DNA from: Veillonella seminalis
GTDB lineage: Bacteria; Bacillota; Negativicutes; Veillonellales; Veillonellaceae
DNA length: 64,000 bases
NCBI RefSeq assembly: GCF_003992065.1
Contig: NZ_RQUZ01000003.1
Span: forward strand, 62,001 to 126,000
Reading direction: 5' to 3'
A program made the translations under genes and the position numbers. The first letter of the stretch is position 1, and every line of letters begins with the position of its first letter. Below, one piece after another: positions 1-64,000 of the stretch. A model generated the notes under the pieces. That model saw only the letters and a list, made by a program, of their open reading frames with translations, made no database searches and was not told the DNA's origin.

Positions 1-251
1 CCTCGAACTTACGCTCGCAATCACCTTTCATACTTGCTACTTAAAGTCTAGCAGATACAGCCTAGTTGGTCAATTATCTTTTTCTCAATATTTGTATGAA
101 GTAACAGCACATCTAAAGATATCGAATTAGATTATAACCTTCCGTTACCGATGTCGGATAATCCGTCAATAACTGAACTGTCACCGTAATTGAATTTTAT
201 CAAATCAGGGATGAATTATTAATTAATACATCAATTTGAGTCTCAATTAAT
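1..251. other. Left flank without a recognisable gene
   Basis: No open frame with a ribosome site is visible here. The stretch is AT-rich. It ends in an imperfect inverted repeat (CAATTTGAG followed by CTCAATTA, about 232-248) just beyond the stop codon of the nif3-like gene, which could act as a weak 3' end signal for that transcript. Confidence 0.4.
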
Positions 252-1367
252 TTACGCGAAGAAAAAATCTTCATGCACATCACTGACAACGACCGGCACG
301 TCGGTCACTTCTTGTTCCTGCATTTGTATTCCGATATGAGCCGCCAACAATTGAGCCGCGCCGATTTCCGTACCGAAATGACCTACATCGGCCACTAAAA
401 TACCCAGCTCCTTAGCCATTTGCATGTCGTGATACTTCACATCACCCGTTACATAAGCTTGAGCCCCCATTTTAGCTGCTTTTTTAATAAATTCGGCACC
501 ACTGCCGGTGCAAAGCGCCACTTTGGTAACAGCATCCGGTTTAGCCCCACCGAAACGAGCTCGGCCTCTTGGGAAACAAGCTTTAATGAGTTCAATAAAG
601 CCTTCCGTATCCAATGTATCCGCCAATTCGCCGATGCGCCCGATGGTTGCTTCTTCACTCGGCGTCACCAGCTGATGCACTTCATAAGCCGGCACTTCAT
701 AAGGATGAGCATCTTTCATAGCCGCAATCACACTGTTCACCAAATTCTTCGGCACGATGGCTTCAATGCGGTCTTCCTTCACAGTAGCCGCTTGCCCCAC
801 TTTGCCGATATACGGATTGGCCCCTTCCAGCGGTTTAAATGTACCCGTTCCTTCCGTATAAAAAGCACAGTGACTGTAATTGCCGATTTTACCGGCACCG
901 GCATCTCCCATGGCCTGCATTACGGCATCACGATGCGTAGCCGGTACAAAGGTGATAATTTTACAAAAACCTGTTTGATGAACGGTTTCAAGGCCTTTCA
1001 CATTGGCTAACCCGATTTGAGCCGCGGCTAAATCATTAAGCCCTCCATTGGCAATATCCAAATTAGTATGGGCACTATATACGGCGATTTTTTTGGAAAT
1101 CAATTGGATCATTAAGCGCCCCAACGCTGTTTCATCAGTAATCTGTTTCATACCTTTAAAAATCACCGGATGATGACTGACAATCATATTGTAGCCTTTA
1201 GCTTCCGCTTCCTCTACGACTTCAGGTGTTACATCAAGCGACGTTAATACTCCGGTTACCGCCATACTGCGTTCGCCTACCAATAGGCCCACATTGTCCC
1301 AGTCTTCGCACAAATGCTTAGGGGCTAATTTTTCTACCATAACGGCAATATCTTGCACAGTTGTCAT
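252..1367 (-). CDS. Nif3-like dinuclear metal centre protein (YqfO type)
   Basis: About 371 residues of the NIF3/DUF34 family, a hexameric protein that binds two metal ions; its cellular reaction is not firmly established (often labelled GTP cyclohydrolase 1 type 2 homolog). Visible family marks are the HHPVIF motif near residues 65-70, the HTNLD motif near 100 and GHFGTE near the C-terminus. The middle (roughly 130-215) is the extra PII/CutA-like insert of the long Firmicutes version. A longer frame starts at 1394, but the ATG at 1367 has AAAGGAGAG at good spacing and aligns with the family N-terminus. It follows trmK, as in many Firmicutes, across a gap filled entirely by 21-bp repeats. Confidence 0.9.
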   Translation of the reverse strand: MTTVQDIAVMVEKLAPKHLCEDWDNVGLLVGERSMAVTGVLTSLDVTPEVVEEAEAKGYNMIVSHHPVIFKGMKQITDETALGRLMIQLISKKIAVYSAHTNLDIANGGLNDLAAAQIGLANVKGLETVHQTGFCKIITFVPATHRDAVMQAMGDAGAGKIGNYSHCAFYTEGTGTFKPLEGANPYIGKVGQAATVKEDRIEAIVPKNLVNSVIAAMKDAHPYEVPAYEVHQLVTPSEEATIGRIGELADTLDTEGFIELIKACFPRGRARFGGAKPDAVTKVALCTGSGAEFIKKAAKMGAQAYVTGDVKYHDMQMAKELGILVADVGHFGTEIGAAQLLAAHIGIQMQEQEVTDVPVVVSDVHEDFFFA

Positions 1368-1379
1368 AAGTCTCTCCTT

Positions 1380-1567
1380 TATACTAATTCTCATTAACCC
1401 TTATTCTAACTCTTTGAGTTCTCATACTAACTCTTCGAGCTCTTATACTAACTCTTTGAGCTCTTATACTAACTCTTTAAACTCTTATACTAACTCTTTG
1501 AGCTCTTATACTAACTCTTTGAGCTCTTATACTAACTCGTTTAACGCTTATACTAATTCTTTTAACT
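1380..1567 (-). repeat. 21-bp tandem array copying the 3' end of trmK
   Basis: About nine units with a 21-bp period on the minus strand, consensus GAGCTCAAAGAGTTAGTATA plus A. In the trmK frame each unit reads Glu-Leu-Lys-Glu-Leu-Val-stop. The first unit is the genuine end of trmK. Later units keep the period and the stop (TAA, or TGA once) but drift in sequence. The array fills the gap between trmK and the ribosome site of the nif3-like gene. There are no unique spacers, so it is not CRISPR. Replication slippage on the gene tail is the simplest origin. Confidence 0.9.
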
Positions 1568-2288
1568 CGTTAATTTCCGCTGCCAATACTTGATATTTAT
1601 CCGTATGCGCGAGCGTTTCCGTCATTCCTTCCAAAGCCGCTTCACGCATATGGATTAAATGATGCATGTGTTCTTCCCACAATGCCGGTTTTTCACACTG
1701 AACCAAGGCTCCCACCGTCCATAGCATGGATGCATCCGACAAGTTTTCATACGGATCCTTTGCATCGAGCACGGCTTGAATAACAGGACCATCTGCTGTA
1801 ACGTACGCCGCTTCACGACCTTTTTTAACAGCTAAAAATGCCTGATACAATTTGCCCATGTCGGCCATAATGACTTCGCGCACGATACGATAGCCTTTCG
1901 CCACCATATATTGTCGCAATTCTGCCTGACCGTTCTGCGGTTGCAATACATAAAAGTCCAGCATTTCGGGCCCCGCTTCTATAATATCTCTCATCAAAAA
2001 ACCGCCCATACCGCAAATAACGGCTCCTTCCGGTTCACCGGTTTTCACCACTTGCAATCCGTCACCCAAGCGGCAGTCAACATCCTCAGCCACTTCGGTC
2101 GATGCCACATAGGCTTTGGCCGAAGCCAACGGTCCTTTATTCACATCACCGGCAATTGCCTTTTTAGCGCGTCCCCGTGCTACGAGCTCCACTGCCAAAT
2201 AGCCGTGATCCGTACCGATATCGGCAATCGTTTCAGCCCGGGGAATCAAAGTGAACACCGCTTCTAACCGGTCTGTCATCTTTTTCAT
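1548..2288 (-). CDS. trmK: tRNA (adenine(22)-N1)-methyltransferase TrmK
   Basis: 246-residue SAM-dependent methyltransferase of the TrmK (YqfN) family, which makes m1A at position 22 of tRNA. The SAM-binding signature DIGTDHGYL is near residues 21-29. CGMGG near 119-123 and the following acidic and hydrophobic stretch match the Rossmann core. The ATG at 2288 has AAAGGA eight bases upstream. The C-terminal ELKELV and stop codon are the seed of the 21-bp array downstream. In relatives this gene usually follows rpoD directly; here a small insert separates them. Confidence 0.92.
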   Translation of the reverse strand: MKKMTDRLEAVFTLIPRAETIADIGTDHGYLAVELVARGRAKKAIAGDVNKGPLASAKAYVASTEVAEDVDCRLGDGLQVVKTGEPEGAVICGMGGFLMRDIIEAGPEMLDFYVLQPQNGQAELRQYMVAKGYRIVREVIMADMGKLYQAFLAVKKGREAAYVTADGPVIQAVLDAKDPYENLSDASMLWTVGALVQCEKPALWEEHMHHLIHMREAALEGMTETLAHTDKYQVLAAEINELKELV

Positions 2289-2493
2289 TGAGTAATTCCT
2301 TTCAATCTATATGTTCTTCGTTAAGCAATTATATTATTTACTATATTAATTATATTGTAACACATAGTACGTATTGTTTCTTGGTACGCATTTAAATAAG
2401 AGGAGTTTTCCCTGCCGCTGTCGAAATAAACAACAACAGCCTCTATGATTTTATGTTTGGGCTTTTTAATCACAATCCTTGCGGAGGTGCCCT
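2289..2493. promoter_or_regulatory. Divergent intergenic region, trmK / secreted protein
   Basis: AT-rich spacer that must hold the promoters of trmK (minus) and the secreted protein (plus). On the minus strand a TATAAT-like box is visible in ACAATATAATTAAT near 2346-2356, but no good -35 accompanies it. No clear plus-strand promoter can be assigned. GGAGGT at 2483-2488 is the ribosome site of the plus-strand gene. Confidence 0.35.
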
Positions 2494-3150
2494 ATGTGGA
2501 AAAAAGTTCTTCTGTCTACCGGCCTGCTTGCCTGTCTGACATGTCCCCAATTTACGAGTGATGCTTATACGATTTTAATGCATCAAACAGATACGAATCT
2601 GAATCTAACCTATCCGTTGGTCTATTTGGAAAACGAAACGGCTCAAAATAAGGTTAACACGGAAATCGCTGTTTACGTCGATAAAATGCGTGATTTATAT
2701 TACAACGAAAAAATGTATACGGTAAACTTGAATTATGAAACGACGTATGAAGATGATAATTATTTATCGCTCCTCATTACCAGCGGTTGGTACAACGGCA
2801 AAAGTGCCCACGGCTATTACACATCACAAGGGCTCGTTTTTGACAAACATACGGGAAATCTCATTCCGGCCTCCAATTATGTTCACCTTAAAGATGATGA
2901 ACAATTGTATAAATTAGTTATAGAAGGCATGCTGCCTGTCTTCAGTTCGCGCGAACATCAATTGCAGTACAATGAATTTATGATTCCCGATAAGAAAATT
3001 GCAATCCGGTATAACAACTATGTATTACTCGGCGAGGGTAAACTGGCCATGCTCTATCAGCCGTATGAAATCTCTTATTATGCTAACGGCGTGACACGGA
3101 TTGTATTTACACCGGAAAAGATTGAGTATATTAATAGATTGAATAAATAA
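2494..3150 (+). CDS. Secreted DUF4163/DUF3298-like protein
   Basis: 218 residues with a signal peptide (MWKKVLLSTGLLACLTC..., probable end near residue 23). The body resembles the DUF4163 plus DUF3298 arrangement seen in RsiV- and PdaC-type extracytoplasmic proteins: a beta-rich segment around NYETTYEDDNYLSLL, then a segment with VFDKHTGNLIPASNYV and a C-terminal YANGVTRIVFTPEKIEYI. A TTG at 2479 would add five residues, but the ATG at 2494 follows GGAGGT at ideal spacing. It is one of few plus-strand genes and stands in the insert that separates trmK from rpoD. No function is assigned; cell-wall or envelope sensing is only a family-level guess. Confidence 0.7.
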   Translation: MWKKVLLSTGLLACLTCPQFTSDAYTILMHQTDTNLNLTYPLVYLENETAQNKVNTEIAVYVDKMRDLYYNEKMYTVNLNYETTYEDDNYLSLLITSGWYNGKSAHGYYTSQGLVFDKHTGNLIPASNYVHLKDDEQLYKLVIEGMLPVFSSREHQLQYNEFMIPDKKIAIRYNNYVLLGEGKLAMLYQPYEISYYANGVTRIVFTPEKIEYINRLNK

Positions 3151-3155
3151 AAATA

Positions 3156-3179
3156 TCCCTCACCTGTATAGGTGAGGGA
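3156..3179 (-). terminator. Hairpin with U-tract on the minus strand
   Basis: TCCCTCACC and GGTGAGGGA form a nine-base-pair stem with a six-base loop. The U-rich tail (TATTTTTATTTATT) is on the minus strand; the plus-strand tail is not U-rich. The only nearby minus-strand transcript is from the DUF1828-like gene, which would have to cross the whole DUF6978-like gene to end here. Confidence 0.6.
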
Positions 3180-3211
3180 ACTATCAAACCGTAATATAAA
3201 AGGAGATTCAA

Positions 3212-3706
3212 ATGTTAGATTTAAAAAGTGAAGAAAATATAGAGTTTTTAAATTTCTTAAATGAAGAAAAAGTAATCACAGATGATAATATTAGCTTCCC
3301 TTCTTCTGGTGATTCACAAGCCATAAATGTAGAAGGAAAAGTCTCAAATCAACAATTTATCTTAGATATAAATAGAAAATCATTGTTAGTCAGTAGAATT
3401 ACCTATCAAAATAGAATTCCACAGTCCTTAATATTATTACGTTTAGATATCGATACAAAACCGCACCGTAACCCCAATGGAGAAATAATAAACGGAACTC
3501 ACCTGCATATATTTGACAAAAATAATAATTCGGGAAGTTGGGCCTTTGAACTAACCGATAGTAGATTAAATACCTATTTTAAGTATTTTAATTTTGAACA
3601 GTTTTTAAAAATCGAATCAAAAGATGTAAAAAAATTTTTTCCACTATTTTGTCAACTCAATAATATAACCAACTATCTTAATATTGATTATACCTTATTC
3701 TCTTAA
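3212..3706 (+). CDS. DUF6978-like protein of convergent AT-rich pair
   Basis: 164 residues, cytosolic, no signal peptide or membrane segment. The central block FILDINRKS...TYQNR...ILLRLDIDTKPHRNPNGE...GTHLHIF resembles the family I know as DUF6978. The PHRNPNGE and HLHIF motifs hold conserved His residues, but no catalytic activity can be claimed. AAAGGAG precedes the ATG at good spacing. The stop codon overlaps that of the minus-strand partner. Base composition is much more AT-rich than the flanking housekeeping genes, which suggests recent acquisition. A toxin-antitoxin or defence role is inference only. Confidence 0.6.
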   Translation: MLDLKSEENIEFLNFLNEEKVITDDNISFPSSGDSQAINVEGKVSNQQFILDINRKSLLVSRITYQNRIPQSLILLRLDIDTKPHRNPNGEIINGTHLHIFDKNNNSGSWAFELTDSRLNTYFKYFNFEQFLKIESKDVKKFFPLFCQLNNITNYLNIDYTLFS

Positions 3707-4461
3707 TTAAAATGCGACAAATTCTTGTTTATACTAGACCATAGACAAGGAACAATATCATAGTTTTCAAAGCCTGTAAGTATTGAATTATCAACTTGTT
3801 TTTTATCATTCATGATAACTATTAACTGGCTATCTGCTCTTTTACTATCTTTAATATCATTCCAAGTGAATATGACTCTTTCCATTTCACTTCTACTTGG
3901 AGAATTCATCACTTTTGCAAACCGCTCTGGATGATTAATATTTTTTTGAAATAAGAAATCATAAGTATGAACATAACCTGACTTCCCAAGAATCGAAATA
4001 TCCATACTATAAAATATTTGGTTATCATCAAAAAATGACATTACTTCTTCAAGAAATATTTGTTTTACCGTTGAAGTAGCAAGGTAAAATAAATCATTAA
4101 CATCTAACATACATTGTAATAAACGGTGCTGTGCTTCTGATATCCCTCTTCGATTTGATAAAACGTATAATTCATTAGTTGCATCATCATACTTTACTCC
4201 CTGTCTATCTAAAATCTGATTAAACAGTGATTTTCTTTTAGATGTCGAGTAAATATCTACACCCGACATTATCAAATCATTAATAATATATCCGTCATCC
4301 GAAATCTTATATTCATCTCGATCCCGATGAATTAGATATATTTGAGTATAATCATTATGTCTATCTAAAAAAGGAGTTGTTATTTCTGTAATAGACGAAG
4401 TAATTTTTCTTTCTGTCATATTAGATTCAAGCCAATTTAAATAATTCTTGACATGTTTCAT
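3703..4461 (-). CDS. DUF1828/DUF1829-type protein of convergent pair
   Basis: 252 residues. The N-terminal half, with TPFLDRHNDYTQIYLI then YKISDDGYIINDL (about residues 28-65), matches the DUF1828 pattern. The C-terminal half, with MDISILGKSGYVHTYDFLF and later SQLIVIMNDKK, matches DUF1829, which in other restriction-like proteins has a nuclease-like look (family-level inference). The start at 4461 has AGAGGG upstream. The gene is AT-rich and shares its last bases with the DUF6978-like gene on the other strand (TTAA at 3703-3706). It has no housekeeping relatives around it and probably arrived with its partner. Confidence 0.6.
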   Translation of the reverse strand: MKHVKNYLNWLESNMTERKITSSITEITTPFLDRHNDYTQIYLIHRDRDEYKISDDGYIINDLIMSGVDIYSTSKRKSLFNQILDRQGVKYDDATNELYVLSNRRGISEAQHRLLQCMLDVNDLFYLATSTVKQIFLEEVMSFFDDNQIFYSMDISILGKSGYVHTYDFLFQKNINHPERFAKVMNSPSRSEMERVIFTWNDIKDSKRADSQLIVIMNDKKQVDNSILTGFENYDIVPCLWSSINKNLSHFN

Positions 4462-4576
4462 ATAATATGACCCTCTTTCTCCATAATAACTTTTTACCTA
4501 ATATTTAATAAAATTCCATGAGCAATAAACATAGGGAAAATATTAGAAATTTTAAATTAATACTATATACTATTTT

Positions 4577-4618
4577 TAAAAAGCCGCCTGCATCATAAAA
4601 CATGATACAGGCGGCTCA
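4577..4618 (-). terminator. Terminator after tRNA-Ile2
   Basis: Strong stem AGCCGCCTGtATCAT / ATGATgCAGGCGGCT followed on the minus strand by TTTTTAAAAA. It ends the tRNA transcript. The plus-strand tail (CATTTATC) is weaker, so it may also partly stop plus-strand readthrough from the DUF6978-like gene. Confidence 0.85.
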
Positions 4619-4630
4619 TTTATCAAAAAT

Positions 4631-4705
4631 TGGTGGGCCCACCTGGCTTCGAACCAGGGACCGACCGGTTATGAGCCGGTTGCTCTACCCCTGAGCTATA
4701 GGCCC
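4631..4705 (-). tRNA. tRNA-Ile2 (anticodon CAU)
   Basis: Full cloverleaf on the minus strand: acceptor GGGCCTA / TGGGCCC with encoded CCA, D arm GCTC...GAGC, anticodon stem ACCGG/CCGGT around CTCATAA, T arm CCTGG TTCGAAG CCAGG. The anticodon is CAU. The loop and flanks (CTCATAA) match the isoleucine-2 tRNA of other bacteria, whose C34 is changed to lysidine by TilS, rather than elongator or initiator Met. It lies between rpoD and the AT-rich pair, with its own promoter and terminator. Confidence 0.9.
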
Positions 4706-4732
4706 ATAGGGAAATACAGTAGTATTCCACCA

Positions 4733-4807
4733 AAATATTATACACAATAAGTGTGATTCACGTCAATATGACGCCGAAAATCTACACTTAAAGTGTGATT
4801 CACATCA
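4733..4807 (-). repeat. Duplicated promoter segment
   Basis: Two copies, offset 42 bases, of a segment of about 31 bases containing GTGAATCACACTT. The tRNA-proximal copy carries the intact promoter. The distal copy has the same core but a degraded -10 (TAGATT). Confidence 0.7.
4737..4766 (-). promoter_or_regulatory. Promoter of tRNA-Ile2
   Basis: Minus strand TTGACG (4761-4766), 18-base spacer, TATAAT (4737-4742), about 30 bases before the tRNA 5' end. A decayed second copy lies upstream (see the repeat at 4733-4807). Confidence 0.75.
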
Positions 4808-4878
4808 TTAGAATATCGATAGCTAACATACTCTACAAAGATTAAAATCCTTACGACCGTCACTATCAATAACTTATC

Positions 4879-6042
4879 TTATAAGAAGTCTTTGATCTTA
4901 TCGCGTTTGCCGCGGTTACGAAGTTTCGTCAAAGCTTTCCCTTCGATCTGACGAATACGTTCACGGGTTACATTAAAGTGCTGACCGACTTCTTCCAAAG
5001 TGCGAGGTTTGCCGTCTTTCAAACCGAAACGCAATACCAATACTTGCTGTTCACGATCGGTTAAGCAAGAGAATACGTCTTCGATTTGTTCTTTTAACAA
5101 GATATAGCTGGCTGCATCGTCCGGTGCAATCGCATCCTGGTCTTCGATGAAATCGCCCAAATGTGAGTCTTCTTCTTCGCCGATTGGAGTTTCCAAAGAA
5201 ACCGGTTCCTGTGCGATTTTTTGAATTTCACGAACGCGTTCAACGCTGATGCCCATACCTTCCGCAATTTCTTCCGGTAATGGTTCACGCCCTTTATCCT
5301 GCAAGAGCTGACGGGAAATACGAATCAATTTATTGATTGTTTCCACCATATGAACCGGTATACGAATCGTACGAGCCTGGTCGGCAATCGCACGGGTAAT
5401 GGCCTGACGAATCCACCATGTTGCATAAGTAGAGAATTTGTAACCTTTAGTGTAGTCGAATTTATCAACGGCTTTAATAAGGCCCAAGTTACCTTCCTGG
5501 ATTAAATCCAAGAACAACATGCCGCGACCTACATAACGTTTGGCAATACTTACTACCAAACGCAAGTTGGCGTCAATCAATTTCTGTTTGGCTTTTTCAC
5601 CGGCCTTCATTTCTTTGTAAGACGCATCGTCTTTGGCACCGGCTTCGATTTGCTGAGCCAACAAGATTTCTTCGTCAGCGGATAACAAAGGTACTCGACC
5701 GATTTCTTTTAAATACATCCGTACAGGGTCGTCAATGTTAACGCCTTCCGGAATACTAAGGTCAAGGCTTACCTCTTTCGCTTCGCGAACTTCGTTACTC
5801 TCTTCTTCATCTTCGATGATATCTTCTTCATCATCAGCCGTTTCCACATCATCGGTGATAACATCTATATTACTCTTCTGTAATACTTCATACATATCGT
5901 CCAACTGCTCAGCCGTAAGTTCCACTTCTTCGTGAAGAGCATCGGTAATTTCTTTACTCGTTAATGCCCCTGCCTTACGTCCTTTTGCCAGTAATTGTTC
6001 TATTATTTCTTCTAACCGTGATTTAGTTTGCTTCTTAGCCAC
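4879..6042 (-). CDS. rpoD: RNA polymerase primary sigma factor RpoD (SigA)
   Basis: About 387 residues. Region 1.1 is an acidic N-terminal part; region 1.2 begins at [12 protein letters not shown]. Region 2 includes [24 protein letters not shown] and the -10-reading [17 protein letters not shown]; region 4 ends with the helix-turn-helix [18 protein letters not shown] that reads -35. An in-frame ATG lies at 6063, four bases past the dnaG stop and without a ribosome site. The GTG at 6042 has AAAGGAAG at proper distance and gives the family-like VAKKQTKSR start, so I prefer it. It is probably co-transcribed with dnaG. Confidence 0.97.
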
Positions 6043-6066
6043 AATGCTCTTCCTTTCTTTCATAGT

Positions 6067-7836
6067 TTATCGAGACCACTCCTTAATCAATGTTTGTAAA
6101 TCCTGGCACCTGCGCAATTCCTCAATAAATTTAGGATTGCCTGCCCGATTCAGTTGATCTGCCAAAACACTATGTGTTTTATACTGTTCTCGTAATGACT
6201 TCAAGCGCACTGCTCGTATATAGCCATCCACTTGTGCTTCCTTATACTCGCCTTCACCAAGCACCATTAAGCGACCATAAGCGGTCTTTTCATCATCAGT
6301 AAGCATTTCTTCCAGCGCCACTGTCGAAAGCGCACCGGTCTTACTGAGAAGTTCTCCGGCTTTGTTAAACAAAGCTTGGTACAAAGGATTGGTTATATCC
6401 TCTAACGGTAAATATTGATGAACCCGTTCCCAAGCCGCCGGCCAAACTACGGCCTCGGCCAGTAATCGGTCTTCTTCGGTTGTCACATTTTTCGGCACAA
6501 CCACACTAGCCGCATCGGTTGGCAAGGTTAGCCCACCTTTGGACAAGTATTGGCGAAACATGCGAAAAATCTGACTGTTATCCAGCCACAATGGCAATGC
6601 CAGTGCTTTCAGATAGTTTTCTCGTTCTATCTGACTGCTTGTAGCTCCTATGAGCGGAAACACTTCTTCCAAAATAGCCTGTTTGCCGACCATCGTATTA
6701 CTGTCATGCCGAATCATGGCACTGTTCAAGTAAAAATCGAATGGCCGCACGGCCTCATCTACGAGTTTTAAGAATGCTTCCGGCCCATGGTTGCGCACAT
6801 AATCATCAGGGTCTTTGCCGTCCGGCATAGCTACCACGCGCACTTTAAATTCCGTATCTTGTAAAAGCTCAATAGCTCTGCGCGCTGCTTGTTGCCCGGC
6901 TCCGTCCATATCATAGGCCAATACGACTTCATCAGCCTGGCGCACTAATAAGCGCCCGTGATCTTTGGTATAAGCCGTCCCCAAAGAAGCGACTACATTA
7001 GTAACGCCCCGATTATGAGCACTTATAACATCCATATACCCTTCTACTAAAATGACCTGTTTTTTCTCCCGAATAGTTCGGTATGCTTTGTCAAAAGCAA
7101 AGAGCATATGGCCTTTATTGAATAATTGATATTCCGGTGAGTTTAAATATTTAGGCTTACTGTCATCCAGTACCCGTCCGCCGAACGCAACAACACGTCC
7201 TTTGCCGTCCATAATGGGAAACATCACCCGATTACGGAAGTAATCATAAGTTTTGCCATTACTCTTACGACAGAGGCCGGTTTCAACCAATATGCGTTCA
7301 TCTATGCCTCGCTCTTTAAAGGAGCGATATAGTTTGTCCCAATTATCGGGTGCGAAGCCAAGCTGGAACTTTTCAATCGTGTCTCTGGACAAGCCACGAT
7401 TTTCTAAATAGGCAAGCCCTGCTTTACCCATTTCCGTCTGCATCAGGCAATTATGAAAAAATGTGGCTGCCAAGGCATTTACCTTGTATAACTCTTCCCT
7501 ATGTGCCTGCCGACGCAACTCTTCATTGGTTAATTCGCGCTGCGGCAACGCAATGCCCGCACGATTTGCCAACCTTTCCAAGGCTTCGGGGAATGACAGG
7601 CCGTCATATTTCATTAAAAAGCCAATTGCATTTCCAGATTCGTGACATCCGAAACAATAAAAAAAGCCCTTTTCTGGGTTTACACTGAACGAAGGAGTTT
7701 TCTCATTATGAAAGGGACAACAGCCCCAATAATTCCTCCCCTTCTTCTTCAATGTCATATGCTCAGAAATCACTGACACAATGTCATTTGCATCTTTTAT
7801 CTGTTCAATCAATTCAGCATCGAAGTGTCTACTCAT
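6067..7836 (-). CDS. dnaG: DNA primase DnaG
   Basis: About 589 residues; makes RNA primers at the replication fork. An N-terminal CHC2 zinc finger (CPFHNEKTPSF, then FYCFGCHESGN) is followed by the catalytic core and Toprim domain (VILVEGYMDVISAH, ASLGTA, YDMDGAGQQAA), then a C-terminal helicase-binding region. The frame opens at 7863 with a GTG lacking a ribosome site. The ATG at 7836 gives MSRHFDAELI and follows AAGGG. It heads the dnaG-rpoD pair. Confidence 0.97.
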   Translation of the reverse strand: MSRHFDAELIEQIKDANDIVSVISEHMTLKKKGRNYWGCCPFHNEKTPSFSVNPEKGFFYCFGCHESGNAIGFLMKYDGLSFPEALERLANRAGIALPQRELTNEELRRQAHREELYKVNALAATFFHNCLMQTEMGKAGLAYLENRGLSRDTIEKFQLGFAPDNWDKLYRSFKERGIDERILVETGLCRKSNGKTYDYFRNRVMFPIMDGKGRVVAFGGRVLDDSKPKYLNSPEYQLFNKGHMLFAFDKAYRTIREKKQVILVEGYMDVISAHNRGVTNVVASLGTAYTKDHGRLLVRQADEVVLAYDMDGAGQQAARRAIELLQDTEFKVRVVAMPDGKDPDDYVRNHGPEAFLKLVDEAVRPFDFYLNSAMIRHDSNTMVGKQAILEEVFPLIGATSSQIERENYLKALALPLWLDNSQIFRMFRQYLSKGGLTLPTDAASVVVPKNVTTEEDRLLAEAVVWPAAWERVHQYLPLEDITNPLYQALFNKAGELLSKTGALSTVALEEMLTDDEKTAYGRLMVLGEGEYKEAQVDGYIRAVRLKSLREQYKTHSVLADQLNRAGNPKFIEELRRCQDLQTLIKEWSR

Positions 7837-8024
7837 TTCCTCACATCCCTTAATAAACTTCACTGTATATATATTTCTACAAAAGATAATGTTTTTCCTT
7901 CTATGTCAAGAAGATTTTTTTTAATATATCCATTTTTTATCTGCAAAATTTTTATGCAATTTGTGCAATTGCCTTCAGGGTATGAAATAGGCTATTATAA
8001 TTTATTTTGTTCACAAGGATTACT

Positions 8025-8053
8025 ATTATACTTCTTTTCTCAATTAAAAACAA
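8025..8053 (-). promoter_or_regulatory. Promoter of dnaG-rpoD
   Basis: Minus strand TTGTTT (8048-8053), 17-base spacer, TATAAT (8025-8030). It lies immediately beyond the U-tract of the rny terminator. The leader to the dnaG start is about 180 bases. A second TATAAT lies near 7994-7999, without a good -35. Confidence 0.65.
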
Positions 8054-8057
8054 GACG

Positions 8058-8120
8058 AAAAAAGACCATAATTGTCCACTCCCTCATGACGTTGTCAGGG
8101 GAGTGGTAATCATAGTCTTT
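8058..8120 (-). terminator. Terminator of rny
   Basis: Long imperfect stem built around CCACTCCC / GGGAGTGG and outer AAAGAC / GTCTTT. U-tracts occur on both sides: TTTTTTCG on the minus strand, TTTTTC on plus. Its place just after the rny stop makes it the rny terminator. Confidence 0.75.
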
Positions 8121-8170
8121 TTCTTATTAATCTTTTATAAAAAGTTCGTTTTACGTTCTCTTTATTTCAA

Positions 8171-9715
8171 TTATTTTGCGTAATCAACTACGCGGGTTTC
8201 ACGAATGATAACAACTTTGATCTGACCCGGATATTCCAATTCAGACTCAATGCGTCTAACCATTTCACGTACCAATAAGGTAGCTTCCGCTTCGTCAATC
8301 TTTTCAGGTTTAACCATAACACGAATTTCGCGACCGGCTTGAATTGCGAAACATTTTTCAACGCCATCAAAGGACTCGGCAATTTCCTCTAATTTAGTCA
8401 AACGTTTCAAGTAGTTTTCAAGGGTTTCACGACGTGCACCCGGACGAGCCGCCGAAATAGCATCAGCAGCTGCCACCAATACAGCTTCAACTGATTTGAA
8501 TTCTTCATCACCATGATGGGCACCGATACAGTTCTGTACCAATACGCTTTCATGGTATTTCTTAGCTACATCCACACCAATTTGTACGTGGGAGCCTTCC
8601 ATATCGTGGTCAAGGGCTTTCCCTAAGTCATGGAGCAACCCGCCGCGTTTGGCAAGGGTTACGTCACAACCTAATTCAGCCGCCATCATACCTGCTAAGT
8701 GAGCAACTTCGATAGAGTGCTTCAATACATTCTGGCCATAGCTTGTACGGTATTTCAAACGACCCAAAATACGTACGATTTCTGGATGTAAGCCATGAAC
8801 ATCAGCTTCGAAAGTTGCCTGTTCCCCCGCATCTTTAATAACTTGGTCAACCTCTTTACGAGCTTTACCAACCATTTCTTCGATACGAGCCGGATGAATA
8901 CGACCATCCACAATCAATTTCTCGAGCGCAATACGTGCTACCTCACGGCGAATCGGATCGAAGCCGGAGAGAATAACTGCTTCAGGAGTATCATCAATGA
9001 TAAGATCTATACCTGTTAAGGTTTCTAGGGCACGAATGTTTCGGCCTTCACGACCGATAATTCGCCCTTTCATTTCATCATTTGGAAGAGCTACTACCGA
9101 TACGGTAGACTCTGCAACATGATCCGCAGCACAACGCTGAATTGCGGATGCAATAATTTCTCGGGCGTTCTTTTCAGCCTCTTCCTTGGCTTGTTGTTCT
9201 AAATCTTTAACAAGAACCGCCGTTTCGTGACGAATTTCTTGTTCTACATTGGAAAGTAAAATTCCTTTCGCTTCCTCAAATGTCATGCCGGAAATACGTT
9301 CTAATTCCGCCATCTGTTGGTCGTACAGAGCTTCTGTACGTTCTTTTAAAGTTTTTGTTTCTTGTTCTTTACGATGCAACGCATCTTCTTTTTTCTCTAA
9401 GGATTCCAATTTACCGTCGAGATGTTCTTCTTTCTGAAGAATACGTCGTTCTAATCGTTGTAACTCATTGCGTCGATCTCGGTTTTCTTTATCCGCTTCA
9501 CTGCGAAGTTTATGAATTTCTTCCTTAGCTTCTACTAAGGCTTCTTTTTTCTTAGACTCAGCCAATCGTTCGGCATCGGCTACAATACGAGCCGCTTCAG
9601 TTTCAGCACGGTTAAGCTTCCCTTCAGCGATGTTCTTACGCATCATATAGCCTACACCAAGACCGATAAGCACCATTACAACGGCAATAATACTATACTC
9701 TAAAATAATGTTCAC
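8171..9715 (-). CDS. rny: Ribonuclease Y
   Basis: 514 residues. An N-terminal membrane anchor (about 1-24) is followed by a long charged coiled coil (about 25-190), a KH domain with [15 protein letters not shown] (about 215-230) and an HD phosphohydrolase domain ([23 protein letters not shown]). It is the membrane-bound endonuclease that starts mRNA turnover in Firmicutes. The length is typical. A consensus promoter lies about 100 bases upstream. Confidence 0.97.
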
Positions 9716-9812
9716 CTCCTCATATAAAAGTAAGAAGATCTTTCGTCTTCTCCTTAATTGCCGTCTGTTTCATACATATTTGAAATTTGCCCACTACTGT
9801 GAGACTACTATA

Positions 9813-9841
9813 ATTGTAGTCTGTCAGCAATACTCTGTCAA
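9813..9841 (-). promoter_or_regulatory. Promoter of rny
   Basis: Minus strand TTGACA (9836-9841), exactly 17 bases, then TACAAT (9813-9818). This is the best sigma-A-like match in the left half of the window. Confidence 0.8.
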
Positions 9842-9858
9842 GATTAAGTCTATATAGA

Positions 9859-10356
9859 CTACTCATAGCGAGCCGCCATGTCACAGATAGTTCGGATTGT
9901 CCCGGCACTGAAACCGCGATTTTTCAAATAGTTAAAAATCTTCTTATACTCAATGCGAGCCTCATCAGGCCAAGGTTCGTCAAACCATTCGGCCTGAGCT
10001 GCCGCATCGACGCCCACAAAATGACGAACTACCAGTCTGAGTGCCGGCTCACTTTCATCATACAGTGAAAGTTCATTCCCAATTGCCAAGCCTCGTTGAT
10101 AAAGCTTGTTACGAATATATTGAACGCTGTATTTAGCCTCACTTATGTATAATTGTAATGCATCATGAGCCAAACGTTCATCATTGATGTAATCAAGTTC
10201 TTCCAAACGTTGTAATACTTGATTGATTAAGTCAGACGGCACACCTTTACGCTGTAATTTTTGCGTCAGCTCCAATCGGCTAAGGAAGCGAGGCGCCAAA
10301 AAACGCATCGCTTGATCCATGGCCGATGTGAGCGTATATTCTTTCGACAAAGCCAT
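9859..10356 (-). CDS. recX: RecX, RecA regulator
   Basis: About 165 residues of the RecX family, which binds RecA filaments and limits their activity. The three-helix repeats show as FLAPRFLSRLELTQKLQRKG, LDYINDERLAHDALQLYI and YSVQYIRNKLYQRG. The frame can extend to a GTG at 10383 inside recA, but the ATG at 10356, just past the recA stop at 10361, is more natural. Position directly after recA supports the call and co-transcription. Confidence 0.88.
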   Translation of the reverse strand: MALSKEYTLTSAMDQAMRFLAPRFLSRLELTQKLQRKGVPSDLINQVLQRLEELDYINDERLAHDALQLYISEAKYSVQYIRNKLYQRGLAIGNELSLYDESEPALRLVVRHFVGVDAAAQAEWFDEPWPDEARIEYKKIFNYLKNRGFSAGTIRTICDMAARYE

Positions 10357-10360
10357 CAGC

Positions 10361-11392
10361 TTATTCTTCCGTAGTTTCTTCACCGACTACATCAAAGGTT
10401 TCAGGTTCTGCCATTAAAGTATCACGAATAATGGTATCAATTTCATGAGCAATTTCAGGGTTTGCGCGTAAATATTCTTTAGCAGCTTCCTTACCTTGGC
10501 CCATACGTTCATCATTGTAAGAATACCAAGCACCGGACTTTTTAATGATTTCCATGTTGGTACCGATATCAATCAAAGTGCCTTCATAGGAAACGCCGGT
10601 ACCATACATCAAATCGAATTCAGCTGTTTTGAATGGCGGTGCCACTTTATTCTTAACAACTTTAACTTTAGTACGGTTACCTACATTTTCATTGTTCTGT
10701 TTGATAACTTCCCCTTTACGCACATCGAGGCGAATGGTGGAATAGAATTTCAAAGCACGACCGCCGGTCGTTGTTTCAGGGTTACCGAACATAACCCCCA
10801 CTTTTTCACGGAGCTGGTTGATAAAAATAACAACCGTGCGGGATTTACTGATAATACCGGTTAATTTACGAAGTGCTTTACTCATTAAACGAGCCTGTAA
10901 ACCTACGTGAGCGTCGCCCATTTCACCTTCGATTTCGGCTTTCGGAACCAAAGCGGCTACGGAGTCGACTACGATGATATCTACGGCACCGCTGCGAACG
11001 AGGGATTCCGTAATTTCAAGAGCCTGTTCCCCATTGTCCGGCTGAGATACCAAGAGATTGTTGATATCTACACCCAAATGACGGGCATATACAGGATCGA
11101 GGGCATGTTCCGCATCAATAAATGCGGCAATACCACCACCTTTTTGGGCTTCTGCAATAGCATGTAAAGCTACGGTTGTTTTACCGGATGATTCAGGGCC
11201 GTAAATTTCGATAACACGGCCTCGTGGGAAACCGCCTACGCCTACAGCGAGGTCAATGGCCAAACAGCCGGTAGAAATAACTTCAATATTCATGCGGTCC
11301 GTAATATCACCGAGGCGCATAATGGCGCCTTTACCATAATCTTTCTCTATTTTTTTCAACGCATTGTCTAAGGCTTGTTCTCTACCTTCCAT
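10361..11392 (-). CDS. recA: Recombinase RecA
   Basis: 343 residues. Walker [10 protein letters not shown], the DNA-binding loops around the [10 protein letters not shown] region and the [10 protein letters not shown] stretch are all present; this is a full-length RecA for homologous recombination and SOS co-protease activity. The start has AAAGGA nine bases upstream. The gap before it carries a perfect palindrome likely to be an operator (11411-11426). Confidence 0.99.
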
Positions 11393-11410
11393 GTTACTAT
11401 CCTTTCTGCG

Positions 11411-11426
11411 TCATACAATCGTATGA
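11411..11426. promoter_or_regulatory. Perfect palindrome at the recA promoter
   Basis: TCATAC-AATC-GTATGA: six-base arms around a four-base centre, directly downstream of a TATAGT box on the recA strand and about 20 bases before the recA ribosome site. Position and symmetry suit a repressor site such as a LexA-type SOS operator. The sequence is not the Bacillus (GAACN4GTTC) or E. coli box. Confidence 0.5.
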
Positions 11427-11465
11427 CTATATAAATATATTAATCTTAAAAATCGATAAGGGATT

Positions 11466-12713
11466 TTACTTCTTACCGGTTATCGCCTGATACAAGAGAT
11501 ATAAGGCTCTTTCTGCCGTACTCTGACGAATACTTTCCCGGTCACCGATGAAATCATTGCGATAGGCAACCGTACCTTCAGGACCGGAAACACCGATATA
11601 GACCAATCCTACCGGTTTTGTTACCATTCCGCCACCCGGTCCGGCAATGCCTGTAGTCGATACACCGTAGGTTGTACCTAAAAGCTTACGCGTGCCGGCC
11701 GCCATCGATTTGGCCACCTGTTCACTGACAGCACCATAGGTATCCAATTCGTCTTGCGGTACACCGAGTACCTTATGTTTTACTTCATTGGAATAGGAAA
11801 TGACACCGCCCTGTACATAAGCACTGCTGCCCGGCATATCGGTGAGACGTTTGCCTACCAAACCACCCGTACAGGATTCAGCCGTAGCTACCGTAGCACC
11901 GGCTTCCAATAAAGCATCGGTTACCAATTCCAACATAGATTTTTCCAAACGACGCCCCAAAGAGTCACCGAGGCGTTCACGTAAAATAGCATCCCACGGT
12001 GCCAACAGCGTTTCCGCTTCTTCCAGTGTCATCGCTTTGGCGGTTATCCGCAATTCGATATAGCCGCTTTTAATTAAAAAGGCAATCGTCGGATTTTGCT
12101 GAGTTTTCACCAAATCCATTAAAGATGCTTCCAGTTCCAACTCACGCAGGCCGTATACGGCATAACGATGGGATTTTACCACGCCTTGACCGCCGAAATA
12201 TTTTGTCAGATACGGGCGAACAGACTCATCAAATACAGCTTTCATTTCAGCCGGCGGTCCCGGTAACAAAATGTAAGTCGTACCATCGGCTTGAACGGCC
12301 ACGCCGGGTGCTACGCCGCAACTGTTATTTAACGCTTCGCTGCCAACGGGCAACATCATTTCACGGCGACTCGGATCCGGCATTTCACGGCCTTTGTTTT
12401 CAAAAAAGGCTTTAACCATTCGTTCTGCGTCATGATTGAGTTCGAGTTCCAAACCGATGGCTTTCGCCAAGGACGGCCGGGTAATATCCCCCTGAGTCGG
12501 TCCCAAGCCGCCGGTACAAACGACTAAATCGGCACGACTCGCGGCCAAGCGGAAACATTCTTCCATACGAGCCGGGTTATCCCCGATAGTACTTTGAAAC
12601 GCCACCGTATAACCGAGCTTATTCATCTCACGAGCCAACCACGCCACATTTGTATTAATGGTATCGCCTAATAACAATTCTGAACCTGTTGAAATCAATT
12701 CTACTATCATCAT
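11466..12713 (-). CDS. cinA: CinA family nicotinamide-nucleotide amidohydrolase
   Basis: About 415 residues. The N-terminal molybdopterin-binding-like domain (IVELISTGSELLLGD, CTGGLGPTQGDITR) has the CinA pyrophosphatase role in relatives. The C-terminal PncC-like deamidase domain has ESCTGGLVGKRLTDMPGSS and GIAGPGGG. The likely start is ATG 12713 or the adjacent ATG 12710, both served by GAGG; the upstream frame start at 12731 lacks one. Its place before recA is common in Firmicutes (competence and recombination clusters). Confidence 0.93.
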   Translation of the reverse strand: MMIVELISTGSELLLGDTINTNVAWLAREMNKLGYTVAFQSTIGDNPARMEECFRLAASRADLVVCTGGLGPTQGDITRPSLAKAIGLELELNHDAERMVKAFFENKGREMPDPSRREMMLPVGSEALNNSCGVAPGVAVQADGTTYILLPGPPAEMKAVFDESVRPYLTKYFGGQGVVKSHRYAVYGLRELELEASLMDLVKTQQNPTIAFLIKSGYIELRITAKAMTLEEAETLLAPWDAILRERLGDSLGRRLEKSMLELVTDALLEAGATVATAESCTGGLVGKRLTDMPGSSAYVQGGVISYSNEVKHKVLGVPQDELDTYGAVSEQVAKSMAAGTRKLLGTTYGVSTTGIAGPGGGMVTKPVGLVYIGVSGPEGTVAYRNDFIGDRESIRQSTAERALYLLYQAITGKK

Positions 12714-12841
12714 TTGCCTCAATTCTCCCATTCGGGATACCGGATACCGATTACTTTTTTTATTACTAATTGCGATTTACCGAATTAACTCAAATAACTT
12801 AATGATTATTCGATATTTCAGCACTGCAATCTATAATTACA

Positions 12842-14191
12842 TTACTTTGTTTCGCGAACTTCAGCTACCACGTCATAGGCAAAGCCTTGGGCTACCGTAA
12901 CCGGTACGATTTGCCCCACTTCAAGGCCTTCGCAGTCTTCGATATACATATTACCGTCTACATCCGGTGCCTGCGTTTCCAAACGGCCTTTAGCCAACAA
13001 ATGACCATGTTCGTCTTCGCTGATTTCTTCAATAATAGCTTCATGCTCGGTGCCTTCCAAATCACGATTGTTTTCTTCGGAAATAGCCGCCTGAATCGCC
13101 ATTAATGCATGATAGCGTTCTTCTTTAACTTCTTCCGGAACCTGATCCGCCATGGCACCGGCCGGCGTACCGTCTTCTTGTGAATAGGTAAATACACCCA
13201 TATTATCGAAACGAACTTCTTTTACAAATTCACAAAGTTCTTCAAACTGTTCATCCGTTTCGCCCGGGAAGCCTACGATAAGGGAAGTACGAAGCGTTAC
13301 ATGACTTGCTTTGCTGCGGACTTTTTGTAATAAGGTTACAATATCCGCCTTGCGGTCTTTACGGTTCATTCGACGTAAAATATCGTCATTAATGTGCTGC
13401 AACGGCAAGTCGATATAATTACAAATCTTTGGTTCCGCTACGATAAGATCCAATAATTCATCGGTGAAATACTTAGGATATAAGTACAATAAGCGATACC
13501 ATTCGATGCCGTCTACTTTAACGAGCGCTTTTAATAAGTCCGCCAACATAGGTTTACCGTTGTTAAGATCGGAACCGTAACTCGTTGTATCCTGAGCGAT
13601 TAAGTTAATTTCTTTAACGCCCATAACTGCCAGACGTTCTACTTCTTCTACGATAGATTCAATAGTACGGCTGCGATAAGCACCGCGCACTTTAGGAATG
13701 ATACAGAAGGTACAGCCGTTATCACAGCCTTCGGCAATTTTTACATACGCACTATATGTCGGTGTTGTCTGCATACGTGGCATACGTTCGTTATAAATAT
13801 TGGTAATCGAGTCCATAATACAGATGCGTTTGCCGTCATTAATCGCTTCAATGGCTTCCATAATACGATTCCAAGAACCGGTACCGATGAGTGCATCAAT
13901 CTCCGGAATTTCCGCAAACAGTTCTTCTTGGTACTGCTGACTTAAACATCCGGCCACAATCAGGCCGCGACAGTTTCCAAACTGCTTATATTCACTCATC
14001 TGTAAAATTGTGTTAATTGACTCCTGTTTTGCTTTTTCAATAAACGTACAGGTATTAACTATGATAATCTCAGCTTCGTCCAAGGTTTCCGTGATTTCAT
14101 AGCCGTTATCTTTAAGGGCACCCAACATAATTTCGGTATCCACCAGGTTTTTGGCACAGCCTAAACTCACATAGCCTAATTTTTTACTCAT
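12842..14191 (-). CDS. rimO: Ribosomal protein S12 methylthiotransferase RimO
   Basis: 449 residues. The N-terminal UPF0004 domain holds the Cys triad of the auxiliary cluster (GCAKNLVDTE). The radical SAM core has CDNGCTFCIIP, and a C-terminal TRAM domain binds S12. It adds a methylthio group to an aspartate of ribosomal protein S12. Its ATG overlaps the stop of the upstream gene as TAATG, indicating translational coupling. Confidence 0.95.
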   Translation of the reverse strand: MSKKLGYVSLGCAKNLVDTEIMLGALKDNGYEITETLDEAEIIIVNTCTFIEKAKQESINTILQMSEYKQFGNCRGLIVAGCLSQQYQEELFAEIPEIDALIGTGSWNRIMEAIEAINDGKRICIMDSITNIYNERMPRMQTTPTYSAYVKIAEGCDNGCTFCIIPKVRGAYRSRTIESIVEEVERLAVMGVKEINLIAQDTTSYGSDLNNGKPMLADLLKALVKVDGIEWYRLLYLYPKYFTDELLDLIVAEPKICNYIDLPLQHINDDILRRMNRKDRKADIVTLLQKVRSKASHVTLRTSLIVGFPGETDEQFEELCEFVKEVRFDNMGVFTYSQEDGTPAGAMADQVPEEVKEERYHALMAIQAAISEENNRDLEGTEHEAIIEEISEDEHGHLLAKGRLETQAPDVDGNMYIEDCEGLEVGQIVPVTVAQGFAYDVVAEVRETK

Positions 14192-15237
14192 TATATATCC
14201 TTTCTAAAGCGCACTTGGCTAATCCATTTATCTAACAATACTTTTTTGCCGTCTTCCGTGTAACCGCCCTTCGTATCCCAAAGAACCAGTTCACGGCCCA
14301 AGGAATCTACCGGATTTGGTAGCTCCGGACTGGTGTACACATAATAAAATCCGTTGTCTTGTAATAATTGTGACACTTGTTTTGACAATAACCATTTAAT
14401 AACTTGGGTTGCCTCTTCTTCATGGGTTGTTCCCTTCAGCATACCTACGCCGGTTAAATAATACGGCGTACCGTCAGCCGGGAAAATAATCTTCACCGGG
14501 TATTTGTGGTTCACATATTGCTGACCATCGGAATAGTTGCCGATACCAAAATCGGTTTCACCCAAGGCCGCCAAACGAATCGGTGTCGATAAAAACTTCG
14601 CGTATTGCACAACATGAGGTTTTAAATCTACAAAATAATGCAATCCCTGCTCTTCGCCGTTCATTTCAACAAAACTGTATAAAATATTGGCCGCACTGCG
14701 CGAAGCTACAAAATCCGTCATAATGACGCGCCAATCACCGGGGAGAATCAATGAATGCCAGGCTGTTACATAGCGTCCCATGCGATTATAAAAAGAATCG
14801 CTTTGAGCAAATACGACCGGATCATACCAAATCCCTACCCAAAGAGCGTCATTGTTTTTAAAACGGTCGGATACTTCATCCACTCCTTCGGTAAGAACTG
14901 GTTTTAACTGGTGGTATTTCACGCCGATGTCTAAATTATCACGCGTAGTAATGACTAAGTCGCCTTTTTGATCCGATGCCGGCAATGTCATACGCGTTGC
15001 CATCTGTTCTTCCGTAATCGGCAACATGGTGAGGCGTACATGATACTGCATTTCATACTGCTGTGCCAACAATGTTGTCAAATTGGAAGGCAGGTCCGTA
15101 TAAATCGTCAGTTCCGCCTTAACCGGAATGGCCGTACGCTCTTTTTCTTCATTTTTTTCAAAATATGTTCCCGCTGCAAACATGCCGAGAACAAAGGTTA
15201 TTAATAATGCGATAGGCCAAAATCGTTTCATGCTCAT
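14191..15237 (-). CDS. Orphan extracellular solute-binding protein
   Basis: 348 residues. A hydrophobic N-terminal segment (about 5-23) without a lipobox cysteine suggests an uncleaved anchor or a signal peptide. The rest has the two-lobe periplasmic-binding look of the iron/polyamine type (ELTIYTDLPSNLTTLL near the start, ALWVGIWYDPVVFAQ, GDWRVIMTDF, then YYLTGVGMLKGTTHEEEATQVIKWLLS). No ABC permease or ATPase is nearby; it sits between a YgiQ gene and rimO. Ligand unknown. It may serve a transporter elsewhere or have a non-transport role. Confidence 0.75.
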   Translation of the reverse strand: MSMKRFWPIALLITFVLGMFAAGTYFEKNEEKERTAIPVKAELTIYTDLPSNLTTLLAQQYEMQYHVRLTMLPITEEQMATRMTLPASDQKGDLVITTRDNLDIGVKYHQLKPVLTEGVDEVSDRFKNNDALWVGIWYDPVVFAQSDSFYNRMGRYVTAWHSLILPGDWRVIMTDFVASRSAANILYSFVEMNGEEQGLHYFVDLKPHVVQYAKFLSTPIRLAALGETDFGIGNYSDGQQYVNHKYPVKIIFPADGTPYYLTGVGMLKGTTHEEEATQVIKWLLSKQVSQLLQDNGFYYVYTSPELPNPVDSLGRELVLWDTKGGYTEDGKKVLLDKWISQVRFRKDI

Positions 15238-15259
15238 TGCCCGCCTCCATTATGACACA

Positions 15260-17254
15260 CTAAGGTCGTCTATTGCCAGCCAAACCGCCTCGTTTTGACT
15301 GTTTACTTATACTGATTTTGCCACGGTCGTTCATCTTTGCCGTCTGCTGACGACCACTTGATTGCCGTCCCGAAGTCTTATTGGTTGATTGCTGCTTCGA
15401 TTGTGATTTTGAGCGCCGATTAACACCTTGTTTCGAATGCTGATTACCGACCTTATTTCGCCCGATCGGACGCGGCGGAATCAAACATAAAGGTCCGAAT
15501 CCGATTAAATCGGTACGCCCAGCCTTAACCAGAGCTTCGCGAACCAAATCATAATTATCAGGGTTCCTATATTGCATAAGGGCTCGTTGCATCGCTTTGT
15601 CACGACCCTTTTTAGCCACATAAACGGTTTCACCCGTAAGCGGGTTAATACCGGTATAATACATGGCCGTAGATAAACTGCCCGGTGTCGGTATAAAGTC
15701 CTGTACCTGTTCCGGAGTCATCTTCTGATCACGCAAAAATTCCGCCAGCTCAACGGCGTCAGCCAAGGTACAACCGGGATGTGAGCTCATAAAATACGGT
15801 ACCAAAAACTGCTTTTTACCCAATTGGCGATTCGCCGTTTCAAACCAATCTTTAAATTTAAGGAATACGTTTTTATCCGCTTTCCCCATGATTTCCGTAA
15901 CAGCTTCCGAAACATGTTCCGGCGCCACTTTAAGTTGACCGCTTACGTGATGTTCGCATAATTCCTTAACGAACTCACGATTATTATCTTCCAGCACATA
16001 ATCATATCTTAAACCGGAGCGCACAAAAACTTTTTTAACGCCATTAAGTTTACGTAACTTACGCAATATAGCCAAATAATCATCATGGCTGGTATCAAGG
16101 TTTTCACAGGCATGTGGGGCCGCACAATTCTTGCCCGGACAAGCACCTTTAGTTCCCTGCTTCTGACAGGCCGTATGACGGAAGTTGGCCGTCGGCCCGC
16201 CTACGTCATGAATATAGCCTTTAAAATCAGGCATTGCTATCATTCGTTCCGCTTCAGCTATAAGCGATTCATGGCTGCGGTTTTGAATAATTCGCCCTTG
16301 GTGACTCGTAATAGCACAGAACGAACAACTGCCGAAACAGCCGCGATGACTGACCAAGCTGAATTGTACTTCACTCAATGCCGGAACGCCGCCCTTGGCA
16401 TCATAGCGAGGATGCCAATGCCGTGAAAACGGCAAGCTGTACACCTCATCCATTTCAGCCTGGGTCAAAGGTAACGCCGGACTGTTCTGAATCACGTAGC
16501 GGTCGCCGTGCAATTGTGCCACCGTTTTACCGATGAACGGATCTTGTTCATAATATTGCAAACGAAATGCTTCCGCAAATTGACGCTTGTCTTCTTTCAC
16601 TATTTCATAAGACGAACATTCCACAACTTTACCTTCCGGCAATGTTTTAGACATGTAACAAACGCCCTTAATCGAAGGCAATTTTTCAACAAAACGATTT
16701 TCATCCAAAGCTTTGGCCAGTTCTAAAATCTGTTTTTCACCCATACCGTAAATTAAAGCATCCGCTTTGCTGTCAACCAACAAAGAACGGCGCACCGTAT
16801 TGGACCAATAATCATAATGGGCAAAACGACGTAAACTGGCTTCAATGCCCCCGATAATAACGGGTACATCACGAAAAGCCTCACGCATGCGATTGGCATA
16901 CACTAATGTAGCACGATCAGGTCTGTGACCGCTTTCACCGCCCGGAGAATAATCATCATTGTGACGGAACTTCTTCGCCGCCGTAAATTTGTTAAGCATA
17001 GAGTCTAAATTACCGGCCGTTACCAACGAAGCCAAGCGTGGTTTGCCCAGTATTTTGAAAGCTTCCACATCTTGCCAGTCGGGCTGTGCAATGAGCCCCA
17101 CCCGATAACCGTGGTGCTCCAACAATCGGCCAATCACACTACCGGCAAAAGAAGGGTGATCCACATAGGCATCACCGGTAATCAGCACAAAATCGAGTTC
17201 AGCCCAACCGCGTGCCTCCATCTCTGCCCGTTCCGTAATTAAAAAGTCGCTCAC
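15260..17254 (-). CDS. YgiQ family radical SAM protein
   Basis: 664 residues. The radical SAM motif CFGSCSFCAITSHQG, the N-terminal UPF0313 region (GWAELDFVLITGDAYVDHPSF) and a second cysteine group (CQKQGTKGACPGKNC) identify the family; the reaction is unknown. The last 60 residues are a basic Ser/Gln/Lys/Arg-rich tail of the kind seen on nucleic-acid-binding proteins. It probably shares a transcript with the downstream solute-binding protein and rimO (22-base gap, then overlap). Confidence 0.92.
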   Translation of the reverse strand: MSDFLITERAEMEARGWAELDFVLITGDAYVDHPSFAGSVIGRLLEHHGYRVGLIAQPDWQDVEAFKILGKPRLASLVTAGNLDSMLNKFTAAKKFRHNDDYSPGGESGHRPDRATLVYANRMREAFRDVPVIIGGIEASLRRFAHYDYWSNTVRRSLLVDSKADALIYGMGEKQILELAKALDENRFVEKLPSIKGVCYMSKTLPEGKVVECSSYEIVKEDKRQFAEAFRLQYYEQDPFIGKTVAQLHGDRYVIQNSPALPLTQAEMDEVYSLPFSRHWHPRYDAKGGVPALSEVQFSLVSHRGCFGSCSFCAITSHQGRIIQNRSHESLIAEAERMIAMPDFKGYIHDVGGPTANFRHTACQKQGTKGACPGKNCAAPHACENLDTSHDDYLAILRKLRKLNGVKKVFVRSGLRYDYVLEDNNREFVKELCEHHVSGQLKVAPEHVSEAVTEIMGKADKNVFLKFKDWFETANRQLGKKQFLVPYFMSSHPGCTLADAVELAEFLRDQKMTPEQVQDFIPTPGSLSTAMYYTGINPLTGETVYVAKKGRDKAMQRALMQYRNPDNYDLVREALVKAGRTDLIGFGPLCLIPPRPIGRNKVGNQHSKQGVNRRSKSQSKQQSTNKTSGRQSSGRQQTAKMNDRGKISISKQSKRGGLAGNRRP

Positions 17255-17304
17255 TACACATATCTCCTTGATTCATACTACATACTTGTTTAACTTCACT
17301 TGAC

Positions 17305-17754
17305 TTATATAAAGAATAACCAACCCAGGAATACTACTATACAAATACTGATAATAGACACTGCCAAACGTTCCTGTGCCAACGTCTTCTGACGGCGTTG
17401 TTGCCTTGACGTATAACTCAATCGTTTGGAATGCGGTACTACAATGTCTACTTCTCGTTCTACATCTTCATGATGAACGAGTTTGCGCGGTTTTACACGA
17501 CGCAAAGGTACACCCAAAGGCTCGCCGATTAAACTTTTATACCGGTCAATCATACGATGCCGTTCGAGCCCCATTAAATCGGCATAGTTGCCAATAAAGC
17601 CTTTCACATACACATCGCCGGGAATAATTTTATAATTATCCTCTTCAATTGCCTCCAAATATGCGGAGCGAATATGTAATACCTGTTCAATATCTTTAAT
17701 AGTCAGCCCTCGTCGGGTACGTTCGCGTCGCAATTCTTCGCCTATCGTTGACAA
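17305..17754 (-). CDS. Short RodZ-like helix-turn-helix membrane protein
   Basis: 149 residues. The N-terminal HTH_25 domain (GEELRRERTRRGLTIKDIEQVLHIRSAYLEAIE, about 5-38, then VYVKGFIGNYADLMGL) is the RodZ cytoskeletal-binding type. A basic linker leads to one membrane helix at the very C-terminus (about 128-148). The usual extracytoplasmic DUF4115 domain is missing, so it is RodZ-like rather than a full RodZ. It lies between ftsK and ygiQ. Confidence 0.8.
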   Translation of the reverse strand: MSTIGEELRRERTRRGLTIKDIEQVLHIRSAYLEAIEEDNYKIIPGDVYVKGFIGNYADLMGLERHRMIDRYKSLIGEPLGVPLRRVKPRKLVHHEDVEREVDIVVPHSKRLSYTSRQQRRQKTLAQERLAVSIISICIVVFLGWLFFI

Positions 17755-17842
17755 GTTCGGCCTCCTTTAATTTCTAACACAATCTACTTGCTATATTTTA
17801 TATTTGCTGAATTTTTATATTAATAACTTCAGGCTCTGTTTA

Positions 17843-20644
17843 TTACGAGAAGTAACGAGCCTTCGCTTCTTCCGGTGTCATCAAAATATCACGCGGTTTA
17901 CTGCCGTTAGCCGGTCCGATGATCTTCATCTCTTCCATCGTATCCACCAAGCGGGCCGCTCTTGAATAACCGATTCTGAAACGGCGTTGCAACATCGAAG
18001 TCGATGCTTGACCTTCACTCATAACGCGTTCTACGGCACGTTCCAAGAGTTCATCTCGTTCTTCTGCGGGCGCCGAGGATTCTTCCTCAGCACTTTGTTC
18101 TGCTTCTTCGGTTATGGATTCATCGTAATCGGGACGCCCCTGTTGTTTAACAAAGGCCACCAATTCTTCCACTTCTTCATCGGAAATAAACGCACCTTGA
18201 ATACGAATCGGCTTGCTGGCTCCAATCGGATTAAAGAGCATATCCCCTTTGCCCAAGAGCTTTTCAGCCCCCGCCATGTCAAGGATGGTTCGAGAGTCAA
18301 TCTGCGTAGCCACCGCAAAGGAAATTCGGCTTGGTACATTGGCTTTAATCGTACCGGTAATAACATTGACGGACGGACGCTGAGTAGCCAGAACCATATG
18401 AATCCCGGCAGCACGAGCTTTAGCCGCCAAGCGGTTAATTGATTCTTCCACATCAGGTGCTACCAACATAAGGTCGGCCAATTCGTCGATAATGATCAAA
18501 ATAAGAGGCATAGCCGATTCCGGATGCTGTTCATTATAACCGCTGATGTTGCGCACGCCGGAAGTGGCCATGGTAAGATAACGAGCTTCCATTTCACGAA
18601 CGGCCCAACGCAATACGGCTGCCGCCTTTTTCATATCCGTTACAACCGGTACCTTTAAGTGCGGAATGCCGTTATAAATGGATAATTCCACCATTTTCGG
18701 GTCCACTAAAATTAACTGTACTTCATTCGGTTTACGGCTGAACAAAATACTGGAAATAAGCGTATTCACACATACGGATTTACCGGAACCGGTCGAACCG
18801 GCCACGAGTAAATGAGGCATCTTGGCAAGGTCCGTAATGACCGCTTCACCGGCAATATCTTTACCGAGACCTACCGGAATACCGCCGCTGGCTTTACGGA
18901 ATTTCTCCGTTTCCAATACATCGCGCAAATGAACGGCCGAAGTATGTTTATTCGGTACTTCGATACCTACGGCCGACTTACCCGGAATCGGTGCTTCAAT
19001 ACGAATATCGATGGCAGCCAAGGCCATTTTGAGGTCATCGGACAAGTTTAAAATTTTACTTACTTTTGTACCCGGTGCCGGTTCCAATTCATAGCGGGTA
19101 ACCGTCGGCCCCTGCGTAGCATTCACTACATGAGCCGATACACCAAAGCTTTTTAAGGTCTCTTCCAATACCGTTACATTGTGCGTAACTTCCTGACTCG
19201 TCACCGGATTTGTCTGACCTTTGGCCAGCATAGTCAACGGTGGGAATCGATACGGTAATTCAATGCGACGCGGTTTAGGTTTGCCGTCCACGGTAACCGC
19301 TACAGCCGCCGTATCTTCTTCCGTCCCTTTTATGGTCGGCACGGATTGCATATTAGATGTAGCCATCGTGCTGGCCGCAACCGGAACGGCTTCCTGTGCC
19401 GGTTCAGTGCTGTTAACATCACCCGTATCGGCATCGACCACTGTATCTTCAGCTACATTGGAAATCTCTTCAGCCGCTGTATCGTCAGCCAAGCCGGCTG
19501 TATCCGCCACAGGCATAGCCGTATCGGCCGCTACAGTCGTGCTGACAGCACCGGATGTAATGGTGGTAATCGGTGTTGTACCCGCTCCACGACCGCGTAA
19601 AAACGGCGGTACTTCCAATTCATCCTCATCATCAAATTCATCAGTTTGAGGTTCCGTATAATGACTGGCCGCAGCCGTATCGGTTTCATTCGCCGTAGTA
19701 CCGGCATAGAATTCGGCAGCCTCCGCTTGAGCCGCGTCTATCTGAGCAGCCTGAGCTTTCGTAAGGCCCAGCGATGACGATTCGTCAGGTGTTGCAGCAC
19801 TATGAGAAGCTTCAGCTTGATTCTGTGCTTTCATACGCTCTTCTTCAGCAATACGAGCCGCTTCCGCTCTCGCTTCAGCTGATACTTGAGCCGCCTGCGA
19901 AATCGTTTCGGCAGCCGCACTTTTTGAAAACCGAGTATCTTTTTCTTGATTATAAATGCGCCGTTTTTCAGCCTGTTCTTCTTTCCAATCAGCATAACGT
20001 TCTTTCGCATGCTGCACGGTTTCTTCCGTAATAACGCGAGCTTTTTCCAAACCGATGTCGGTTTTAGCCTTCGCCTTATGCAAACCGGTACGCAATGAGA
20101 TTTGATAGATTAATAAAATCAATCCCAAAACAACAACCACCGTGAAAATAATAGCTCCCACATTGCCGAGCAAGCTGCGTAATAATGTGGCAATTAAGCC
20201 CCCTACTACGCCCCCCTGCGTCGCTACTTTGGTAGTCATTAACTCTTCACCGTTACCGGCTGAAACGAGGGTTACAAAGGTAATTGCAAATACATATACC
20301 AAAGTTAATAAAAAGCCTCGTCGCGTTATCGAAAAGCCTTTATCGGCGTACAGAATACGCCAACCTATATAGCCTACATAGAGGCATGGAATCAAGCCAC
20401 CTAAACCGAAACCATATTTAAAAATACCGGCAATAATGTCTACGACCGTGCCGGAAGTAATATTAAACATCCCCAATAATGCTACCAAGGCAAAGAGCAT
20501 GGTAAAAAGGCCTCGTACTTCTTTACGAATTTTAGGGGCCTTATCGGTTTTATCTTTTTTTACAGTTCGTGACGAAGTCGTCGTCTTGCGTTTAGTCGTT
20601 GTTTTACGCGGCGCCGCCTTCGCTCGTTCTTTTTGTTCCGCCAT
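17843..20644 (-). CDS. ftsK: DNA translocase FtsK/SpoIIIE
   Basis: 933 residues. Four membrane helices lie within about 45-190. A low-complexity Ala/Glu/Thr-rich linker (about 190-440) is followed by the motor with Walker A GSTGSGKS, DPKMVELSIYNGIPHL and DELADLM, and by a C-terminal winged-helix gamma domain (MLQRRFRIGYSRAARLVDTM) that reads KOPS-type sites. It pumps chromosome DNA through the division septum. Confidence 0.97.
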   Translation of the reverse strand: MAEQKERAKAAPRKTTTKRKTTTSSRTVKKDKTDKAPKIRKEVRGLFTMLFALVALLGMFNITSGTVVDIIAGIFKYGFGLGGLIPCLYVGYIGWRILYADKGFSITRRGFLLTLVYVFAITFVTLVSAGNGEELMTTKVATQGGVVGGLIATLLRSLLGNVGAIIFTVVVVLGLILLIYQISLRTGLHKAKAKTDIGLEKARVITEETVQHAKERYADWKEEQAEKRRIYNQEKDTRFSKSAAAETISQAAQVSAEARAEAARIAEEERMKAQNQAEASHSAATPDESSSLGLTKAQAAQIDAAQAEAAEFYAGTTANETDTAAASHYTEPQTDEFDDEDELEVPPFLRGRGAGTTPITTITSGAVSTTVAADTAMPVADTAGLADDTAAEEISNVAEDTVVDADTGDVNSTEPAQEAVPVAASTMATSNMQSVPTIKGTEEDTAAVAVTVDGKPKPRRIELPYRFPPLTMLAKGQTNPVTSQEVTHNVTVLEETLKSFGVSAHVVNATQGPTVTRYELEPAPGTKVSKILNLSDDLKMALAAIDIRIEAPIPGKSAVGIEVPNKHTSAVHLRDVLETEKFRKASGGIPVGLGKDIAGEAVITDLAKMPHLLVAGSTGSGKSVCVNTLISSILFSRKPNEVQLILVDPKMVELSIYNGIPHLKVPVVTDMKKAAAVLRWAVREMEARYLTMATSGVRNISGYNEQHPESAMPLILIIIDELADLMLVAPDVEESINRLAAKARAAGIHMVLATQRPSVNVITGTIKANVPSRISFAVATQIDSRTILDMAGAEKLLGKGDMLFNPIGASKPIRIQGAFISDEEVEELVAFVKQQGRPDYDESITEEAEQSAEEESSAPAEERDELLERAVERVMSEGQASTSMLQRRFRIGYSRAARLVDTMEEMKIIGPANGSKPRDILMTPEEAKARYFS

Positions 20645-20705
20645 AATCTATCTACACACCTCTACACTTATCAATCCGGTCAAACAATAAACTCATTAGC
20701 ATTTT

Positions 20706-20714
20706 ATTATACCA
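20706..20714 (-). promoter_or_regulatory. Extended -10 promoter of ftsK
   Basis: Minus strand TGGTATAAT (TATAAT at 20706-20711), just beyond the rarA stop, with no strong -35 box. Transcription from here would give a leader of about 55 bases before the ftsK start. Confidence 0.5.
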
Positions 20715-20722
20715 CAGATTGA

Positions 20723-22039
20723 CTACTTTTTAGAAGTTTTACCGCTTGTACGTTCGTTCCAATCCGCCATTAATTCTTTCTCTTTACCGCGTGCAATTCC
20801 TTCATAATAGGTACGCCCTACTAAGGCCGTAGGCAAATATTGTTGTTTCACATAGCCATTGGGATAATCATGAGCATATTTATAACTCACACCATGCCCC
20901 AATTTGGCGGCCCCGCTGTAGTGACTGTCCCGTAAATGAGCCGGCACTTCGCCATGCTCATAATGACGTACATCCTGGATAGCCGCGTCAATGGCCATAT
21001 ACGCACTGTTACTCTTTGGTGCCAACGCCACATATAAAGCGGCTTCCGATAAAATGATACGTGCTTCCGGAAAGCCCACCAAATGAGTCGCTTGTGCCGC
21101 TGCATTGGCCACTACCAAAGCTTGCGGATCGGCCAGGCCCACATCTTCGGCCGCACAAATGACAATACGCCGTGCAATGAAATTAGGGTCTTCCCCCGCT
21201 TCAATCATACGACCCAAATAATATACCACCGCCTGCGGATCGGAACCGCGCATACTTTTAATAAAGGCCGAAATCGTATCGTAATGATTATCGCCCTTTT
21301 TGTCATAACTATAAATACGGCGACCTACCACGCGTTCGAGAATATCAAGGGTCAACTCACCGCCGTCAGCCACCATGGCCGCTGCCTGTTCCAAAATATT
21401 CAGTGCCATACGGGCATCGCCGTTTACAAACATGCCCACTTCTCGCAATACGGACTCTTCAGCTTTCAAATGTTGCTTTCCAAGTCCCTGCTCCTCATCC
21501 GTAAGCGCTCTTTGCAATACCTTAACAATGGCATCCGGCGTAAGGGTTTCCAAAGTAATCAGACGAAGCCGCGACAAGAGCGGTCGATTCACTTCAAAAA
21601 ACGGATTCTCCGTCGTAGCACCAATCAAAATAATAGTGCCGTCTTCTACACCCGGTAAGAGCACGTCCTGCTGACTCTTATTAAAGCGATGAATTTCATC
21701 GAGGAATAGAATCGTCCGCTGTTGCAGATTTTGAATTGTCTTACGTGCTTTTTCAATGATAGCCCGTAACTCACCGATGCCCGCATTGGTGGCATTCAAG
21801 ACTACAAATTGACTATGTGTCATGGCTGCAATGATACCGGCCAAAGTCGTCTTACCCGTGCCCGACGGCCCGTAAAAGAGTAAAGACGGAATCGTATCAC
21901 GCTCTATCATGGCTCGCAAAAAGCTGCTCTTCCCCACGACTTTTTCCTGTCCGAAAAAATGATCCAACGAAGTAGGACGTAAACGAACCGCCAACGGTTC
22001 AAACCGTTTCGGTTCATATTCGGCAAATAAACTGTCCAT
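20723..22039 (-). CDS. rarA: Replication-associated recombination protein RarA (MgsA)
   Basis: About 438 residues: AAA+ ATPase with Walker A GPSGTGKT, Walker B FLDEIHRFNK and sensor ATTENP, then the C-terminal tetramerisation domain. It acts at stalled replication forks. The frame opens at 22114, but ATG 22039 follows AGGAGAG and gives the family start MDSLFAEYEPKRF. Confidence 0.95.
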   Translation of the reverse strand: MDSLFAEYEPKRFEPLAVRLRPTSLDHFFGQEKVVGKSSFLRAMIERDTIPSLLFYGPSGTGKTTLAGIIAAMTHSQFVVLNATNAGIGELRAIIEKARKTIQNLQQRTILFLDEIHRFNKSQQDVLLPGVEDGTIILIGATTENPFFEVNRPLLSRLRLITLETLTPDAIVKVLQRALTDEEQGLGKQHLKAEESVLREVGMFVNGDARMALNILEQAAAMVADGGELTLDILERVVGRRIYSYDKKGDNHYDTISAFIKSMRGSDPQAVVYYLGRMIEAGEDPNFIARRIVICAAEDVGLADPQALVVANAAAQATHLVGFPEARIILSEAALYVALAPKSNSAYMAIDAAIQDVRHYEHGEVPAHLRDSHYSGAAKLGHGVSYKYAHDYPNGYVKQQYLPTALVGRTYYEGIARGKEKELMADWNERTSGKTSKK

Positions 22040-22123
22040 AACTGTCTCTCCTAAATCTATCACAATGACGCATTGGCTCATACGCGTTGGCCACAGGTCA
22101 TGAAGTATATACATGCTAACTTT

Positions 22124-22129
22124 ATTATA
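22124..22129 (-). promoter_or_regulatory. Probable -10 box for rarA
   Basis: TATAAT on the minus strand about 85 bases before the chosen rarA start. No clear -35 box. Confidence 0.4.
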
Positions 22130-22131
22130 CC

Positions 22132-22262
22132 CTAAATTGAGCTTAAATTCGGGATTATCCGGTCCTAAATTCGAGATTATTTATCGCCAAATCAGGAACT
22201 GTCAATAACTCAATTTAGGAATGACTCTGTCTAAATTAGGTCTGAATACTCTCTAATTCGAG
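22132..22262. repeat. Degenerate 21-22-bp repeats around CTAAATT
   Basis: Copies of TAAATTCGRGATTAT occur at about 22143, 22164 and 22253 (shortened), with related CTAAATT starts at 22132 and 22230; neighbouring starts are 21-22 bases apart. CCTAAATTGAG near 22131 and CTCAATTTAGG near 22209 are inverted to each other. No coding frame. This fills the gap between rarA and the 6S RNA terminator. Confidence 0.45.
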
Positions 22263-22271
22263 ATAAAAAAT

Positions 22272-22291
22272 AAGCCGCCCTAAGGCGGCTT
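22272..22291 (-). terminator. Terminator of 6S RNA
   Basis: AAGCCGCC-CTAA-GGCGGCTT type stem followed on the minus strand by TTATTTTTT. It closes the 6S RNA transcript. Confidence 0.85.
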
Positions 22292-22296
22292 ATAAG

Positions 22297-22472
22297 ATCC
22301 CCACCATGCCGTATATGTACCGTGTTTTGATCCTGCGATAGCAGGTGGGTGCCCTCCTTGTAATCTTACTGTCCTTCATCAGGCATAGTGCCAATACAAG
22401 AGTCCAGGCTCCCGATGTAATAGTGTTGGCTCAAAGCTACGATACCACACGCACACAGCAGGGGGATTCTTT
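22297..22472 (-). ncRNA. ssrS: 6S RNA
   Basis: About 175 nucleotides on the minus strand. The two ends pair (AATCCCCC near the 5' end with GGTGGGGATC near the 3' end). Conserved 6S blocks align by eye with the E. coli and Bacillus RNAs: TTTGAGCCAACACTATTACA, GGGAGCCTGGAC, TTGGCACTATGCCTGA, GGATCAAAACACGG and the 3' GGCATGGTGGGG. 6S RNA mimics an open promoter and sequesters primary-sigma RNA polymerase. A promoter directly upstream and a terminator directly downstream frame it. Ends are estimated from these signals. Confidence 0.88.
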
Positions 22473-22478
22473 ACTATT

Positions 22479-22507
22479 ATATTAACAAAATCAGCCGTTT
22501 ATTTCAA
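22479..22507 (-). promoter_or_regulatory. Promoter of 6S RNA
   Basis: Minus strand TTGAAA (22502-22507), 17-base spacer, TAATAT (22479-22484; a TATAAT overlaps at 22476-22481). The -35 box lies inside the 3' arm of the aspS terminator hairpin. Confidence 0.65.
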
Positions 22508-22528
22508 GGTCTTGAAACAAACGACTGA
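22491..22528 (-). terminator. Terminator of aspS
   Basis: Stem TCAGTCGTTTgTTTCAAG / CTTGAAAtAAACGGCTGA followed by TTTTGTTAAT on the minus strand. About 80 bases past the aspS stop. Confidence 0.7.
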
Positions 22529-22605
22529 TATAAATTTAGCATATATCAAGCAGAAGTAGACCAAAAAGTACTAACAGTCATACTTTTTTAACAAAAAACT
22601 TGATT

Positions 22606-24402
22606 TTACACTAACTTTTCTTTTTCCGTATCGGTTTTAATGTGAAGTTCACGCAACTGTTTTGGCGCAACAGTCGAAGGAGCCTGGCTCATAAGGTCAG
22701 CTGCACTCTGCGTCTTAGGGAACGCAATTACGTCACGGATGGATTGGCGTTTAGCCATAAGCATTACCAAACGGTCAAGACCGAAGGCACAACCGCCGTG
22801 TGGAGGAGCACCGAATTGGAATGCATCCAACATGAAACCGAATTTGCTGCGGCTTTCTTCTTCGCTGAGGCCGATAGCTTTGAATACTTTTTCTTGTACA
22901 TCGGATTGATAAATACGGATACTGCCGCCACCGATTTCAACGCCGTTCAATACCATATCATAGGCAATCGCTTTAACGGAGGCAGGATCGGATTCCAATT
23001 TATCCATATCTTCGGCACGCGGTGAAGTGAACGGATGATGCATAGCTACATAACGTTTTTCTTCTTCATCGTATTCGAACATTGGGAAATCGGTTACCCA
23101 GGTGAAAGCCAATTTGTTTTCGTCGATAAGATTCATACGACGACCCATTTCAAGACGAAGTTCGCCCAAAGCTTTGGCTACTACAGCCGGTTTGTCGGCA
23201 ATCATGAGTACCAAATCGCCAGGTTTTGCCTGCATTTTTTCACCGATAGCACGAATCGTATCTTCACCCAAGAATTTCATGATCTGGGATTTGATAGTGC
23301 CGTCTTCGTTGAAGCATGCCCATGCAAGACCTTTAGCGCCGTATTGACCAACATAGTTTACGAGGTCATCAAGTTCACGACGAGGAATACCTGCGTCGCC
23401 CGGTACTACAATACCTTTAACCATGCCGCCGTTGTCGATAACGGAACGGAATACTTTAAATTCAGTAGTGCGAACCAAATCTGTTACGTCGGTGAATTCC
23501 ATACCGAAACGAAGGTCCGGTTTATCGGAACCGTATTTATCCATGGCTTCGTCCCAAGTAATACGAGCCATAGGAATCTGAACATCAATGTCCATAGTCG
23601 TTTTAAATACGTGTTTAATCAAACCTTCCAAGATTTCCAAAATTTGTTCCTGATCAATGAAGCTCATTTCCAAGTCGAGCTGAGTAAATTCAGGCTGACG
23701 GTCGGCACGCAAGTCTTCATCACGGAAACAACGAACGATTTGGAAGTATTTTTCATAACCGGCTACCATCAAGATTTGTTTAAAAATCTGTGGAGACTGT
23801 GGCAATGCATAGAAGGAACCCGGGTTAACACGGGATGGTACTAAGTAGTCACGAGCCCCTTCCGGTGTACTCTTCGTAAGCATAGGTGTTTCAATTTCGA
23901 GGAAATCGCGAGAATCCAAGAAGTCACGCATAGCCTTAGTCACACGGTGACGAAGGATTAAGTTGCGTTGCATTTCAGGACGGCGAAGATCCAAATAACG
24001 ATATTTTAAGCGGATGTTTTCATCCACATCGATATTATCTTGAATGTAGAACGGAGGCGTTTTGGACGCATTGAGTACGCGAAGTTCTTCGCAATACATT
24101 TCATAACGACCGGTAGCCAAATTAGGGTTGATAGCTTCGGCATCACGTTCCGTAATTTTACCGCGAACACAAAGCACATATTCACTACGTACATCTTCCG
24201 CTTTATGGAAAGATTCTAAATTATGATCAGGGGATGCTACAACCTGAACTACGCCGGAGCGGTCGCGAAGGTCAATAAAAATCAATCCGCCATGGTCACG
24301 ACGGCGTTCTACCCAGCCGCAAAGGACAACCTCCTTACCTACTTGTTCTTCGCTGATAGTACCGCAACCGTGTGTGCGATGCAATCCTTGCATTGTTTCC
24401 AT
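22606..24402 (-). CDS. aspS: Aspartyl-tRNA synthetase
   Basis: About 598 residues of the bacterial class II type. The N-terminal OB-fold anticodon-binding domain (VVLCGWVERRRDHGGLIFIDLRD) leads to motif 2 (FQIVRCFRDEDLRADRQPEFTQ), the bacterial GAD insertion and motif 3 (GGCAFGLDRLVM). The first ATG at 24411 overlaps the hisS stop as ATGA. The ATG at 24402 has AAAGGA at correct spacing and is preferred. It is co-transcribed with hisS. Confidence 0.96.
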   Translation of the reverse strand: METMQGLHRTHGCGTISEEQVGKEVVLCGWVERRRDHGGLIFIDLRDRSGVVQVVASPDHNLESFHKAEDVRSEYVLCVRGKITERDAEAINPNLATGRYEMYCEELRVLNASKTPPFYIQDNIDVDENIRLKYRYLDLRRPEMQRNLILRHRVTKAMRDFLDSRDFLEIETPMLTKSTPEGARDYLVPSRVNPGSFYALPQSPQIFKQILMVAGYEKYFQIVRCFRDEDLRADRQPEFTQLDLEMSFIDQEQILEILEGLIKHVFKTTMDIDVQIPMARITWDEAMDKYGSDKPDLRFGMEFTDVTDLVRTTEFKVFRSVIDNGGMVKGIVVPGDAGIPRRELDDLVNYVGQYGAKGLAWACFNEDGTIKSQIMKFLGEDTIRAIGEKMQAKPGDLVLMIADKPAVVAKALGELRLEMGRRMNLIDENKLAFTWVTDFPMFEYDEEEKRYVAMHHPFTSPRAEDMDKLESDPASVKAIAYDMVLNGVEIGGGSIRIYQSDVQEKVFKAIGLSEEESRSKFGFMLDAFQFGAPPHGGCAFGLDRLVMLMAKRQSIRDVIAFPKTQSAADLMSQAPSTVAPKQLRELHIKTDTEKEKLV

Positions 24403-24407
24403 TCTTG

Positions 24408-25679
24408 TCATCCTTTCACTAGAGAAGTTACTCGTGCCAATACATCCGTAAAGGCTACGGTTTCCTGCTCGCTACTTTCCATGTCGCGAATAATCGCTTC
24501 ACCGCGAGCTAATTCATCATCACCCAATATAATAACATATTTTGCGTTAATTTTGTTAGCATGTTTCAGCTGACTCTTCATACTTTTACCGTCGCCGTCC
24601 ATAGCTGCTTTAATATAAGCCTTATGAAGGTCATTTACAAGTTTAAAGCCTTCTACTTGAGCCGCATCGCCTAAAGCAACTACAAAAACAGACGGATCAA
24701 CGGTTGTTTCCGGCAATAAACCTTGTTTTTCGAGGGCCAATAAGAGTCGTTCGATGCCCATGGCAAAACCGACTGCCGGTGTATGAGGACCATCCAATTC
24801 TTCCACGAGACCGTCATAACGGCCGCCGCCGGCTACCGCACTTTGCGAACCGAGCGGAGCATATTGTACTTCAAAGGCTGTCTTCGTATAGTAATCCAAA
24901 CCGCGTACCAAACGAGGATTTACCACGTAATTTACATTCGCTGCCGTTAAGAATTTCTGCAATTGATCAAAGTGATCGGAACATTCCTGACAAAGATTTT
25001 CGTGAATTTCAGGAGCCCCTACAGATAACGCTTTGCAGGTTTCTTCTTTGCAGTCTAAAATACGGAGCGGATTCTTGTACAAGCGTTCCTGACAATCCGG
25101 ACAGAGCTGATCTTTCTTCGGTTCGAAGAAAGCAATTAATTTCTCACGATAGGCCGGACGGCAGTTAGGACAACCTACGGAGTTAACCTGTACGCTTAAA
25201 TCCTGAAGGCCGAAGTCGTTAAATAATTGCAATACCATCAAAATAACTTCGGCATCGATTGCCGGGGCCTGAGTGCCCAATACTTCCACCCCGAATTGGT
25301 GGAACTGACGGTAACGACCGGCCTGTGGTTTGTCATGACGGAACATCGGTCCGATGTAGAACCATTTTGTCAAACTTTCCTGGCCGTACACTTTGTTTTC
25401 TAAATACGCACGTACAGCGGATGCCGTGTTTTCAGGGCGCAAAGTATACGTCTGTTCTTTTTTGTCGCCCGTTGGGAACGAGTACATTTCTTTTTGTACT
25501 ACGTCGGTTGTTTCACCGATACCGCGCAAAAATAAACCGGTTTCTTCAAACATCGGTGTGCGAATCTCATCAAATCCGTACGCTGCACAAATACGGCGAA
25601 TTTTGTCTTCCACATAGCGCCAATTACCGATGACGTTCGGCAATAAGTCTTGTGTGCCTCTTGGCTTTTGAATTCCCAT
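24408..25679 (-). CDS. hisS: Histidyl-tRNA synthetase
   Basis: 423 residues, class II. Start MGIQKPRGTQDLLP, motif 2 FRHDKPQAGRYRQFHQFG and histidine-specific LVRGLDYYTKTAFEV are all visible, followed by a C-terminal anticodon-binding domain. hisS-aspS in tandem is a typical Firmicutes arrangement. Confidence 0.97.
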   Translation of the reverse strand: MGIQKPRGTQDLLPNVIGNWRYVEDKIRRICAAYGFDEIRTPMFEETGLFLRGIGETTDVVQKEMYSFPTGDKKEQTYTLRPENTASAVRAYLENKVYGQESLTKWFYIGPMFRHDKPQAGRYRQFHQFGVEVLGTQAPAIDAEVILMVLQLFNDFGLQDLSVQVNSVGCPNCRPAYREKLIAFFEPKKDQLCPDCQERLYKNPLRILDCKEETCKALSVGAPEIHENLCQECSDHFDQLQKFLTAANVNYVVNPRLVRGLDYYTKTAFEVQYAPLGSQSAVAGGGRYDGLVEELDGPHTPAVGFAMGIERLLLALEKQGLLPETTVDPSVFVVALGDAAQVEGFKLVNDLHKAYIKAAMDGDGKSMKSQLKHANKINAKYVIILGDDELARGEAIIRDMESSEQETVAFTDVLARVTSLVKG

Positions 25680-25682
25680 ATT

Positions 25683-27119
25683 TTATCCCTCCCAAAATCG
25701 TTTGCTTAGTTGACTGCGTTTTTCAAGCAGTGTTGGTAACGTATCAATATATACGGATACATCTTTAGGCATATGCTGTTGTAATTGCCGATATTCAGGT
25801 CCTCGCATCCATTTGGAGGAGCTGCCCGGACCAACTGACAAAATACTCTGTCGTTCTTCCATAATCCGAATATTATATTCACATATATGGCCCGGCAAAG
25901 TATAGCCGATATTTTCGGTCTGACTCGTCATATATTGCTGGCGATACACATAATACGGCACATAACCGGCCGCTTCCAAACGGTCTTTACTGCGTGCCAC
26001 CATAGCTTCCACAACAGCCGCCTCCGGCATAGCCTCACGACCTGTACCGTCATAAAGCGGACTGCCCCGCTTCAATGCCAATGTATGAATTGTAACATTT
26101 TCAGGCCGTGCCTGACAAACATAATCCAGATTTTCATCCATATGAGCCAATGTCTGATACGGCAAACCGGCAATAAAATCCATATTTACCGCAAAGTCCG
26201 TATGCTTTCGCACATAACCGTACAATTCTTTAATCGCTTCAGCCGTATGACCGCGCCCGACAGCTTTTAAAATATTGTCGTGCATACTTTGAGGATTAAT
26301 GCTGATGCGATTTACGCCTAAGCGAGCCATAGTCTCCAATTTATGCGGTGTTACCGAATCGGGACGACCCGCTTCTACGGTAAATTCGCTGTTTGCACGA
26401 TGCAATTCTGCCAAAGCTCCAAGAGCCGTTGCAAAATCATCATCATTTAAACTGGTCGGCGTACCGCCGCCCATATACACCGTAGATACGGTTAAGGCAT
26501 ATTCGTCAAGAATCGTCTTCAGCTGCGTTGCATCTTTTACAAAGGCCTTCAAGAAATCAGGAATACGCTTGTAATCCTGAATCAGACCATAGGGAAACGA
26601 GCAATACGTACAATGTGTCTGACAAAACGGAATACCGCCGTAAATGCTGATTTCCCGGTCCGCCGTTTCATGCGGTGCCACATAAGGGCGTTGCAAGGTT
26701 GCAATATCACGCAATAAATCAATTTTTGACTGACTCACTTCAAAGCGCTCACGCAAAGCCGTAACAGCCTGATCGGCACTATCGGAATTATCCCACAGTT
26801 TGTGAAACAATTTGGTAGGTCTCACGCCTACCAAGGTGCCCCACTCACCCAATGGCGAACGCCCCTGTGCCGTTCTGATCAATTTCAATAATTGACCACC
26901 GATTTGAAGGCGCCCTTCATTGGATAAGGGCCCTGTTAAATCGGTAACATGAGTTTCTTCATGCCAAACGGCCAAGGTATATGCTTTATCGTTTTCAGAC
27001 GCATCCAAACGCCAAGTCGGGTCCTCCTTAGTCGTTGTCAGCCCGGCAGCTCCACAATAATGAGCTACCACACTGCCGAGCGGCAAGGGCCCCGTATAAC
27101 GATAGGGCAAATTACTCAC
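25683..27119 (-). CDS. hemZ: HemZ-like radical SAM protein (coproporphyrinogen dehydrogenase family)
   Basis: 478 residues. The radical SAM motif CQTHCTYCSFP is near residues 176-186. GGGTPTSL, the EAGRPDS stretch, NPQSMHDNILKAVGRGHT and the C-terminal HemN-like region are present. The long N-terminal part before the radical SAM domain is characteristic of the Firmicutes HemZ group placed next to hisS. Its true reaction in an anaerobe is uncertain: anaerobic coproporphyrinogen oxidation is the family label, a haem chaperone or other role is possible. It overlaps the end of the fur-family gene by eight bases. Confidence 0.85.
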   Translation of the reverse strand: MSNLPYRYTGPLPLGSVVAHYCGAAGLTTTKEDPTWRLDASENDKAYTLAVWHEETHVTDLTGPLSNEGRLQIGGQLLKLIRTAQGRSPLGEWGTLVGVRPTKLFHKLWDNSDSADQAVTALRERFEVSQSKIDLLRDIATLQRPYVAPHETADREISIYGGIPFCQTHCTYCSFPYGLIQDYKRIPDFLKAFVKDATQLKTILDEYALTVSTVYMGGGTPTSLNDDDFATALGALAELHRANSEFTVEAGRPDSVTPHKLETMARLGVNRISINPQSMHDNILKAVGRGHTAEAIKELYGYVRKHTDFAVNMDFIAGLPYQTLAHMDENLDYVCQARPENVTIHTLALKRGSPLYDGTGREAMPEAAVVEAMVARSKDRLEAAGYVPYYVYRQQYMTSQTENIGYTLPGHICEYNIRIMEERQSILSVGPGSSSKWMRGPEYRQLQQHMPKDVSVYIDTLPTLLEKRSQLSKRFWEG

Positions 27120-27588
27120 CTTTTTGAGCCGCGGCTTCTTCCGCTTTCATTTTTTCCTGGCAGTCGCCGCAGTAGCCGTAAACTTTCAACTGATGGTCAA
27201 TTGTTTTAAAGTTAAGTTTTTTGGCAATAATGGATTCCAAAGTTTCAAGCATATCATCTTCGAATTCTTTGACACAACCGCATTTTACACAAATCAAATG
27301 ATGATGGAAATGAGCGAATTCTTCATCATTGAGTTCATAACGATTACGGCCGTCGCCGAAGTCCAAACGTTTTAACAAATCAAGTTCGGTGAATAAATCG
27401 AGGGTACGGTAAATTGTAGCCAAACCGATATCAGGCGCTACCGCTTTTACCAATACATATACATCTTCAGCGCATAAATGCTTTTCTTCCGCATCAATAA
27501 ACGCTTGTAAAATTGTCTGGCGCTGAGTCGTCAACTTATACTTTTTGTCTTTAATACGTTCTTTCAATTTTTCTAATGTCGTGTTCAT
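27112..27588 (-). CDS. fur: Fur family transcriptional regulator
   Basis: 158 residues. The N-terminal winged helix (LTTQRQTILQAF...SAED-type VYVLVKAVAPDIGLATIYRTLDLF) is followed by a metal and dimer domain with HFHHHLICVKCGC and a second CGDC pair (structural zinc site). The HHHLIC block is typical of Fur sensu stricto, but PerR or Zur cannot be excluded. Four-base overlap with the upstream permease gene; within the long hisS-side operon. Confidence 0.9.
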   Translation of the reverse strand: MNTTLEKLKERIKDKKYKLTTQRQTILQAFIDAEEKHLCAEDVYVLVKAVAPDIGLATIYRTLDLFTELDLLKRLDFGDGRNRYELNDEEFAHFHHHLICVKCGCVKEFEDDMLETLESIIAKKLNFKTIDHQLKVYGYCGDCQEKMKAEEAAAQKGE

Positions 27589-28649
27589 ACAGTTCCATCC
27601 TTCTTGTAAAACGAGTTAAAATACCAAAGTTTTGTAAGCACGATTTGTAACATCGCTGTGAGCGGCACTGCCGTCATCATACCGATGATGCCATAGAAAT
27701 AACCGCCTACAAAAATTACGGTTAATATAACTAACGGATGCAGCTTGATGACATGCCCCAGAATTTTAGGCATTACAATCTGACCGTCAATTAACTGAAT
27801 AATGGCATAGGTAATGATAATTTTCACTACCAAGCCGGGCCCCACCAAAGAGGCCAATATAACAGCCGGTATCGCCGCTACAATCGGGCCGATAATCGGA
27901 ATCCATTCCGCTATGGCCGCGAAAAGCGCCAATACCAAAGGGTAAGGTAATTGAAAAAAATAAGCTACAATAAGCGTCACGCAGAACATATTGGTGGCAA
28001 GCAACAACTGACCGCGCAAATAACGCCCCATGGTGCGGTGCATCTGATTCACCACATCCATTAAATATCGATTATAGGGCGATTGAAAAATCGAAATAAC
28101 TTTACTTTTGATTTGCCGTCCGTCCTTCAATAAATAGAAGGTCATAATCGGTACCAGTAAGCATTCCAGCATGGTCGTAGCCAGTGAAAAAATAGCAAAT
28201 ATACCGCGTTGAGCCAATTCCACGCCATAGGAACTGATTCGCGCCAAGGTTGTCATGACGATGGCATCTATCTGTGGCGGTAATTTTAACCATTCACCGG
28301 ACGTAATATCCTGCCACAACAAGATTAATTGTGACATTAATACCGGTAAGTTATTCAGCAAACGGGTAAATTCAGCTATGAACGGTAAAATAATAAACTG
28401 AATTACCAATAATAAAATGAGAGCTACCAACAAAAATGCCGGTATGATGGCCAGCCATCGCGGAAACCAGGTAAAGCCCAACCGATGTCGCATATAATCT
28501 TGAATATTGTTTACTACGGGGAGTAAAATCAGCGTACAGATTAAGGACACGATAAGCGGCCAGAGCACAGGAATAATGGCCCACAGAAAAATTACGGCCA
28601 GCACAATCAACACGACGCGCAACCAATACTGTGTTGATTTTTTTAACAT
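27585..28649 (-). CDS. AI-2E family transporter (PerM-like permease)
   Basis: 354 residues with about seven to eight membrane helices and the family marks PIIGPIVAAIPAVILAS and QLIDGQIVMPKILGHVIKLHPLVIL. Substrate unknown; members range from sodium/proton antiporters to autoinducer exporters. Sits between the MBL hydrolase and fur genes. Confidence 0.85.
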   Translation of the reverse strand: MLKKSTQYWLRVVLIVLAVIFLWAIIPVLWPLIVSLICTLILLPVVNNIQDYMRHRLGFTWFPRWLAIIPAFLLVALILLLVIQFIILPFIAEFTRLLNNLPVLMSQLILLWQDITSGEWLKLPPQIDAIVMTTLARISSYGVELAQRGIFAIFSLATTMLECLLVPIMTFYLLKDGRQIKSKVISIFQSPYNRYLMDVVNQMHRTMGRYLRGQLLLATNMFCVTLIVAYFFQLPYPLVLALFAAIAEWIPIIGPIVAAIPAVILASLVGPGLVVKIIITYAIIQLIDGQIVMPKILGHVIKLHPLVILTVIFVGGYFYGIIGMMTAVPLTAMLQIVLTKLWYFNSFYKKDGTV

Positions 28650-28662
28650 TTTCGGTCACCGC

Positions 28663-29292
28663 CTAACGAACAAACGGATTATAAATCTTTTCATGACCGA
28701 TTGTCGTTTCAGGCCCGTGGCCCGGATATACGACCGTTTCATCCGGCAAAGCGAATAATTTGGTGCGCACGGCGTCAATCAAATCTTCATAGCTACTGCG
28801 TGGGAAGTCCGTACGGCCGATAGACTCTTGGAAAAGCGTATCGCCGGCCAGTACCAGACCTTCCCCGTAGAAACATACGCCGCCCGGTGTATGCCCCGGT
28901 GTTTCAATAACGGTAAATGTATGGTCGCCCAAGCTGATTACATCAGCTTCTTTGATGAGGCGAACGTCGCCGGTTACTTTCACCGGTTGACCATAAGTAC
29001 TGCTCAAATTAAGCTCGCCGTTAGTCAAATATTCTTCATCGCCCTTATTGATGTAAATCGGCACTTTGAATTCATCAACTACGGCCTGTACGCCGCCGAT
29101 ATGATCGCCGTGACCGTGAGTAAGGATAACAGCTTCCGGTTGTAAGCCTTTTTCTTTTAAAAATTCAACAAGGCGGTTACCTTCACTCCCCGGGTCAACT
29201 ACCAAACAATGCTGATTGCTTTCATCAATGACGATGTAGCAGTTCGTCGCAAATGCCCCTAAAGGCATCCGATATAATTTCATACGCATCAC
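28663..29292 (-). CDS. MBL-fold metallo-hydrolase (glyoxalase II-like)
   Basis: 209 residues. Metal ligands are THGHGDHIGG (about 60-69), ETPGHTPGGVCF and YPGHGPETTIG, the pattern of YcbL-type single-domain hydrolases related to glyoxalase II. It likely hydrolyses a thioester, but the substrate is unproven. Confidence 0.9.
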   Translation of the reverse strand: MMRMKLYRMPLGAFATNCYIVIDESNQHCLVVDPGSEGNRLVEFLKEKGLQPEAVILTHGHGDHIGGVQAVVDEFKVPIYINKGDEEYLTNGELNLSSTYGQPVKVTGDVRLIKEADVISLGDHTFTVIETPGHTPGGVCFYGEGLVLAGDTLFQESIGRTDFPRSSYEDLIDAVRTKLFALPDETVVYPGHGPETTIGHEKIYNPFVR

Positions 29293-29406
29293 TCTCCATT
29301 AACTCTATGCGATAAATTACGAATATATTTTAAATATTATCTTAATCGGCCTTTAAGGCTCGACCAAGATTGCTTAATACCTATTTTAAAACCGATTTAA
29401 GCAGTG

Positions 29407-29859
29407 TCAGAACTGTTTCTGACTGTCCAGCAAAATGGTAACCGGTCCGTCATTGGTAAGGCTTACCATCATATGCGTTCTGAAACGTCCTGTTTCAACC
29501 TTGACGCCGGTTTCACGGCAGCGGTTGATGAAAACCTCATACAAGCGTTCCGCTTCATCAGGCGGAGCTGCCTGATCAAAACCGGGACGTCGACCTTTGC
29601 GCACATCACCGTACAGGGTAAATTGCGATACGACCAAGATTTCACCATTCACATCTGCGACGGACAGATTCATCTTTTCCTCGGCATCTTCAAAGATACG
29701 GAGATTTACAATTTTATCGGCCAAATACACCGCATCGACCTCCGTGTCGCTCTTACCGACGCCCAGCAAAACCATCAGCCCCTTAGGAATGACGCCCGTT
29801 GTTTCACCGGCCACGGTTACAGCCGCTTCACTGACTCTTTGAACTACCGCCCGCATCAA
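29407..29859 (-). CDS. dtd: D-aminoacyl-tRNA deacylase
   Basis: 150 residues. [15 protein letters not shown] at the start, [20 protein letters not shown] in the middle (catalytic SQFTL) and [10 protein letters not shown] at the C-terminus (Gly-cis-Pro-like motif region) identify DTD, which removes D-amino acids and glycine mis-attached to tRNA. The ATG overlaps the rel stop by four bases, as is common for rel-dtd pairs. Confidence 0.96.
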
Positions 29860-32090
29860 CTACCTCCATTGGCACGCTGTACCGTGTACACATCACGGAT
29901 ACGTCGTACTTTAGTCATAACAAAATCAAGTTCCGACACGTCGCGAATTTCAATGACTAAGTTAATGTTCGCATTCTTCGTATCATCTACTTTAGCATTA
30001 ATATTTACAATATTAATTTTCATTTCCGATAAGGTGGCCATAATTTCCATGAGCAAACCGCCACGGTCATAGGCCGTAATTTCAATGGCTACATGGAAGT
30101 TTTCCGACGTGCCCGCATCCCACGATACTTCAATCATGCGGTCTACATCTTCCGGTGTATGACCGATATTCGGACAATCCGCCCGGTGAACCGATACACC
30201 GCGACCACGCGTGATATAGCCGACCACTTCATCACCCGGTACCGGATTACAGCAACGGGCCATGCGGACCATCACGTCCGGTTCACCATTAACGAGAATC
30301 CCCGTACTGCTCTTGCGATGAACACGTTCCGGTGTTTTCAGTTTTTCCAAAAGAGCCATCGTGTCGCGACGATTATCTTCTTTGGCTAAATCACGTTTAT
30401 ATAAATCGACAAAACGAAGTAATACGGAATTTACCGGAATGCCGCCGTAACCCACAGCCGATAACAATTCGGTTTCACTGCCGGCGTTCAACGCTTTCGC
30501 AATCTGTTCCATACGACCGGGCTTGTTCAATTCTTTCCATTCGTAGTTGAGTCGTTTCGCTTCTTTTTCAAGAAGTTCACGACCTTTAACGATATTCTCT
30601 TCTTTATTTTCTTTTTTGAACCAATTGCGGATTTTACTGCGACTTTCCGTAGAACCGACGATATTCAACCAGTCAAGGCTCGGTTTACCCGTTTTAGACG
30701 TAATAATATCCACAATATCGCCGTTTTGCAAAGTGTAATCAAGCGATACAATCTTGCCGTTTACTTTGGCCCCCACACAGTGATGACCTACGTCGGTATG
30801 AATGCGATAGGCAAAATCCAACGGAACGGCCCCCTTAGGGAGTTTCAGCACATCGCCGCGCGGCGTAAATACAAACACTTCCCCGGAGAATACGTCCAAT
30901 TTCAACGCATTAACCAATTCTTTCGGATTGCTGGCATCCTGCCATTCAAGAACTTGGCGAAGCCAACCCACCTTCTGGTCAAAATCTTTGTCGCCACCTT
31001 TATTGCCTTCTTTATAACGCCAATGAGCAGCTACCCCGTATTCCGAAACGCGGTGCATTTCCCAAGTACGAATCTGAATTTCTACGGAGTGTCCCATGGT
31101 CCCGATAATCGTAGTATGCAAGGATTGATACATGTTCGACTTCGGCATGGCGATGTAATCTTTAAAACGATATGGCAACGGTTTCCACAAATTATGGACA
31201 ATACCGAGGACTGCATAACAATCCGGAATGGTGTCAACAATTACACGAACCGCGTATAAGTCGTAAATCTGCGACAAATCGCGATTGTCTTTTTTCATCT
31301 TTTTATAAATACTGTAAAAATGTTTTGGACGACCTTTTACATCCGCCTTAATATGAGCGTCTTCCAATGCTTTTTTGAGCTGTTCCATGGTATCGTTAAC
31401 GATTTCCTCACGGACATGACGTTTTTCCTGCATTTGCTCTACTAAGTCATAATATTTATCCGGTTCCAAATAACGGAAGGATAAGTCTTCCAATTCCCAT
31501 TTAATGTTAAAAATCCCCAACCGATGAGCCAACGGTGCGAAGATTTCCAAGGTTTCCTGAGCAATACGCTTTTGCTTATCACTGCGCATATGCTTCAAGG
31601 TCCGCATATTATGCAGACGGTCCCCCAGTTTAATAACTACCACGCGTACATCCTTAGCCATAGCCAGAATCATCTTACGATAGTTTTCCAACTGCTGATC
31701 TTCTTTAGTATGATACTGAAATTGATTTAATTTCGTAACACCGTCAACTAAAAACGCCACTTCTTTCCCAAATAACTCTTCAATCTGCGGCAACGTATAT
31801 TCCGTATCCTCCACAACATCATGGAGCAGTGCGGCGATAACGGTCGTCGCATCGATTTGTAAATTGGCCAATATGGTGGCAACGTCTAAAGGATGTAAGA
31901 TGTATGGTTCGCCGGATGCTCTTTTTTGCGGTGCATGAGCTTTGTCAGCCACTTCAAATGCACGCATAATCTCTTTACAATCCGCTTCATCCAAGTAGGA
32001 GCGAACAATCTCCATGAGATGTGCCAGTTCCACTTCTTTATTAAAAGCCGGTTGATCGACGATTACCTTGCCTTCTTCATTTTCAGCCAT
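29856..32090 (-). CDS. relA: Bifunctional (p)ppGpp synthetase/hydrolase Rel
   Basis: About 744 residues. In order: HD hydrolase domain ([11 protein letters not shown]), synthetase domain ([14 protein letters not shown]), TGS domain ([22 protein letters not shown]), a zinc-finger-like segment ([21 protein letters not shown]) and a C-terminal ACT domain. It is the stringent-response alarmone enzyme. The frame opens at 32111, but ATG 32090 has GAGGAGGTG and is preferred. Confidence 0.97.
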
Positions 32091-32103
32091 AATTTCCACC
32101 TCC

Positions 32104-34095
32104 TCAGGCACTGTATTTTAAAAATGTCAGTGATGTAATTAACTCCAATTTTTCTTTCACATGGCACCAACGATATAAGGCCATGCCGTCATCGGTCACT
32201 TCTTCCTGCAAGATGCCGAGTTCTTTAAAAACATCCAATGACAATATGGCTTCTTTATTGGTCTGATTGTCCGGATGACGGTGCAAAACTTCTGATTCCA
32301 CAATATAGCGCGGTGCCGTGGCACTTCGGAAAATACTGCGTACAATAACATACATTTCACGCAAACCTTCCGCCGTCAACTTAATCGGCTGCTCATCCAA
32401 ATGAGCCAAATCCTGCACCATTAATTGTGGTGAAACACGACCTTGCCATTCGTTTTTCTGTAATGAAAAAGCCACTTTAACCCGTTCATCGGGGAATACA
32501 TCCCGGTGATAATCGGCGCCGTGCCAAATAATGGCATCCAACGGGCCAATCTGAGATTGCAGGATAATCTTGCAGTGATTTTTCTGCTGCCCCAACAGGA
32601 ACACATCCTGTACGGCAATCGGATTGATGGCAAATACCGGTGTGCTGTTCCCCATGCCGTACGGTTCCAAAGTTTCAATCTGATCCACCAATTCCACTGT
32701 CACTTCGCCCGGTTCCAGCTTGGAATCGATATCGATAATCGGTACATAATCTTCATTTGTCAAATGTTCTTCGCAGTAAGCCGTTAAACGTTCACGCAAA
32801 GCCGGAATTTTTTCCGATTCAATGCTGAAACCCGCAGCCTGTTTATGACCGCCGAATTGCAAGAGCAAATCTTCCGCCGATTTCAACGCATCATAAATAT
32901 TGCAATTATCTATACTGCGGCAAGACCCCTTGCCTACGCCGTCATGGATGCTGATAACCAGTGACGGTCGATAATATTCTTCTACCAAACGCGAGGCTAC
33001 AATTCCGATAACACCGGGATGCCAGCCTTCACCAGCCACCACGATAACCTTATGGGCCGACTCACCTTGATTAATCACATCTTGACGAGCCTCTTCGTGA
33101 ATACCGCGTTCGATTGTCTGTCGTTCCAGATTTGTTTCCTGCAACTCTTCCGCAATCACATTGGCGGTTGAAATATCGGTCGCCGTCAATAACTCTACGG
33201 CCCGCGTCGCATGAGTAACACGACCGGCTGCATTGAGTCGCGGTGCCAAGGTAAAACCGATATGTCCGGTCGTCAATTTACGGCCTTCAAGCCCCGCTAC
33301 GGCAACCAGTGCTTCAATCCCTATATTCGGTGATTCCATCATCTTCTTAAGTCCTTCACGGACAATAATACGATTCTCATCGACTAACGGAACCACATCG
33401 GCCACGGTACCAAGAGCCACGATATCCAAATCTTCCAAATAATCATTACCGGTGCGCTCACGCCATACGGCCTGACACACTTTGAAGGCTACGCCCACGC
33501 CGGACAAATTCTTATCGGGATACGGGCAATCCGGTTGTTTATGGTTAATAACGGCCGCAGCACGCGGAATTTCCGGCGGTGCCGTATGATGGTCGGTAAT
33601 AATCATGGTCAAACGGTCGCGTACAGATTCCACAATATCATACGAGCTGATACCGCAGTCTACCGTAATGACAAGTTCCGTCCCCTGTTCAATAATGTGT
33701 TCCAAAGCCTCTTCGTTAAGGCCATAGCCTTCACTTTGACGCTCCGGAATATAATAGCTTACATTGGCATTGCATCGTTTTAAAAAGCGATACATCAAAG
33801 AGGTAGCCGTAATGCCGTCCACATCATAATCGCCGTAAATAACAATCCGTTTTTGTTTTTCAATGGCCTCCTGAATCAGCGGTACCGCTTCTTTCATGCC
33901 TTTCAACAAATAGGGATCCAATAAATCTCCCAGATTGCCGTATAAAAAGTCACGACCGGCTGTTACCGTCGTAATACCGCGATTCACCAATAATTTTGCC
34001 ACTACCGGATATACACCGAGTTCTCTGACCAGTTCCTGTTCAATTGTTTCATCACCGGGCTCTATGCGCCATCGTTTCGCTTTAGTCTGTCTCAT
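32104..34095 (-). CDS. recJ: Single-strand DNA exonuclease RecJ
   Basis: About 663 residues. DHH motifs (VIYGDYDVDGITATSL, VITVDCGISS, IITDHH), the DHHA1 region with GGHKQAAGFSIE and a C-terminal OB-like domain mark RecJ. The ATG at 34095 is preferred over a GTG at 34107. Next gene rel begins 14 bases after the recJ stop, so it is probably co-transcribed. Confidence 0.94.
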   Translation of the reverse strand: MRQTKAKRWRIEPGDETIEQELVRELGVYPVVAKLLVNRGITTVTAGRDFLYGNLGDLLDPYLLKGMKEAVPLIQEAIEKQKRIVIYGDYDVDGITATSLMYRFLKRCNANVSYYIPERQSEGYGLNEEALEHIIEQGTELVITVDCGISSYDIVESVRDRLTMIITDHHTAPPEIPRAAAVINHKQPDCPYPDKNLSGVGVAFKVCQAVWRERTGNDYLEDLDIVALGTVADVVPLVDENRIIVREGLKKMMESPNIGIEALVAVAGLEGRKLTTGHIGFTLAPRLNAAGRVTHATRAVELLTATDISTANVIAEELQETNLERQTIERGIHEEARQDVINQGESAHKVIVVAGEGWHPGVIGIVASRLVEEYYRPSLVISIHDGVGKGSCRSIDNCNIYDALKSAEDLLLQFGGHKQAAGFSIESEKIPALRERLTAYCEEHLTNEDYVPIIDIDSKLEPGEVTVELVDQIETLEPYGMGNSTPVFAINPIAVQDVFLLGQQKNHCKIILQSQIGPLDAIIWHGADYHRDVFPDERVKVAFSLQKNEWQGRVSPQLMVQDLAHLDEQPIKLTAEGLREMYVIVRSIFRSATAPRYIVESEVLHRHPDNQTNKEAILSLDVFKELGILQEEVTDDGMALYRWCHVKEKLELITSLTFLKYSA

Positions 34096-34107
34096 ATCTC
34101 GTCTCAC

Positions 34108-34540
34108 TTATCATCTGCTTATTATCAATTTATCTGTTTAGCGCATGTATAAAATCACTTAATCGAATATCAATCTCAATTTGTGATTTCCTACTATTAA
34201 ATACTGTATTATCATTCTCAATTTATTTTATTATACACCATTAACCTGTTAAATTAAACCTCTTTTTCAATTTTCTTGATTATATCCCATAAAAAAAGAA
34301 AGAGCGATTATCATTATATAATCACTCTTTCTTTATCATTTTCACTTAATAGCTTATGTTAAATAAACTTTTAAATGACAAATTTCTTATTCAAATATTT
34401 TTATTATTGATGACCGTTTTATACAGATTCAAAGATTACAACCGAGATTTGAACGCCCTGATTTTAATCTTCTTTGAAATTGATTCTTATAAAACATCCT
34501 AAACAACTGATTCTCGGGAACAAAATCCTCTGAATAATGC
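34108..34540. other. recJ-hydG intergenic region
   Basis: AT-rich, no supported gene. It holds the hydG terminator (34288-34334) and a TATAAT on the minus strand at 34230-34235 that probably serves recJ, with only a weak TTTAAT as -35. The minus-strand frame that opens inside hydG and runs through here is out of frame with it and is not credible. Confidence 0.55.
34288..34334 (-). terminator. Terminator of hydG
   Basis: Long AT-rich stem AAAGAAAGAGtGATTAT / ATAATCgCTCTTTCTTT followed on the minus strand by T7. About 200 bases after the hydG stop. Confidence 0.75.
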
Positions 34541-35959
34541 CTAGAAACGGAAGTCGCGTTCACCATGTTCCATCTGTTTGATGTACTTGGCGGATGCTTC
34601 TTTAACCTTTTCATTACGAATAAGGTCCAACTGTTTTTCAATAACAGCTTCGCCCGTAGCTTTTGTTTCATCCGTTGCATAGTCAATCAGGTATTCGTTA
34701 AGCGTCATCAACGCATTAGGCTGGCAGCAGTTGTGAATCTGACCACTCTTAGCCAAGGCCATGAAACGGTCACCCGTACGGCCGGCACAATAGCATGCAG
34801 TACAGAAGCTCGGTACATAACCGAGTTCCAACAACCAGTCAACGATTTCATCAAGACTGCGGCGATCGCTGGTATCGAACTGAGCCGAGTTATCTTCCGG
34901 CAATTCTTCTTCTTTGTAACCGCCAACGCTGGTACGGGAGCCGCCGCTGATCTGAGAAATACCGAGTGCCAAACCGCGTTCACGCATGCGCTGACTTTCA
35001 CGAGTAGACATAATCATACCGGTATAAGGTGTGGATACACGGATAAGGGCTACGATTTTTTCAAATGTATCGTCCGGCACAGCATTGCTGAAATCATCAA
35101 CATCGATGTCATCAGCCGGGCAAATACGCGGCACACTGATTGTATGCGGACCTACACCGAATACGGCTTCCAAGTGTTCCGCATGCATCAACAAACCTAC
35201 GAAGTCATAACGATAATGTTCAAGACCGTATAAAACGCCGATACCTACGTCATCGATACCGCCCTTCATAGCGCGGTCCATAGCTTCCGTATGGTATGCA
35301 TAGTTGCTCTTTGGACCATGCGGATGCAAGTTTTCGTAGTTTTCTTTGTTGTAAGTTTCCTGGAACAAAGTATAGGTACCGATACCCGCTTCGTGGAGCT
35401 TCTTGTAGTCTTCCACTTCACAAGCAGCAATATTTACATTAACACGACGAATTTCACCGTTTTTATTCTTAATGCTGTAAATTGTTTTAATACATTCCAA
35501 AATGTATTCCAACGGATTGTTTACAGGATCTTCCCCGGATTCGATAACGATACGTTTATGACCCATAGCTTCCAAAGCCAATACTTCTTCACGAACCTGT
35601 TCCTGGGTCAATTTCTTACGGGTAATGTGACGGTTTTTAGCATGATACGGGCAATATACACAACCGTTAACACAATAGTTGGACAAATATAAAGGGGCAA
35701 ATAATACAATGCGGTCCCCGTAAATCTTTTGTTTGATTTCTTTGGCCAAGGCAAATAATTTATCTTTATATTCAGGCAACGGGCATTCCAATAAAACAGC
35801 CGCTTCACGGTGATTTAAGCCATTCATGGTAGCCGCTTTTGCCAAAATTTGGTCCAAAAGCTCACGATTTTCTTTATTAGCTTCCGCATAGGCCAACGTA
35901 TCAAGAATCTCTTCGTGGTTAATAAACTCTTCTGCTTTAGAAGATTTTACATCGTACAT
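34541..35959 (-). CDS. hydG: [FeFe] hydrogenase maturase HydG
   Basis: 472-residue radical SAM tyrosine lyase that makes CO and cyanide ligands for the H-cluster. The radical SAM motif CVNGCVYCPYHAKN is near residues 96-106. The C-terminal auxiliary cluster motif CTACYCAGRTGDRFMAL...CC separates it from ThiH. No hydE, hydF or hydA is in the window, so it is an isolated maturation gene with its own promoter and terminator. Lactate fermentation with hydrogen release fits the organism. Confidence 0.93.
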   Translation of the reverse strand: MYDVKSSKAEEFINHEEILDTLAYAEANKENRELLDQILAKAATMNGLNHREAAVLLECPLPEYKDKLFALAKEIKQKIYGDRIVLFAPLYLSNYCVNGCVYCPYHAKNRHITRKKLTQEQVREEVLALEAMGHKRIVIESGEDPVNNPLEYILECIKTIYSIKNKNGEIRRVNVNIAACEVEDYKKLHEAGIGTYTLFQETYNKENYENLHPHGPKSNYAYHTEAMDRAMKGGIDDVGIGVLYGLEHYRYDFVGLLMHAEHLEAVFGVGPHTISVPRICPADDIDVDDFSNAVPDDTFEKIVALIRVSTPYTGMIMSTRESQRMRERGLALGISQISGGSRTSVGGYKEEELPEDNSAQFDTSDRRSLDEIVDWLLELGYVPSFCTACYCAGRTGDRFMALAKSGQIHNCCQPNALMTLNEYLIDYATDETKATGEAVIEKQLDLIRNEKVKEASAKYIKQMEHGERDFRF

Positions 35960-36294
35960 ACTGGTCTCCTTTACTCATACCATAGAGAAGTCCTGTGCCC
36001 TCGTCCTTTCCCAAGTACGAGCTCAATGACAGCCCACACTCCGACTGCCTATTCAGGTCAAGCATACTTACTATGCACTTCACTTCTGCTATATTGAATC
36101 TCTTGAATATGTCTTATATTATACACCTTTTCTCCACTTTTGAAAATAAAAACACCGCCTAATAAGCCTGTTTTTATCATTATTTGATTGATGTCGGACG
36201 CTCATCGAATTTTCTCATTACCATGTCTATTTACCACGTATAAAGTGCTTTTTTAGAGATTACCTACCTATCATATAAAAAGAACACACAAAAA
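35960..36294 (-). promoter_or_regulatory. hydG promoter and long 5' leader
   Basis: TATAAT on the minus strand at 36118-36123 (weak -35 TTTTCA, 17-base spacer) would start a leader of about 150 bases before the hydG ATG. Two small hairpins can be drawn in it, GCATA/TATGC near 36061-36076 and CTCGT/ACGAG near 35999-36022. AAAGGAG precedes the start codon. No known riboswitch class is recognised. The rest of the interval up to the rpmA terminator shows nothing I can name. Confidence 0.4.
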
Positions 36295-36318
36295 AACCCC
36301 CGATATAAATCAGGGGTT
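36291..36318 (-). terminator. Terminator of rplU-prp-rpmA
   Basis: AACCCC(TG) / (C)GGGGGTT stem with loop ATTTATAT, then TTTTTTT on the minus strand, 20 bases after the rpmA stop. Confidence 0.9.
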
Positions 36319-36337
36319 CTTGTATATTCGTTTAAGC

Positions 36338-36622
36338 TTACGCTTCTACCGGGTATACGCTAACTTTACGGTTATAGCGACCGGCACGTTCGAAAGCAAC
36401 TTTACCAGGAACTAATGCGAATAAAGTATCGTCTTTACCAATACCTACATTAGTGCCAGGATGGAAATGAGTACCACGTTGACGAACGATGATGTTACCG
36501 CTTTTTACTACGGAACCATCATGACATTTAACGCCAAGACGTTTGGATTCGCTATCGCGACCATTACGTGTACTGGATACACCTTTCTTATGTGCAAATA
36601 ATTGCAAATCAAAAGTAAACAT
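36338..36622 (-). CDS. rpmA: 50S ribosomal protein L27
   Basis: 94 residues. The start [21 protein letters not shown] carries the Firmicutes N-terminal extension: the LQLFA sequence before HKKG is the cleavage site of the Prp protease, whose gene is directly upstream. GGAGGTGAACGGA precedes ATG 36622; the frame start at 36631 has no ribosome site. Confidence 0.97.
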
Positions 36623-36634
36623 TCCGTTCACCTC

Positions 36635-36949
36635 CTATGTTTCACTAAGTGATACAAAATCATCATATTGGCGAGCAATTTCTTGGAAGCCAAGAACCAT
36701 GGTTGCCAATATAGCCTGTCCCTTTTCTGTGATGGCCCCTTGTAATTCAATGGTGCATTCACCGGAACTGTTCTCGTAAATACCTTGTTGCTCAGCGACT
36801 GACTGTAACCCCAAAATTGCGGTACAAGACAGTACAGAAACGGCGGCACATACAATATCATAGCCATGCTCGTCATAGCCGGCATGTCCGTTAATGGAGC
36901 AAGCAACAATTTGTTGTGCCTCATTACGACGAATATGAATCTTAATCAT
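36635..36949 (-). CDS. prp: Ribosomal-processing cysteine protease Prp
   Basis: 104 residues. The GHAGYDEHGYDIVCAAVSVL block holds the catalytic His and Cys of Prp, which removes the L27 N-terminal extension so that L27 can function at the peptidyl-transferase centre. Its place between rplU and rpmA is the usual one. Confidence 0.93.
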   Translation of the reverse strand: MIKIHIRRNEAQQIVACSINGHAGYDEHGYDIVCAAVSVLSCTAILGLQSVAEQQGIYENSSGECTIELQGAITEKGQAILATMVLGFQEIARQYDDFVSLSET

Positions 36950-36952
36950 GAC

Positions 36953-37264
36953 TTACGCCTGAATGGATTCAATGCGAACTTTTGTGAACGGCTGACGATG
37001 ACCTTGGCGACGACGATAGTTGGATTTTGCTTTATATTTGAAAACTAAAATCTTCTTCGCTTTACCATGTTCAAGTACTTTACCTGTTACTTTTGCACCG
37101 TCCACAAGTGGAGCGCCTACTTTAACGTCACCGTCGTTAACTACAGTTAAAACTTCGTCAAACGTTACGGATTCTTCAGCAGCTGCTTCCAATTTTTCGA
37201 TAGTAATTACATCGCCTTCGGCAACGCGGTATTGTTTACCACCGGTTTTAATAATTGCGTACAT
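36953..37264 (-). CDS. rplU: 50S ribosomal protein L21
   Basis: 103 residues, [14 protein letters not shown] start and C-terminal [19 protein letters not shown] typical of L21. The open frame extends upstream to 37378, but ATG 37264 with AAGGAGGTG is clearly the start. Confidence 0.98.
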
Positions 37265-37386
37265 TGTGACACCTCCTTGTTTTCGAACTCGCTGAATACG
37301 GTATTCTCTCATGCCGGAATCGGGATGAGTGAAATTTACACACCTCTCCACGCGGCTGCAATAGCTGGGCGTACCCAAACTATGAC
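37265..37386 (-). promoter_or_regulatory. Probable L21 leader
   Basis: About 120 bases of 5' untranslated RNA lie between the promoter and the L21 start. It contains GCGTGGAGAGGTGTGTAA and possible pairing between CTCATCCCGATTCCGGCATGAG halves. Firmicutes L21 operons often carry a structured autoregulatory leader here. Position supports this; a full structure match was not shown. Confidence 0.45.
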
Positions 37387-37392
37387 TAATTT

Positions 37393-37421
37393 ATTTTACA
37401 TGATTACGCAACAAAAGTCAA
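37393..37421 (-). promoter_or_regulatory. Promoter of rplU operon
   Basis: Minus strand TTGACT (37416-37421), 17 bases, TAAAAT (37393-37398). The -35 box is part of the 3' arm of the mntP terminator hairpin. Confidence 0.75.
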
Positions 37422-37451
37422 TGACTTAAACGAATTGTTTGTCATTGACTT
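37415..37451 (-). terminator. Terminator of mntP
   Basis: AAGTCAATGAC / GTCATTGACTT stem, extended by AAAC/GTTT, followed by TTGTTG on the minus strand. The tail is only moderately U-rich. It overlaps the rplU promoter. Confidence 0.6.
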
Positions 37452-37561
37452 CTTACATGTAAAACCAAATGCATCGCATTATAACTAATGTATTGCGCTG
37501 TAGCAATATGTAGCATTGAGTGCGAAAACTTTAAATTTAATTAGAATACATTAACTTATAA

Positions 37562-38130
37562 TCAAATAATCTGCATATGCTGCAATAAAACTTTCAAACC
37601 GATTACGATGAGCACAATGCCGCCTAAGACCTCTTCGCGACCGCCCAAGAATCGTTTTAATTGCTGCCCTAAAAATACACCAACCAAAGAGATAATAAAA
37701 GCAACCACACCGATTAAACTGCTGGCCACCCAAACATTGACATCCATAAAGGCAAATGTTAAACCGATAGCTAAGGCATCGAGACTGGTAGCAAAAGCCA
37801 ACATGATGATTTCACGCCAACTTACAAGTTCACAAAAATCTTCATTTTCTTCTTCCGCCGCCTTTTTACTGTTGCGTATCATATTAATCCCCAAATACGC
37901 CAGCAGTCCGAAAATAATCCAATGATCATAGCTGTTAATCATGTCTGTCAACTGTGCCCCAACAAACCAACCGATAAGTGGCATAGCCATCTGGAATACA
38001 CCAAACATGAACGGCATTCCAATTTTTTTACACTATCCTGACCCGTGAAACAATGGCCTTTAGCTACGGAAACTGCAAAGGCATCCATAGCAAGACTCAC
38101 AGCAATTAACACGAGCTCCCACATCGACAT
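37562..38130 (-). pseudogene. mntP: Manganese efflux pump MntP, frameshifted
   Basis: Two frames together make one MntP. The first part (38130 down to about 38023) encodes MSMWELVLIAVSLAMDAFAVSVAKG; the second (from about 38022 to 37562) encodes MPFMFGVFQMAMPLIGWFVGAQ to the end, including the second repeat LAFATSLDALAIGLTFAF. The break is at a run of seven A (T7 on plus, 38023-38029). One extra A would restore KKIGMPFMFGVFQ exactly as in the family. The parts keep the conserved Asp-containing helices. A recent lesion, a slippage-rescued gene, phase variation or a sequencing error are all possible. Confidence 0.88.
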
Positions 38131-38173
38131 ACAGCATGCACCTCACTTAAAAGGTAAAACAAATAACCTGACT

Positions 38174-38202
38174 ATTATATCTAAAAAAATAAGACTTAGC
38201 AA
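38174..38202 (-). promoter_or_regulatory. Promoter of mntP
   Basis: Minus strand TTGCTA (38197-38202), 17 bases, TATAAT (38174-38179). The -35 box spans the loop and 3' arm of the rng terminator. Confidence 0.65.
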
Positions 38203-38212
38203 GCTAAGTCTT
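38183..38212 (-). terminator. Terminator of rng
   Basis: Perfect AAGACTTAGC / GCTAAGTCTT stem with a two-base centre, then ATTTTTTTA on the minus strand, about 20 bases after the rng stop. Confidence 0.8.
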
Positions 38213-38231
38213 ACAAATTTTACATATTATT

Positions 38232-39662
38232 TTAGTCGTCACCAAGCGCAAGCAAGGAATAGGCTTCGCGACTCATGGACGGTTGCATTTCAACCTTAAT
38301 AGTTCGTTTACATTCCTCTTCTAAAGCCGATACTACGGATTTAGTGAAGTACTGTTTTACTTCATCATTGACCTCAATGAGCACATTGGATTTTAAACGA
38401 CCGGCCCGATACAATTCTCGAAGACGACGGATAATCTGTAAATATACCGTTTCCGCCGAAAATAATTGACCTGTACCGCCACATTGGGAACAGGTGTCAA
38501 ACAGAATACTCTGCAAACCTTGCCGTTCTCGTTTGCGCGTAATTTCTACGAGGCCTAATGAGGTAATACCGCAAACAACGGTTTTCACGCGATCTTCGTG
38601 CACCAGTTGAGTTAAATAAGCAAGCAATTCATCACGCTGTGCTTTTTTCGGTAAATCAATAAAATCGCAAACAATGATGCCGCCAATATCGCGCAAGCGT
38701 AGTTGCCGTGCAATCATGCGCGCCGCCTCACGGTTCACTTCAAGGGCCACTTCCCCGGCTGTACCGGAACGCCCCGTAAAGTGACCGGAATTGACATCAA
38801 TAACGGTAAGTGCTTCTGTCGTATCGATTTTCAAAAAACCGCCCGACGGTAATTCAACCGTTGAGTTTAAAAGTGTATCAAGCTGTGATTCCACCTGCCA
38901 CTCTTTAAAGATAGGTTCTGCCGCCGTATGTTGGCGCAGAGTAACCGCATCAGCCATATTGGTGATACTCAAGAGTTCCTGTAACCGTTCATAGGCACCC
39001 TGATCATCCACGATAATTTCGTTCACATCATGCCCCAAATATTCACGAATCACACGGAACCAAAAATCCGCATCACTATAAAGTTCTGTTCCGCCCTTAG
39101 CAACCTTATAACGATTTTGCAATTGGTGCCAAGTGCGCCACAAAAACTCCATATCGCCTTGCAATTCTTCAGCCGTCGCTTCCGCAGCCGCCGTACGCAA
39201 GATAAAGCCGCAACCGTTGGCTAAGTACGGTGCTGCCATATCAGCCAACTGTGCTCGCAAAATATCATCGGTAATACGTTTCGAAATATGAAGACCTTCC
39301 GAATACGGCAGGAGCACCATAAAACGGCCGGCCAAACTGACATCGGCACTGACGCGTGCCCCCTTACCGAGCATTTCTTCTTTAACAACCTGAACGAGTA
39401 CATTTTGACCCACAAAGAGTTTGCCCATAGCCTTCGTCTGCTTACCTTGTTTTAAATTAAGATACGCATTTTGTTTTAGGCCGATATCCACGAAAGCCGC
39501 CGACATGCCGGGTAATACATTGCGCACTACGCCCTTATAAATATGGTTAATGGTTTCGTCACGAGTAGGCCGATAAAAGGCTGTATCTACCAGCTCGTTT
39601 TGCTCGTCCAAAACAACCATGCGAATTTCTTCCGCCATCACATTGGCTACGATTCGTTTCAT
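38232..39662 (-). CDS. rng: Ribonuclease G/E
   Basis: 476 residues. An S1 domain near 35-120 (YKGVVRNVLPGMSAAFVDIGLKQNAYL type), the catalytic Mg site ALTVIDVNSGHF with the later IVCDFIDL, and the zinc-link CSQCGGTG are present. RNase G class by length: no E. coli RNase E scaffold tail. In relatives it lies between the radical SAM/DUF2344 pair and rplU, as here, apart from the interposed mntP. Confidence 0.94.
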   Translation of the reverse strand: MKRIVANVMAEEIRMVVLDEQNELVDTAFYRPTRDETINHIYKGVVRNVLPGMSAAFVDIGLKQNAYLNLKQGKQTKAMGKLFVGQNVLVQVVKEEMLGKGARVSADVSLAGRFMVLLPYSEGLHISKRITDDILRAQLADMAAPYLANGCGFILRTAAAEATAEELQGDMEFLWRTWHQLQNRYKVAKGGTELYSDADFWFRVIREYLGHDVNEIIVDDQGAYERLQELLSITNMADAVTLRQHTAAEPIFKEWQVESQLDTLLNSTVELPSGGFLKIDTTEALTVIDVNSGHFTGRSGTAGEVALEVNREAARMIARQLRLRDIGGIIVCDFIDLPKKAQRDELLAYLTQLVHEDRVKTVVCGITSLGLVEITRKRERQGLQSILFDTCSQCGGTGQLFSAETVYLQIIRRLRELYRAGRLKSNVLIEVNDEVKQYFTKSVVSALEEECKRTIKVEMQPSMSREAYSLLALGDD

Positions 39663-39760
39663 GGCAAACTCCCTTCTCCTAAGACGCGTTGATTCTTACT
39701 GCTATTATATAAAATTTTTCAATTTTAAGCGAATTTATTTATATAACAACGAGTCTAGGA

Positions 39761-40462
39761 TTATACAGTCACATCTAACGGTGACAACAACTGGCCTTCC
39801 CGCTCAACCATGATTTCATGGCGATGAATAGAATAACCGTCGGTTACGGGCCAGCCGAATTTTTCACTGCCCAGCTGCCACACATCGCCCGGTTTCATAG
39901 TTCCTTCCGGATAAATGCCGATTCCCATAGTCAAGGTCACGCGATTACCGTCAAGACATGCCGTAATCGGTTCTTTCACAAAATGCTTCACGTCAATAGT
40001 ACGTGTCTTCTTCGGTGTTACCTTTTCATACTCAATTTCCGGTGCTTCATTAAAGGATTTCAAAAGTTCATCCCAATTTACATCACCGATTACCGGGCCC
40101 GACACTTCATACACGGCATAGTTACAAATAGCCATGAGTTTTTTCACCTTATCCGGCATCTCACGACCGGCCATAACGGTGAGTCCCGGCGGTGCCACGC
40201 GGTTCAAACGCTCCATGATGGATTCTACGGTAGCGTCTTCCACAATATCCATATCAAGATATTCCACTTCCGCTGTAATGCCTAAAGCCAAAGCGGAGGA
40301 AAAACTGATTTTCATATGAGGATTAAAGCCTTCGGAAAAGGCCATTTTAATCTCGGCACGTCGAATCATACGTTCCACGGCCTGTGCATAATCCAAATGC
40401 GATAAAAACCGCATTTCTTCGCCCTTACTTAAGGCCAAACGTAACTTTTTCAACGCGTCCAC
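39761..40462 (-). CDS. DUF2344 (TIGR03936) radical SAM-associated protein
   Basis: 233 residues: RLALSKGEEMRFLSHLDYAQAVERMIRRAEIKMAFSEG-type N-terminus (MRFLSHLD, FNPHMKISF) is the DUF2344 signature. Function unknown. The start overlaps the end of the radical SAM gene by 38 bases, so the two proteins are probably translated together and act together. Confidence 0.88.
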   Translation of the reverse strand: MDALKKLRLALSKGEEMRFLSHLDYAQAVERMIRRAEIKMAFSEGFNPHMKISFSSALALGITAEVEYLDMDIVEDATVESIMERLNRVAPPGLTVMAGREMPDKVKKLMAICNYAVYEVSGPVIGDVNWDELLKSFNEAPEIEYEKVTPKKTRTIDVKHFVKEPITACLDGNRVTLTMGIGIYPEGTMKPGDVWQLGSEKFGWPVTDGYSIHRHEIMVEREGQLLSPLDVTV

Positions 40463-42308
40463 CCTCCTGATAATCTACAATCGCTGTATTAAGTTCCGGA
40501 CACACATTACAGCCGTTGCATGGTAAACGGCGGCAATCGCGCGTCAAGGTTGCATCCACGGCACGGTCCCATTCTTGTTTCAAATAAGCTTTGGAAACAG
40601 TGTCATCCAAATGATCCCATGGCAACGGTTCGTCAAAATCACGGTCGCGGCGCGCATAGTAATCCGGATCGATGCCCGTATTTTTGAAGGCCTGCATCCA
40701 TTTGTCAATAGAGAAGAATTCAGTCCAACCGTCAAATTTACAGCCCAATTTCCAAGCTTCTATTAAAGTCTTGCTCAAACGGCGGTCACCGCGAGCAAAC
40801 ACGGCTTCCATATAACCGGTCGCTCCGTCATGATAATGATAGGAAATGTTGCGGTTATTGATGAGTGTTTTTAAATACTGCTGTTTGCGGTGAATTTCTT
40901 CTACCGATTGTTGCCCGTACCACTGATATGGTGAATGGCTCTTCGGCACAAAGAAGGACACGCTAACAGTTACTTTACCATTGCGTTTGCCTGTAATTTC
41001 ACGATGTAAATCAAGCACTTTATACGCCAAATCGGCAATACCCGCTACGTCTTCGTCCGTTTCGGTAGGAAGGCCCATCATGAAATACAATTTAACCGTA
41101 TTCCAGCCCGATTTAAACGCATTCGTACAAGCGGCTATTAAGTCTTCTTCGCTTACGCCCTTATTGATTACATCACGCATGCGTTGCGAGCCGGCTTCCG
41201 GTGCAAAGGTCAAACCGCTCTTACGCACCTGTTGTACTTTTTTGGCAATATCAATAGAGAACGCATCGATACGTAAAGACGGCAAGCTCACACTCACCTG
41301 TTTATCTTTAAATTCTTCCATGAGCATGTCAACAAGTTCCGGCAACCGTGAATAGTCGGCCGAGCTCAAGGACATTAAGGAAATCTCGTTATACCCGGTG
41401 TTGGCAATAATTTCTTTGGCCAATTGGACCAATTTTTCCGGTGAACGTTCACGAACCGGACGATACAGCATACCGGCCTGACAGAAACGACAGCCGCGCG
41501 TACAACCGCGGAATAATTCCAACACGGCCCGGTCATGTACTACATCGATATACGGTACAACCGGTTTGGTCGGATAGAAACAATTATCCATGTCTTCGAT
41601 AATGCGTTTTTGGATTACCGGTGGAGCTTCTTCGGCGAGCACTTTCATGCCTTTGAAATCGCCTTTTTCGGTATATTGCGGTTCGTATAAAGACGGCACA
41701 TAGTTGCCCGGAATTTGCGCCATTTTACGCAACAAACCTTCTTTGCCGCCCGGGAATCCGGCAGCTTTTTCCTGACGATAGAGTTCTACCATTTCAACAA
41801 TGTGTTCTTCCGATTCACCGAGGTTTACGATATCCACGAAATCGGCAATCGGTTCCACATTATACGCACAAGGACCGCCGGCCGTAATCAACGGGAAGGA
41901 CAAGTCGCGGTCTTTACTGTAGAACGGAATGCCACCCATATCCAACATGTTTAAAATGTTGGTATAGCTCATTTCGTACTGCAACGTGAAGGCCAAGAAA
42001 TCAAAGTCTTTAACCGGTGTTTTCGTTTCCAAAGAATACAACGGAATATTGCGTTTACGCATTTCCTCTTCCATATCGTGCCACGGTGCACACACGCGCT
42101 CCGCCGCCACATATGGTAATTCATTAAGCAAAGAATATAAAATTTTAATACCCAAGTGACTCATAGCCACTTCATAAACGTCGGGAAAACCGAAACACAT
42201 GGTAACATCCATATCTTTGTGATCTTTCACAACGCTATTCCATTCGCCGCCTGTGTATCGCGCGGGCTTTTGTACATGCTGCAACCAGCTCGCATCTAAT
42301 TGAACCAT
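40425..42308 (-). CDS. B12-binding-type radical SAM protein (TIGR03960)
   Basis: 627 residues. An N-terminal B12-binding-like region (DVTMCFGFPDVYEVAMSHLGIKILY) precedes a radical SAM core with CTRGCRFCQAG and GLTFAPEAGSQRMRDVINK. A C-terminal cysteine group (CRRLPCNGCNVCPE) may hold a second cluster. Its reaction is unknown; the constant pairing with DUF2344, rng and L21 suggests an RNA or ribosome modification role (inference). Confidence 0.9.
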   Translation of the reverse strand: MVQLDASWLQHVQKPARYTGGEWNSVVKDHKDMDVTMCFGFPDVYEVAMSHLGIKILYSLLNELPYVAAERVCAPWHDMEEEMRKRNIPLYSLETKTPVKDFDFLAFTLQYEMSYTNILNMLDMGGIPFYSKDRDLSFPLITAGGPCAYNVEPIADFVDIVNLGESEEHIVEMVELYRQEKAAGFPGGKEGLLRKMAQIPGNYVPSLYEPQYTEKGDFKGMKVLAEEAPPVIQKRIIEDMDNCFYPTKPVVPYIDVVHDRAVLELFRGCTRGCRFCQAGMLYRPVRERSPEKLVQLAKEIIANTGYNEISLMSLSSADYSRLPELVDMLMEEFKDKQVSVSLPSLRIDAFSIDIAKKVQQVRKSGLTFAPEAGSQRMRDVINKGVSEEDLIAACTNAFKSGWNTVKLYFMMGLPTETDEDVAGIADLAYKVLDLHREITGKRNGKVTVSVSFFVPKSHSPYQWYGQQSVEEIHRKQQYLKTLINNRNISYHYHDGATGYMEAVFARGDRRLSKTLIEAWKLGCKFDGWTEFFSIDKWMQAFKNTGIDPDYYARRDRDFDEPLPWDHLDDTVSKAYLKQEWDRAVDATLTRDCRRLPCNGCNVCPELNTAIVDYQEGGRVEKVTFGLK

Positions 42309-42337
42309 AGGACCTCCGATTCAAAATCTATCATTAC

Positions 42338-42357
42338 GGCAACTGACCGCAGTTGCC
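42338..42357. other. Hairpin in leader of the radical SAM gene
   Basis: GGCAACTG-ACCG-CAGTTGCC, a perfect eight-base stem about 30 bases upstream of the 42308 start. The plus-strand side ends CTTTTAC, but no plus-strand gene needs a terminator here. It may shape the 5' end of the minus-strand mRNA. Confidence 0.45.
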
Positions 42358-42369
42358 CTTTTACGCTTG

Positions 42370-42431
42370 TTAAAACATCATAAACGACATTTGCCGACTT
42401 CTAAAAATATCACATCGACCTTTGCCGACTT
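42370..42431. repeat. 31-bp direct repeat after rodA
   Basis: Two degenerate 31-base units, both ending TTTGCCGACTT, followed by the beginning of a third. Between rodA and the radical SAM gene; no coding sense. Confidence 0.6.
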
Positions 42432-42463
42432 TTAACATCTTTTCAAAAAAGTCTAATTAATGC

Positions 42464-43567
42464 CTAGAACATCAATTTCTTGCGGTGCATTGCAATATTC
42501 AGCAATAAACCGACACTGATCATATTGGTGGTCAACGCACTGACACCGTAACTGATGAACGGCAACGGAATCCCCGTAACCGGCATAATCCCGGTGGTCA
42601 TGCCCACGTTAACCAGTACTTGGAACACCAGCATGGAACCGATCCCCGTGGCCAATAACATACCGAACGTATCGTTGGCACTGCGGGCAATCATCACGCT
42701 GCGATAAATTAAAAGGAACAATAACAATAATACAATCACACAGCCCACAAAGCCCAATTCTTCACCGATAACGGAGAAAATAAAGTCTGTATGGTTTTCC
42801 GGTAAGAAGTTCAACTGACTCTGCGTACCTTCGAAAAGTCCTTTGCCCAGAATCATACCGGACCCTATGGCAATTTTTGACTGAATGATATGATACCCTG
42901 CTCCGAACGGATCGATGTTAGGGTTTAAAAATACTAAAATACGTTGTTTTTGGTACTCTTGCAAGGCAAACCACCCAAGCGGTGCCAGTACTACCGCTAC
43001 GCCTACAATAATTTGCACTAAGCGCATGCGGATACCGCCCACGAAAAGCATGCCGCACATAATAGCCAAATATACTAAGGATGTACCAAGGTCAGGCTGT
43101 TTAAATACCAATAAGGTAGGTATCCCTACATATAAAACTATGGGAACCAACGAGCGGAATGTATTCAGCTTGTTCACTCGACTTTCCATCATTTGTGCCA
43201 TACTGATGATCATGAGTAATTTCGTAAACTCAGACGGCTGAATGGTAATCGGACCGAGCTGAATCCAGCGCTGCGCCCCCAAAGCGGAGGTACCGACAAG
43301 CATAACCGCTACCAATAATAAAATCGTAATAAAATACAGCGGTCGTCCCCAGGAACGAAGACGACGATAATCAAACCACTGCATCAAGACGATGACCACT
43401 GCATTAATTACAAAAAACATAAGTTGTTTACTCACTAAATCGGTAATGTTGAGCCCATCCCGATTTACATGAGTGGCACTGCCAATAATGACAACACCTA
43501 CGCTAATAAGCAAGACTGTACAAATAACAACAGTCCAGTCCCATTCGCGCCAGATTCTATGCCACAT
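42464..43567 (-). CDS. rodA: Rod shape-determining protein RodA (SEDS glycosyltransferase)
   Basis: 367 residues, about ten membrane helices. The SEDS marks LMIISMAQMM, FKQPDLGTSLVYL and the C-terminal TGIMPVTGIPLPFISYG are present. RodA polymerises peptidoglycan glycan strands with its partner PBP2 (mrdA, two genes upstream) under MreBCD control. The 22-base gap to minD indicates one operon. Confidence 0.95.
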   Translation of the reverse strand: MWHRIWREWDWTVVICTVLLISVGVVIIGSATHVNRDGLNITDLVSKQLMFFVINAVVIVLMQWFDYRRLRSWGRPLYFITILLLVAVMLVGTSALGAQRWIQLGPITIQPSEFTKLLMIISMAQMMESRVNKLNTFRSLVPIVLYVGIPTLLVFKQPDLGTSLVYLAIMCGMLFVGGIRMRLVQIIVGVAVVLAPLGWFALQEYQKQRILVFLNPNIDPFGAGYHIIQSKIAIGSGMILGKGLFEGTQSQLNFLPENHTDFIFSVIGEELGFVGCVIVLLLLFLLIYRSVMIARSANDTFGMLLATGIGSMLVFQVLVNVGMTTGIMPVTGIPLPFISYGVSALTTNMISVGLLLNIAMHRKKLMF

Positions 43568-43589
43568 ATATACCTCCTAGCGCATACGG

Positions 43590-44993
43590 CTACGACCATA
43601 GGCTTGAAATGCGTTTCTTAATTGTTTCAAACAAGCCCATTTTCTTCGGCTGTGCCGGTTCTTCTTCTTTTGCTTCAGCCACTGCTTCAACTGCATCTTG
43701 TTTTTTTTCGGCCGCTGTTTCAGCTGCGTCAGTCACATTTTCAACAATATCCTCCGCCTTGTCGGACACTGTGTCTGCGGCGGCTTCCGCTTTTTCAGCC
43801 GCTGATTCAGCCATTGTTGCCGCTGTATCGGCTACCTCTTCAGCGACAGCTTCCGCTTTATCGGTTGCTGTTTCAACAGTCTCTTTAACCGTAGCTGCCA
43901 CTTTTTCAGTAGTATCTTTAGCCGCGTCAATGGCAGCCTCAACAGCCGATTTAGCCGATGATGCCACCGGCGCCGACGTTTCGGTGACAGCCGCTTCAAC
44001 CGTAGACTTCGCTTCTACGGCACTGTCTTCGTCACTTACCTCATCAACTATGTCACTTACAGCCGGAACGGCACCGATTTTAGCTCCGTTATTAACAGAT
44101 TGATTTTGAGTCGCCACATCACTGTGAGCCGACACAGAATCATGATTAACTTCAACAGTTTCGACCTCAACGCGTTCCCCTTCAACGATTCGATCTACCA
44201 AAGGTTCGACCGTCACAGCTTCATTTGCTGTTGCCTCAGCCGGATGCAATTGATACCAACGCTCCATCAATTCTTCTTCCGGCCAAACTTCAGAGGTTTC
44301 AATGTATTCGAGGAGCGGCACCATCATGGTGTCCACTTCATCATCACAGAATTCATGAAGTGTCCCGTCTTGAGCCCAACTCATAAGCTTAGTGCTATGA
44401 GGTAAAATCGTAGCCAATTGCTCAACTTGCAAAGTTGCCAACGCTTCTTCAATACCGACTGCCACTTCACTGCGCCCCACATTATTTAAAATCAAGGCAT
44501 AGTTAAACTGGCGTTCTTCATGACAAAGTTGCATAACACGTTGTACGGCACGCAAAGATACCCACATAGGTTCTGCTACAAGCAACAATTGATCGGCCGC
44601 TTTAAAAACAGCTTCGTTGCCGCGCCCGATACCCGCCGGAGCGTCGATAATTACGAAATCATAGCTGTCCGCCAAGCTTTTAATCAGTTTGGCATACCCT
44701 TTTCGCCCTACATCTTCCCAACGACGAGTTTGAGTTGCCGGTAAAAAGTCAAAATTGTCCGTTAACGGAATGATGGCACTGTCCCTATTGCAGTTATCTT
44801 TCCAAATATCTACCGCATCAAAGAAGATATCGTTTTCTTTCCCAATGACTAAATCCAAATCACGCATACCGAAATCGGCATCTGTAATTAACACACGATG
44901 ACCACGTCGATTTAAAGCGGCCCCAATATAAGCCGTCATTGTTGTTTTGCCAACGCCGCCCTTACCGGACATAATAGCTATAACCTTTCCCAT
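43590..44993 (-). CDS. minD: MinD-like septum-site ATPase with long acidic linker
   Basis: 467 residues, far longer than the usual 265 or so. Residues 1 to about 245 are a normal MinD ATPase: deviant Walker A GKGGVGKTT (11-19), DADFGMRDLDLVIG, DAPAGIGRG. Then follow about 200 residues rich in Ala, Glu, Val, Thr and Lys with 11-residue-like helical repeats (AEKAEAAADTVSDKAEDIVE type). The protein ends in an amphipathic helix, MGLFETIKKRISSLWS, which looks like the MinD membrane-targeting sequence. No minC or minE is adjacent. MinD positions the division site by driving MinC along the membrane; here the ATPase would be tethered by a long flexible arm. Confidence 0.85.
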   Translation of the reverse strand: MGKVIAIMSGKGGVGKTTMTAYIGAALNRRGHRVLITDADFGMRDLDLVIGKENDIFFDAVDIWKDNCNRDSAIIPLTDNFDFLPATQTRRWEDVGRKGYAKLIKSLADSYDFVIIDAPAGIGRGNEAVFKAADQLLLVAEPMWVSLRAVQRVMQLCHEERQFNYALILNNVGRSEVAVGIEEALATLQVEQLATILPHSTKLMSWAQDGTLHEFCDDEVDTMMVPLLEYIETSEVWPEEELMERWYQLHPAEATANEAVTVEPLVDRIVEGERVEVETVEVNHDSVSAHSDVATQNQSVNNGAKIGAVPAVSDIVDEVSDEDSAVEAKSTVEAAVTETSAPVASSAKSAVEAAIDAAKDTTEKVAATVKETVETATDKAEAVAEEVADTAATMAESAAEKAEAAADTVSDKAEDIVENVTDAAETAAEKKQDAVEAVAEAKEEEPAQPKKMGLFETIKKRISSLWS

Positions 44994-45123
44994 AGCAACT
45001 CCTTTCCTTTCTCACTACCATAATACACTACACAATCTTACTAAACACACCTATAGCAGTAAAAAATACACAGAAACATATAATAAATGACACACATTTA
45101 ATAAAACATAATAAGTAGCAAAC

Positions 45124-47100
45124 CTATCGTTGTTGCGGTCCGGTTACGGTCGTATTCGTTGTATTACCGGACGTATCAGACGAACTGCCGGACGTATTAT
45201 TACCCGATTGGGCACCTGATGTGCCGTTAGCAGAGCTGTTGGCATTGCCACCGGTCGTTGTATTTCCCGATGTATTGTTTTTAGCATCTGTACCGGCTCC
45301 GTTAATATGGAAATATTCAGCCAAAATATCCCTTACAATAGGACCGGCCGAACCGGCACCGAAACTGCCCTGTTCTACCAAAGCGACCACGACAATACGA
45401 GGTTTGTCATACGGTGCATACGCAACGAACCAGCCATGGTCACGACCTGTAGCGTTTTCAGCCGTACCGGTTTTACCCGCTACTTCAATCGGCCACCCTT
45501 TAAAGAGTGCGCCCGCCGTACCGCCTTCGGCAGTTACGTCACGCAAGGCATTACGAATTAAATCCATAACAGTTTTGGATACTTGTAAAACACCGATTTT
45601 TTTAGGGCTGAAAATTTCAGCCGGTGTACCGTCTTTATTGTCAATACGACTCACTACATACGGCTGATAACGAATACCGCCGTTAGCCACTTCCGACATC
45701 AAGACCGCCATCTGAATCGGCGTTACTAACGTAAAGGACTGACCGATTGCGGCATCAAAGGTTTCCCCCAAATACCAATCTTGATCAAATACTTTACGCT
45801 TATATTCCGGACTTGCCAAGTTACCGCTGGATTCACCGTATAACTTAATACCGGTTTTTTCACCCAAACCGAATAACTTTGCAAAACGATCGAGTTCTTC
45901 GATACCTACGCGGTTACCCATTTCATAGAAATATACGTTATCCGACTTAGCCAAGGCCGTATTGAAATCCAACCAGCCTAAAGCTTCGCCTTCCGCATTT
46001 CGTTTATCAATCAACCAGTGACGACCGCTATCGTAGATCATCTCATTCGGTGTTACTTCTTTAAGCTCTAATGCTGCCGCACCGGTGACAATCTTAAACG
46101 GTGATCCGGGCGGATATTCACCGGAAATAACTTTATTGTCGAACGGATGATTAGGATCCGTATTGAGCTGATTCCATTGAGCCGATGTAATACCGCGGGC
46201 AAACCAGTTCGGATTGAAACCCGGAGCACTTACCATGGCTAAAATGGCCCCCGTATTCGGATCCATGGCCACTACGGCTGCGCCTTGAGCCGGAATACCT
46301 TGTGAACGCAATGATGCCAATTGATCGGCTACAGCTTTTTCAGCCGCTTTTTGTAACTGCAAATCAATAGTCAAATGGATGTCACGGCCCGGAATCGTAT
46401 CCTTTCGACCTACTTCCGCCACCGGTCGCCCCGTAGCATCTACTTCCACTTGTTTACCGCCGTCAATACCGCGCAATACATCATCATACATTTTTTCAAG
46501 GCCGGAACGACCTAAAATTGTGCCCGGACCTACCGGTGTTTCCGGATTTTCAGCTTTAAGCTCATTCAACTCATCTTCGCTGACTTCACCTACATAACCA
46601 AACAGCTGCGAGGCCATGGAATCATACGGATAATAACGAAGCGGTTCCACATCAATGGTTACGCCCGGTAATTCATGGCGATGTTCTTCTATCGTAGTTA
46701 CACGGTCCATCGTAATATCCGTAGCCAAACGTATCGGTTCATAGCCGCCTTTGTGAGCGGCAATTTTACTCTGAATTACATCCGGCTTAATGTTGAGTAT
46801 CGTAGCCAAACGATTTAATTCGGTCGGGTCGATATCCTGGCCGGTCGGTACTATAGAGACCGTATAAGCCGGTCTTGATCCCGCTACAATCTGGCCGTTG
46901 CGATCATACATAACACCGCGAGCCGCCGTTACCGACACCATGCGCAAACGGTTACCTTCCGCCTTGGTGTGATAATATTCGCCATCCATAATCTGCAGAT
47001 AAAACAAGCGAATGATAAGAATAATGAATATACCGCTTACTATATACATTAAGGCATCAAAACGGCCTTTTTTATTCTTTTTGTATAATGCTTCAAGCAC
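45124..47100 (-). CDS. mrdA: Penicillin-binding protein 2 (MrdA)
   Basis: 658 residues. One N-terminal membrane helix (about 17-38), PBP dimerisation domain (RYYPYDSMASQLFGYVGEVS), then transpeptidase motifs SPFK (active Ser), SDN (AKSDNVYF) and KTG (AGKTGTAEN). The last 55 or so residues are an Asn/Ser/Thr/Gly tail of low complexity outside the membrane. It is the crosslinking partner of RodA. Confidence 0.95.
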   Translation of the reverse strand: MLEALYKKNKKGRFDALMYIVSGIFIILIIRLFYLQIMDGEYYHTKAEGNRLRMVSVTAARGVMYDRNGQIVAGSRPAYTVSIVPTGQDIDPTELNRLATILNIKPDVIQSKIAAHKGGYEPIRLATDITMDRVTTIEEHRHELPGVTIDVEPLRYYPYDSMASQLFGYVGEVSEDELNELKAENPETPVGPGTILGRSGLEKMYDDVLRGIDGGKQVEVDATGRPVAEVGRKDTIPGRDIHLTIDLQLQKAAEKAVADQLASLRSQGIPAQGAAVVAMDPNTGAILAMVSAPGFNPNWFARGITSAQWNQLNTDPNHPFDNKVISGEYPPGSPFKIVTGAAALELKEVTPNEMIYDSGRHWLIDKRNAEGEALGWLDFNTALAKSDNVYFYEMGNRVGIEELDRFAKLFGLGEKTGIKLYGESSGNLASPEYKRKVFDQDWYLGETFDAAIGQSFTLVTPIQMAVLMSEVANGGIRYQPYVVSRIDNKDGTPAEIFSPKKIGVLQVSKTVMDLIRNALRDVTAEGGTAGALFKGWPIEVAGKTGTAENATGRDHGWFVAYAPYDKPRIVVVALVEQGSFGAGSAGPIVRDILAEYFHINGAGTDAKNNTSGNTTTGGNANSSANGTSGAQSGNNTSGSSSDTSGNTTNTTVTGPQQR

Positions 47101-47120
47101 GCCGATGCCTCCTTACATAA

Positions 47121-47612
47121 CTACCAAATATATTCGTCCTTCTCTTCCATATTCCACAAAAGTTCGTGAATCATAATGCCCAACAGTCCGTTTAACCACC
47201 AAACCGGCCATATATGATGCCATAAATACGAACCTATCATAATATCTTCGCGGCCCAGCCACAGCATGGCTATGCGGAAAATAATATCCGCCAAAGTTCC
47301 TACGGAAACCCAGGCGAAGGTAATATACCATTGTTCCTCATAGACGCTAAAAGACCAAATGCTGACAATATAGGCTACCGCAATATAAGGGAACAAATGA
47401 AGGCCAAAGGCATTGGAAATCAAAATATCATGAACCAAACCGCCCGTAATGGCGGCCATCAACCCGATGCGTCTACCTTTGAGTAAGGACAAAACAATGA
47501 CCCAAACCAAAATCAAGTTAGGTATCCAGCCCTGACGAAACAAGACAGGCAATACATCGGCTTGAATCAAAAAGGTAAATATACCCATGAGTATGTATAT
47601 TAAAGTTCTCAT
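47121..47612 (-). CDS. mreD: Rod shape-determining protein MreD
   Basis: 163 residues, about five membrane helices, MreD-like NLILVWVIVLSLLKGRRIGLMAAITGGLVHDI. Four-base overlap with mreC and 20 bases before mrdA. Confidence 0.9.
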   Translation of the reverse strand: MRTLIYILMGIFTFLIQADVLPVLFRQGWIPNLILVWVIVLSLLKGRRIGLMAAITGGLVHDILISNAFGLHLFPYIAVAYIVSIWSFSVYEEQWYITFAWVSVGTLADIIFRIAMLWLGREDIMIGSYLWHHIWPVWWLNGLLGIMIHELLWNMEEKDEYIW

Positions 47613-48526
47613 TGTTGCGATGCTCCTTTTACCCCTTCTACCTGGTCACGCTGAGTTTGCGGTACCAATTTAGGAGTCAGGCTTGGCTTATCCAATTCGC
47701 CTTCACGAGAGCGCAAAATAACAAATACTTCTTCTACATTGCGTAAATCCGCCGACAGTTGAACAACGGCGTTTTTAACAAAACCTTCCGAATCATTATC
47801 AATGCGAGTCACATGGCCTACCAACAATCCCTTAGGATATATGCCGCCGTAACCGGAGGTAATCAAGGTATCACCATTCAACACATCGCCGTCACGAGCT
47901 ACATTAACCAATAAAGGCTCATCCGGATTGCTCCCGTTACCTTTAACAATAGAGGCTACACGAGATTCCGGACGCTGTATGATAACACCGATTGCCGTAC
48001 GCGGATCAAGAATTGTCTGAACACGAGCCGAGTGGGTATATACATCACTGATGAAGCCCACTACCCCGCCGGGAATCACGACCGCCATATTAACTTCCAA
48101 GCCGTCGGCACTGCCGCGATCAATGGTAAATGTATTCGTCCAAGTTCCCACATCGCGCGTCACTACCGATGCAGCCATCATATCAAATTGAGGATGACTG
48201 TTTTGAAAAGACAGCAACTGACGTAAACGCATGTTTTCCGCTACTACTTCATCATAATTTGTCACCCGTTGCTGTAATTGTGCATTTTCTTCACGAATGG
48301 CATCCATTTCTTTTGTACCGTTAATAGCTGTATCAATTACGGCAATACCGGTATGAATATTCCCTAAAAATCGTGAGGCTCCATAAGTAAACGGCGTTGT
48401 AACCTGCTCAAGCGGTACCGTTACATAGGGAATAGCCGTTCGTTGTTTCCACGCATAGCCTAAGAGCGCCAAAAACACACAGCACAACCCTACTACGACA
48501 ATTAATCGTCGTTCTGATGAAAACAT
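47609..48526 (-). CDS. mreC: Rod shape-determining protein MreC
   Basis: 305 residues. An N-terminal membrane helix (about 7-24), a coiled coil (about 70-100, ENAQLQQRVTNYDEVVAENMRLRQLL) and the extracytoplasmic beta domain (NTFTIDRGSADGLEVNMAVV, GVVGFISDVYTHSARVQTILDP). Starts on the mreB stop (TAATG). Confidence 0.94.
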   Translation of the reverse strand: MFSSERRLIVVVGLCCVFLALLGYAWKQRTAIPYVTVPLEQVTTPFTYGASRFLGNIHTGIAVIDTAINGTKEMDAIREENAQLQQRVTNYDEVVAENMRLRQLLSFQNSHPQFDMMAASVVTRDVGTWTNTFTIDRGSADGLEVNMAVVIPGGVVGFISDVYTHSARVQTILDPRTAIGVIIQRPESRVASIVKGNGSNPDEPLLVNVARDGDVLNGDTLITSGYGGIYPKGLLVGHVTRIDNDSEGFVKNAVVQLSADLRNVEEVFVILRSREGELDKPSLTPKLVPQTQRDQVEGVKGASQQ

Positions 48527-49563
48527 TACGCCCTTCCTTTCCGATTTTTCGATGCAATAATAAAACGATCCATCCGTGCAAATTCTTTAGAGGCCTGGCC
48601 TAAACCGACAGCCACGGCAAAGCCGGGTTCCGGAGGCACTTGCACCGGAATTCCCAAATCTTCACTGATACGCTGTCCGAGACCTTCCATGAGTGCCGTA
48701 GCACCGGTTAAAGTCATGCCGCGCTCCATTATATCCGCAGCCAATTCAGGCGGCGTCTGTTCCACAACGGATTTAATTTCGTCCACGATCCGTTGTAAAG
48801 TATCCTGCATAACCTGATAAACTTCCGATTTACGAATAATAATCCGCTTCATCAGACCATTGGCAATATCACGCCCCATGAAAGACACTTCCAATTCTTC
48901 CTGCGGCGGCAACGCCGTACCAAGTTCCAATTTAATCCCCTCCACCGTTTCCACGGCTACCATAACGGAGTAGGTATTTTTAATATATCGTAAAATGGCT
49001 TCATTAAAATCATGACCGCCGATACGGGCTGAATGGACAATAACTTTACCGCCCAACGACATAACGCCGATATCGGTCGTACCGCCGCCGATATCTACCG
49101 CCATACTGCCACAAGCTTCAAATACAGGCAAATGGCATCCTAACGCGGCTGCCACCGGTGCTTCTACCAAATATGCCTCGCGAGCTCCGGCCTGAATGAT
49201 AGCATCCGTCATGGCTCTTTTTTCCACATCCGTAATGCCGCATGGTACGGCCATAATAACACGTGTCCGACCTACCATACGTGACGCCTTACTCATAAAA
49301 TGGCGCAACATGGTAAGCATAACGCGGTAATCTACTATAAATCCATCCCGTAAAGGGCGCATTTCATCCAACATGTCAGGGGTTCTGAGCAAAAGTCGTT
49401 CCGCATCGGAGCCGACCGCTACAATACCTTCCTGCTTGGTATCGGTGGCCACCAACGACGGTTCGGACAATACAACGCCACGACCTTGGACATGCACATG
49501 CGTATTTACGGTTCCAATATCTATGCCTAAATCTCGTCCCAAAGACGAAAAAATACGAATCAT
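48526..49563 (-). CDS. mreB: Rod shape-determining protein MreB
   Basis: 345 residues, actin-like: phosphate loops DIGTVNTHVHVQGRG and DIGGGTTDIGVMSLGG, and ALMEGLGQRISEDLGIPV near the C-terminus. First gene of the mreBCD-mrdA-minD-rodA cluster, with one near promoter and one possible upstream promoter. Veillonella cells are cocci, so a full elongasome set is notable. Confidence 0.96.
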   Translation of the reverse strand: MIRIFSSLGRDLGIDIGTVNTHVHVQGRGVVLSEPSLVATDTKQEGIVAVGSDAERLLLRTPDMLDEMRPLRDGFIVDYRVMLTMLRHFMSKASRMVGRTRVIMAVPCGITDVEKRAMTDAIIQAGAREAYLVEAPVAAALGCHLPVFEACGSMAVDIGGGTTDIGVMSLGGKVIVHSARIGGHDFNEAILRYIKNTYSVMVAVETVEGIKLELGTALPPQEELEVSFMGRDIANGLMKRIIIRKSEVYQVMQDTLQRIVDEIKSVVEQTPPELAADIMERGMTLTGATALMEGLGQRISEDLGIPVQVPPEPGFAVAVGLGQASKEFARMDRFIIASKNRKGRA

Positions 49564-49595
49564 ATGTTTAGTCTCCTTACTTTACTCATCCCTAT

Positions 49596-49625
49596 ATTAT
49601 ACTATCGGCAGTAAGGATAAATCAA
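49596..49625 (-). promoter_or_regulatory. Proximal promoter of mreB
   Basis: Minus strand TTGATT (49620-49625), 18 bases, TATAAT (49596-49601), about 30 bases from the mreB start. An extended -10 (TGCTATAAT, TATAAT at 49697-49702) lies about 100 bases further up and may be a second promoter. Confidence 0.65.
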
Positions 49626-49735
49626 CCAAAACGGCGTTCACCCTTCAATTATCATGCTCTGTTCATGCTGTCGGATATACTTACGCCTGCCCTTTTATTA
49701 TAGCATTTACCGCAAATTCGGTTAGACAATTTTTT

Positions 49736-50434
49736 CTATATATGACCTTTTTCGCAAAGGCTGGTATACCGTCCGTCCCCAATAATTACATGGTCCAAAA
49801 CAGGTATCCCCATAAGTTTTCCCGCTTTTACAAATAATTTGGTGATTCCTATATCTTCAGAGCTCGGCTCAGGATCGCCGGACGGATGATTATGAATCAA
49901 AATAAGACTTGCCGCATTGGCTTGCATGGCTTGTCGAAATACAGTTCGCTGCTCCGCCAAACTGCCGGTCAAACCGCCGATAGAGATTGTTTCTACATCA
50001 ATTAATTTGTTTTTACACGTTAAAAATGCCGCACAAAAGTGTTCTTCTTTTTCATAACGCAAGCGCTCCATAATGTAGGATGCCACCGCCTTCGGATTGC
50101 CGAAGTCTTCAAAATTTTCTTTTACGCGCAGTTGTCCCAAGCGACGCCCCAATTCAATGGCCGCACAGACCGTAACCGCCTTGTCACGACCAATTCCTTT
50201 GATTTTCTGCAAAGCACTGACCGTGGTCTCATTCAAACCGTAAGCGCCGTGACTCACTGTATCCAATACTTCTTTTGCCAGTTCCAGCACAGAAGAACCG
50301 CGCCGTCCTGTTCTCAGCAAAATAGCCAACAACTCTACCGTACTTACACCGGCTGCCCCCAAATTCAAAAATTTCTCCCGTGGCTGCTGCCAAGGTTGCC
50401 ACTCTCTAACAACACCTGTATATGTCTTAATCAT
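49736..50434 (-). CDS. radC: RadC family JAB-domain protein
   Basis: 232 residues. N-terminal helix-hairpin-helix (IKGIGRDKAVTVCAAIELGRRL), then a JAMM metal motif (LIHNHPSGDPEPSSEDIGIT). The old DNA-repair label is not supported for the family; function unknown. Placement between maf and mreB is common in Firmicutes. Confidence 0.94.
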   Translation of the reverse strand: MIKTYTGVVREWQPWQQPREKFLNLGAAGVSTVELLAILLRTGRRGSSVLELAKEVLDTVSHGAYGLNETTVSALQKIKGIGRDKAVTVCAAIELGRRLGQLRVKENFEDFGNPKAVASYIMERLRYEKEEHFCAAFLTCKNKLIDVETISIGGLTGSLAEQRTVFRQAMQANAASLILIHNHPSGDPEPSSEDIGITKLFVKAGKLMGIPVLDHVIIGDGRYTSLCEKGHI

Positions 50435-50512
50435 ATATCCCCCTAAATTTTACTTGCTTAACCAATACACTAAGCCAACACCTAAAATACTACCCGAAAA
50501 ATATTACCCCAA

Positions 50513-50601
50513 TAATACTGCTCTAAAAAACACGCCGCTTAAAATTCTGCTTTTAGAGAAGCTTTCTTTAAATCGCTGTCTTAAAACACGGCCTTAAAAT
50601 T
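50513..50601. repeat. 33-34-base imperfect direct repeat at the maf 3' end
   Basis: Copies at 50569-50601 and 50513-50546. On the minus strand both begin AATTTTAAG (the last maf codons and stop) and continue CGTGTTTTA...(A)G..CAG. Related shorter copies of TATTTT continue towards radC. The second copy reproduces the maf tail including its stop. Confidence 0.6.
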
Positions 50602-51226
50602 TACGTAAATATCTCGCTACCACCTCTACCGGCAAGCCAACCACATTGGTATATGAACCTTCAATCCGTTCTACCAAATAAGCCCCCTGCCCCTGAATGC
50701 CATAGGCACCGGCTTTATCAAGCGGTTCTCCGGTTGCCACGTAGGTTTTAATTTCTTCATCGGTGAGCGGATAAAATACCACTTTAGTAACCACATGGAA
50801 TACTTCCTTAGCCACCAATTGATGTTGTTCATCATATCGGCAAAGAGCTACCCCGGTCACTACTTCATGCGTATCACCGGATAATTCCTTCAGCATTTGA
50901 ATCGCCTCTGTCGTATCGACCGGTTTTCCTAGAACATGCCCCTTATGTGCCACAATCGTATCAGAACCGATAACAATATATCCTTTACTTTCTGCAGCCG
51001 TTGTTGTGTCCGTTGTGTCCGTTGCTTCCGTTGTTTCCGAGTCTGTCGTTACCGGAATAAGAGCCTCCAACGCCTTCCCCAAGGCTTGTGCTTCTACTAA
51101 CTCATACGGATTCATTGCCTGTTCATTATGTTCTTCATAAGTGCTCGATACAACTTCAAACTCAATATGCAATTGCTCCAATAAATCACGACGCCGCGGT
51201 GACGCCGATGCCAAATATAGTTTCAT
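50594..51226 (-). CDS. maf: Maf nucleotide pyrophosphatase (septum-formation inhibitor family)
   Basis: 210 residues. SASPRRRDLLEQLHIEFEV at the start, GSDTIVAHKGHVLGKP and the C-terminal DKAGAYGIQGQGAYLVERIEGSYTNVVGLPV are the Maf/YhdE motifs (dTTP/UTP-type house-cleaning phosphatase). A Thr-rich insert (about residues 60-80, between the helix after LVEAQALGKALE and YIVIGSDT) is encoded by 9-base tandem repeats and is unusual. Confidence 0.94.
   Translation of the reverse strand: MKLYLASASPRRRDLLEQLHIEFEVVSSTYEEHNEQAMNPYELVEAQALGKALEALIPVTTDSETTEATDTTDTTTAAESKGYIVIGSDTIVAHKGHVLGKPVDTTEAIQMLKELSGDTHEVVTGVALCRYDEQHQLVAKEVFHVVTKVVFYPLTDEEIKTYVATGEPLDKAGAYGIQGQGAYLVERIEGSYTNVVGLPVEVVARYLRKF
51003..51038 (-). 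repeat. 9-bp coding repeat inside maf
   Basis: Four 9-base units GTTGTGTCC, GTTGTGTCC, GTTGCTTCC and GTTGTTTCC (plus-strand reading). They encode repeated (Asp/Glu)-(Thr/Ala)-Thr in Maf, so copy changes keep the frame. Confidence 0.85.
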
Positions 51227-51263
51227 CGTTTATGTTTACCCCCGAATATGCCGTAAACTACAA

Positions 51264-51291
51264 CGCGCAGTACCCCGAAAGGTACTGCGCG
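51264..51291 (-). terminator. Hairpin after ackA
   Basis: CGCGCAGTACC / GGTACTGCGCG, a perfect 11-base stem with a six-base loop. The minus-strand tail TTGTAGTTT is only partly U-rich. Probable terminator of the lipoprotein-ackA transcript. Confidence 0.65.
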
Positions 51292-51337
51292 AGCAGTGTC
51301 ATCGTTTAGATTATAAATCTTCAGTCAGACTATTATA

Positions 51338-52552
51338 TTACCAGTTTTTCATTACAAGGCTTGAAGTAATACGTTTTGTATCACGAGCAATCATAATTTC
51401 TTCGTTAGTAGGAACTACGAAGATTTTAACTTTGGAACCTTCTACGCTGATTTCAGTTTCTTTACCGCGTACGTTGTTGCGTTCACGATCAAGACGAGTA
51501 CCGAGGTATTCGAGACCGTTACAGATAGCATCACGGTTACCGATGCCGTTTTCACCGATACCGGCTGTGAATACGATTACGTCTACACCGCCCATAACAG
51601 CTGCATAAGCACCGATTGTGGAACGAACTTTGTAGTGGAACATATCAAGTGCCAACTGAGCACGTTTGTTACCTTCTTCAGCAGCTTCTTCAATAACGCG
51701 GAAGTCATTGGAAACACCGGAGATACCTAATACACCGGATTTTTTGTTCATGATGGCATCGATTTCATGGTAAGTCATGTCCCATTTGTCCATCAAGAAA
51801 GGTACGATAGCAGGGTCAATATCGCCGCAACGAGTACCCATGATCAAACCGGATAATGGTGTGAAGCCCATGGAAGTGTCGATGGAACGACCGGCTTTAA
51901 TAGCTGACACACTGGAACCGTTACCAAGGTGACAAGAGATAATACGCAAGTCACTCATGTGTTTGCCCATTAATTCAGCTACACGCTGAGCCACATATTT
52001 ATGGCTGGTGCCGTGGAAGCCGTAACGACGAACACCAAGTTCAGTGTATGCTTCGTATGGCAAACCGTAAAGGAAAGCTTCAGCAGGCATAGTCTGATGG
52101 AAAGCCGTATCGAATACAGCTACCTGAGGAACTTTAGGCATGATAGCTTCGCAAGCTTCAATACCTTGGATGTTTGGTGGGTTATGAAGAGGTGCAATCT
52201 TAGCACATTCTTCTAAAGCTTCCATAACAGCCGGTGTAATCAACACGGAGTCAGCAAACTTTTCAGCACCATGAACCACACGATGACCAACTGCATCAAT
52301 TTCATCCATGGAAGAAATTACGCCGAATTCTGCATCAACCAAAATGTCGAGCAAAATTTTAAGCGCTTGTTTGTGGTCCAAAATTGGTTCTACACGTTCC
52401 AACTTTTCAGCATCCGGACGTTTGTGAGTGAAGATAGCATCTTCAGCACCGATTTTTTCGAATTGTCCTTTTGCTAATACCGCTTCATTGTCCATGTCAA
52501 TGAGTTGGTATTTTAAGGAAGAACTACCACAGTTTACTACTAAAACATTCAT
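51338..52552 (-). CDS. ackA: Acetate kinase
   Basis: 404 residues. [56 protein letters not shown] and FTAGIGENG are the ASKHA acetate kinase motifs. It makes ATP and acetate from acetyl phosphate, the main substrate-level phosphorylation of lactate fermenters. No pta is beside it. GAGGG precedes the ATG, three bases after the upstream lipoprotein stop. Confidence 0.98.
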
Positions 52553-52555
52553 TAC

Positions 52556-53116
52556 TTATCCCTCTTTCTTAGTAATTTGAATTTTACCTACCACAAGGTC
52601 AGAAATCTGAGCTCCCATTGTGCTGTCAACAGGATACTGATAGGTTATATTCCACAATACACCTTTATCGGCAAACGTGTACTGAAAGAAACGAATTTGG
52701 ATTTGGTTGGCTATAAGTGTAGCCGATGAGGTAAAGGCTGTCACGCCGTCTACCGTTTTCATCTCATCCGACCATGTCAATTTATCGCCGAAGTTTTTTT
52801 CATAAAAGCTTCGAGTTTCAGCGCCATAAGCAACCGCTGTCGGTAAAGACTGACCGGCTTTCGGAGAGATAGCTTCAATGGAAACCAGGAAGTTTTTATC
52901 GGCCCCTAAATACGTTGTTACGGGATATCCCAACGCATTTTTGGTTGTATTAGGCTGTACGCCTATATCGTAAGGTAAGGCAACGGTAATTTCCGAGTTG
53001 CCGCTCTTAATCACTTTGTGACCGAAACTATAAGAATCCAGTGCATTATCACTGCCACAGCCGCTAATCACAAACACCAGCAAAGCCATGCAAAAAACAG
53101 TGAACCATTTCTTCAT
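52556..53116 (-). CDS. Lipoprotein of unknown function
   Basis: About 186 residues. MKKWFTVFCMALLVFVISGCGSDN is a lipoprotein signal with cleavage before the Cys of ISGC (about residue 19). The mature part is beta-rich and shows no family I recognise. The frame opens at 53215, but GAGGGATATT before ATG 53116 and the signal sequence fix the start. Co-transcribed with ackA. Confidence 0.8.
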   Translation of the reverse strand: MKKWFTVFCMALLVFVISGCGSDNALDSYSFGHKVIKSGNSEITVALPYDIGVQPNTTKNALGYPVTTYLGADKNFLVSIEAISPKAGQSLPTAVAYGAETRSFYEKNFGDKLTWSDEMKTVDGVTAFTSSATLIANQIQIRFFQYTFADKGVLWNITYQYPVDSTMGAQISDLVVGKIQITKKEG

Positions 53117-53165
53117 AATATCCCTCGATTCAAAATCTTTGTACAAGCAATCACGTACGTTTAAA

Positions 53166-53174
53166 TTATACCAT
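53166..53174 (-). promoter_or_regulatory. Extended -10 promoter of lipoprotein-ackA
   Basis: Minus strand TGGTATAAT (TATAAT at 53166-53171), about 50 bases before the lipoprotein start; no strong -35. Confidence 0.55.
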
Positions 53175-53309
53175 TCTTTGCGATTACTTGCACGCCTCTT
53201 TTTAGACATAATCACTATTATTTTTATACATATATATATTTACTGTAATTTTATTGTAAAAACATCATTTTGTAATGAAAAAACAGCTTTTATATCCCTA
53301 AAATATCTA

Positions 53310-53318
53310 TGCTATAAT
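53310..53318 (+). promoter_or_regulatory. Extended -10 promoter of tmcAL
   Basis: TGCTATAAT with TATAAT at 53313-53318 and a weak TTTATA 18 bases before it; about 46 bases from the tmcAL start. Divergent from the ackA promoter. Confidence 0.6.
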
Positions 53319-53364
53319 GATACAAACAGATAAAATACTATCAAATTTTCAAAGGAGTCCTATT

Positions 53365-54585
53365 ATGAATTGTATCGGAATTGTTACCGAATATAATCCG
53401 TTTCATACGGGTCATGCCTACCAACTGAATACTTTGGCCGAACGCTATCCCGATGCACTTCGTATCGTCGTCATGAGCGGTTCCTTCGTACAACGGGGTG
53501 AACCGGCCCTTTTTGACAAATTTACCCGGGCTCGCTGGGCCTTATTAAACGGAGCTCATGCCGTCATTGAACTCCCCACCGTTTATGCTACGGCAAATGC
53601 TGAACGTTTTGCCGCCGGTGCTGTCAGATTACTGCATCAACTGGGGGCACGAGCCCTGTCCTTCGGCTCCGAAACAAATAATGCCGCCTTATTACAAAAA
53701 ATTGCTGCCAAAAGTAGCGACAAAGCTGTTCAAGAAGCCTGTCGCCAAGCCATGAAAAACGGTGAATTCTACGGCACGGCCTTACGCCAAGCCATCATTG
53801 CTCAATATCCCGAAGCTGCTCCTATCGTCAATCAACCGAATGCACTCCTGGGGCTGGAGTACACCAAAGCAATTCAAACATACGGGCTTAACATGAACCT
53901 CATCCCTGTTAAGCGCGAAGGCGAACATCATAATGATGAGCTGACCACTGATTGGTCTTCAGGTTCGGCCTTACGTCGTCAAATCCGAACTAATGACAAT
54001 AAAGATCACCTTAGTAAAACACTGGCGCCTTACCTTCCGGCTAATATAATCGCCGACTGCCAAGAAAAAATCTTGTTTAACGATTATACCGAAATAGAAC
54101 GGTACCACGATTTTATTCTTTATGAAAGTCGTAAACTATCGGCAACACAATTAGCGTCTTTAGCCGACTTCAATGAAGGGCTTCATCAAGTATGGCCGTC
54201 GGCCGGTCAAAAGGAATCATGGACGTCAGCCCTTGACTCCTTAAAATCCAAACGCTATTCCTATGCCCGCTTAAATCGCATGGCGACTTATACTGTTCTC
54301 GGTATCAGCCGGCGTTTACAGGATGAGGCTCATGAAACGGGCCCGCAATACGGCCGTTTACTTGGCTTCACTGATGCAGCCAGACCATGGCTGCAACGCA
54401 AAGAATTTGACGTACCGCTCATTCAAAAATGGGCTCCTTTTGTAAATACCGCTACCGGTCTTACTGCCGAAATGGCTACCCTCGATCAAAAAGCCACGGA
54501 TATCCAAAAGTTATGTATCAAAAATGCTTCAAATCGAAAAGGCGGCGAAGACTTCTACTTCACTCCTTGGTATATAAAAAAATAA
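53365..54585 (+). CDS. tmcAL: tRNA(Met) cytidine acetate ligase TmcAL
   Basis: 406 residues. MNCIGIVTEYNPFHTGHAYQL has the nucleotidyltransferase HxGH motif; SGSFVQRGEPALFDKFTRA and LGFTDAARPWL follow the YlbM/TmcAL pattern. It uses ATP and acetate to form N4-acetylcytidine at the wobble base of elongator tRNA-Met. AAAGGAG precedes ATG 53365; the frame start at 53317 has none. Single plus-strand gene, divergent from ackA, convergent with pyrR. Confidence 0.93.
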   Translation: MNCIGIVTEYNPFHTGHAYQLNTLAERYPDALRIVVMSGSFVQRGEPALFDKFTRARWALLNGAHAVIELPTVYATANAERFAAGAVRLLHQLGARALSFGSETNNAALLQKIAAKSSDKAVQEACRQAMKNGEFYGTALRQAIIAQYPEAAPIVNQPNALLGLEYTKAIQTYGLNMNLIPVKREGEHHNDELTTDWSSGSALRRQIRTNDNKDHLSKTLAPYLPANIIADCQEKILFNDYTEIERYHDFILYESRKLSATQLASLADFNEGLHQVWPSAGQKESWTSALDSLKSKRYSYARLNRMATYTVLGISRRLQDEAHETGPQYGRLLGFTDAARPWLQRKEFDVPLIQKWAPFVNTATGLTAEMATLDQKATDIQKLCIKNASNRKGGEDFYFTPWYIKK

Positions 54586-54596
54586 CGCTATAGATT

Positions 54597-54686
54597 TATA
54601 GAGCAAAATAAAATTATAGACCAAAATAGGATTATAGGACAAAATGAAGTTATAAACCAGAATAGGGTATAAAACAAAATAAGTTC
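54597..54686. repeat. 18-bp tandem repeat after tmcAL
   Basis: Five units in strict 18-base register, consensus TATARACCAAAATAGGRT, beginning 12 bases after the tmcAL stop. No protein sense. Sequence drifts between units. Confidence 0.8.
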
Positions 54687-54722
54687 GAAATTTAACCCCA
54701 AATCAAGTGTCCCATAAAAGCC

Positions 54723-54761
54723 AAAAGGCCATTGCAGTGATTTAAACTGCAATGGCCTTTT
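54723..54761. terminator. Bidirectional terminator, tmcAL / pyrR
   Basis: Perfect 16-base stem AAAAGGCCATTGCAGT / ACTGCAATGGCCTTTT with a seven-base loop; U-rich on both strands. It separates convergent tmcAL and pyrR. Confidence 0.92.
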
Positions 54762-54773
54762 ATAATTCAGTAA

Positions 54774-55292
54774 TTACGAAATGGTAACGCTGTCTTCCCC
54801 GTCCTGCTCTTTAACATTGACGCGTACTGTTTCCATATGAGATGTAGGAATATTTTTGCCCACATAATCGGCACGAATCGGTAATTCACGATGACCGCGG
54901 TCAACTAAAACAGCCAATTGAATGGCTCGCGGACGGCCAACTTCCATTAACGCATTAAGGGCGGAACGAATCGTCCGACCCGTATAGAGTACATCATCCA
55001 CCAGGATAACGAGTTTACCCGTCGTATCCAAAGTAAATGGCGGACCTTCTTTGCCTTTAGTCGTACGATCATCACGATACATGGCTACATTAATTGTCGC
55101 TACATCAATATGAACGCCTTCAATCGCTTCAATTTGAGCCTGCAAGCGTTGTGCCAAATAAATACCGCGACGTTCAATCCCTAAAATAAGCGCATTTTCC
55201 AGACCTTTATTACGTTCTAAAATTTCATGGCTGATACGTCGAATGGCACGCATCATAGCCTGTTCGTCCATAAGAATCCGTTTTTCCTGCAT
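54774..55292 (-). CDS. pyrR: PyrR, pyrimidine attenuation regulator / uracil phosphoribosyltransferase
   Basis: About 172 residues. The PRPP loop VILVDDVLYTGRTIRSALNAL (about 92-112) and ILGIERRGIYLAQRL identify PyrR. It binds pyr mRNA when UMP is high. AAGGAG before ATG 55292 fixes the start (frame opens at 55325). Last gene of lspA-rluD-pyrR; no pyr biosynthesis genes in the window. Confidence 0.93.
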   Translation of the reverse strand: MQEKRILMDEQAMMRAIRRISHEILERNKGLENALILGIERRGIYLAQRLQAQIEAIEGVHIDVATINVAMYRDDRTTKGKEGPPFTLDTTGKLVILVDDVLYTGRTIRSALNALMEVGRPRAIQLAVLVDRGHRELPIRADYVGKNIPTSHMETVRVNVKEQDGEDSVTIS

Positions 55293-55302
55293 AGCTGACT
55301 CC

Positions 55303-56289
55303 TTATACATTATGAGTTTTAGCATATTCCAAGCAAGCTAAAAAGTCCTCCGACAACGGTGCTTCAAAGTACAGATCTTGCCCCGAAATCGGATGTTTCA
55401 AAGCTAAGCTGAAGGAATGTAAGGCCTGCCCTTCAATTGGGAAATCCATCTTACGATAGCCGTAGAACGGGTCATTAACAACCGGATGGCCGATATGTGC
55501 AAAATGCACGCGAATTTGATGAGTACGGCCGGTTTCCAACACACATTGAACCAAAGTATGTTTCCCGAAACGTTCCACAACGGTAAAATGAGTTACCGCT
55601 TCCTTGCTGTTTTCAAAAACAACTGCCATTTTCATACGATCTTTCGGATGACGACCGATAGGTGCTTTAATCGTGCCCCGTTCTTCTACGATATTGCCGT
55701 GTACCAGAGCATAGTAAGTACGCGTTGCGGAATGTGCCTTTACCTGTTCGGCCAGGCCGATATGAGCCAAATCATTTTTAGCCGCCATCATAACGCCGGA
55801 TGTATCCTTATCCAAACGATGTACGATACCGGGACGAATTTCACCGTTAATGCCGGACAAATCTCTGCAGTGGAACAATAACGCATTCACGAGCGTACCC
55901 GTATAATTCCCTACCGCCGGATGTACCACCATGCCGCGCGGTTTGTTGATAATAATGATATCGTGGTCTTCAAAAAGGATATCAAGTGGAATATCTTCCG
56001 GTTTAACTTCTACGGCTTGAGGTTTCGGTACAACTACCATAATTGTAGAGCCCACCGTCAATTTAAGATTACTTTTACCTGTCTTTTGATTGACCGTCAC
56101 GGCACCGCTTTTTATAAGTTGTTGCACATAACTGCGCGAACCTTCCATAATGGAGGTTAAGTACACATCTAGACGTTCCCCTTCTTTATCGTCGGGAACA
56201 GTTAAGGTAATCGTTTTATCGATACCGGTTGTTTCCGCTTCAATATTTTCATTCATATCATCCATGGTATGTAAAGTATCCGAATTCAT
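55303..56289 (-). CDS. rluD: RluD family ribosomal RNA pseudouridine synthase
   Basis: 328 residues. An N-terminal S4 domain (RLDVYLTSIMEGSRSYVQQLIKSGAVTVN) is followed by the catalytic GIVHRLDKDTSGVMM (active Asp) and LETGRTHQIRVHFAHIGHPVVND. Starts within the lspA stop (four-base overlap). The lspA-rluD-pyrR order is classic for Firmicutes. Confidence 0.94.
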   Translation of the reverse strand: MNSDTLHTMDDMNENIEAETTGIDKTITLTVPDDKEGERLDVYLTSIMEGSRSYVQQLIKSGAVTVNQKTGKSNLKLTVGSTIMVVVPKPQAVEVKPEDIPLDILFEDHDIIIINKPRGMVVHPAVGNYTGTLVNALLFHCRDLSGINGEIRPGIVHRLDKDTSGVMMAAKNDLAHIGLAEQVKAHSATRTYYALVHGNIVEERGTIKAPIGRHPKDRMKMAVVFENSKEAVTHFTVVERFGKHTLVQCVLETGRTHQIRVHFAHIGHPVVNDPFYGYRKMDFPIEGQALHSFSLALKHPISGQDLYFEAPLSEDFLACLEYAKTHNV

Positions 56290-56741
56290 TTGTTACCTCC
56301 TTCATGCGGTGTTCGCCACAAGTGAATCGCCAACAGCACTACACCGACACAAATACCGATATCTGCCACATTAAAAATCGGCCATACTCTGAAGTCAAAG
56401 AAATCGACTACAGCGCCCAAATGATATCGGTCCCAGCCATTTCCCAAAGCACCGCTCACCAATAAGGTTGTGCCCAATTTGGTCCAAACATCGCCGTTTA
56501 AAATATACCGGCGAAAATACCATAAAGCAATCAGCAATACAGCGACTATACATAAAAAAAACAGACGCTGATTGGCTAAGATACCAAAGGCGGCTCCTTT
56601 GTTTAAAATATAAGTTAAATGAAATACATTAGGTATAACCGGCAACGATTCACCCAGCGTGAATGATGCCTGTACCCACTGTTTTGTCAGTTGGTCCAAT
56701 ACGAACCATACAATGCCAATTATAATATACACTATATCCAT
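56286..56741 (-). CDS. lspA: Lipoprotein signal peptidase LspA
   Basis: 151 residues, four membrane helices. Catalytic aspartates lie in GALGNGWDRYHLGAVVDFFDF; NKGAAFGIL is the other conserved block. It cleaves prolipoproteins such as the one at 52.6 kb. Confidence 0.96.
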   Translation of the reverse strand: MDIVYIIIGIVWFVLDQLTKQWVQASFTLGESLPVIPNVFHLTYILNKGAAFGILANQRLFFLCIVAVLLIALWYFRRYILNGDVWTKLGTTLLVSGALGNGWDRYHLGAVVDFFDFRVWPIFNVADIGICVGVVLLAIHLWRTPHEGGNK

Positions 56742-56916
56742 CCTTTATCGGTTAATTTAGGTTATATACGATTACTATATATCTGCCTTTACTATGTATT
56801 ATGACATAAAATGCTCGTTTTGGTCTACTCAAACCACCGTATTCCTATCTGCAGTATTAAATTTTAGGTTCTTTAGTACCATAATTTCATACTATTTACA
56901 AAAAATGGCAAGAAAA

Positions 56917-56942
56917 AAAGCCCTCTATCTAGAGGGCTTTGA
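56917..56942 (-). terminator. Terminator of ferredoxin gene
   Basis: AAAGCCCTCTA / TAGAGGGCTTT stem followed by TTTTTTTC on the minus strand, directly after the ferredoxin stop. Confidence 0.92.
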
Positions 56943-56953
56943 GCATCCAATGA

Positions 56954-57121
56954 TTATTCAGCTGGATGAATAGTGCCTACAGGGCATACGGATTCGCAAG
57001 AACCGCAGTCGATGCAAGTTTCATTGATTTCGTATTTAAGTTCGCCTTCGCTGATAGCGCCAACTGGGCATACAGAAGCACAAGAACCACATTTAATACA
57101 TTCGTCACCGATTACTCTCAT
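56954..57121 (-). CDS. 2[4Fe-4S] ferredoxin
   Basis: 55 residues with two CxxCxxCxxxCP motifs (CIKCGSCASVCPVG and CIDCGSCESVCPVG), the clostridial ferredoxin fold. It carries low-potential electrons for pyruvate oxidation and hydrogenase in this type of metabolism. ATG 57121 follows AGGTG; monocistronic with its own promoter and terminator. Confidence 0.95.
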   Translation of the reverse strand: MRVIGDECIKCGSCASVCPVGAISEGELKYEINETCIDCGSCESVCPVGTIHPAE

Positions 57122-57202
57122 AATTGGACACCTCCACAAAATATACCGGATAATTTCTGAATTATCATTTCTTTAAGGAACTTACCTTAACTTTATATTC
57201 TC

Positions 57203-57231
57203 ATTATGGCACGATTTTTTCTTCTTGTCAA
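57203..57231 (-). promoter_or_regulatory. Promoter of ferredoxin gene
   Basis: Minus strand TTGACA (57226-57231), 17 bases, CATAAT (57203-57208). Confidence 0.75.
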
Positions 57232-57426
57232 ACTTATGGAGAATGATTTCTTATTATTTTTATGCAAGTTCAGATGAGTAATTAACATAGTAGGAATGCC
57301 ACTTCTTAGCTTATTGATACATATTTTCAATATACATTTAAGCATTTTTTGTCCAACTATAGGCAAACTGTGCATTCTCATTTAAGATGTAAATCATGCT
57401 CAATTTCAAATGACTAGTATTATCAA

Positions 57427-57828
57427 TTACTTCTTTCGTTTACTTGGATCTTTCGGCATTTTTATTTTTGGATTAGGTACTCCTAATTCATGTGAGGCCA
57501 ATCTAATTTCTTCATTCAAGTCTTCTACTATGCCACGTAATTTTTGTTTACGTTTAAAACGATTATCGACCGTTATTTTACTGTTATAAAAAACGGCCGC
57601 CCCTACCAACATTAATGCAAGACCACCTAAGAACATCGGTTCATAAATACTCGGATGTTCCACCAAGTATACCATAACTGTGCCGGCAGCAATTAAAACA
57701 AATCCGATTACGGAAATAGCCAAAGGCGGTCTGTCTGCCAATTGGATTAGTTTTCGCCATTCTTCTAAACGCTCGGTGCGTTCATCGATTAACGCCTTAC
57801 GTTTTTTAGTTAATTCCTCATGACTCAT
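57427..57828 (-). CDS. Two-helix membrane protein of unknown function
   Basis: 133 residues: charged N-terminal helix (about 1-30), two membrane helices (about 36-54 and 65-82), then a basic cytosolic tail (about 83-133) with coiled-coil potential. No family recognised. One base separates it from the PH-like gene upstream, so the two are translated from one mRNA. Confidence 0.75.
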   Translation of the reverse strand: MSHEELTKKRKALIDERTERLEEWRKLIQLADRPPLAISVIGFVLIAAGTVMVYLVEHPSIYEPMFLGGLALMLVGAAVFYNSKITVDNRFKRKQKLRGIVEDLNEEIRLASHELGVPNPKIKMPKDPSKRKK

Positions 57829-57829
57829 A

Positions 57830-58537
57830 CTAACGAGCCCCCTCCTCTTTCGAATTTACTATATGCCCAATATTTCCTGCATCCCCTACATTTCCTGTAT
57901 TGCTTGTATTATCAGTACCTTCTGTATCTGCCGAATCTTCAGAGTCACCGGATAATTTCTTAAAATATTCTTCTACAGATTCATCGTGCATTACGGCATC
58001 GCGTCTTGCGTAGGAATACAACATAACATCAGCCTGTGGCGCACAGATTCGATTCGGTACAAATTTGTCAAAAGCTTCAAAAAAAGCCGGTTCTGCTTTT
58101 AAAAGAACACGACCGTTTTTAATCTTTTTACCGTTTACAATGGAATATATCAAAGCCCAAATAGGACGATTATCTACGGTTGAACATTTCCGATATTTAT
58201 AACGCAAACGGAATTTACTGATAAATTCGGTTTTATGTGCATACACACCATCTATCATATTGTATGGAATTTCCATCTTTGTAGTGTAAAAGAAAATTTT
58301 TTCTACAATCACCAATTTATCTTCAGTTAAGAGATAGGTATATTGTGCAACAGCGGACTTTAAAATGACAAATAAAGCCACCACTTCAACGAATAATTCA
58401 TCCAGGATAATAATACCCTTGGCAATACTTCTGGATATTGTCCAGCCCATAGCAATCAATAATAAAATACAGAAGAAGGCTATAACAAAAGCGGCTGTTT
58501 TACTCCGTTTCGATTCAGCCTTACCGAAAATTTTCAT
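57830..58537 (-). CDS. Membrane-anchored PH-like (bPH2/DUF304-type) protein
   Basis: About 235 residues. Two membrane helices (about 16-60) are followed by a bacterial PH-like domain (YTYLLTEDKLVIVEKIFFYTTKMEIPYNMIDGVYA), an internal segment, and a low-complexity Asp/Thr/Asn/Gly tail (about 195-228) encoded by short repeats. The role is unknown; bPH2 proteins are often envelope-associated. ATG 58537 or 58543 can start it. Partner of the next gene. Confidence 0.7.
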   Translation of the reverse strand: MKIFGKAESKRSKTAAFVIAFFCILLLIAMGWTISRSIAKGIIILDELFVEVVALFVILKSAVAQYTYLLTEDKLVIVEKIFFYTTKMEIPYNMIDGVYAHKTEFISKFRLRYKYRKCSTVDNRPIWALIYSIVNGKKIKNGRVLLKAEPAFFEAFDKFVPNRICAPQADVMLYSYARRDAVMHDESVEEYFKKLSGDSEDSADTEGTDNTSNTGNVGDAGNIGHIVNSKEEGAR

Positions 58538-58570
58538 AATCATAAACTCCCATACAAATTCCGTTCAATA

Positions 58571-58617
58571 AAATAAAAAATGTTGAAGCAGTACGTAAAG
58601 CGCACCGCCTCAACATT
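58571..58617 (-). terminator. Terminator of the DASS transporter gene
   Basis: AATGTTGA / TCAACATT outer stem with a long loop, followed by TTTTTATTTTATT on the minus strand. Confidence 0.7.
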
Positions 58618-58673
58618 AATTATAAAGTATTTTTTAGTATTATCTCAACTAAATATTACTCATAGACCGGTAA

Positions 58674-59972
58674 TTATTTACCAGGGAAGAAAGGCCATAC
58701 CATTGGGATAATCAAGATACTTACGATGAAGCACACGATAATCAATGGAACACCGGCTTTAACATAGTCCATGAATTTGTATTGACCAGGGCCAAGTACC
58801 AATGTGTTTGGAGGCGTACCAACAGGTGTACCGAAAGCACAAGATGCAGCAACGCCGATAGCCATTAATACGGCATGAGGGTCAGCACCCATACCTTTTG
58901 CAATTGCGATACCGATAGGAGCAAGCAATGCACAAGATGCGGTATTGGACATGAACTGAGTCATAACACAAGATAATATGAATAATACTGCTGTTGCAAA
59001 GTAAGGGCTAGGATCAGCACCCATAACGCCAAGTACTGCATTAGCAATTAATTGACCGGCACCGGATTTATCCATAGCACCTGCTACAGGCATCATACCT
59101 GCGAACAAGAAGATTGTTACCCAGTCAATGGAAGTGTAAGCTTGTTTTTCTTTCAAGCAACCGGTAAGTACGCAAGCAATGGCACCTACTACAGCTACTA
59201 AGCTTAATGGTAAGTTGATACCGATTTTTTTCAATGGGGCGCCTAAAATCATCAATACGATAACGGCTAAAAGAATTAAACCGGAGTATAATTGTTTCTT
59301 AGGATCGTTAGAAACATCTTCAGCAGCTACTTCTTGTTCAACTTCACCGGCATCAGTAATTTCATGTTTAGGCAAGAAATATTTACCGATGAACATCATG
59401 AAAGCGATAGCTGCAACTGTCAAAGGAATACCAATCCAAGCAAATTCGAAGAAACCGAATTGTTCGATACCGGCTTTAGATAAAGCACCGTTAACGATAA
59501 TGTTTGGAGGCGTACCAACCATTGTGATAATACCACCGATACCGGCAGCGAATGCTAACGGCATTAATTGACGGCTGGCAGGAATTTTAGCAACCGCACA
59601 GATACCAACTACTACAGGTAATAAAGCAGCAGCTGTACCGGTGTTGGACAAGAATGCGGACATGCCGGCTGTAACAGCCATGATTGCGAACATTAAGCCG
59701 TTTTCACTGGTACCGGCTTTGGATACTACGGTTTCCCCAATTTTCTGGGCTAAACCGGTGTAGAATAAAGCACCGCCTACAACGAACATACCGGCAAATA
59801 ATACTACGGTACTATCGGATAAGCCGGAAAATGCTTCTTTACTACTAATAATCCCCATCAATGCTAAAGCAATGGCACCACCCAAGGAGGTAATGGCGAG
59901 CGGGATAATTTCAGTTACAAAGAAAACCGCCATAACAGCGAGTACGATCAACGTTTGTACTGCAGCATCCAT
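58674..59972 (-). CDS. DASS/SLC13 family sodium-carboxylate transporter
   Basis: 432 residues, about 11-12 membrane helices. Two SNT motifs (AFLSNTGTAAALLP, FMSNTASCALLAP) and two TPPN loops (GTPPNIIVNG, GTPPNTLVLG) are the sodium and substrate sites of the DASS family. Likely imports or exchanges a dicarboxylate such as succinate or malate, using the sodium gradient built by the decarboxylase encoded next door. Confidence 0.9.
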   Translation of the reverse strand: MDAAVQTLIVLAVMAVFFVTEIIPLAITSLGGAIALALMGIISSKEAFSGLSDSTVVLFAGMFVVGGALFYTGLAQKIGETVVSKAGTSENGLMFAIMAVTAGMSAFLSNTGTAAALLPVVVGICAVAKIPASRQLMPLAFAAGIGGIITMVGTPPNIIVNGALSKAGIEQFGFFEFAWIGIPLTVAAIAFMMFIGKYFLPKHEITDAGEVEQEVAAEDVSNDPKKQLYSGLILLAVIVLMILGAPLKKIGINLPLSLVAVVGAIACVLTGCLKEKQAYTSIDWVTIFLFAGMMPVAGAMDKSGAGQLIANAVLGVMGADPSPYFATAVLFILSCVMTQFMSNTASCALLAPIGIAIAKGMGADPHAVLMAIGVAASCAFGTPVGTPPNTLVLGPGQYKFMDYVKAGVPLIIVCFIVSILIIPMVWPFFPGK

Positions 59973-60117
59973 GTAAAGTCAACTCCTTTTTAATAATTCA
60001 ATATTCACTAAATTTATTAGCAAACTCCTTAATTTTAGGAAATGAATCAAATTATTCAATTATATAGTTTCAGTTATCGATTATATATAATTAGAACTAT
60101 TCTATCTTATACTAAGG

Positions 60118-60375
60118 CTACACATAATACAGACCGAGAATAACTGCTCCAATCGCAGTTACCATGCCTGCCGTTATAAAAATACCTTCCTTAGTCTTAG
60201 GATAACCGAAAAATAAGTGTTCACTAATAAAACCTCGTCGATTAAAGAAGGAATACTTTTTACGACGTTGGAACCATTGAGCTTTGCGCTCAGGTCCGAT
60301 AATTAAGGCTACAACTAAAAAGACAATAAGTGCCCACGCGAAAGAAATTAAAATTTTCAATTCTATGGAGAACAA
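60118..60375 (-). CDS. Small two-helix membrane protein next to mmdB
   Basis: 85 residues. Two membrane helices (about 8-28 and 64-84) flank a basic, aromatic cytosolic loop (RKAQWFQRRKKYSFFNRRG). No family recognised. It has its own consensus promoter and stands between the mmd operon and the DASS transporter. Confidence 0.65.
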   Translation of the reverse strand: MFSIELKILISFAWALIVFLVVALIIGPERKAQWFQRRKKYSFFNRRGFISEHLFFGYPKTKEGIFITAGMVTAIGAVILGLYYV

Positions 60376-60445
60376 GTCTAAATCACCTCTACATTAAATT
60401 ATAAATGCAATACGATTTATCGATACAAGTCTGTAATATCCCCAA

Positions 60446-60474
60446 AGAATACTTCGAGCAGAACCTATTGTCAA
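60446..60474 (-). promoter_or_regulatory. Promoter of the 85-residue membrane protein
   Basis: Minus strand TTGACA (60469-60474), 17 bases, TATTCT (60446-60451); about 70 bases before the start codon. Confidence 0.7.
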
Positions 60475-60507
60475 AGTATCTCTTCACATTACTGTAAATC
60501 GACAAGT

Positions 60508-60544
60508 AAAAAACTAGGCTTGGGGGGGGGAGAATCCCCCCAAG
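60508..60544 (-). terminator. Terminator of mmd operon with C9 tract
   Basis: CTTGGGGGG-ATT-CT-CCCCCCCCCAAG on the minus strand, then CCTAGTTTTTT. The 3' arm carries nine C against six G in the 5' arm (G9 at 60522-60530 on plus). Confidence 0.8.
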
Positions 60545-60563
60545 ATAGCATTTTAATATTTAA

Positions 60564-61685
60564 TTAGTGTGCACCTAACATGGCAAGCATAGTACCGGCT
60601 GCAACTGCAGTACCGATAACGCCGGCTACGTTAGGACCCATAGCATGCATCAACAAGAAGTTAGCAGGGTTTGCTTTAGCACCTACTACCTGAGATACAC
60701 GAGCTGCCATTGGAACCGCGGATACACCGGCCGAACCAATGAGTGGGTTTGTTTTACCGCCATCCAAGATGTACATAAGTTTACCGAACAATACGCCACC
60801 GGCAGTACCAAAGATGAACGCAATTAAACCTAAGATGATAATCTTAATGGTTTCAATTGTTAAGAAGTGTTCAGCATTCATAGTAAGACCGGTACCTGTT
60901 GCCAAGAAGATGGTAACAGTATTGATCAATGCGTTTTGAGAAGTATCGGATAAACGTTCAGTTACACCGGATTCACGGAACAAGTTACCTAACATCAACA
61001 TACCTAACAAGGAAGTGATGGATGGTAATAACAAGGAAATGAAGATAGTGGAAAGGATTGGGAATGCAATTCTTTCAAAACGAGAAACTTCACGAAGCTG
61101 TTCCATAACAACTTCACGTTCTTTATGCGTTGTTAACAACTTCATAACCGGTGGTTGGATTAATGGTACTAAGGACATATAAGAATAGGCCGCTACGGCG
61201 ATAGCACCGAGTAATTCTGGTGCCAATTTAGTAGCCAAGTAAATGGATGTAGGACCATCAGCACCACCAATAATACCAATTGCAGCTGCCTGTGGTGCAG
61301 TGAAACCAATCACCATAGAACCGGCTAACGCAACGAAAACACCGATTTGAGCTGCTGCCCCTAAGAACAATGTTTTAGGGTTAGCAATTAAAGGACCGAA
61401 GTCAGTCATCGCACCTACACCTAAGAAGATAAGTGGAGGGAAGATTTCATTAGAAACCCCGGCACTGATAAGGGCCATAACCCCTTCTTCAAAACCATTA
61501 CGCGGGATATTGGCGAGAATACAACCAAAAGCGATTGGAGAGAGCAATAATGGTTCGAATTCTTTAGCAAAGGCCATGTACAATAGTAGTAAACCTACTA
61601 AGATCATAACGCCGTTGCCCCAGTTGAAGTTAACGAACCCACTGTCTGTCCAAACGGAAGAGACCGCTACGATAAAGGTATCCAT
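60564..61685 (-). CDS. mmdB: Methylmalonyl-CoA decarboxylase beta subunit
   Basis: 373 residues, about nine to eleven membrane helices. The family marks [34 protein letters not shown] and [34 protein letters not shown] surround the sodium channel and carboxybiotin decarboxylation site. It exports sodium while releasing CO2 from carboxybiotin of MmdC. OadB of oxaloacetate decarboxylase is very similar; the surrounding D-E-C genes favour Mmd. Confidence 0.95.
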
Positions 61686-61750
61686 ATGTGATCTCCTTTC
61701 TCAGAGAACTTAATTAATGATATTATCAACAATTCACTACAAATGTTTTA

Positions 61751-62140
61751 TTAGCCTAAAACTACCATGTCTTCGCCGGTAGCTACAGTCTGGTTAGCGG
61801 ATACGCGAACTTCAGATACAGTAGCGTCCTGTGGAGCGTAGATTTCGTTCTGCATTTTCATAGCTTCAAGAACTAATAAAAGGTCGCCTTTTTTAACTGC
61901 CTGACCGGCGGAAACTGCTACAGATAAGATTTTACCAGGCATTGGAGCTTTAACTGTAGTTGCGCCGGCTGCTACTGGAGCTGCTGCTTTAGGAGCTGGA
62001 GCTGCTACAGGTGCTGGAGCTGGAGCTGCTTTAGGTGCAGGAGCTGCTGCTGGTGCTGGAGCTGCTGCGCCGCCAACTTTTACTTCATTAACTTCAACAT
62101 CATATACAGTACCGTTTACAGTTACGCTAAATTTTTTCAT
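61751..62140 (-). CDS. mmdC: Methylmalonyl-CoA decarboxylase gamma subunit (biotin carrier)
   Basis: 129 residues. MKKFSVTVNGTVYDVEV is followed by an Ala/Pro-rich flexible linker (about 25-65) and the biotinyl domain with LEAMKMQNEI, whose Lys carries biotin. It shuttles the carboxyl group from MmdA to MmdB. TTGGAGG precedes ATG 62140; the frame opens further up. Confidence 0.97.
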   Translation of the reverse strand: MKKFSVTVNGTVYDVEVNEVKVGGAAAPAPAAAPAPKAAPAPAPVAAPAPKAAAPVAAGATTVKAPMPGKILSVAVSAGQAVKKGDLLLVLEAMKMQNEIYAPQDATVSEVRVSANQTVATGEDMVVLG

Positions 62141-62204
62141 TTTGTTATCCTCCAAACATATAAACTTCAATGCTAATTGCTACTTCTTCATCACAATATT
62201 ACAA

Positions 62205-62378
62205 TTAACGACTCATGCGCAAACGTCCGTCCAATTTCCAGTTATGGATACTTACGCTTGGACGAATACTGGCAATCTGATTAGCCGAATAACCCATAGC
62301 GCTGATAGCACTAGTGATTACTGCAACCACTTCATCATTTACTTTGTTGCTACCGGCTTTAGATTCCGTCTTGCTCAT
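62205..62378 (-). CDS. mmdE: Methylmalonyl-CoA decarboxylase epsilon subunit
   Basis: 57 residues, with GGAGGTG before the ATG. Residues NDEVVAVITSAISAMGYSA and ASIRPSV...NWKLDGRL match the C-terminal part of MmdD (NDEPVVAAITGAIVAMGYSS, ASIRPAS...NWRLDGRL), the known delta-epsilon homology. It stabilises the complex. Easily missed because it is so short. Confidence 0.93.
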   Translation of the reverse strand: MSKTESKAGSNKVNDEVVAVITSAISAMGYSANQIASIRPSVSIHNWKLDGRLRMSR

Positions 62379-62404
62379 GTTTACACCTCCTAGATTACGT
62401 TTGA

Positions 62405-62743
62405 CTAGTATCTACCACTTAGTCTGCCATCTAGTCTCCAGTTCCGACTGGTCGAAGCTGGACGAATTGATGCAATTTGATCTGACGAGTAACCCATAGC
62501 CACGATGGCTCCCGTAATAGCGGCTACTACAGGTTCATCATTAGCTACCACTGGCGCTGCTGCAGTCACAGGAGCAGCTGCTGGCGCTACGCTTTTGGCT
62601 GGTTCACTAGGCTTTTTTTTTGTAGGGTCAAGTTTATGAGTCAAGACCATGATTGCACCTAATACAGCCAACACGGCAAATACGACAGTCATATTGATTG
62701 CCATAAATAGCCACGGGTTCATAGCACTTTCGTTTCCTCCCAT
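62405..62743 (-). CDS. mmdD: Methylmalonyl-CoA decarboxylase delta subunit
   Basis: 112 residues. One membrane helix near the N-terminus (about 12-35), an Ala/Pro/Val linker, and a C-terminal domain shared with MmdE. It corresponds to OadG and joins the alpha subunit to the membrane part. GAGG precedes ATG 62743. Confidence 0.94.
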   Translation of the reverse strand: MGGNESAMNPWLFMAINMTVVFAVLAVLGAIMVLTHKLDPTKKKPSEPAKSVAPAAAPVTAAAPVVANDEPVVAAITGAIVAMGYSSDQIASIRPASTSRNWRLDGRLSGRY

Positions 62744-62824
62744 AATAAATTCCTCTTTCTATTTAACAACAAAGAACAAGAATTTTGATACTCCAAATCA
62801 AAACTAAGTTTTACATTCTAAAAA

Positions 62825-64000
62825 TTATAATGGAATGTTACCATGTTTTTTAGCTGCACGAGATTCACTCTTACTTGCAAGCATAGCGAGTGCATTAATG
62901 ATTGCAGGACGAGTTACTTTTGGTTCGATTACAGCATCTACGAAACCGCGTTCAGCTGCTTTGTATGGTGTAGCAAATTCTTCAACATATTTGGCAGTTT
63001 TTTCATCTTTATCAGCGTCTTTACGGAAGATGATATTAGCTGCACCTGCAGGTCCCATAACTGCGATTTCAGATGTAGGCCATGCATATACTTGATCGGC
63101 ACCGAGGTCTTGAGAACACATAGCGAGATAAGAACCACCGTATGCTTTTCGAGTAATAACAGTAATCTTAGGTACTGTAGCTTCGGAATAAGCGTATAAC
63201 ATTTTCGCACCATGACGAATGATACCGCCCCATTCTTGGTTAGTACCAGGCAAGAAACCAGGAACGTCTACGAAGTTAACGATTGGAATATTGAATGCAT
63301 CACAGAAGCGGATAAAGCGAGAAGATTTATCGGATGCATTAATATCAAGACAACCTGCCATTACTTTTGGCTGGTTAGCAATAATACCTACGCTTTGGCC
63401 GTTGAAACGAGCGAAGCAAGTAATGATATTAGTTGCATAGAAAGGTTGAACTTCATAGTATTCACCGTTATCTACAACAGCAGAGATTACGTCTAACATA
63501 TTATAAGGCATATTGCTGTTGTCTGGCAATAATGTGTTAAGTTCTTCAGAGATACGGTTAGGATCATCACCTGTTTCAACAAGAGGTACATCTTCCATAT
63601 TGTTGCTTGGTAAGAAGCTTAACAAGTAACGAATCTGTTGGATGCAATCATCTTCGTCTTCAGCTGCGAAGTGAGCAACACCGGATACACTGTTGTGAGC
63701 CATAGCGCCACCAAGTGCTTCAGCAGTTACATCTTCAGCAGTTACCGATTTAATTACGGCAGGACCGGTGATGAACATCTGAGAAGTGTTTTTAACCATG
63801 TAAATGAAGTCAGTCAATGCTGGAGAATATACTGCACCACCGGCACATGGTCCCATGATTACGGAAATCTGAGGGATAACGCCGGATGCATTGGTATTTT
63901 CGAAGAAGATTTTACCATAGCCAGCTAATGCGTCAACAGCTTCCTGAATACGAGCTCCGCCGGAATCATTGATACCGATAATAGGAGCGCCCATTTTCAT
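62825..64000 (-). CDS. mmdA: Methylmalonyl-CoA decarboxylase alpha subunit (carboxyltransferase), 5' end outside the window
   Basis: The last 391 residues are present; the frame runs off the right edge without a start, and the family length is roughly 500. The acyl-CoA carboxyltransferase marks [26 protein letters not shown] and [40 protein letters not shown] are clear. It moves the carboxyl group of methylmalonyl-CoA to the biotin of MmdC, giving propionyl-CoA. Confidence 0.97.

Follow-up and report, generated by a model that had tools for sequence, protein, structure and literature searches.

The question raised by this locus is whether two AT-rich genes that face each other and share their stop codons are regulated through their convergence, as mutual antisense transcripts of a mobile defence module, or whether the arrangement simply reflects descent. 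The genes lie in a window of 64,000 nucleotides from Veillonella seminalis (contig NZ_RQUZ01000003.1, positions 62,001 to 126,000), and the regulatory reading had been put forward in a first-pass annotation made from the sequence of this stretch.

Gene pair and match to PDC-M24

Gene A (3212..3706, plus strand) encodes a DUF6978 protein of 164 amino acids and gene B (3703..4461, minus strand) a protein of 252 amino acids comprising a DUF1828 and a DUF1829 domain. Both stop codons are contained in the same TTAA (3703..3706), which results in a tail-to-tail overlap of 4 bp. The convergent layout described in the first-pass annotation is thus confirmed by the coordinates, and the domain names given there are borne out by Pfam matches well over the cut-offs (DUF6978, E = 1.4e-29 for A; DUF1828, E = 5.6e-24, and DUF1829, E = 2.6e-25, for B). 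The GC content of the pair is 27–29%, compared with ~45% in the surroundings.

In PADLOC the two proteins match the models of PDC-M24 nearly over their full length: A matches PDC-M24A (E = 1.1e-29, residues 11–160) and B matches PDC-M24B (E = 6e-81, residues 2–248). The two genes are also adjacent in the window, as in PDC-M24. Judged by these matches, the pairing of A and B is already catalogued as a candidate anti-phage pair. Names of the PDC type denote unpublished candidates from the authors of PADLOC (PMC11811056), and our literature search found no publication naming PDC-M24. The window pair differs from PDC-M24 in that B is inverted and the stop codons overlap, whereas nearly all relatives that we found are tandem A-B operons. 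Same-strand A-B order is typical of the relatives and is absent from the window; it is not known to be a requirement of PADLOC. New in the present analysis are the clade with the flipped B gene and the folds assigned to DUF1828 and DUF1829.

Orientation and linkage across the family

Homologues of B were gathered from plasmids, phages, viral contigs and genomes. Scans of genome contigs and viral contigs with a single protein as query gave no match, and alignment queries were needed. The profile-based tally contained 178 distinct B proteins; one locus of Lagierella massiliensis (L252), with its B broken into two frames, enters it twice. A was found directly upstream on the same strand in 151 cases, six loci were tail-to-tail, and 20 entries lacked A, some of them incomplete or at contig ends. 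Tandem order was found in 151 of the 157 paired loci, and the gap between the open frames was at most 60 nt in 177 of 180 tandem rows. The pair is spread over many bacterial phyla and some archaea, with relatives occupying prophage lysogeny modules and plasmids. In the phages with a tandem pair, repressor, A, B and integrase follow one another in this order on one strand. Convergence as a rule of the family was rejected on these counts, which likewise contradict regulation by convergence in the general form first proposed. The expected conservation of tail-to-tail pairing is real within one clade and does not extend to the family.

Searches based on A returned no A without B, save a fragment of 47 residues adjoining an A-B pair. 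An intact B without A was present in at least five loci. The direction of this asymmetry agrees with B as the neutralising partner of A. Since these loci amount to only about 3% and the numbers are small, the apparent dependence of A on B is not statistically strong. Another genome of the same genus (G002) carries a divergent tandem PDC-M24-like pair (L149), which belongs to a subfamily other than that of the window.

A flip of B in one clade

The convergent loci are those of the window, of a Veillonella sp. VA142 prophage (entry L002 plus duplicates), of the viral contigs L152 and L153, and of Lagierella massiliensis (L219 and L252). Two further scans of viral contigs yielded no more members, nor did a search that covered 61 genomes from the order. 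In the tree of A the five distinct convergent proteins form one clade (support 100/94; 100% of 200 bootstrap trees), which argues for a flip that happened about once. In the tree of B the convergent members form one group (SH-aLRT 91), whose sole extra member is a truncated B from Acidaminococcus. Every convergent member has stop codons that overlap by 4 or 8 bp. Because a terminator-free tail-to-tail junction has been kept within one clade, the layout is more than a one-off.

The direction of the flip can be read from the prophages. VA142, L152, L153 and L219 share the order integrase (−), B (+), A (−) and repressor (−). As A keeps the direction of repressor and integrase in all four, it is B that was flipped, while A stayed in place. 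The five convergent B proteins share ~37–51% identity with the first sequence of the alignment, and the segment TTPFLDRHNDYTQ (residues 28–40, window numbering) is invariant among them.

Some of these loci show further peculiarities. In Lagierella massiliensis L219 and L252 are located ~35 kb apart on one contig, and A of L252 is intact beside the broken B. In L153 a KilA-N gene (L153:2444-2824) overlaps the start of A and matches PDC-S22 in PADLOC (E = 1.5e-41), which places two defence-candidate genes next to each other.

Insertion site

In the window the pair is flanked by a gene for a secreted PdaC/DUF3298-like protein (2494..3150, plus strand), which borders the insertion on its left, and by a tRNA-Met(CAT) gene (4631..4705, minus strand); trmK and rpoD lie further out beyond these flanks. 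The same site is empty in a sister species (G006), where the secreted-protein gene is followed by ~58 bp containing one hairpin with T-tracts and then by the same tRNA. From this comparison we place the inserted cassette at approximately 3151..4576, comprising a hairpin at 3156–3179, A and B. A second hairpin (4582–4616) is the pre-existing terminator of the site; its equivalent in the sister species directly follows the secreted-protein gene.

Other sister species carry different cargo in the tRNA-Met/trmK interval: a gene for a PemK/MazF-like toxin together with a gene for an HTH regulator in G005 (L104:1685-3001), and a 171-residue secreted protein in G002. The interval is therefore a small cargo hot spot, in which integrases are absent. 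No att-like repeats were found flanking the cassette. A 10-bp CATAGGGAAA repeat (4530, 4705) was considered as att-like and discarded; it lies on the tRNA's 5' side and is probably fortuitous. In an Rfam search near the pair the tRNA was the sole match above threshold. Chromosomal PDC-M24 genes of two other genomes, L113 (G030) and L114 (G033), adjoin a tRNA-Arg/Gly/Pro cluster and thus likewise have tRNA genes as neighbours; B is left without A in G030.

The window cassette is best explained as a prophage-derived copy of PDC-M24 between the secreted-protein gene and tRNA-Met. The earlier proposal of a mobile defence-candidate module is supported in this respect by the PDC-M24 matches, the relatives in prophages and plasmids, the empty sister site and the AT-rich DNA.

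Terminators and the extent of predicted transcript overlap

The terminator scans covered intrinsic terminators, Rho-dependent ends being invisible in sequence, and candidates were compared with 60 shuffles. At the junction of A and B, we found no intrinsic terminator in either direction in any of the five convergent lineages, in agreement with what had been noted for the window. The hairpin at 3156..3179, described earlier as a minus-facing terminator beyond A, was likewise substantiated: it has a 10-bp stem with a folding energy of −18.2 kcal/mol (z = −4.8) and a minus-facing tail TATTTTTATT, and none of 60 shuffles in the region scan was as good. Transcripts of B would end here after crossing A. 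A counterpart occupies the equivalent position in the VA142 prophage.

On the other side, a structure beyond B that could stop transcripts of A had also been described. A hairpin is indeed present (4582..4616); it is the terminator of tRNA-Met, however, with its strong T-tract facing the minus strand. Read in the plus direction, the hairpin remains strong but its tail TCATTTATC is weak, and it would be only a fair stop, yet it is the sole candidate for the A transcript in the window. The idea that the two terminators constitute a designed antisense circuit was rejected, because the one on the right is part of the tRNA site.

Across the clade, terminators in the direction of B beat all shuffles in three of five lineages. 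In the window the terminator lies at +548, beyond A; VA142 has one at +89, inside A, and a second past A at +542; L152 has one at +206, inside A. No significant intrinsic terminator in this direction was detected in L153 and L219. In the direction of A, the only intrinsic terminator among the five lineages is the tRNA hairpin of the window (+909), and none of the five has an intrinsic stop for A before B is crossed. Overlap of the 3' parts of the transcripts is thus predicted, judging by intrinsic terminators, to be common to the convergent clade. The extent of antisense is not fixed, since two convergent relatives (VA142 and L152) stop B inside A, and for the same reason the claim that each mRNA carries the full antisense of the other does not hold as a rule of the clade. 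Strong terminator-like hairpins in the direction of B and within the coding sequence of A were located at L112:7738-7835 and L152:2277-2490.

Judged from this layout, antisense control of A and B by convergence is plausible. The main competitor, which we regard as a serious possibility while leaning slightly against it, is that the flip was neutral: a single inversion of B in an ancestral prophage was followed by the gain of a promoter, and the overlap persists by descent and compactness with no regulatory role. Such a history would account for the single origin, for the terminators that shorten the overlap in VA142 and L152, and for the fact that the plus-side terminator of the window is simply that of the tRNA site. 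It is at odds with the persistence of the layout: the five lineages have kept it down to ~30–50% identity, none of them has spaced the genes or gained a junction terminator, and no tandem member is found inside the convergent clade.

Promoters

Promoter-like sites for B were identified in VA142, L153 and L219; L152 has a weaker, extended −10 element. For A, no promoter-like site was found in any of the five convergent lineages, as would be expected if A were read through from its upstream neighbour. No convincing promoter was recognised for either A or B in the window; the AT-rich stretch expected to hold the B promoter (4462..4576, minus strand) contained no convincing consensus. In the window, read-through into A would most plausibly come from the gene for the secreted protein (2494–3150, plus strand).

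Structure and possible roles of the two proteins

A sequence search of solved structures gave no match for A or B, and both proteins were analyzed as AlphaFold models. The model of B (pLDDT 95.9) consists of two parts. Residues 8–128 resemble class I chaperones of type III secretion at a borderline level (SpcU, Z = 8.2; SycE and CesT, Z = 7.7), together with the uncharacterised structure 3cxj (Z = 9.4). In the predicted model residues 128–252 adopt a PD-(D/E)XK-like core fold (Z = 10–12 over ~110 residues), with matches to AF1548 (Z = 12.0), PspGI and Can2 (both Z = 11.4) as well as Cdn1 and EndoMS.

This similarity raises the possibility that B, as a PD-(D/E)XK nuclease of Can2/Card1-like fold, is the effector and A its inhibitor or sensor. 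The superposition of the C-terminal domain on AF1548, PspGI, Can2 and Cdn1 is in line with such a role, as is position 168, where 79 of the 106 aligned sequences have Asp and 14 have Glu. The acidic-x-Lys pair on the third strand is, however, absent as a conserved feature of this alignment; nearly all sequences have a hydrophobic residue at position 181, and Lys occurs at position 183 in 40 of 106. The nuclease-like domain is therefore probably inactive. An effector role of B also fits poorly with the loci that retain an intact B without A, and we consider it unlikely.

B is more probably an antitoxin-like binding partner of A. The assignment of B as the neutralising partner and A as the effector is drawn by analogy with PDC-M66 (DS-6/HipAD), which pairs a HipA kinase with a DUF3037-DUF1829 protein, DS-6B bearing both of these domains (PMC13092281, PMC12548924). 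In that system defence depends on the kinase, and deletion of the DUF3037 gene is toxic (PMC12548924, PMC13092281). Like PDC-M66, PDC-M24 combines a DUF1829 protein with a second gene and would be a two-gene, toxin-antitoxin-like anti-phage system. The two differ in the partner (a HipA kinase in PDC-M66, DUF6978 in PDC-M24) and in the other domain of the DUF1829 protein (DUF3037 and DUF1828, respectively), and PDC-M66 has been tested in phage defence, whereas PDC-M24 is a candidate only.

The model of A (pLDDT 90.5) had no credible match among PDB and viral structures (best Z = 5.2). As its fold matches nothing known, the effector role relies on conservation and analogy: residues K20, R77, H85, N87, H97 and H99 are conserved, and our best guess is that A is an effector with this K/R/H-rich motif.

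Proposed mechanism

Based on the gene layout and the models we propose the following reading, which we hold with evenly balanced confidence: the locus is a prophage-derived PDC-M24 pair in which B was inverted once, A acts as effector and B is antitoxin-like, and the mRNAs are complementary in their 3' parts. The secretion-chaperone-like N-terminal domain of B would bind a protein, with A as the partner, and the catalytically degenerate PD-(D/E)XK-like C-terminal domain would perhaps bind DNA. Infection would upset the balance of A and B and release A, leading to an abortive-type response. After the flip, A would be transcribed by read-through from the gene upstream (the repressor in the prophages, the 2494–3150 gene in the window) and B from its own promoter. 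The resulting mRNAs would be complementary over a length that varies by lineage. In a possible further step the overlap may lower the scarcer mRNA through cleavage by RNase III or collision of polymerases.

A stronger version holds that the flip made a co-translated operon self-limiting, with mutually antisense mRNAs that render effector and partner mutually exclusive, and that selection keeps the terminator-free stop overlap; this version we regard as unlikely. Finally, the pair might serve temperate phages as an accessory for lysogeny control or superinfection immunity, not for general defence. Such a role agrees with where the pair lies in Staphylococcus phage 37, Lj965, Javan phages, MissF and the four convergent prophages examined, namely between the repressor and the integrase, but is unlikely given the many copies on non-Bacillota and archaeal contigs and the fact that this phage slot commonly carries defence cargo.

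Comparison with systems of overlapping transcription

For the prophage-derived pair, whose mRNA ends are predicted to be complementary, the closest regulatory parallels are found among excludons and noncontiguous operons (reviewed in PMC7154746). The excludon likewise has convergent genes without a terminator between them, which for A and B applies to intrinsic terminators in five lineages; the overlapping transcripts were measured there (PMC7154746) and are only predicted for A and B. The convergent prophages add a further similarity, as the repressor-A unit and the integrase are separated there by B, which is encoded on the other strand; the window, in contrast, has no co-directional protein gene directly beyond B. 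Type I toxin-antitoxin pairs of Bacillus subtilis (txpA/ratA) are also prophage-borne and are controlled by base-pairing of the toxin mRNA with an antisense RNA and by RNase III (PMC3531482). Their antisense partner is a non-coding RNA (PMC3531482), whereas both strands of the A/B locus code for conserved proteins. In relBE2-asRelE2 of Mycobacterium tuberculosis, a protein toxin-antitoxin locus is subject to control by a convergent antisense RNA, which differs from the present case in being a third element apart from the antitoxin gene (PMC9325379). None of these precedents of overlapping transcription involves two defence proteins as mutual antisense (PMC7154746, PMC3531482, PMC9325379).

If control by convergence is real, the family would provide a natural before-and-after experiment, with a tandem operon in most lineages and an overlapping convergent clade. 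Antisense control of a defence module would then be directly testable by comparing flipped with unflipped homologues. The folds of DUF1828 and DUF1829 provide a structural hypothesis for PDC-M24 as well as for the HipA/DUF3037-DUF1829 system.

Outside the cassette, the window also contains a 21-bp tandem repeat of 7.8 copies (1400–1562), located between a Nif3-like gene and trmK.
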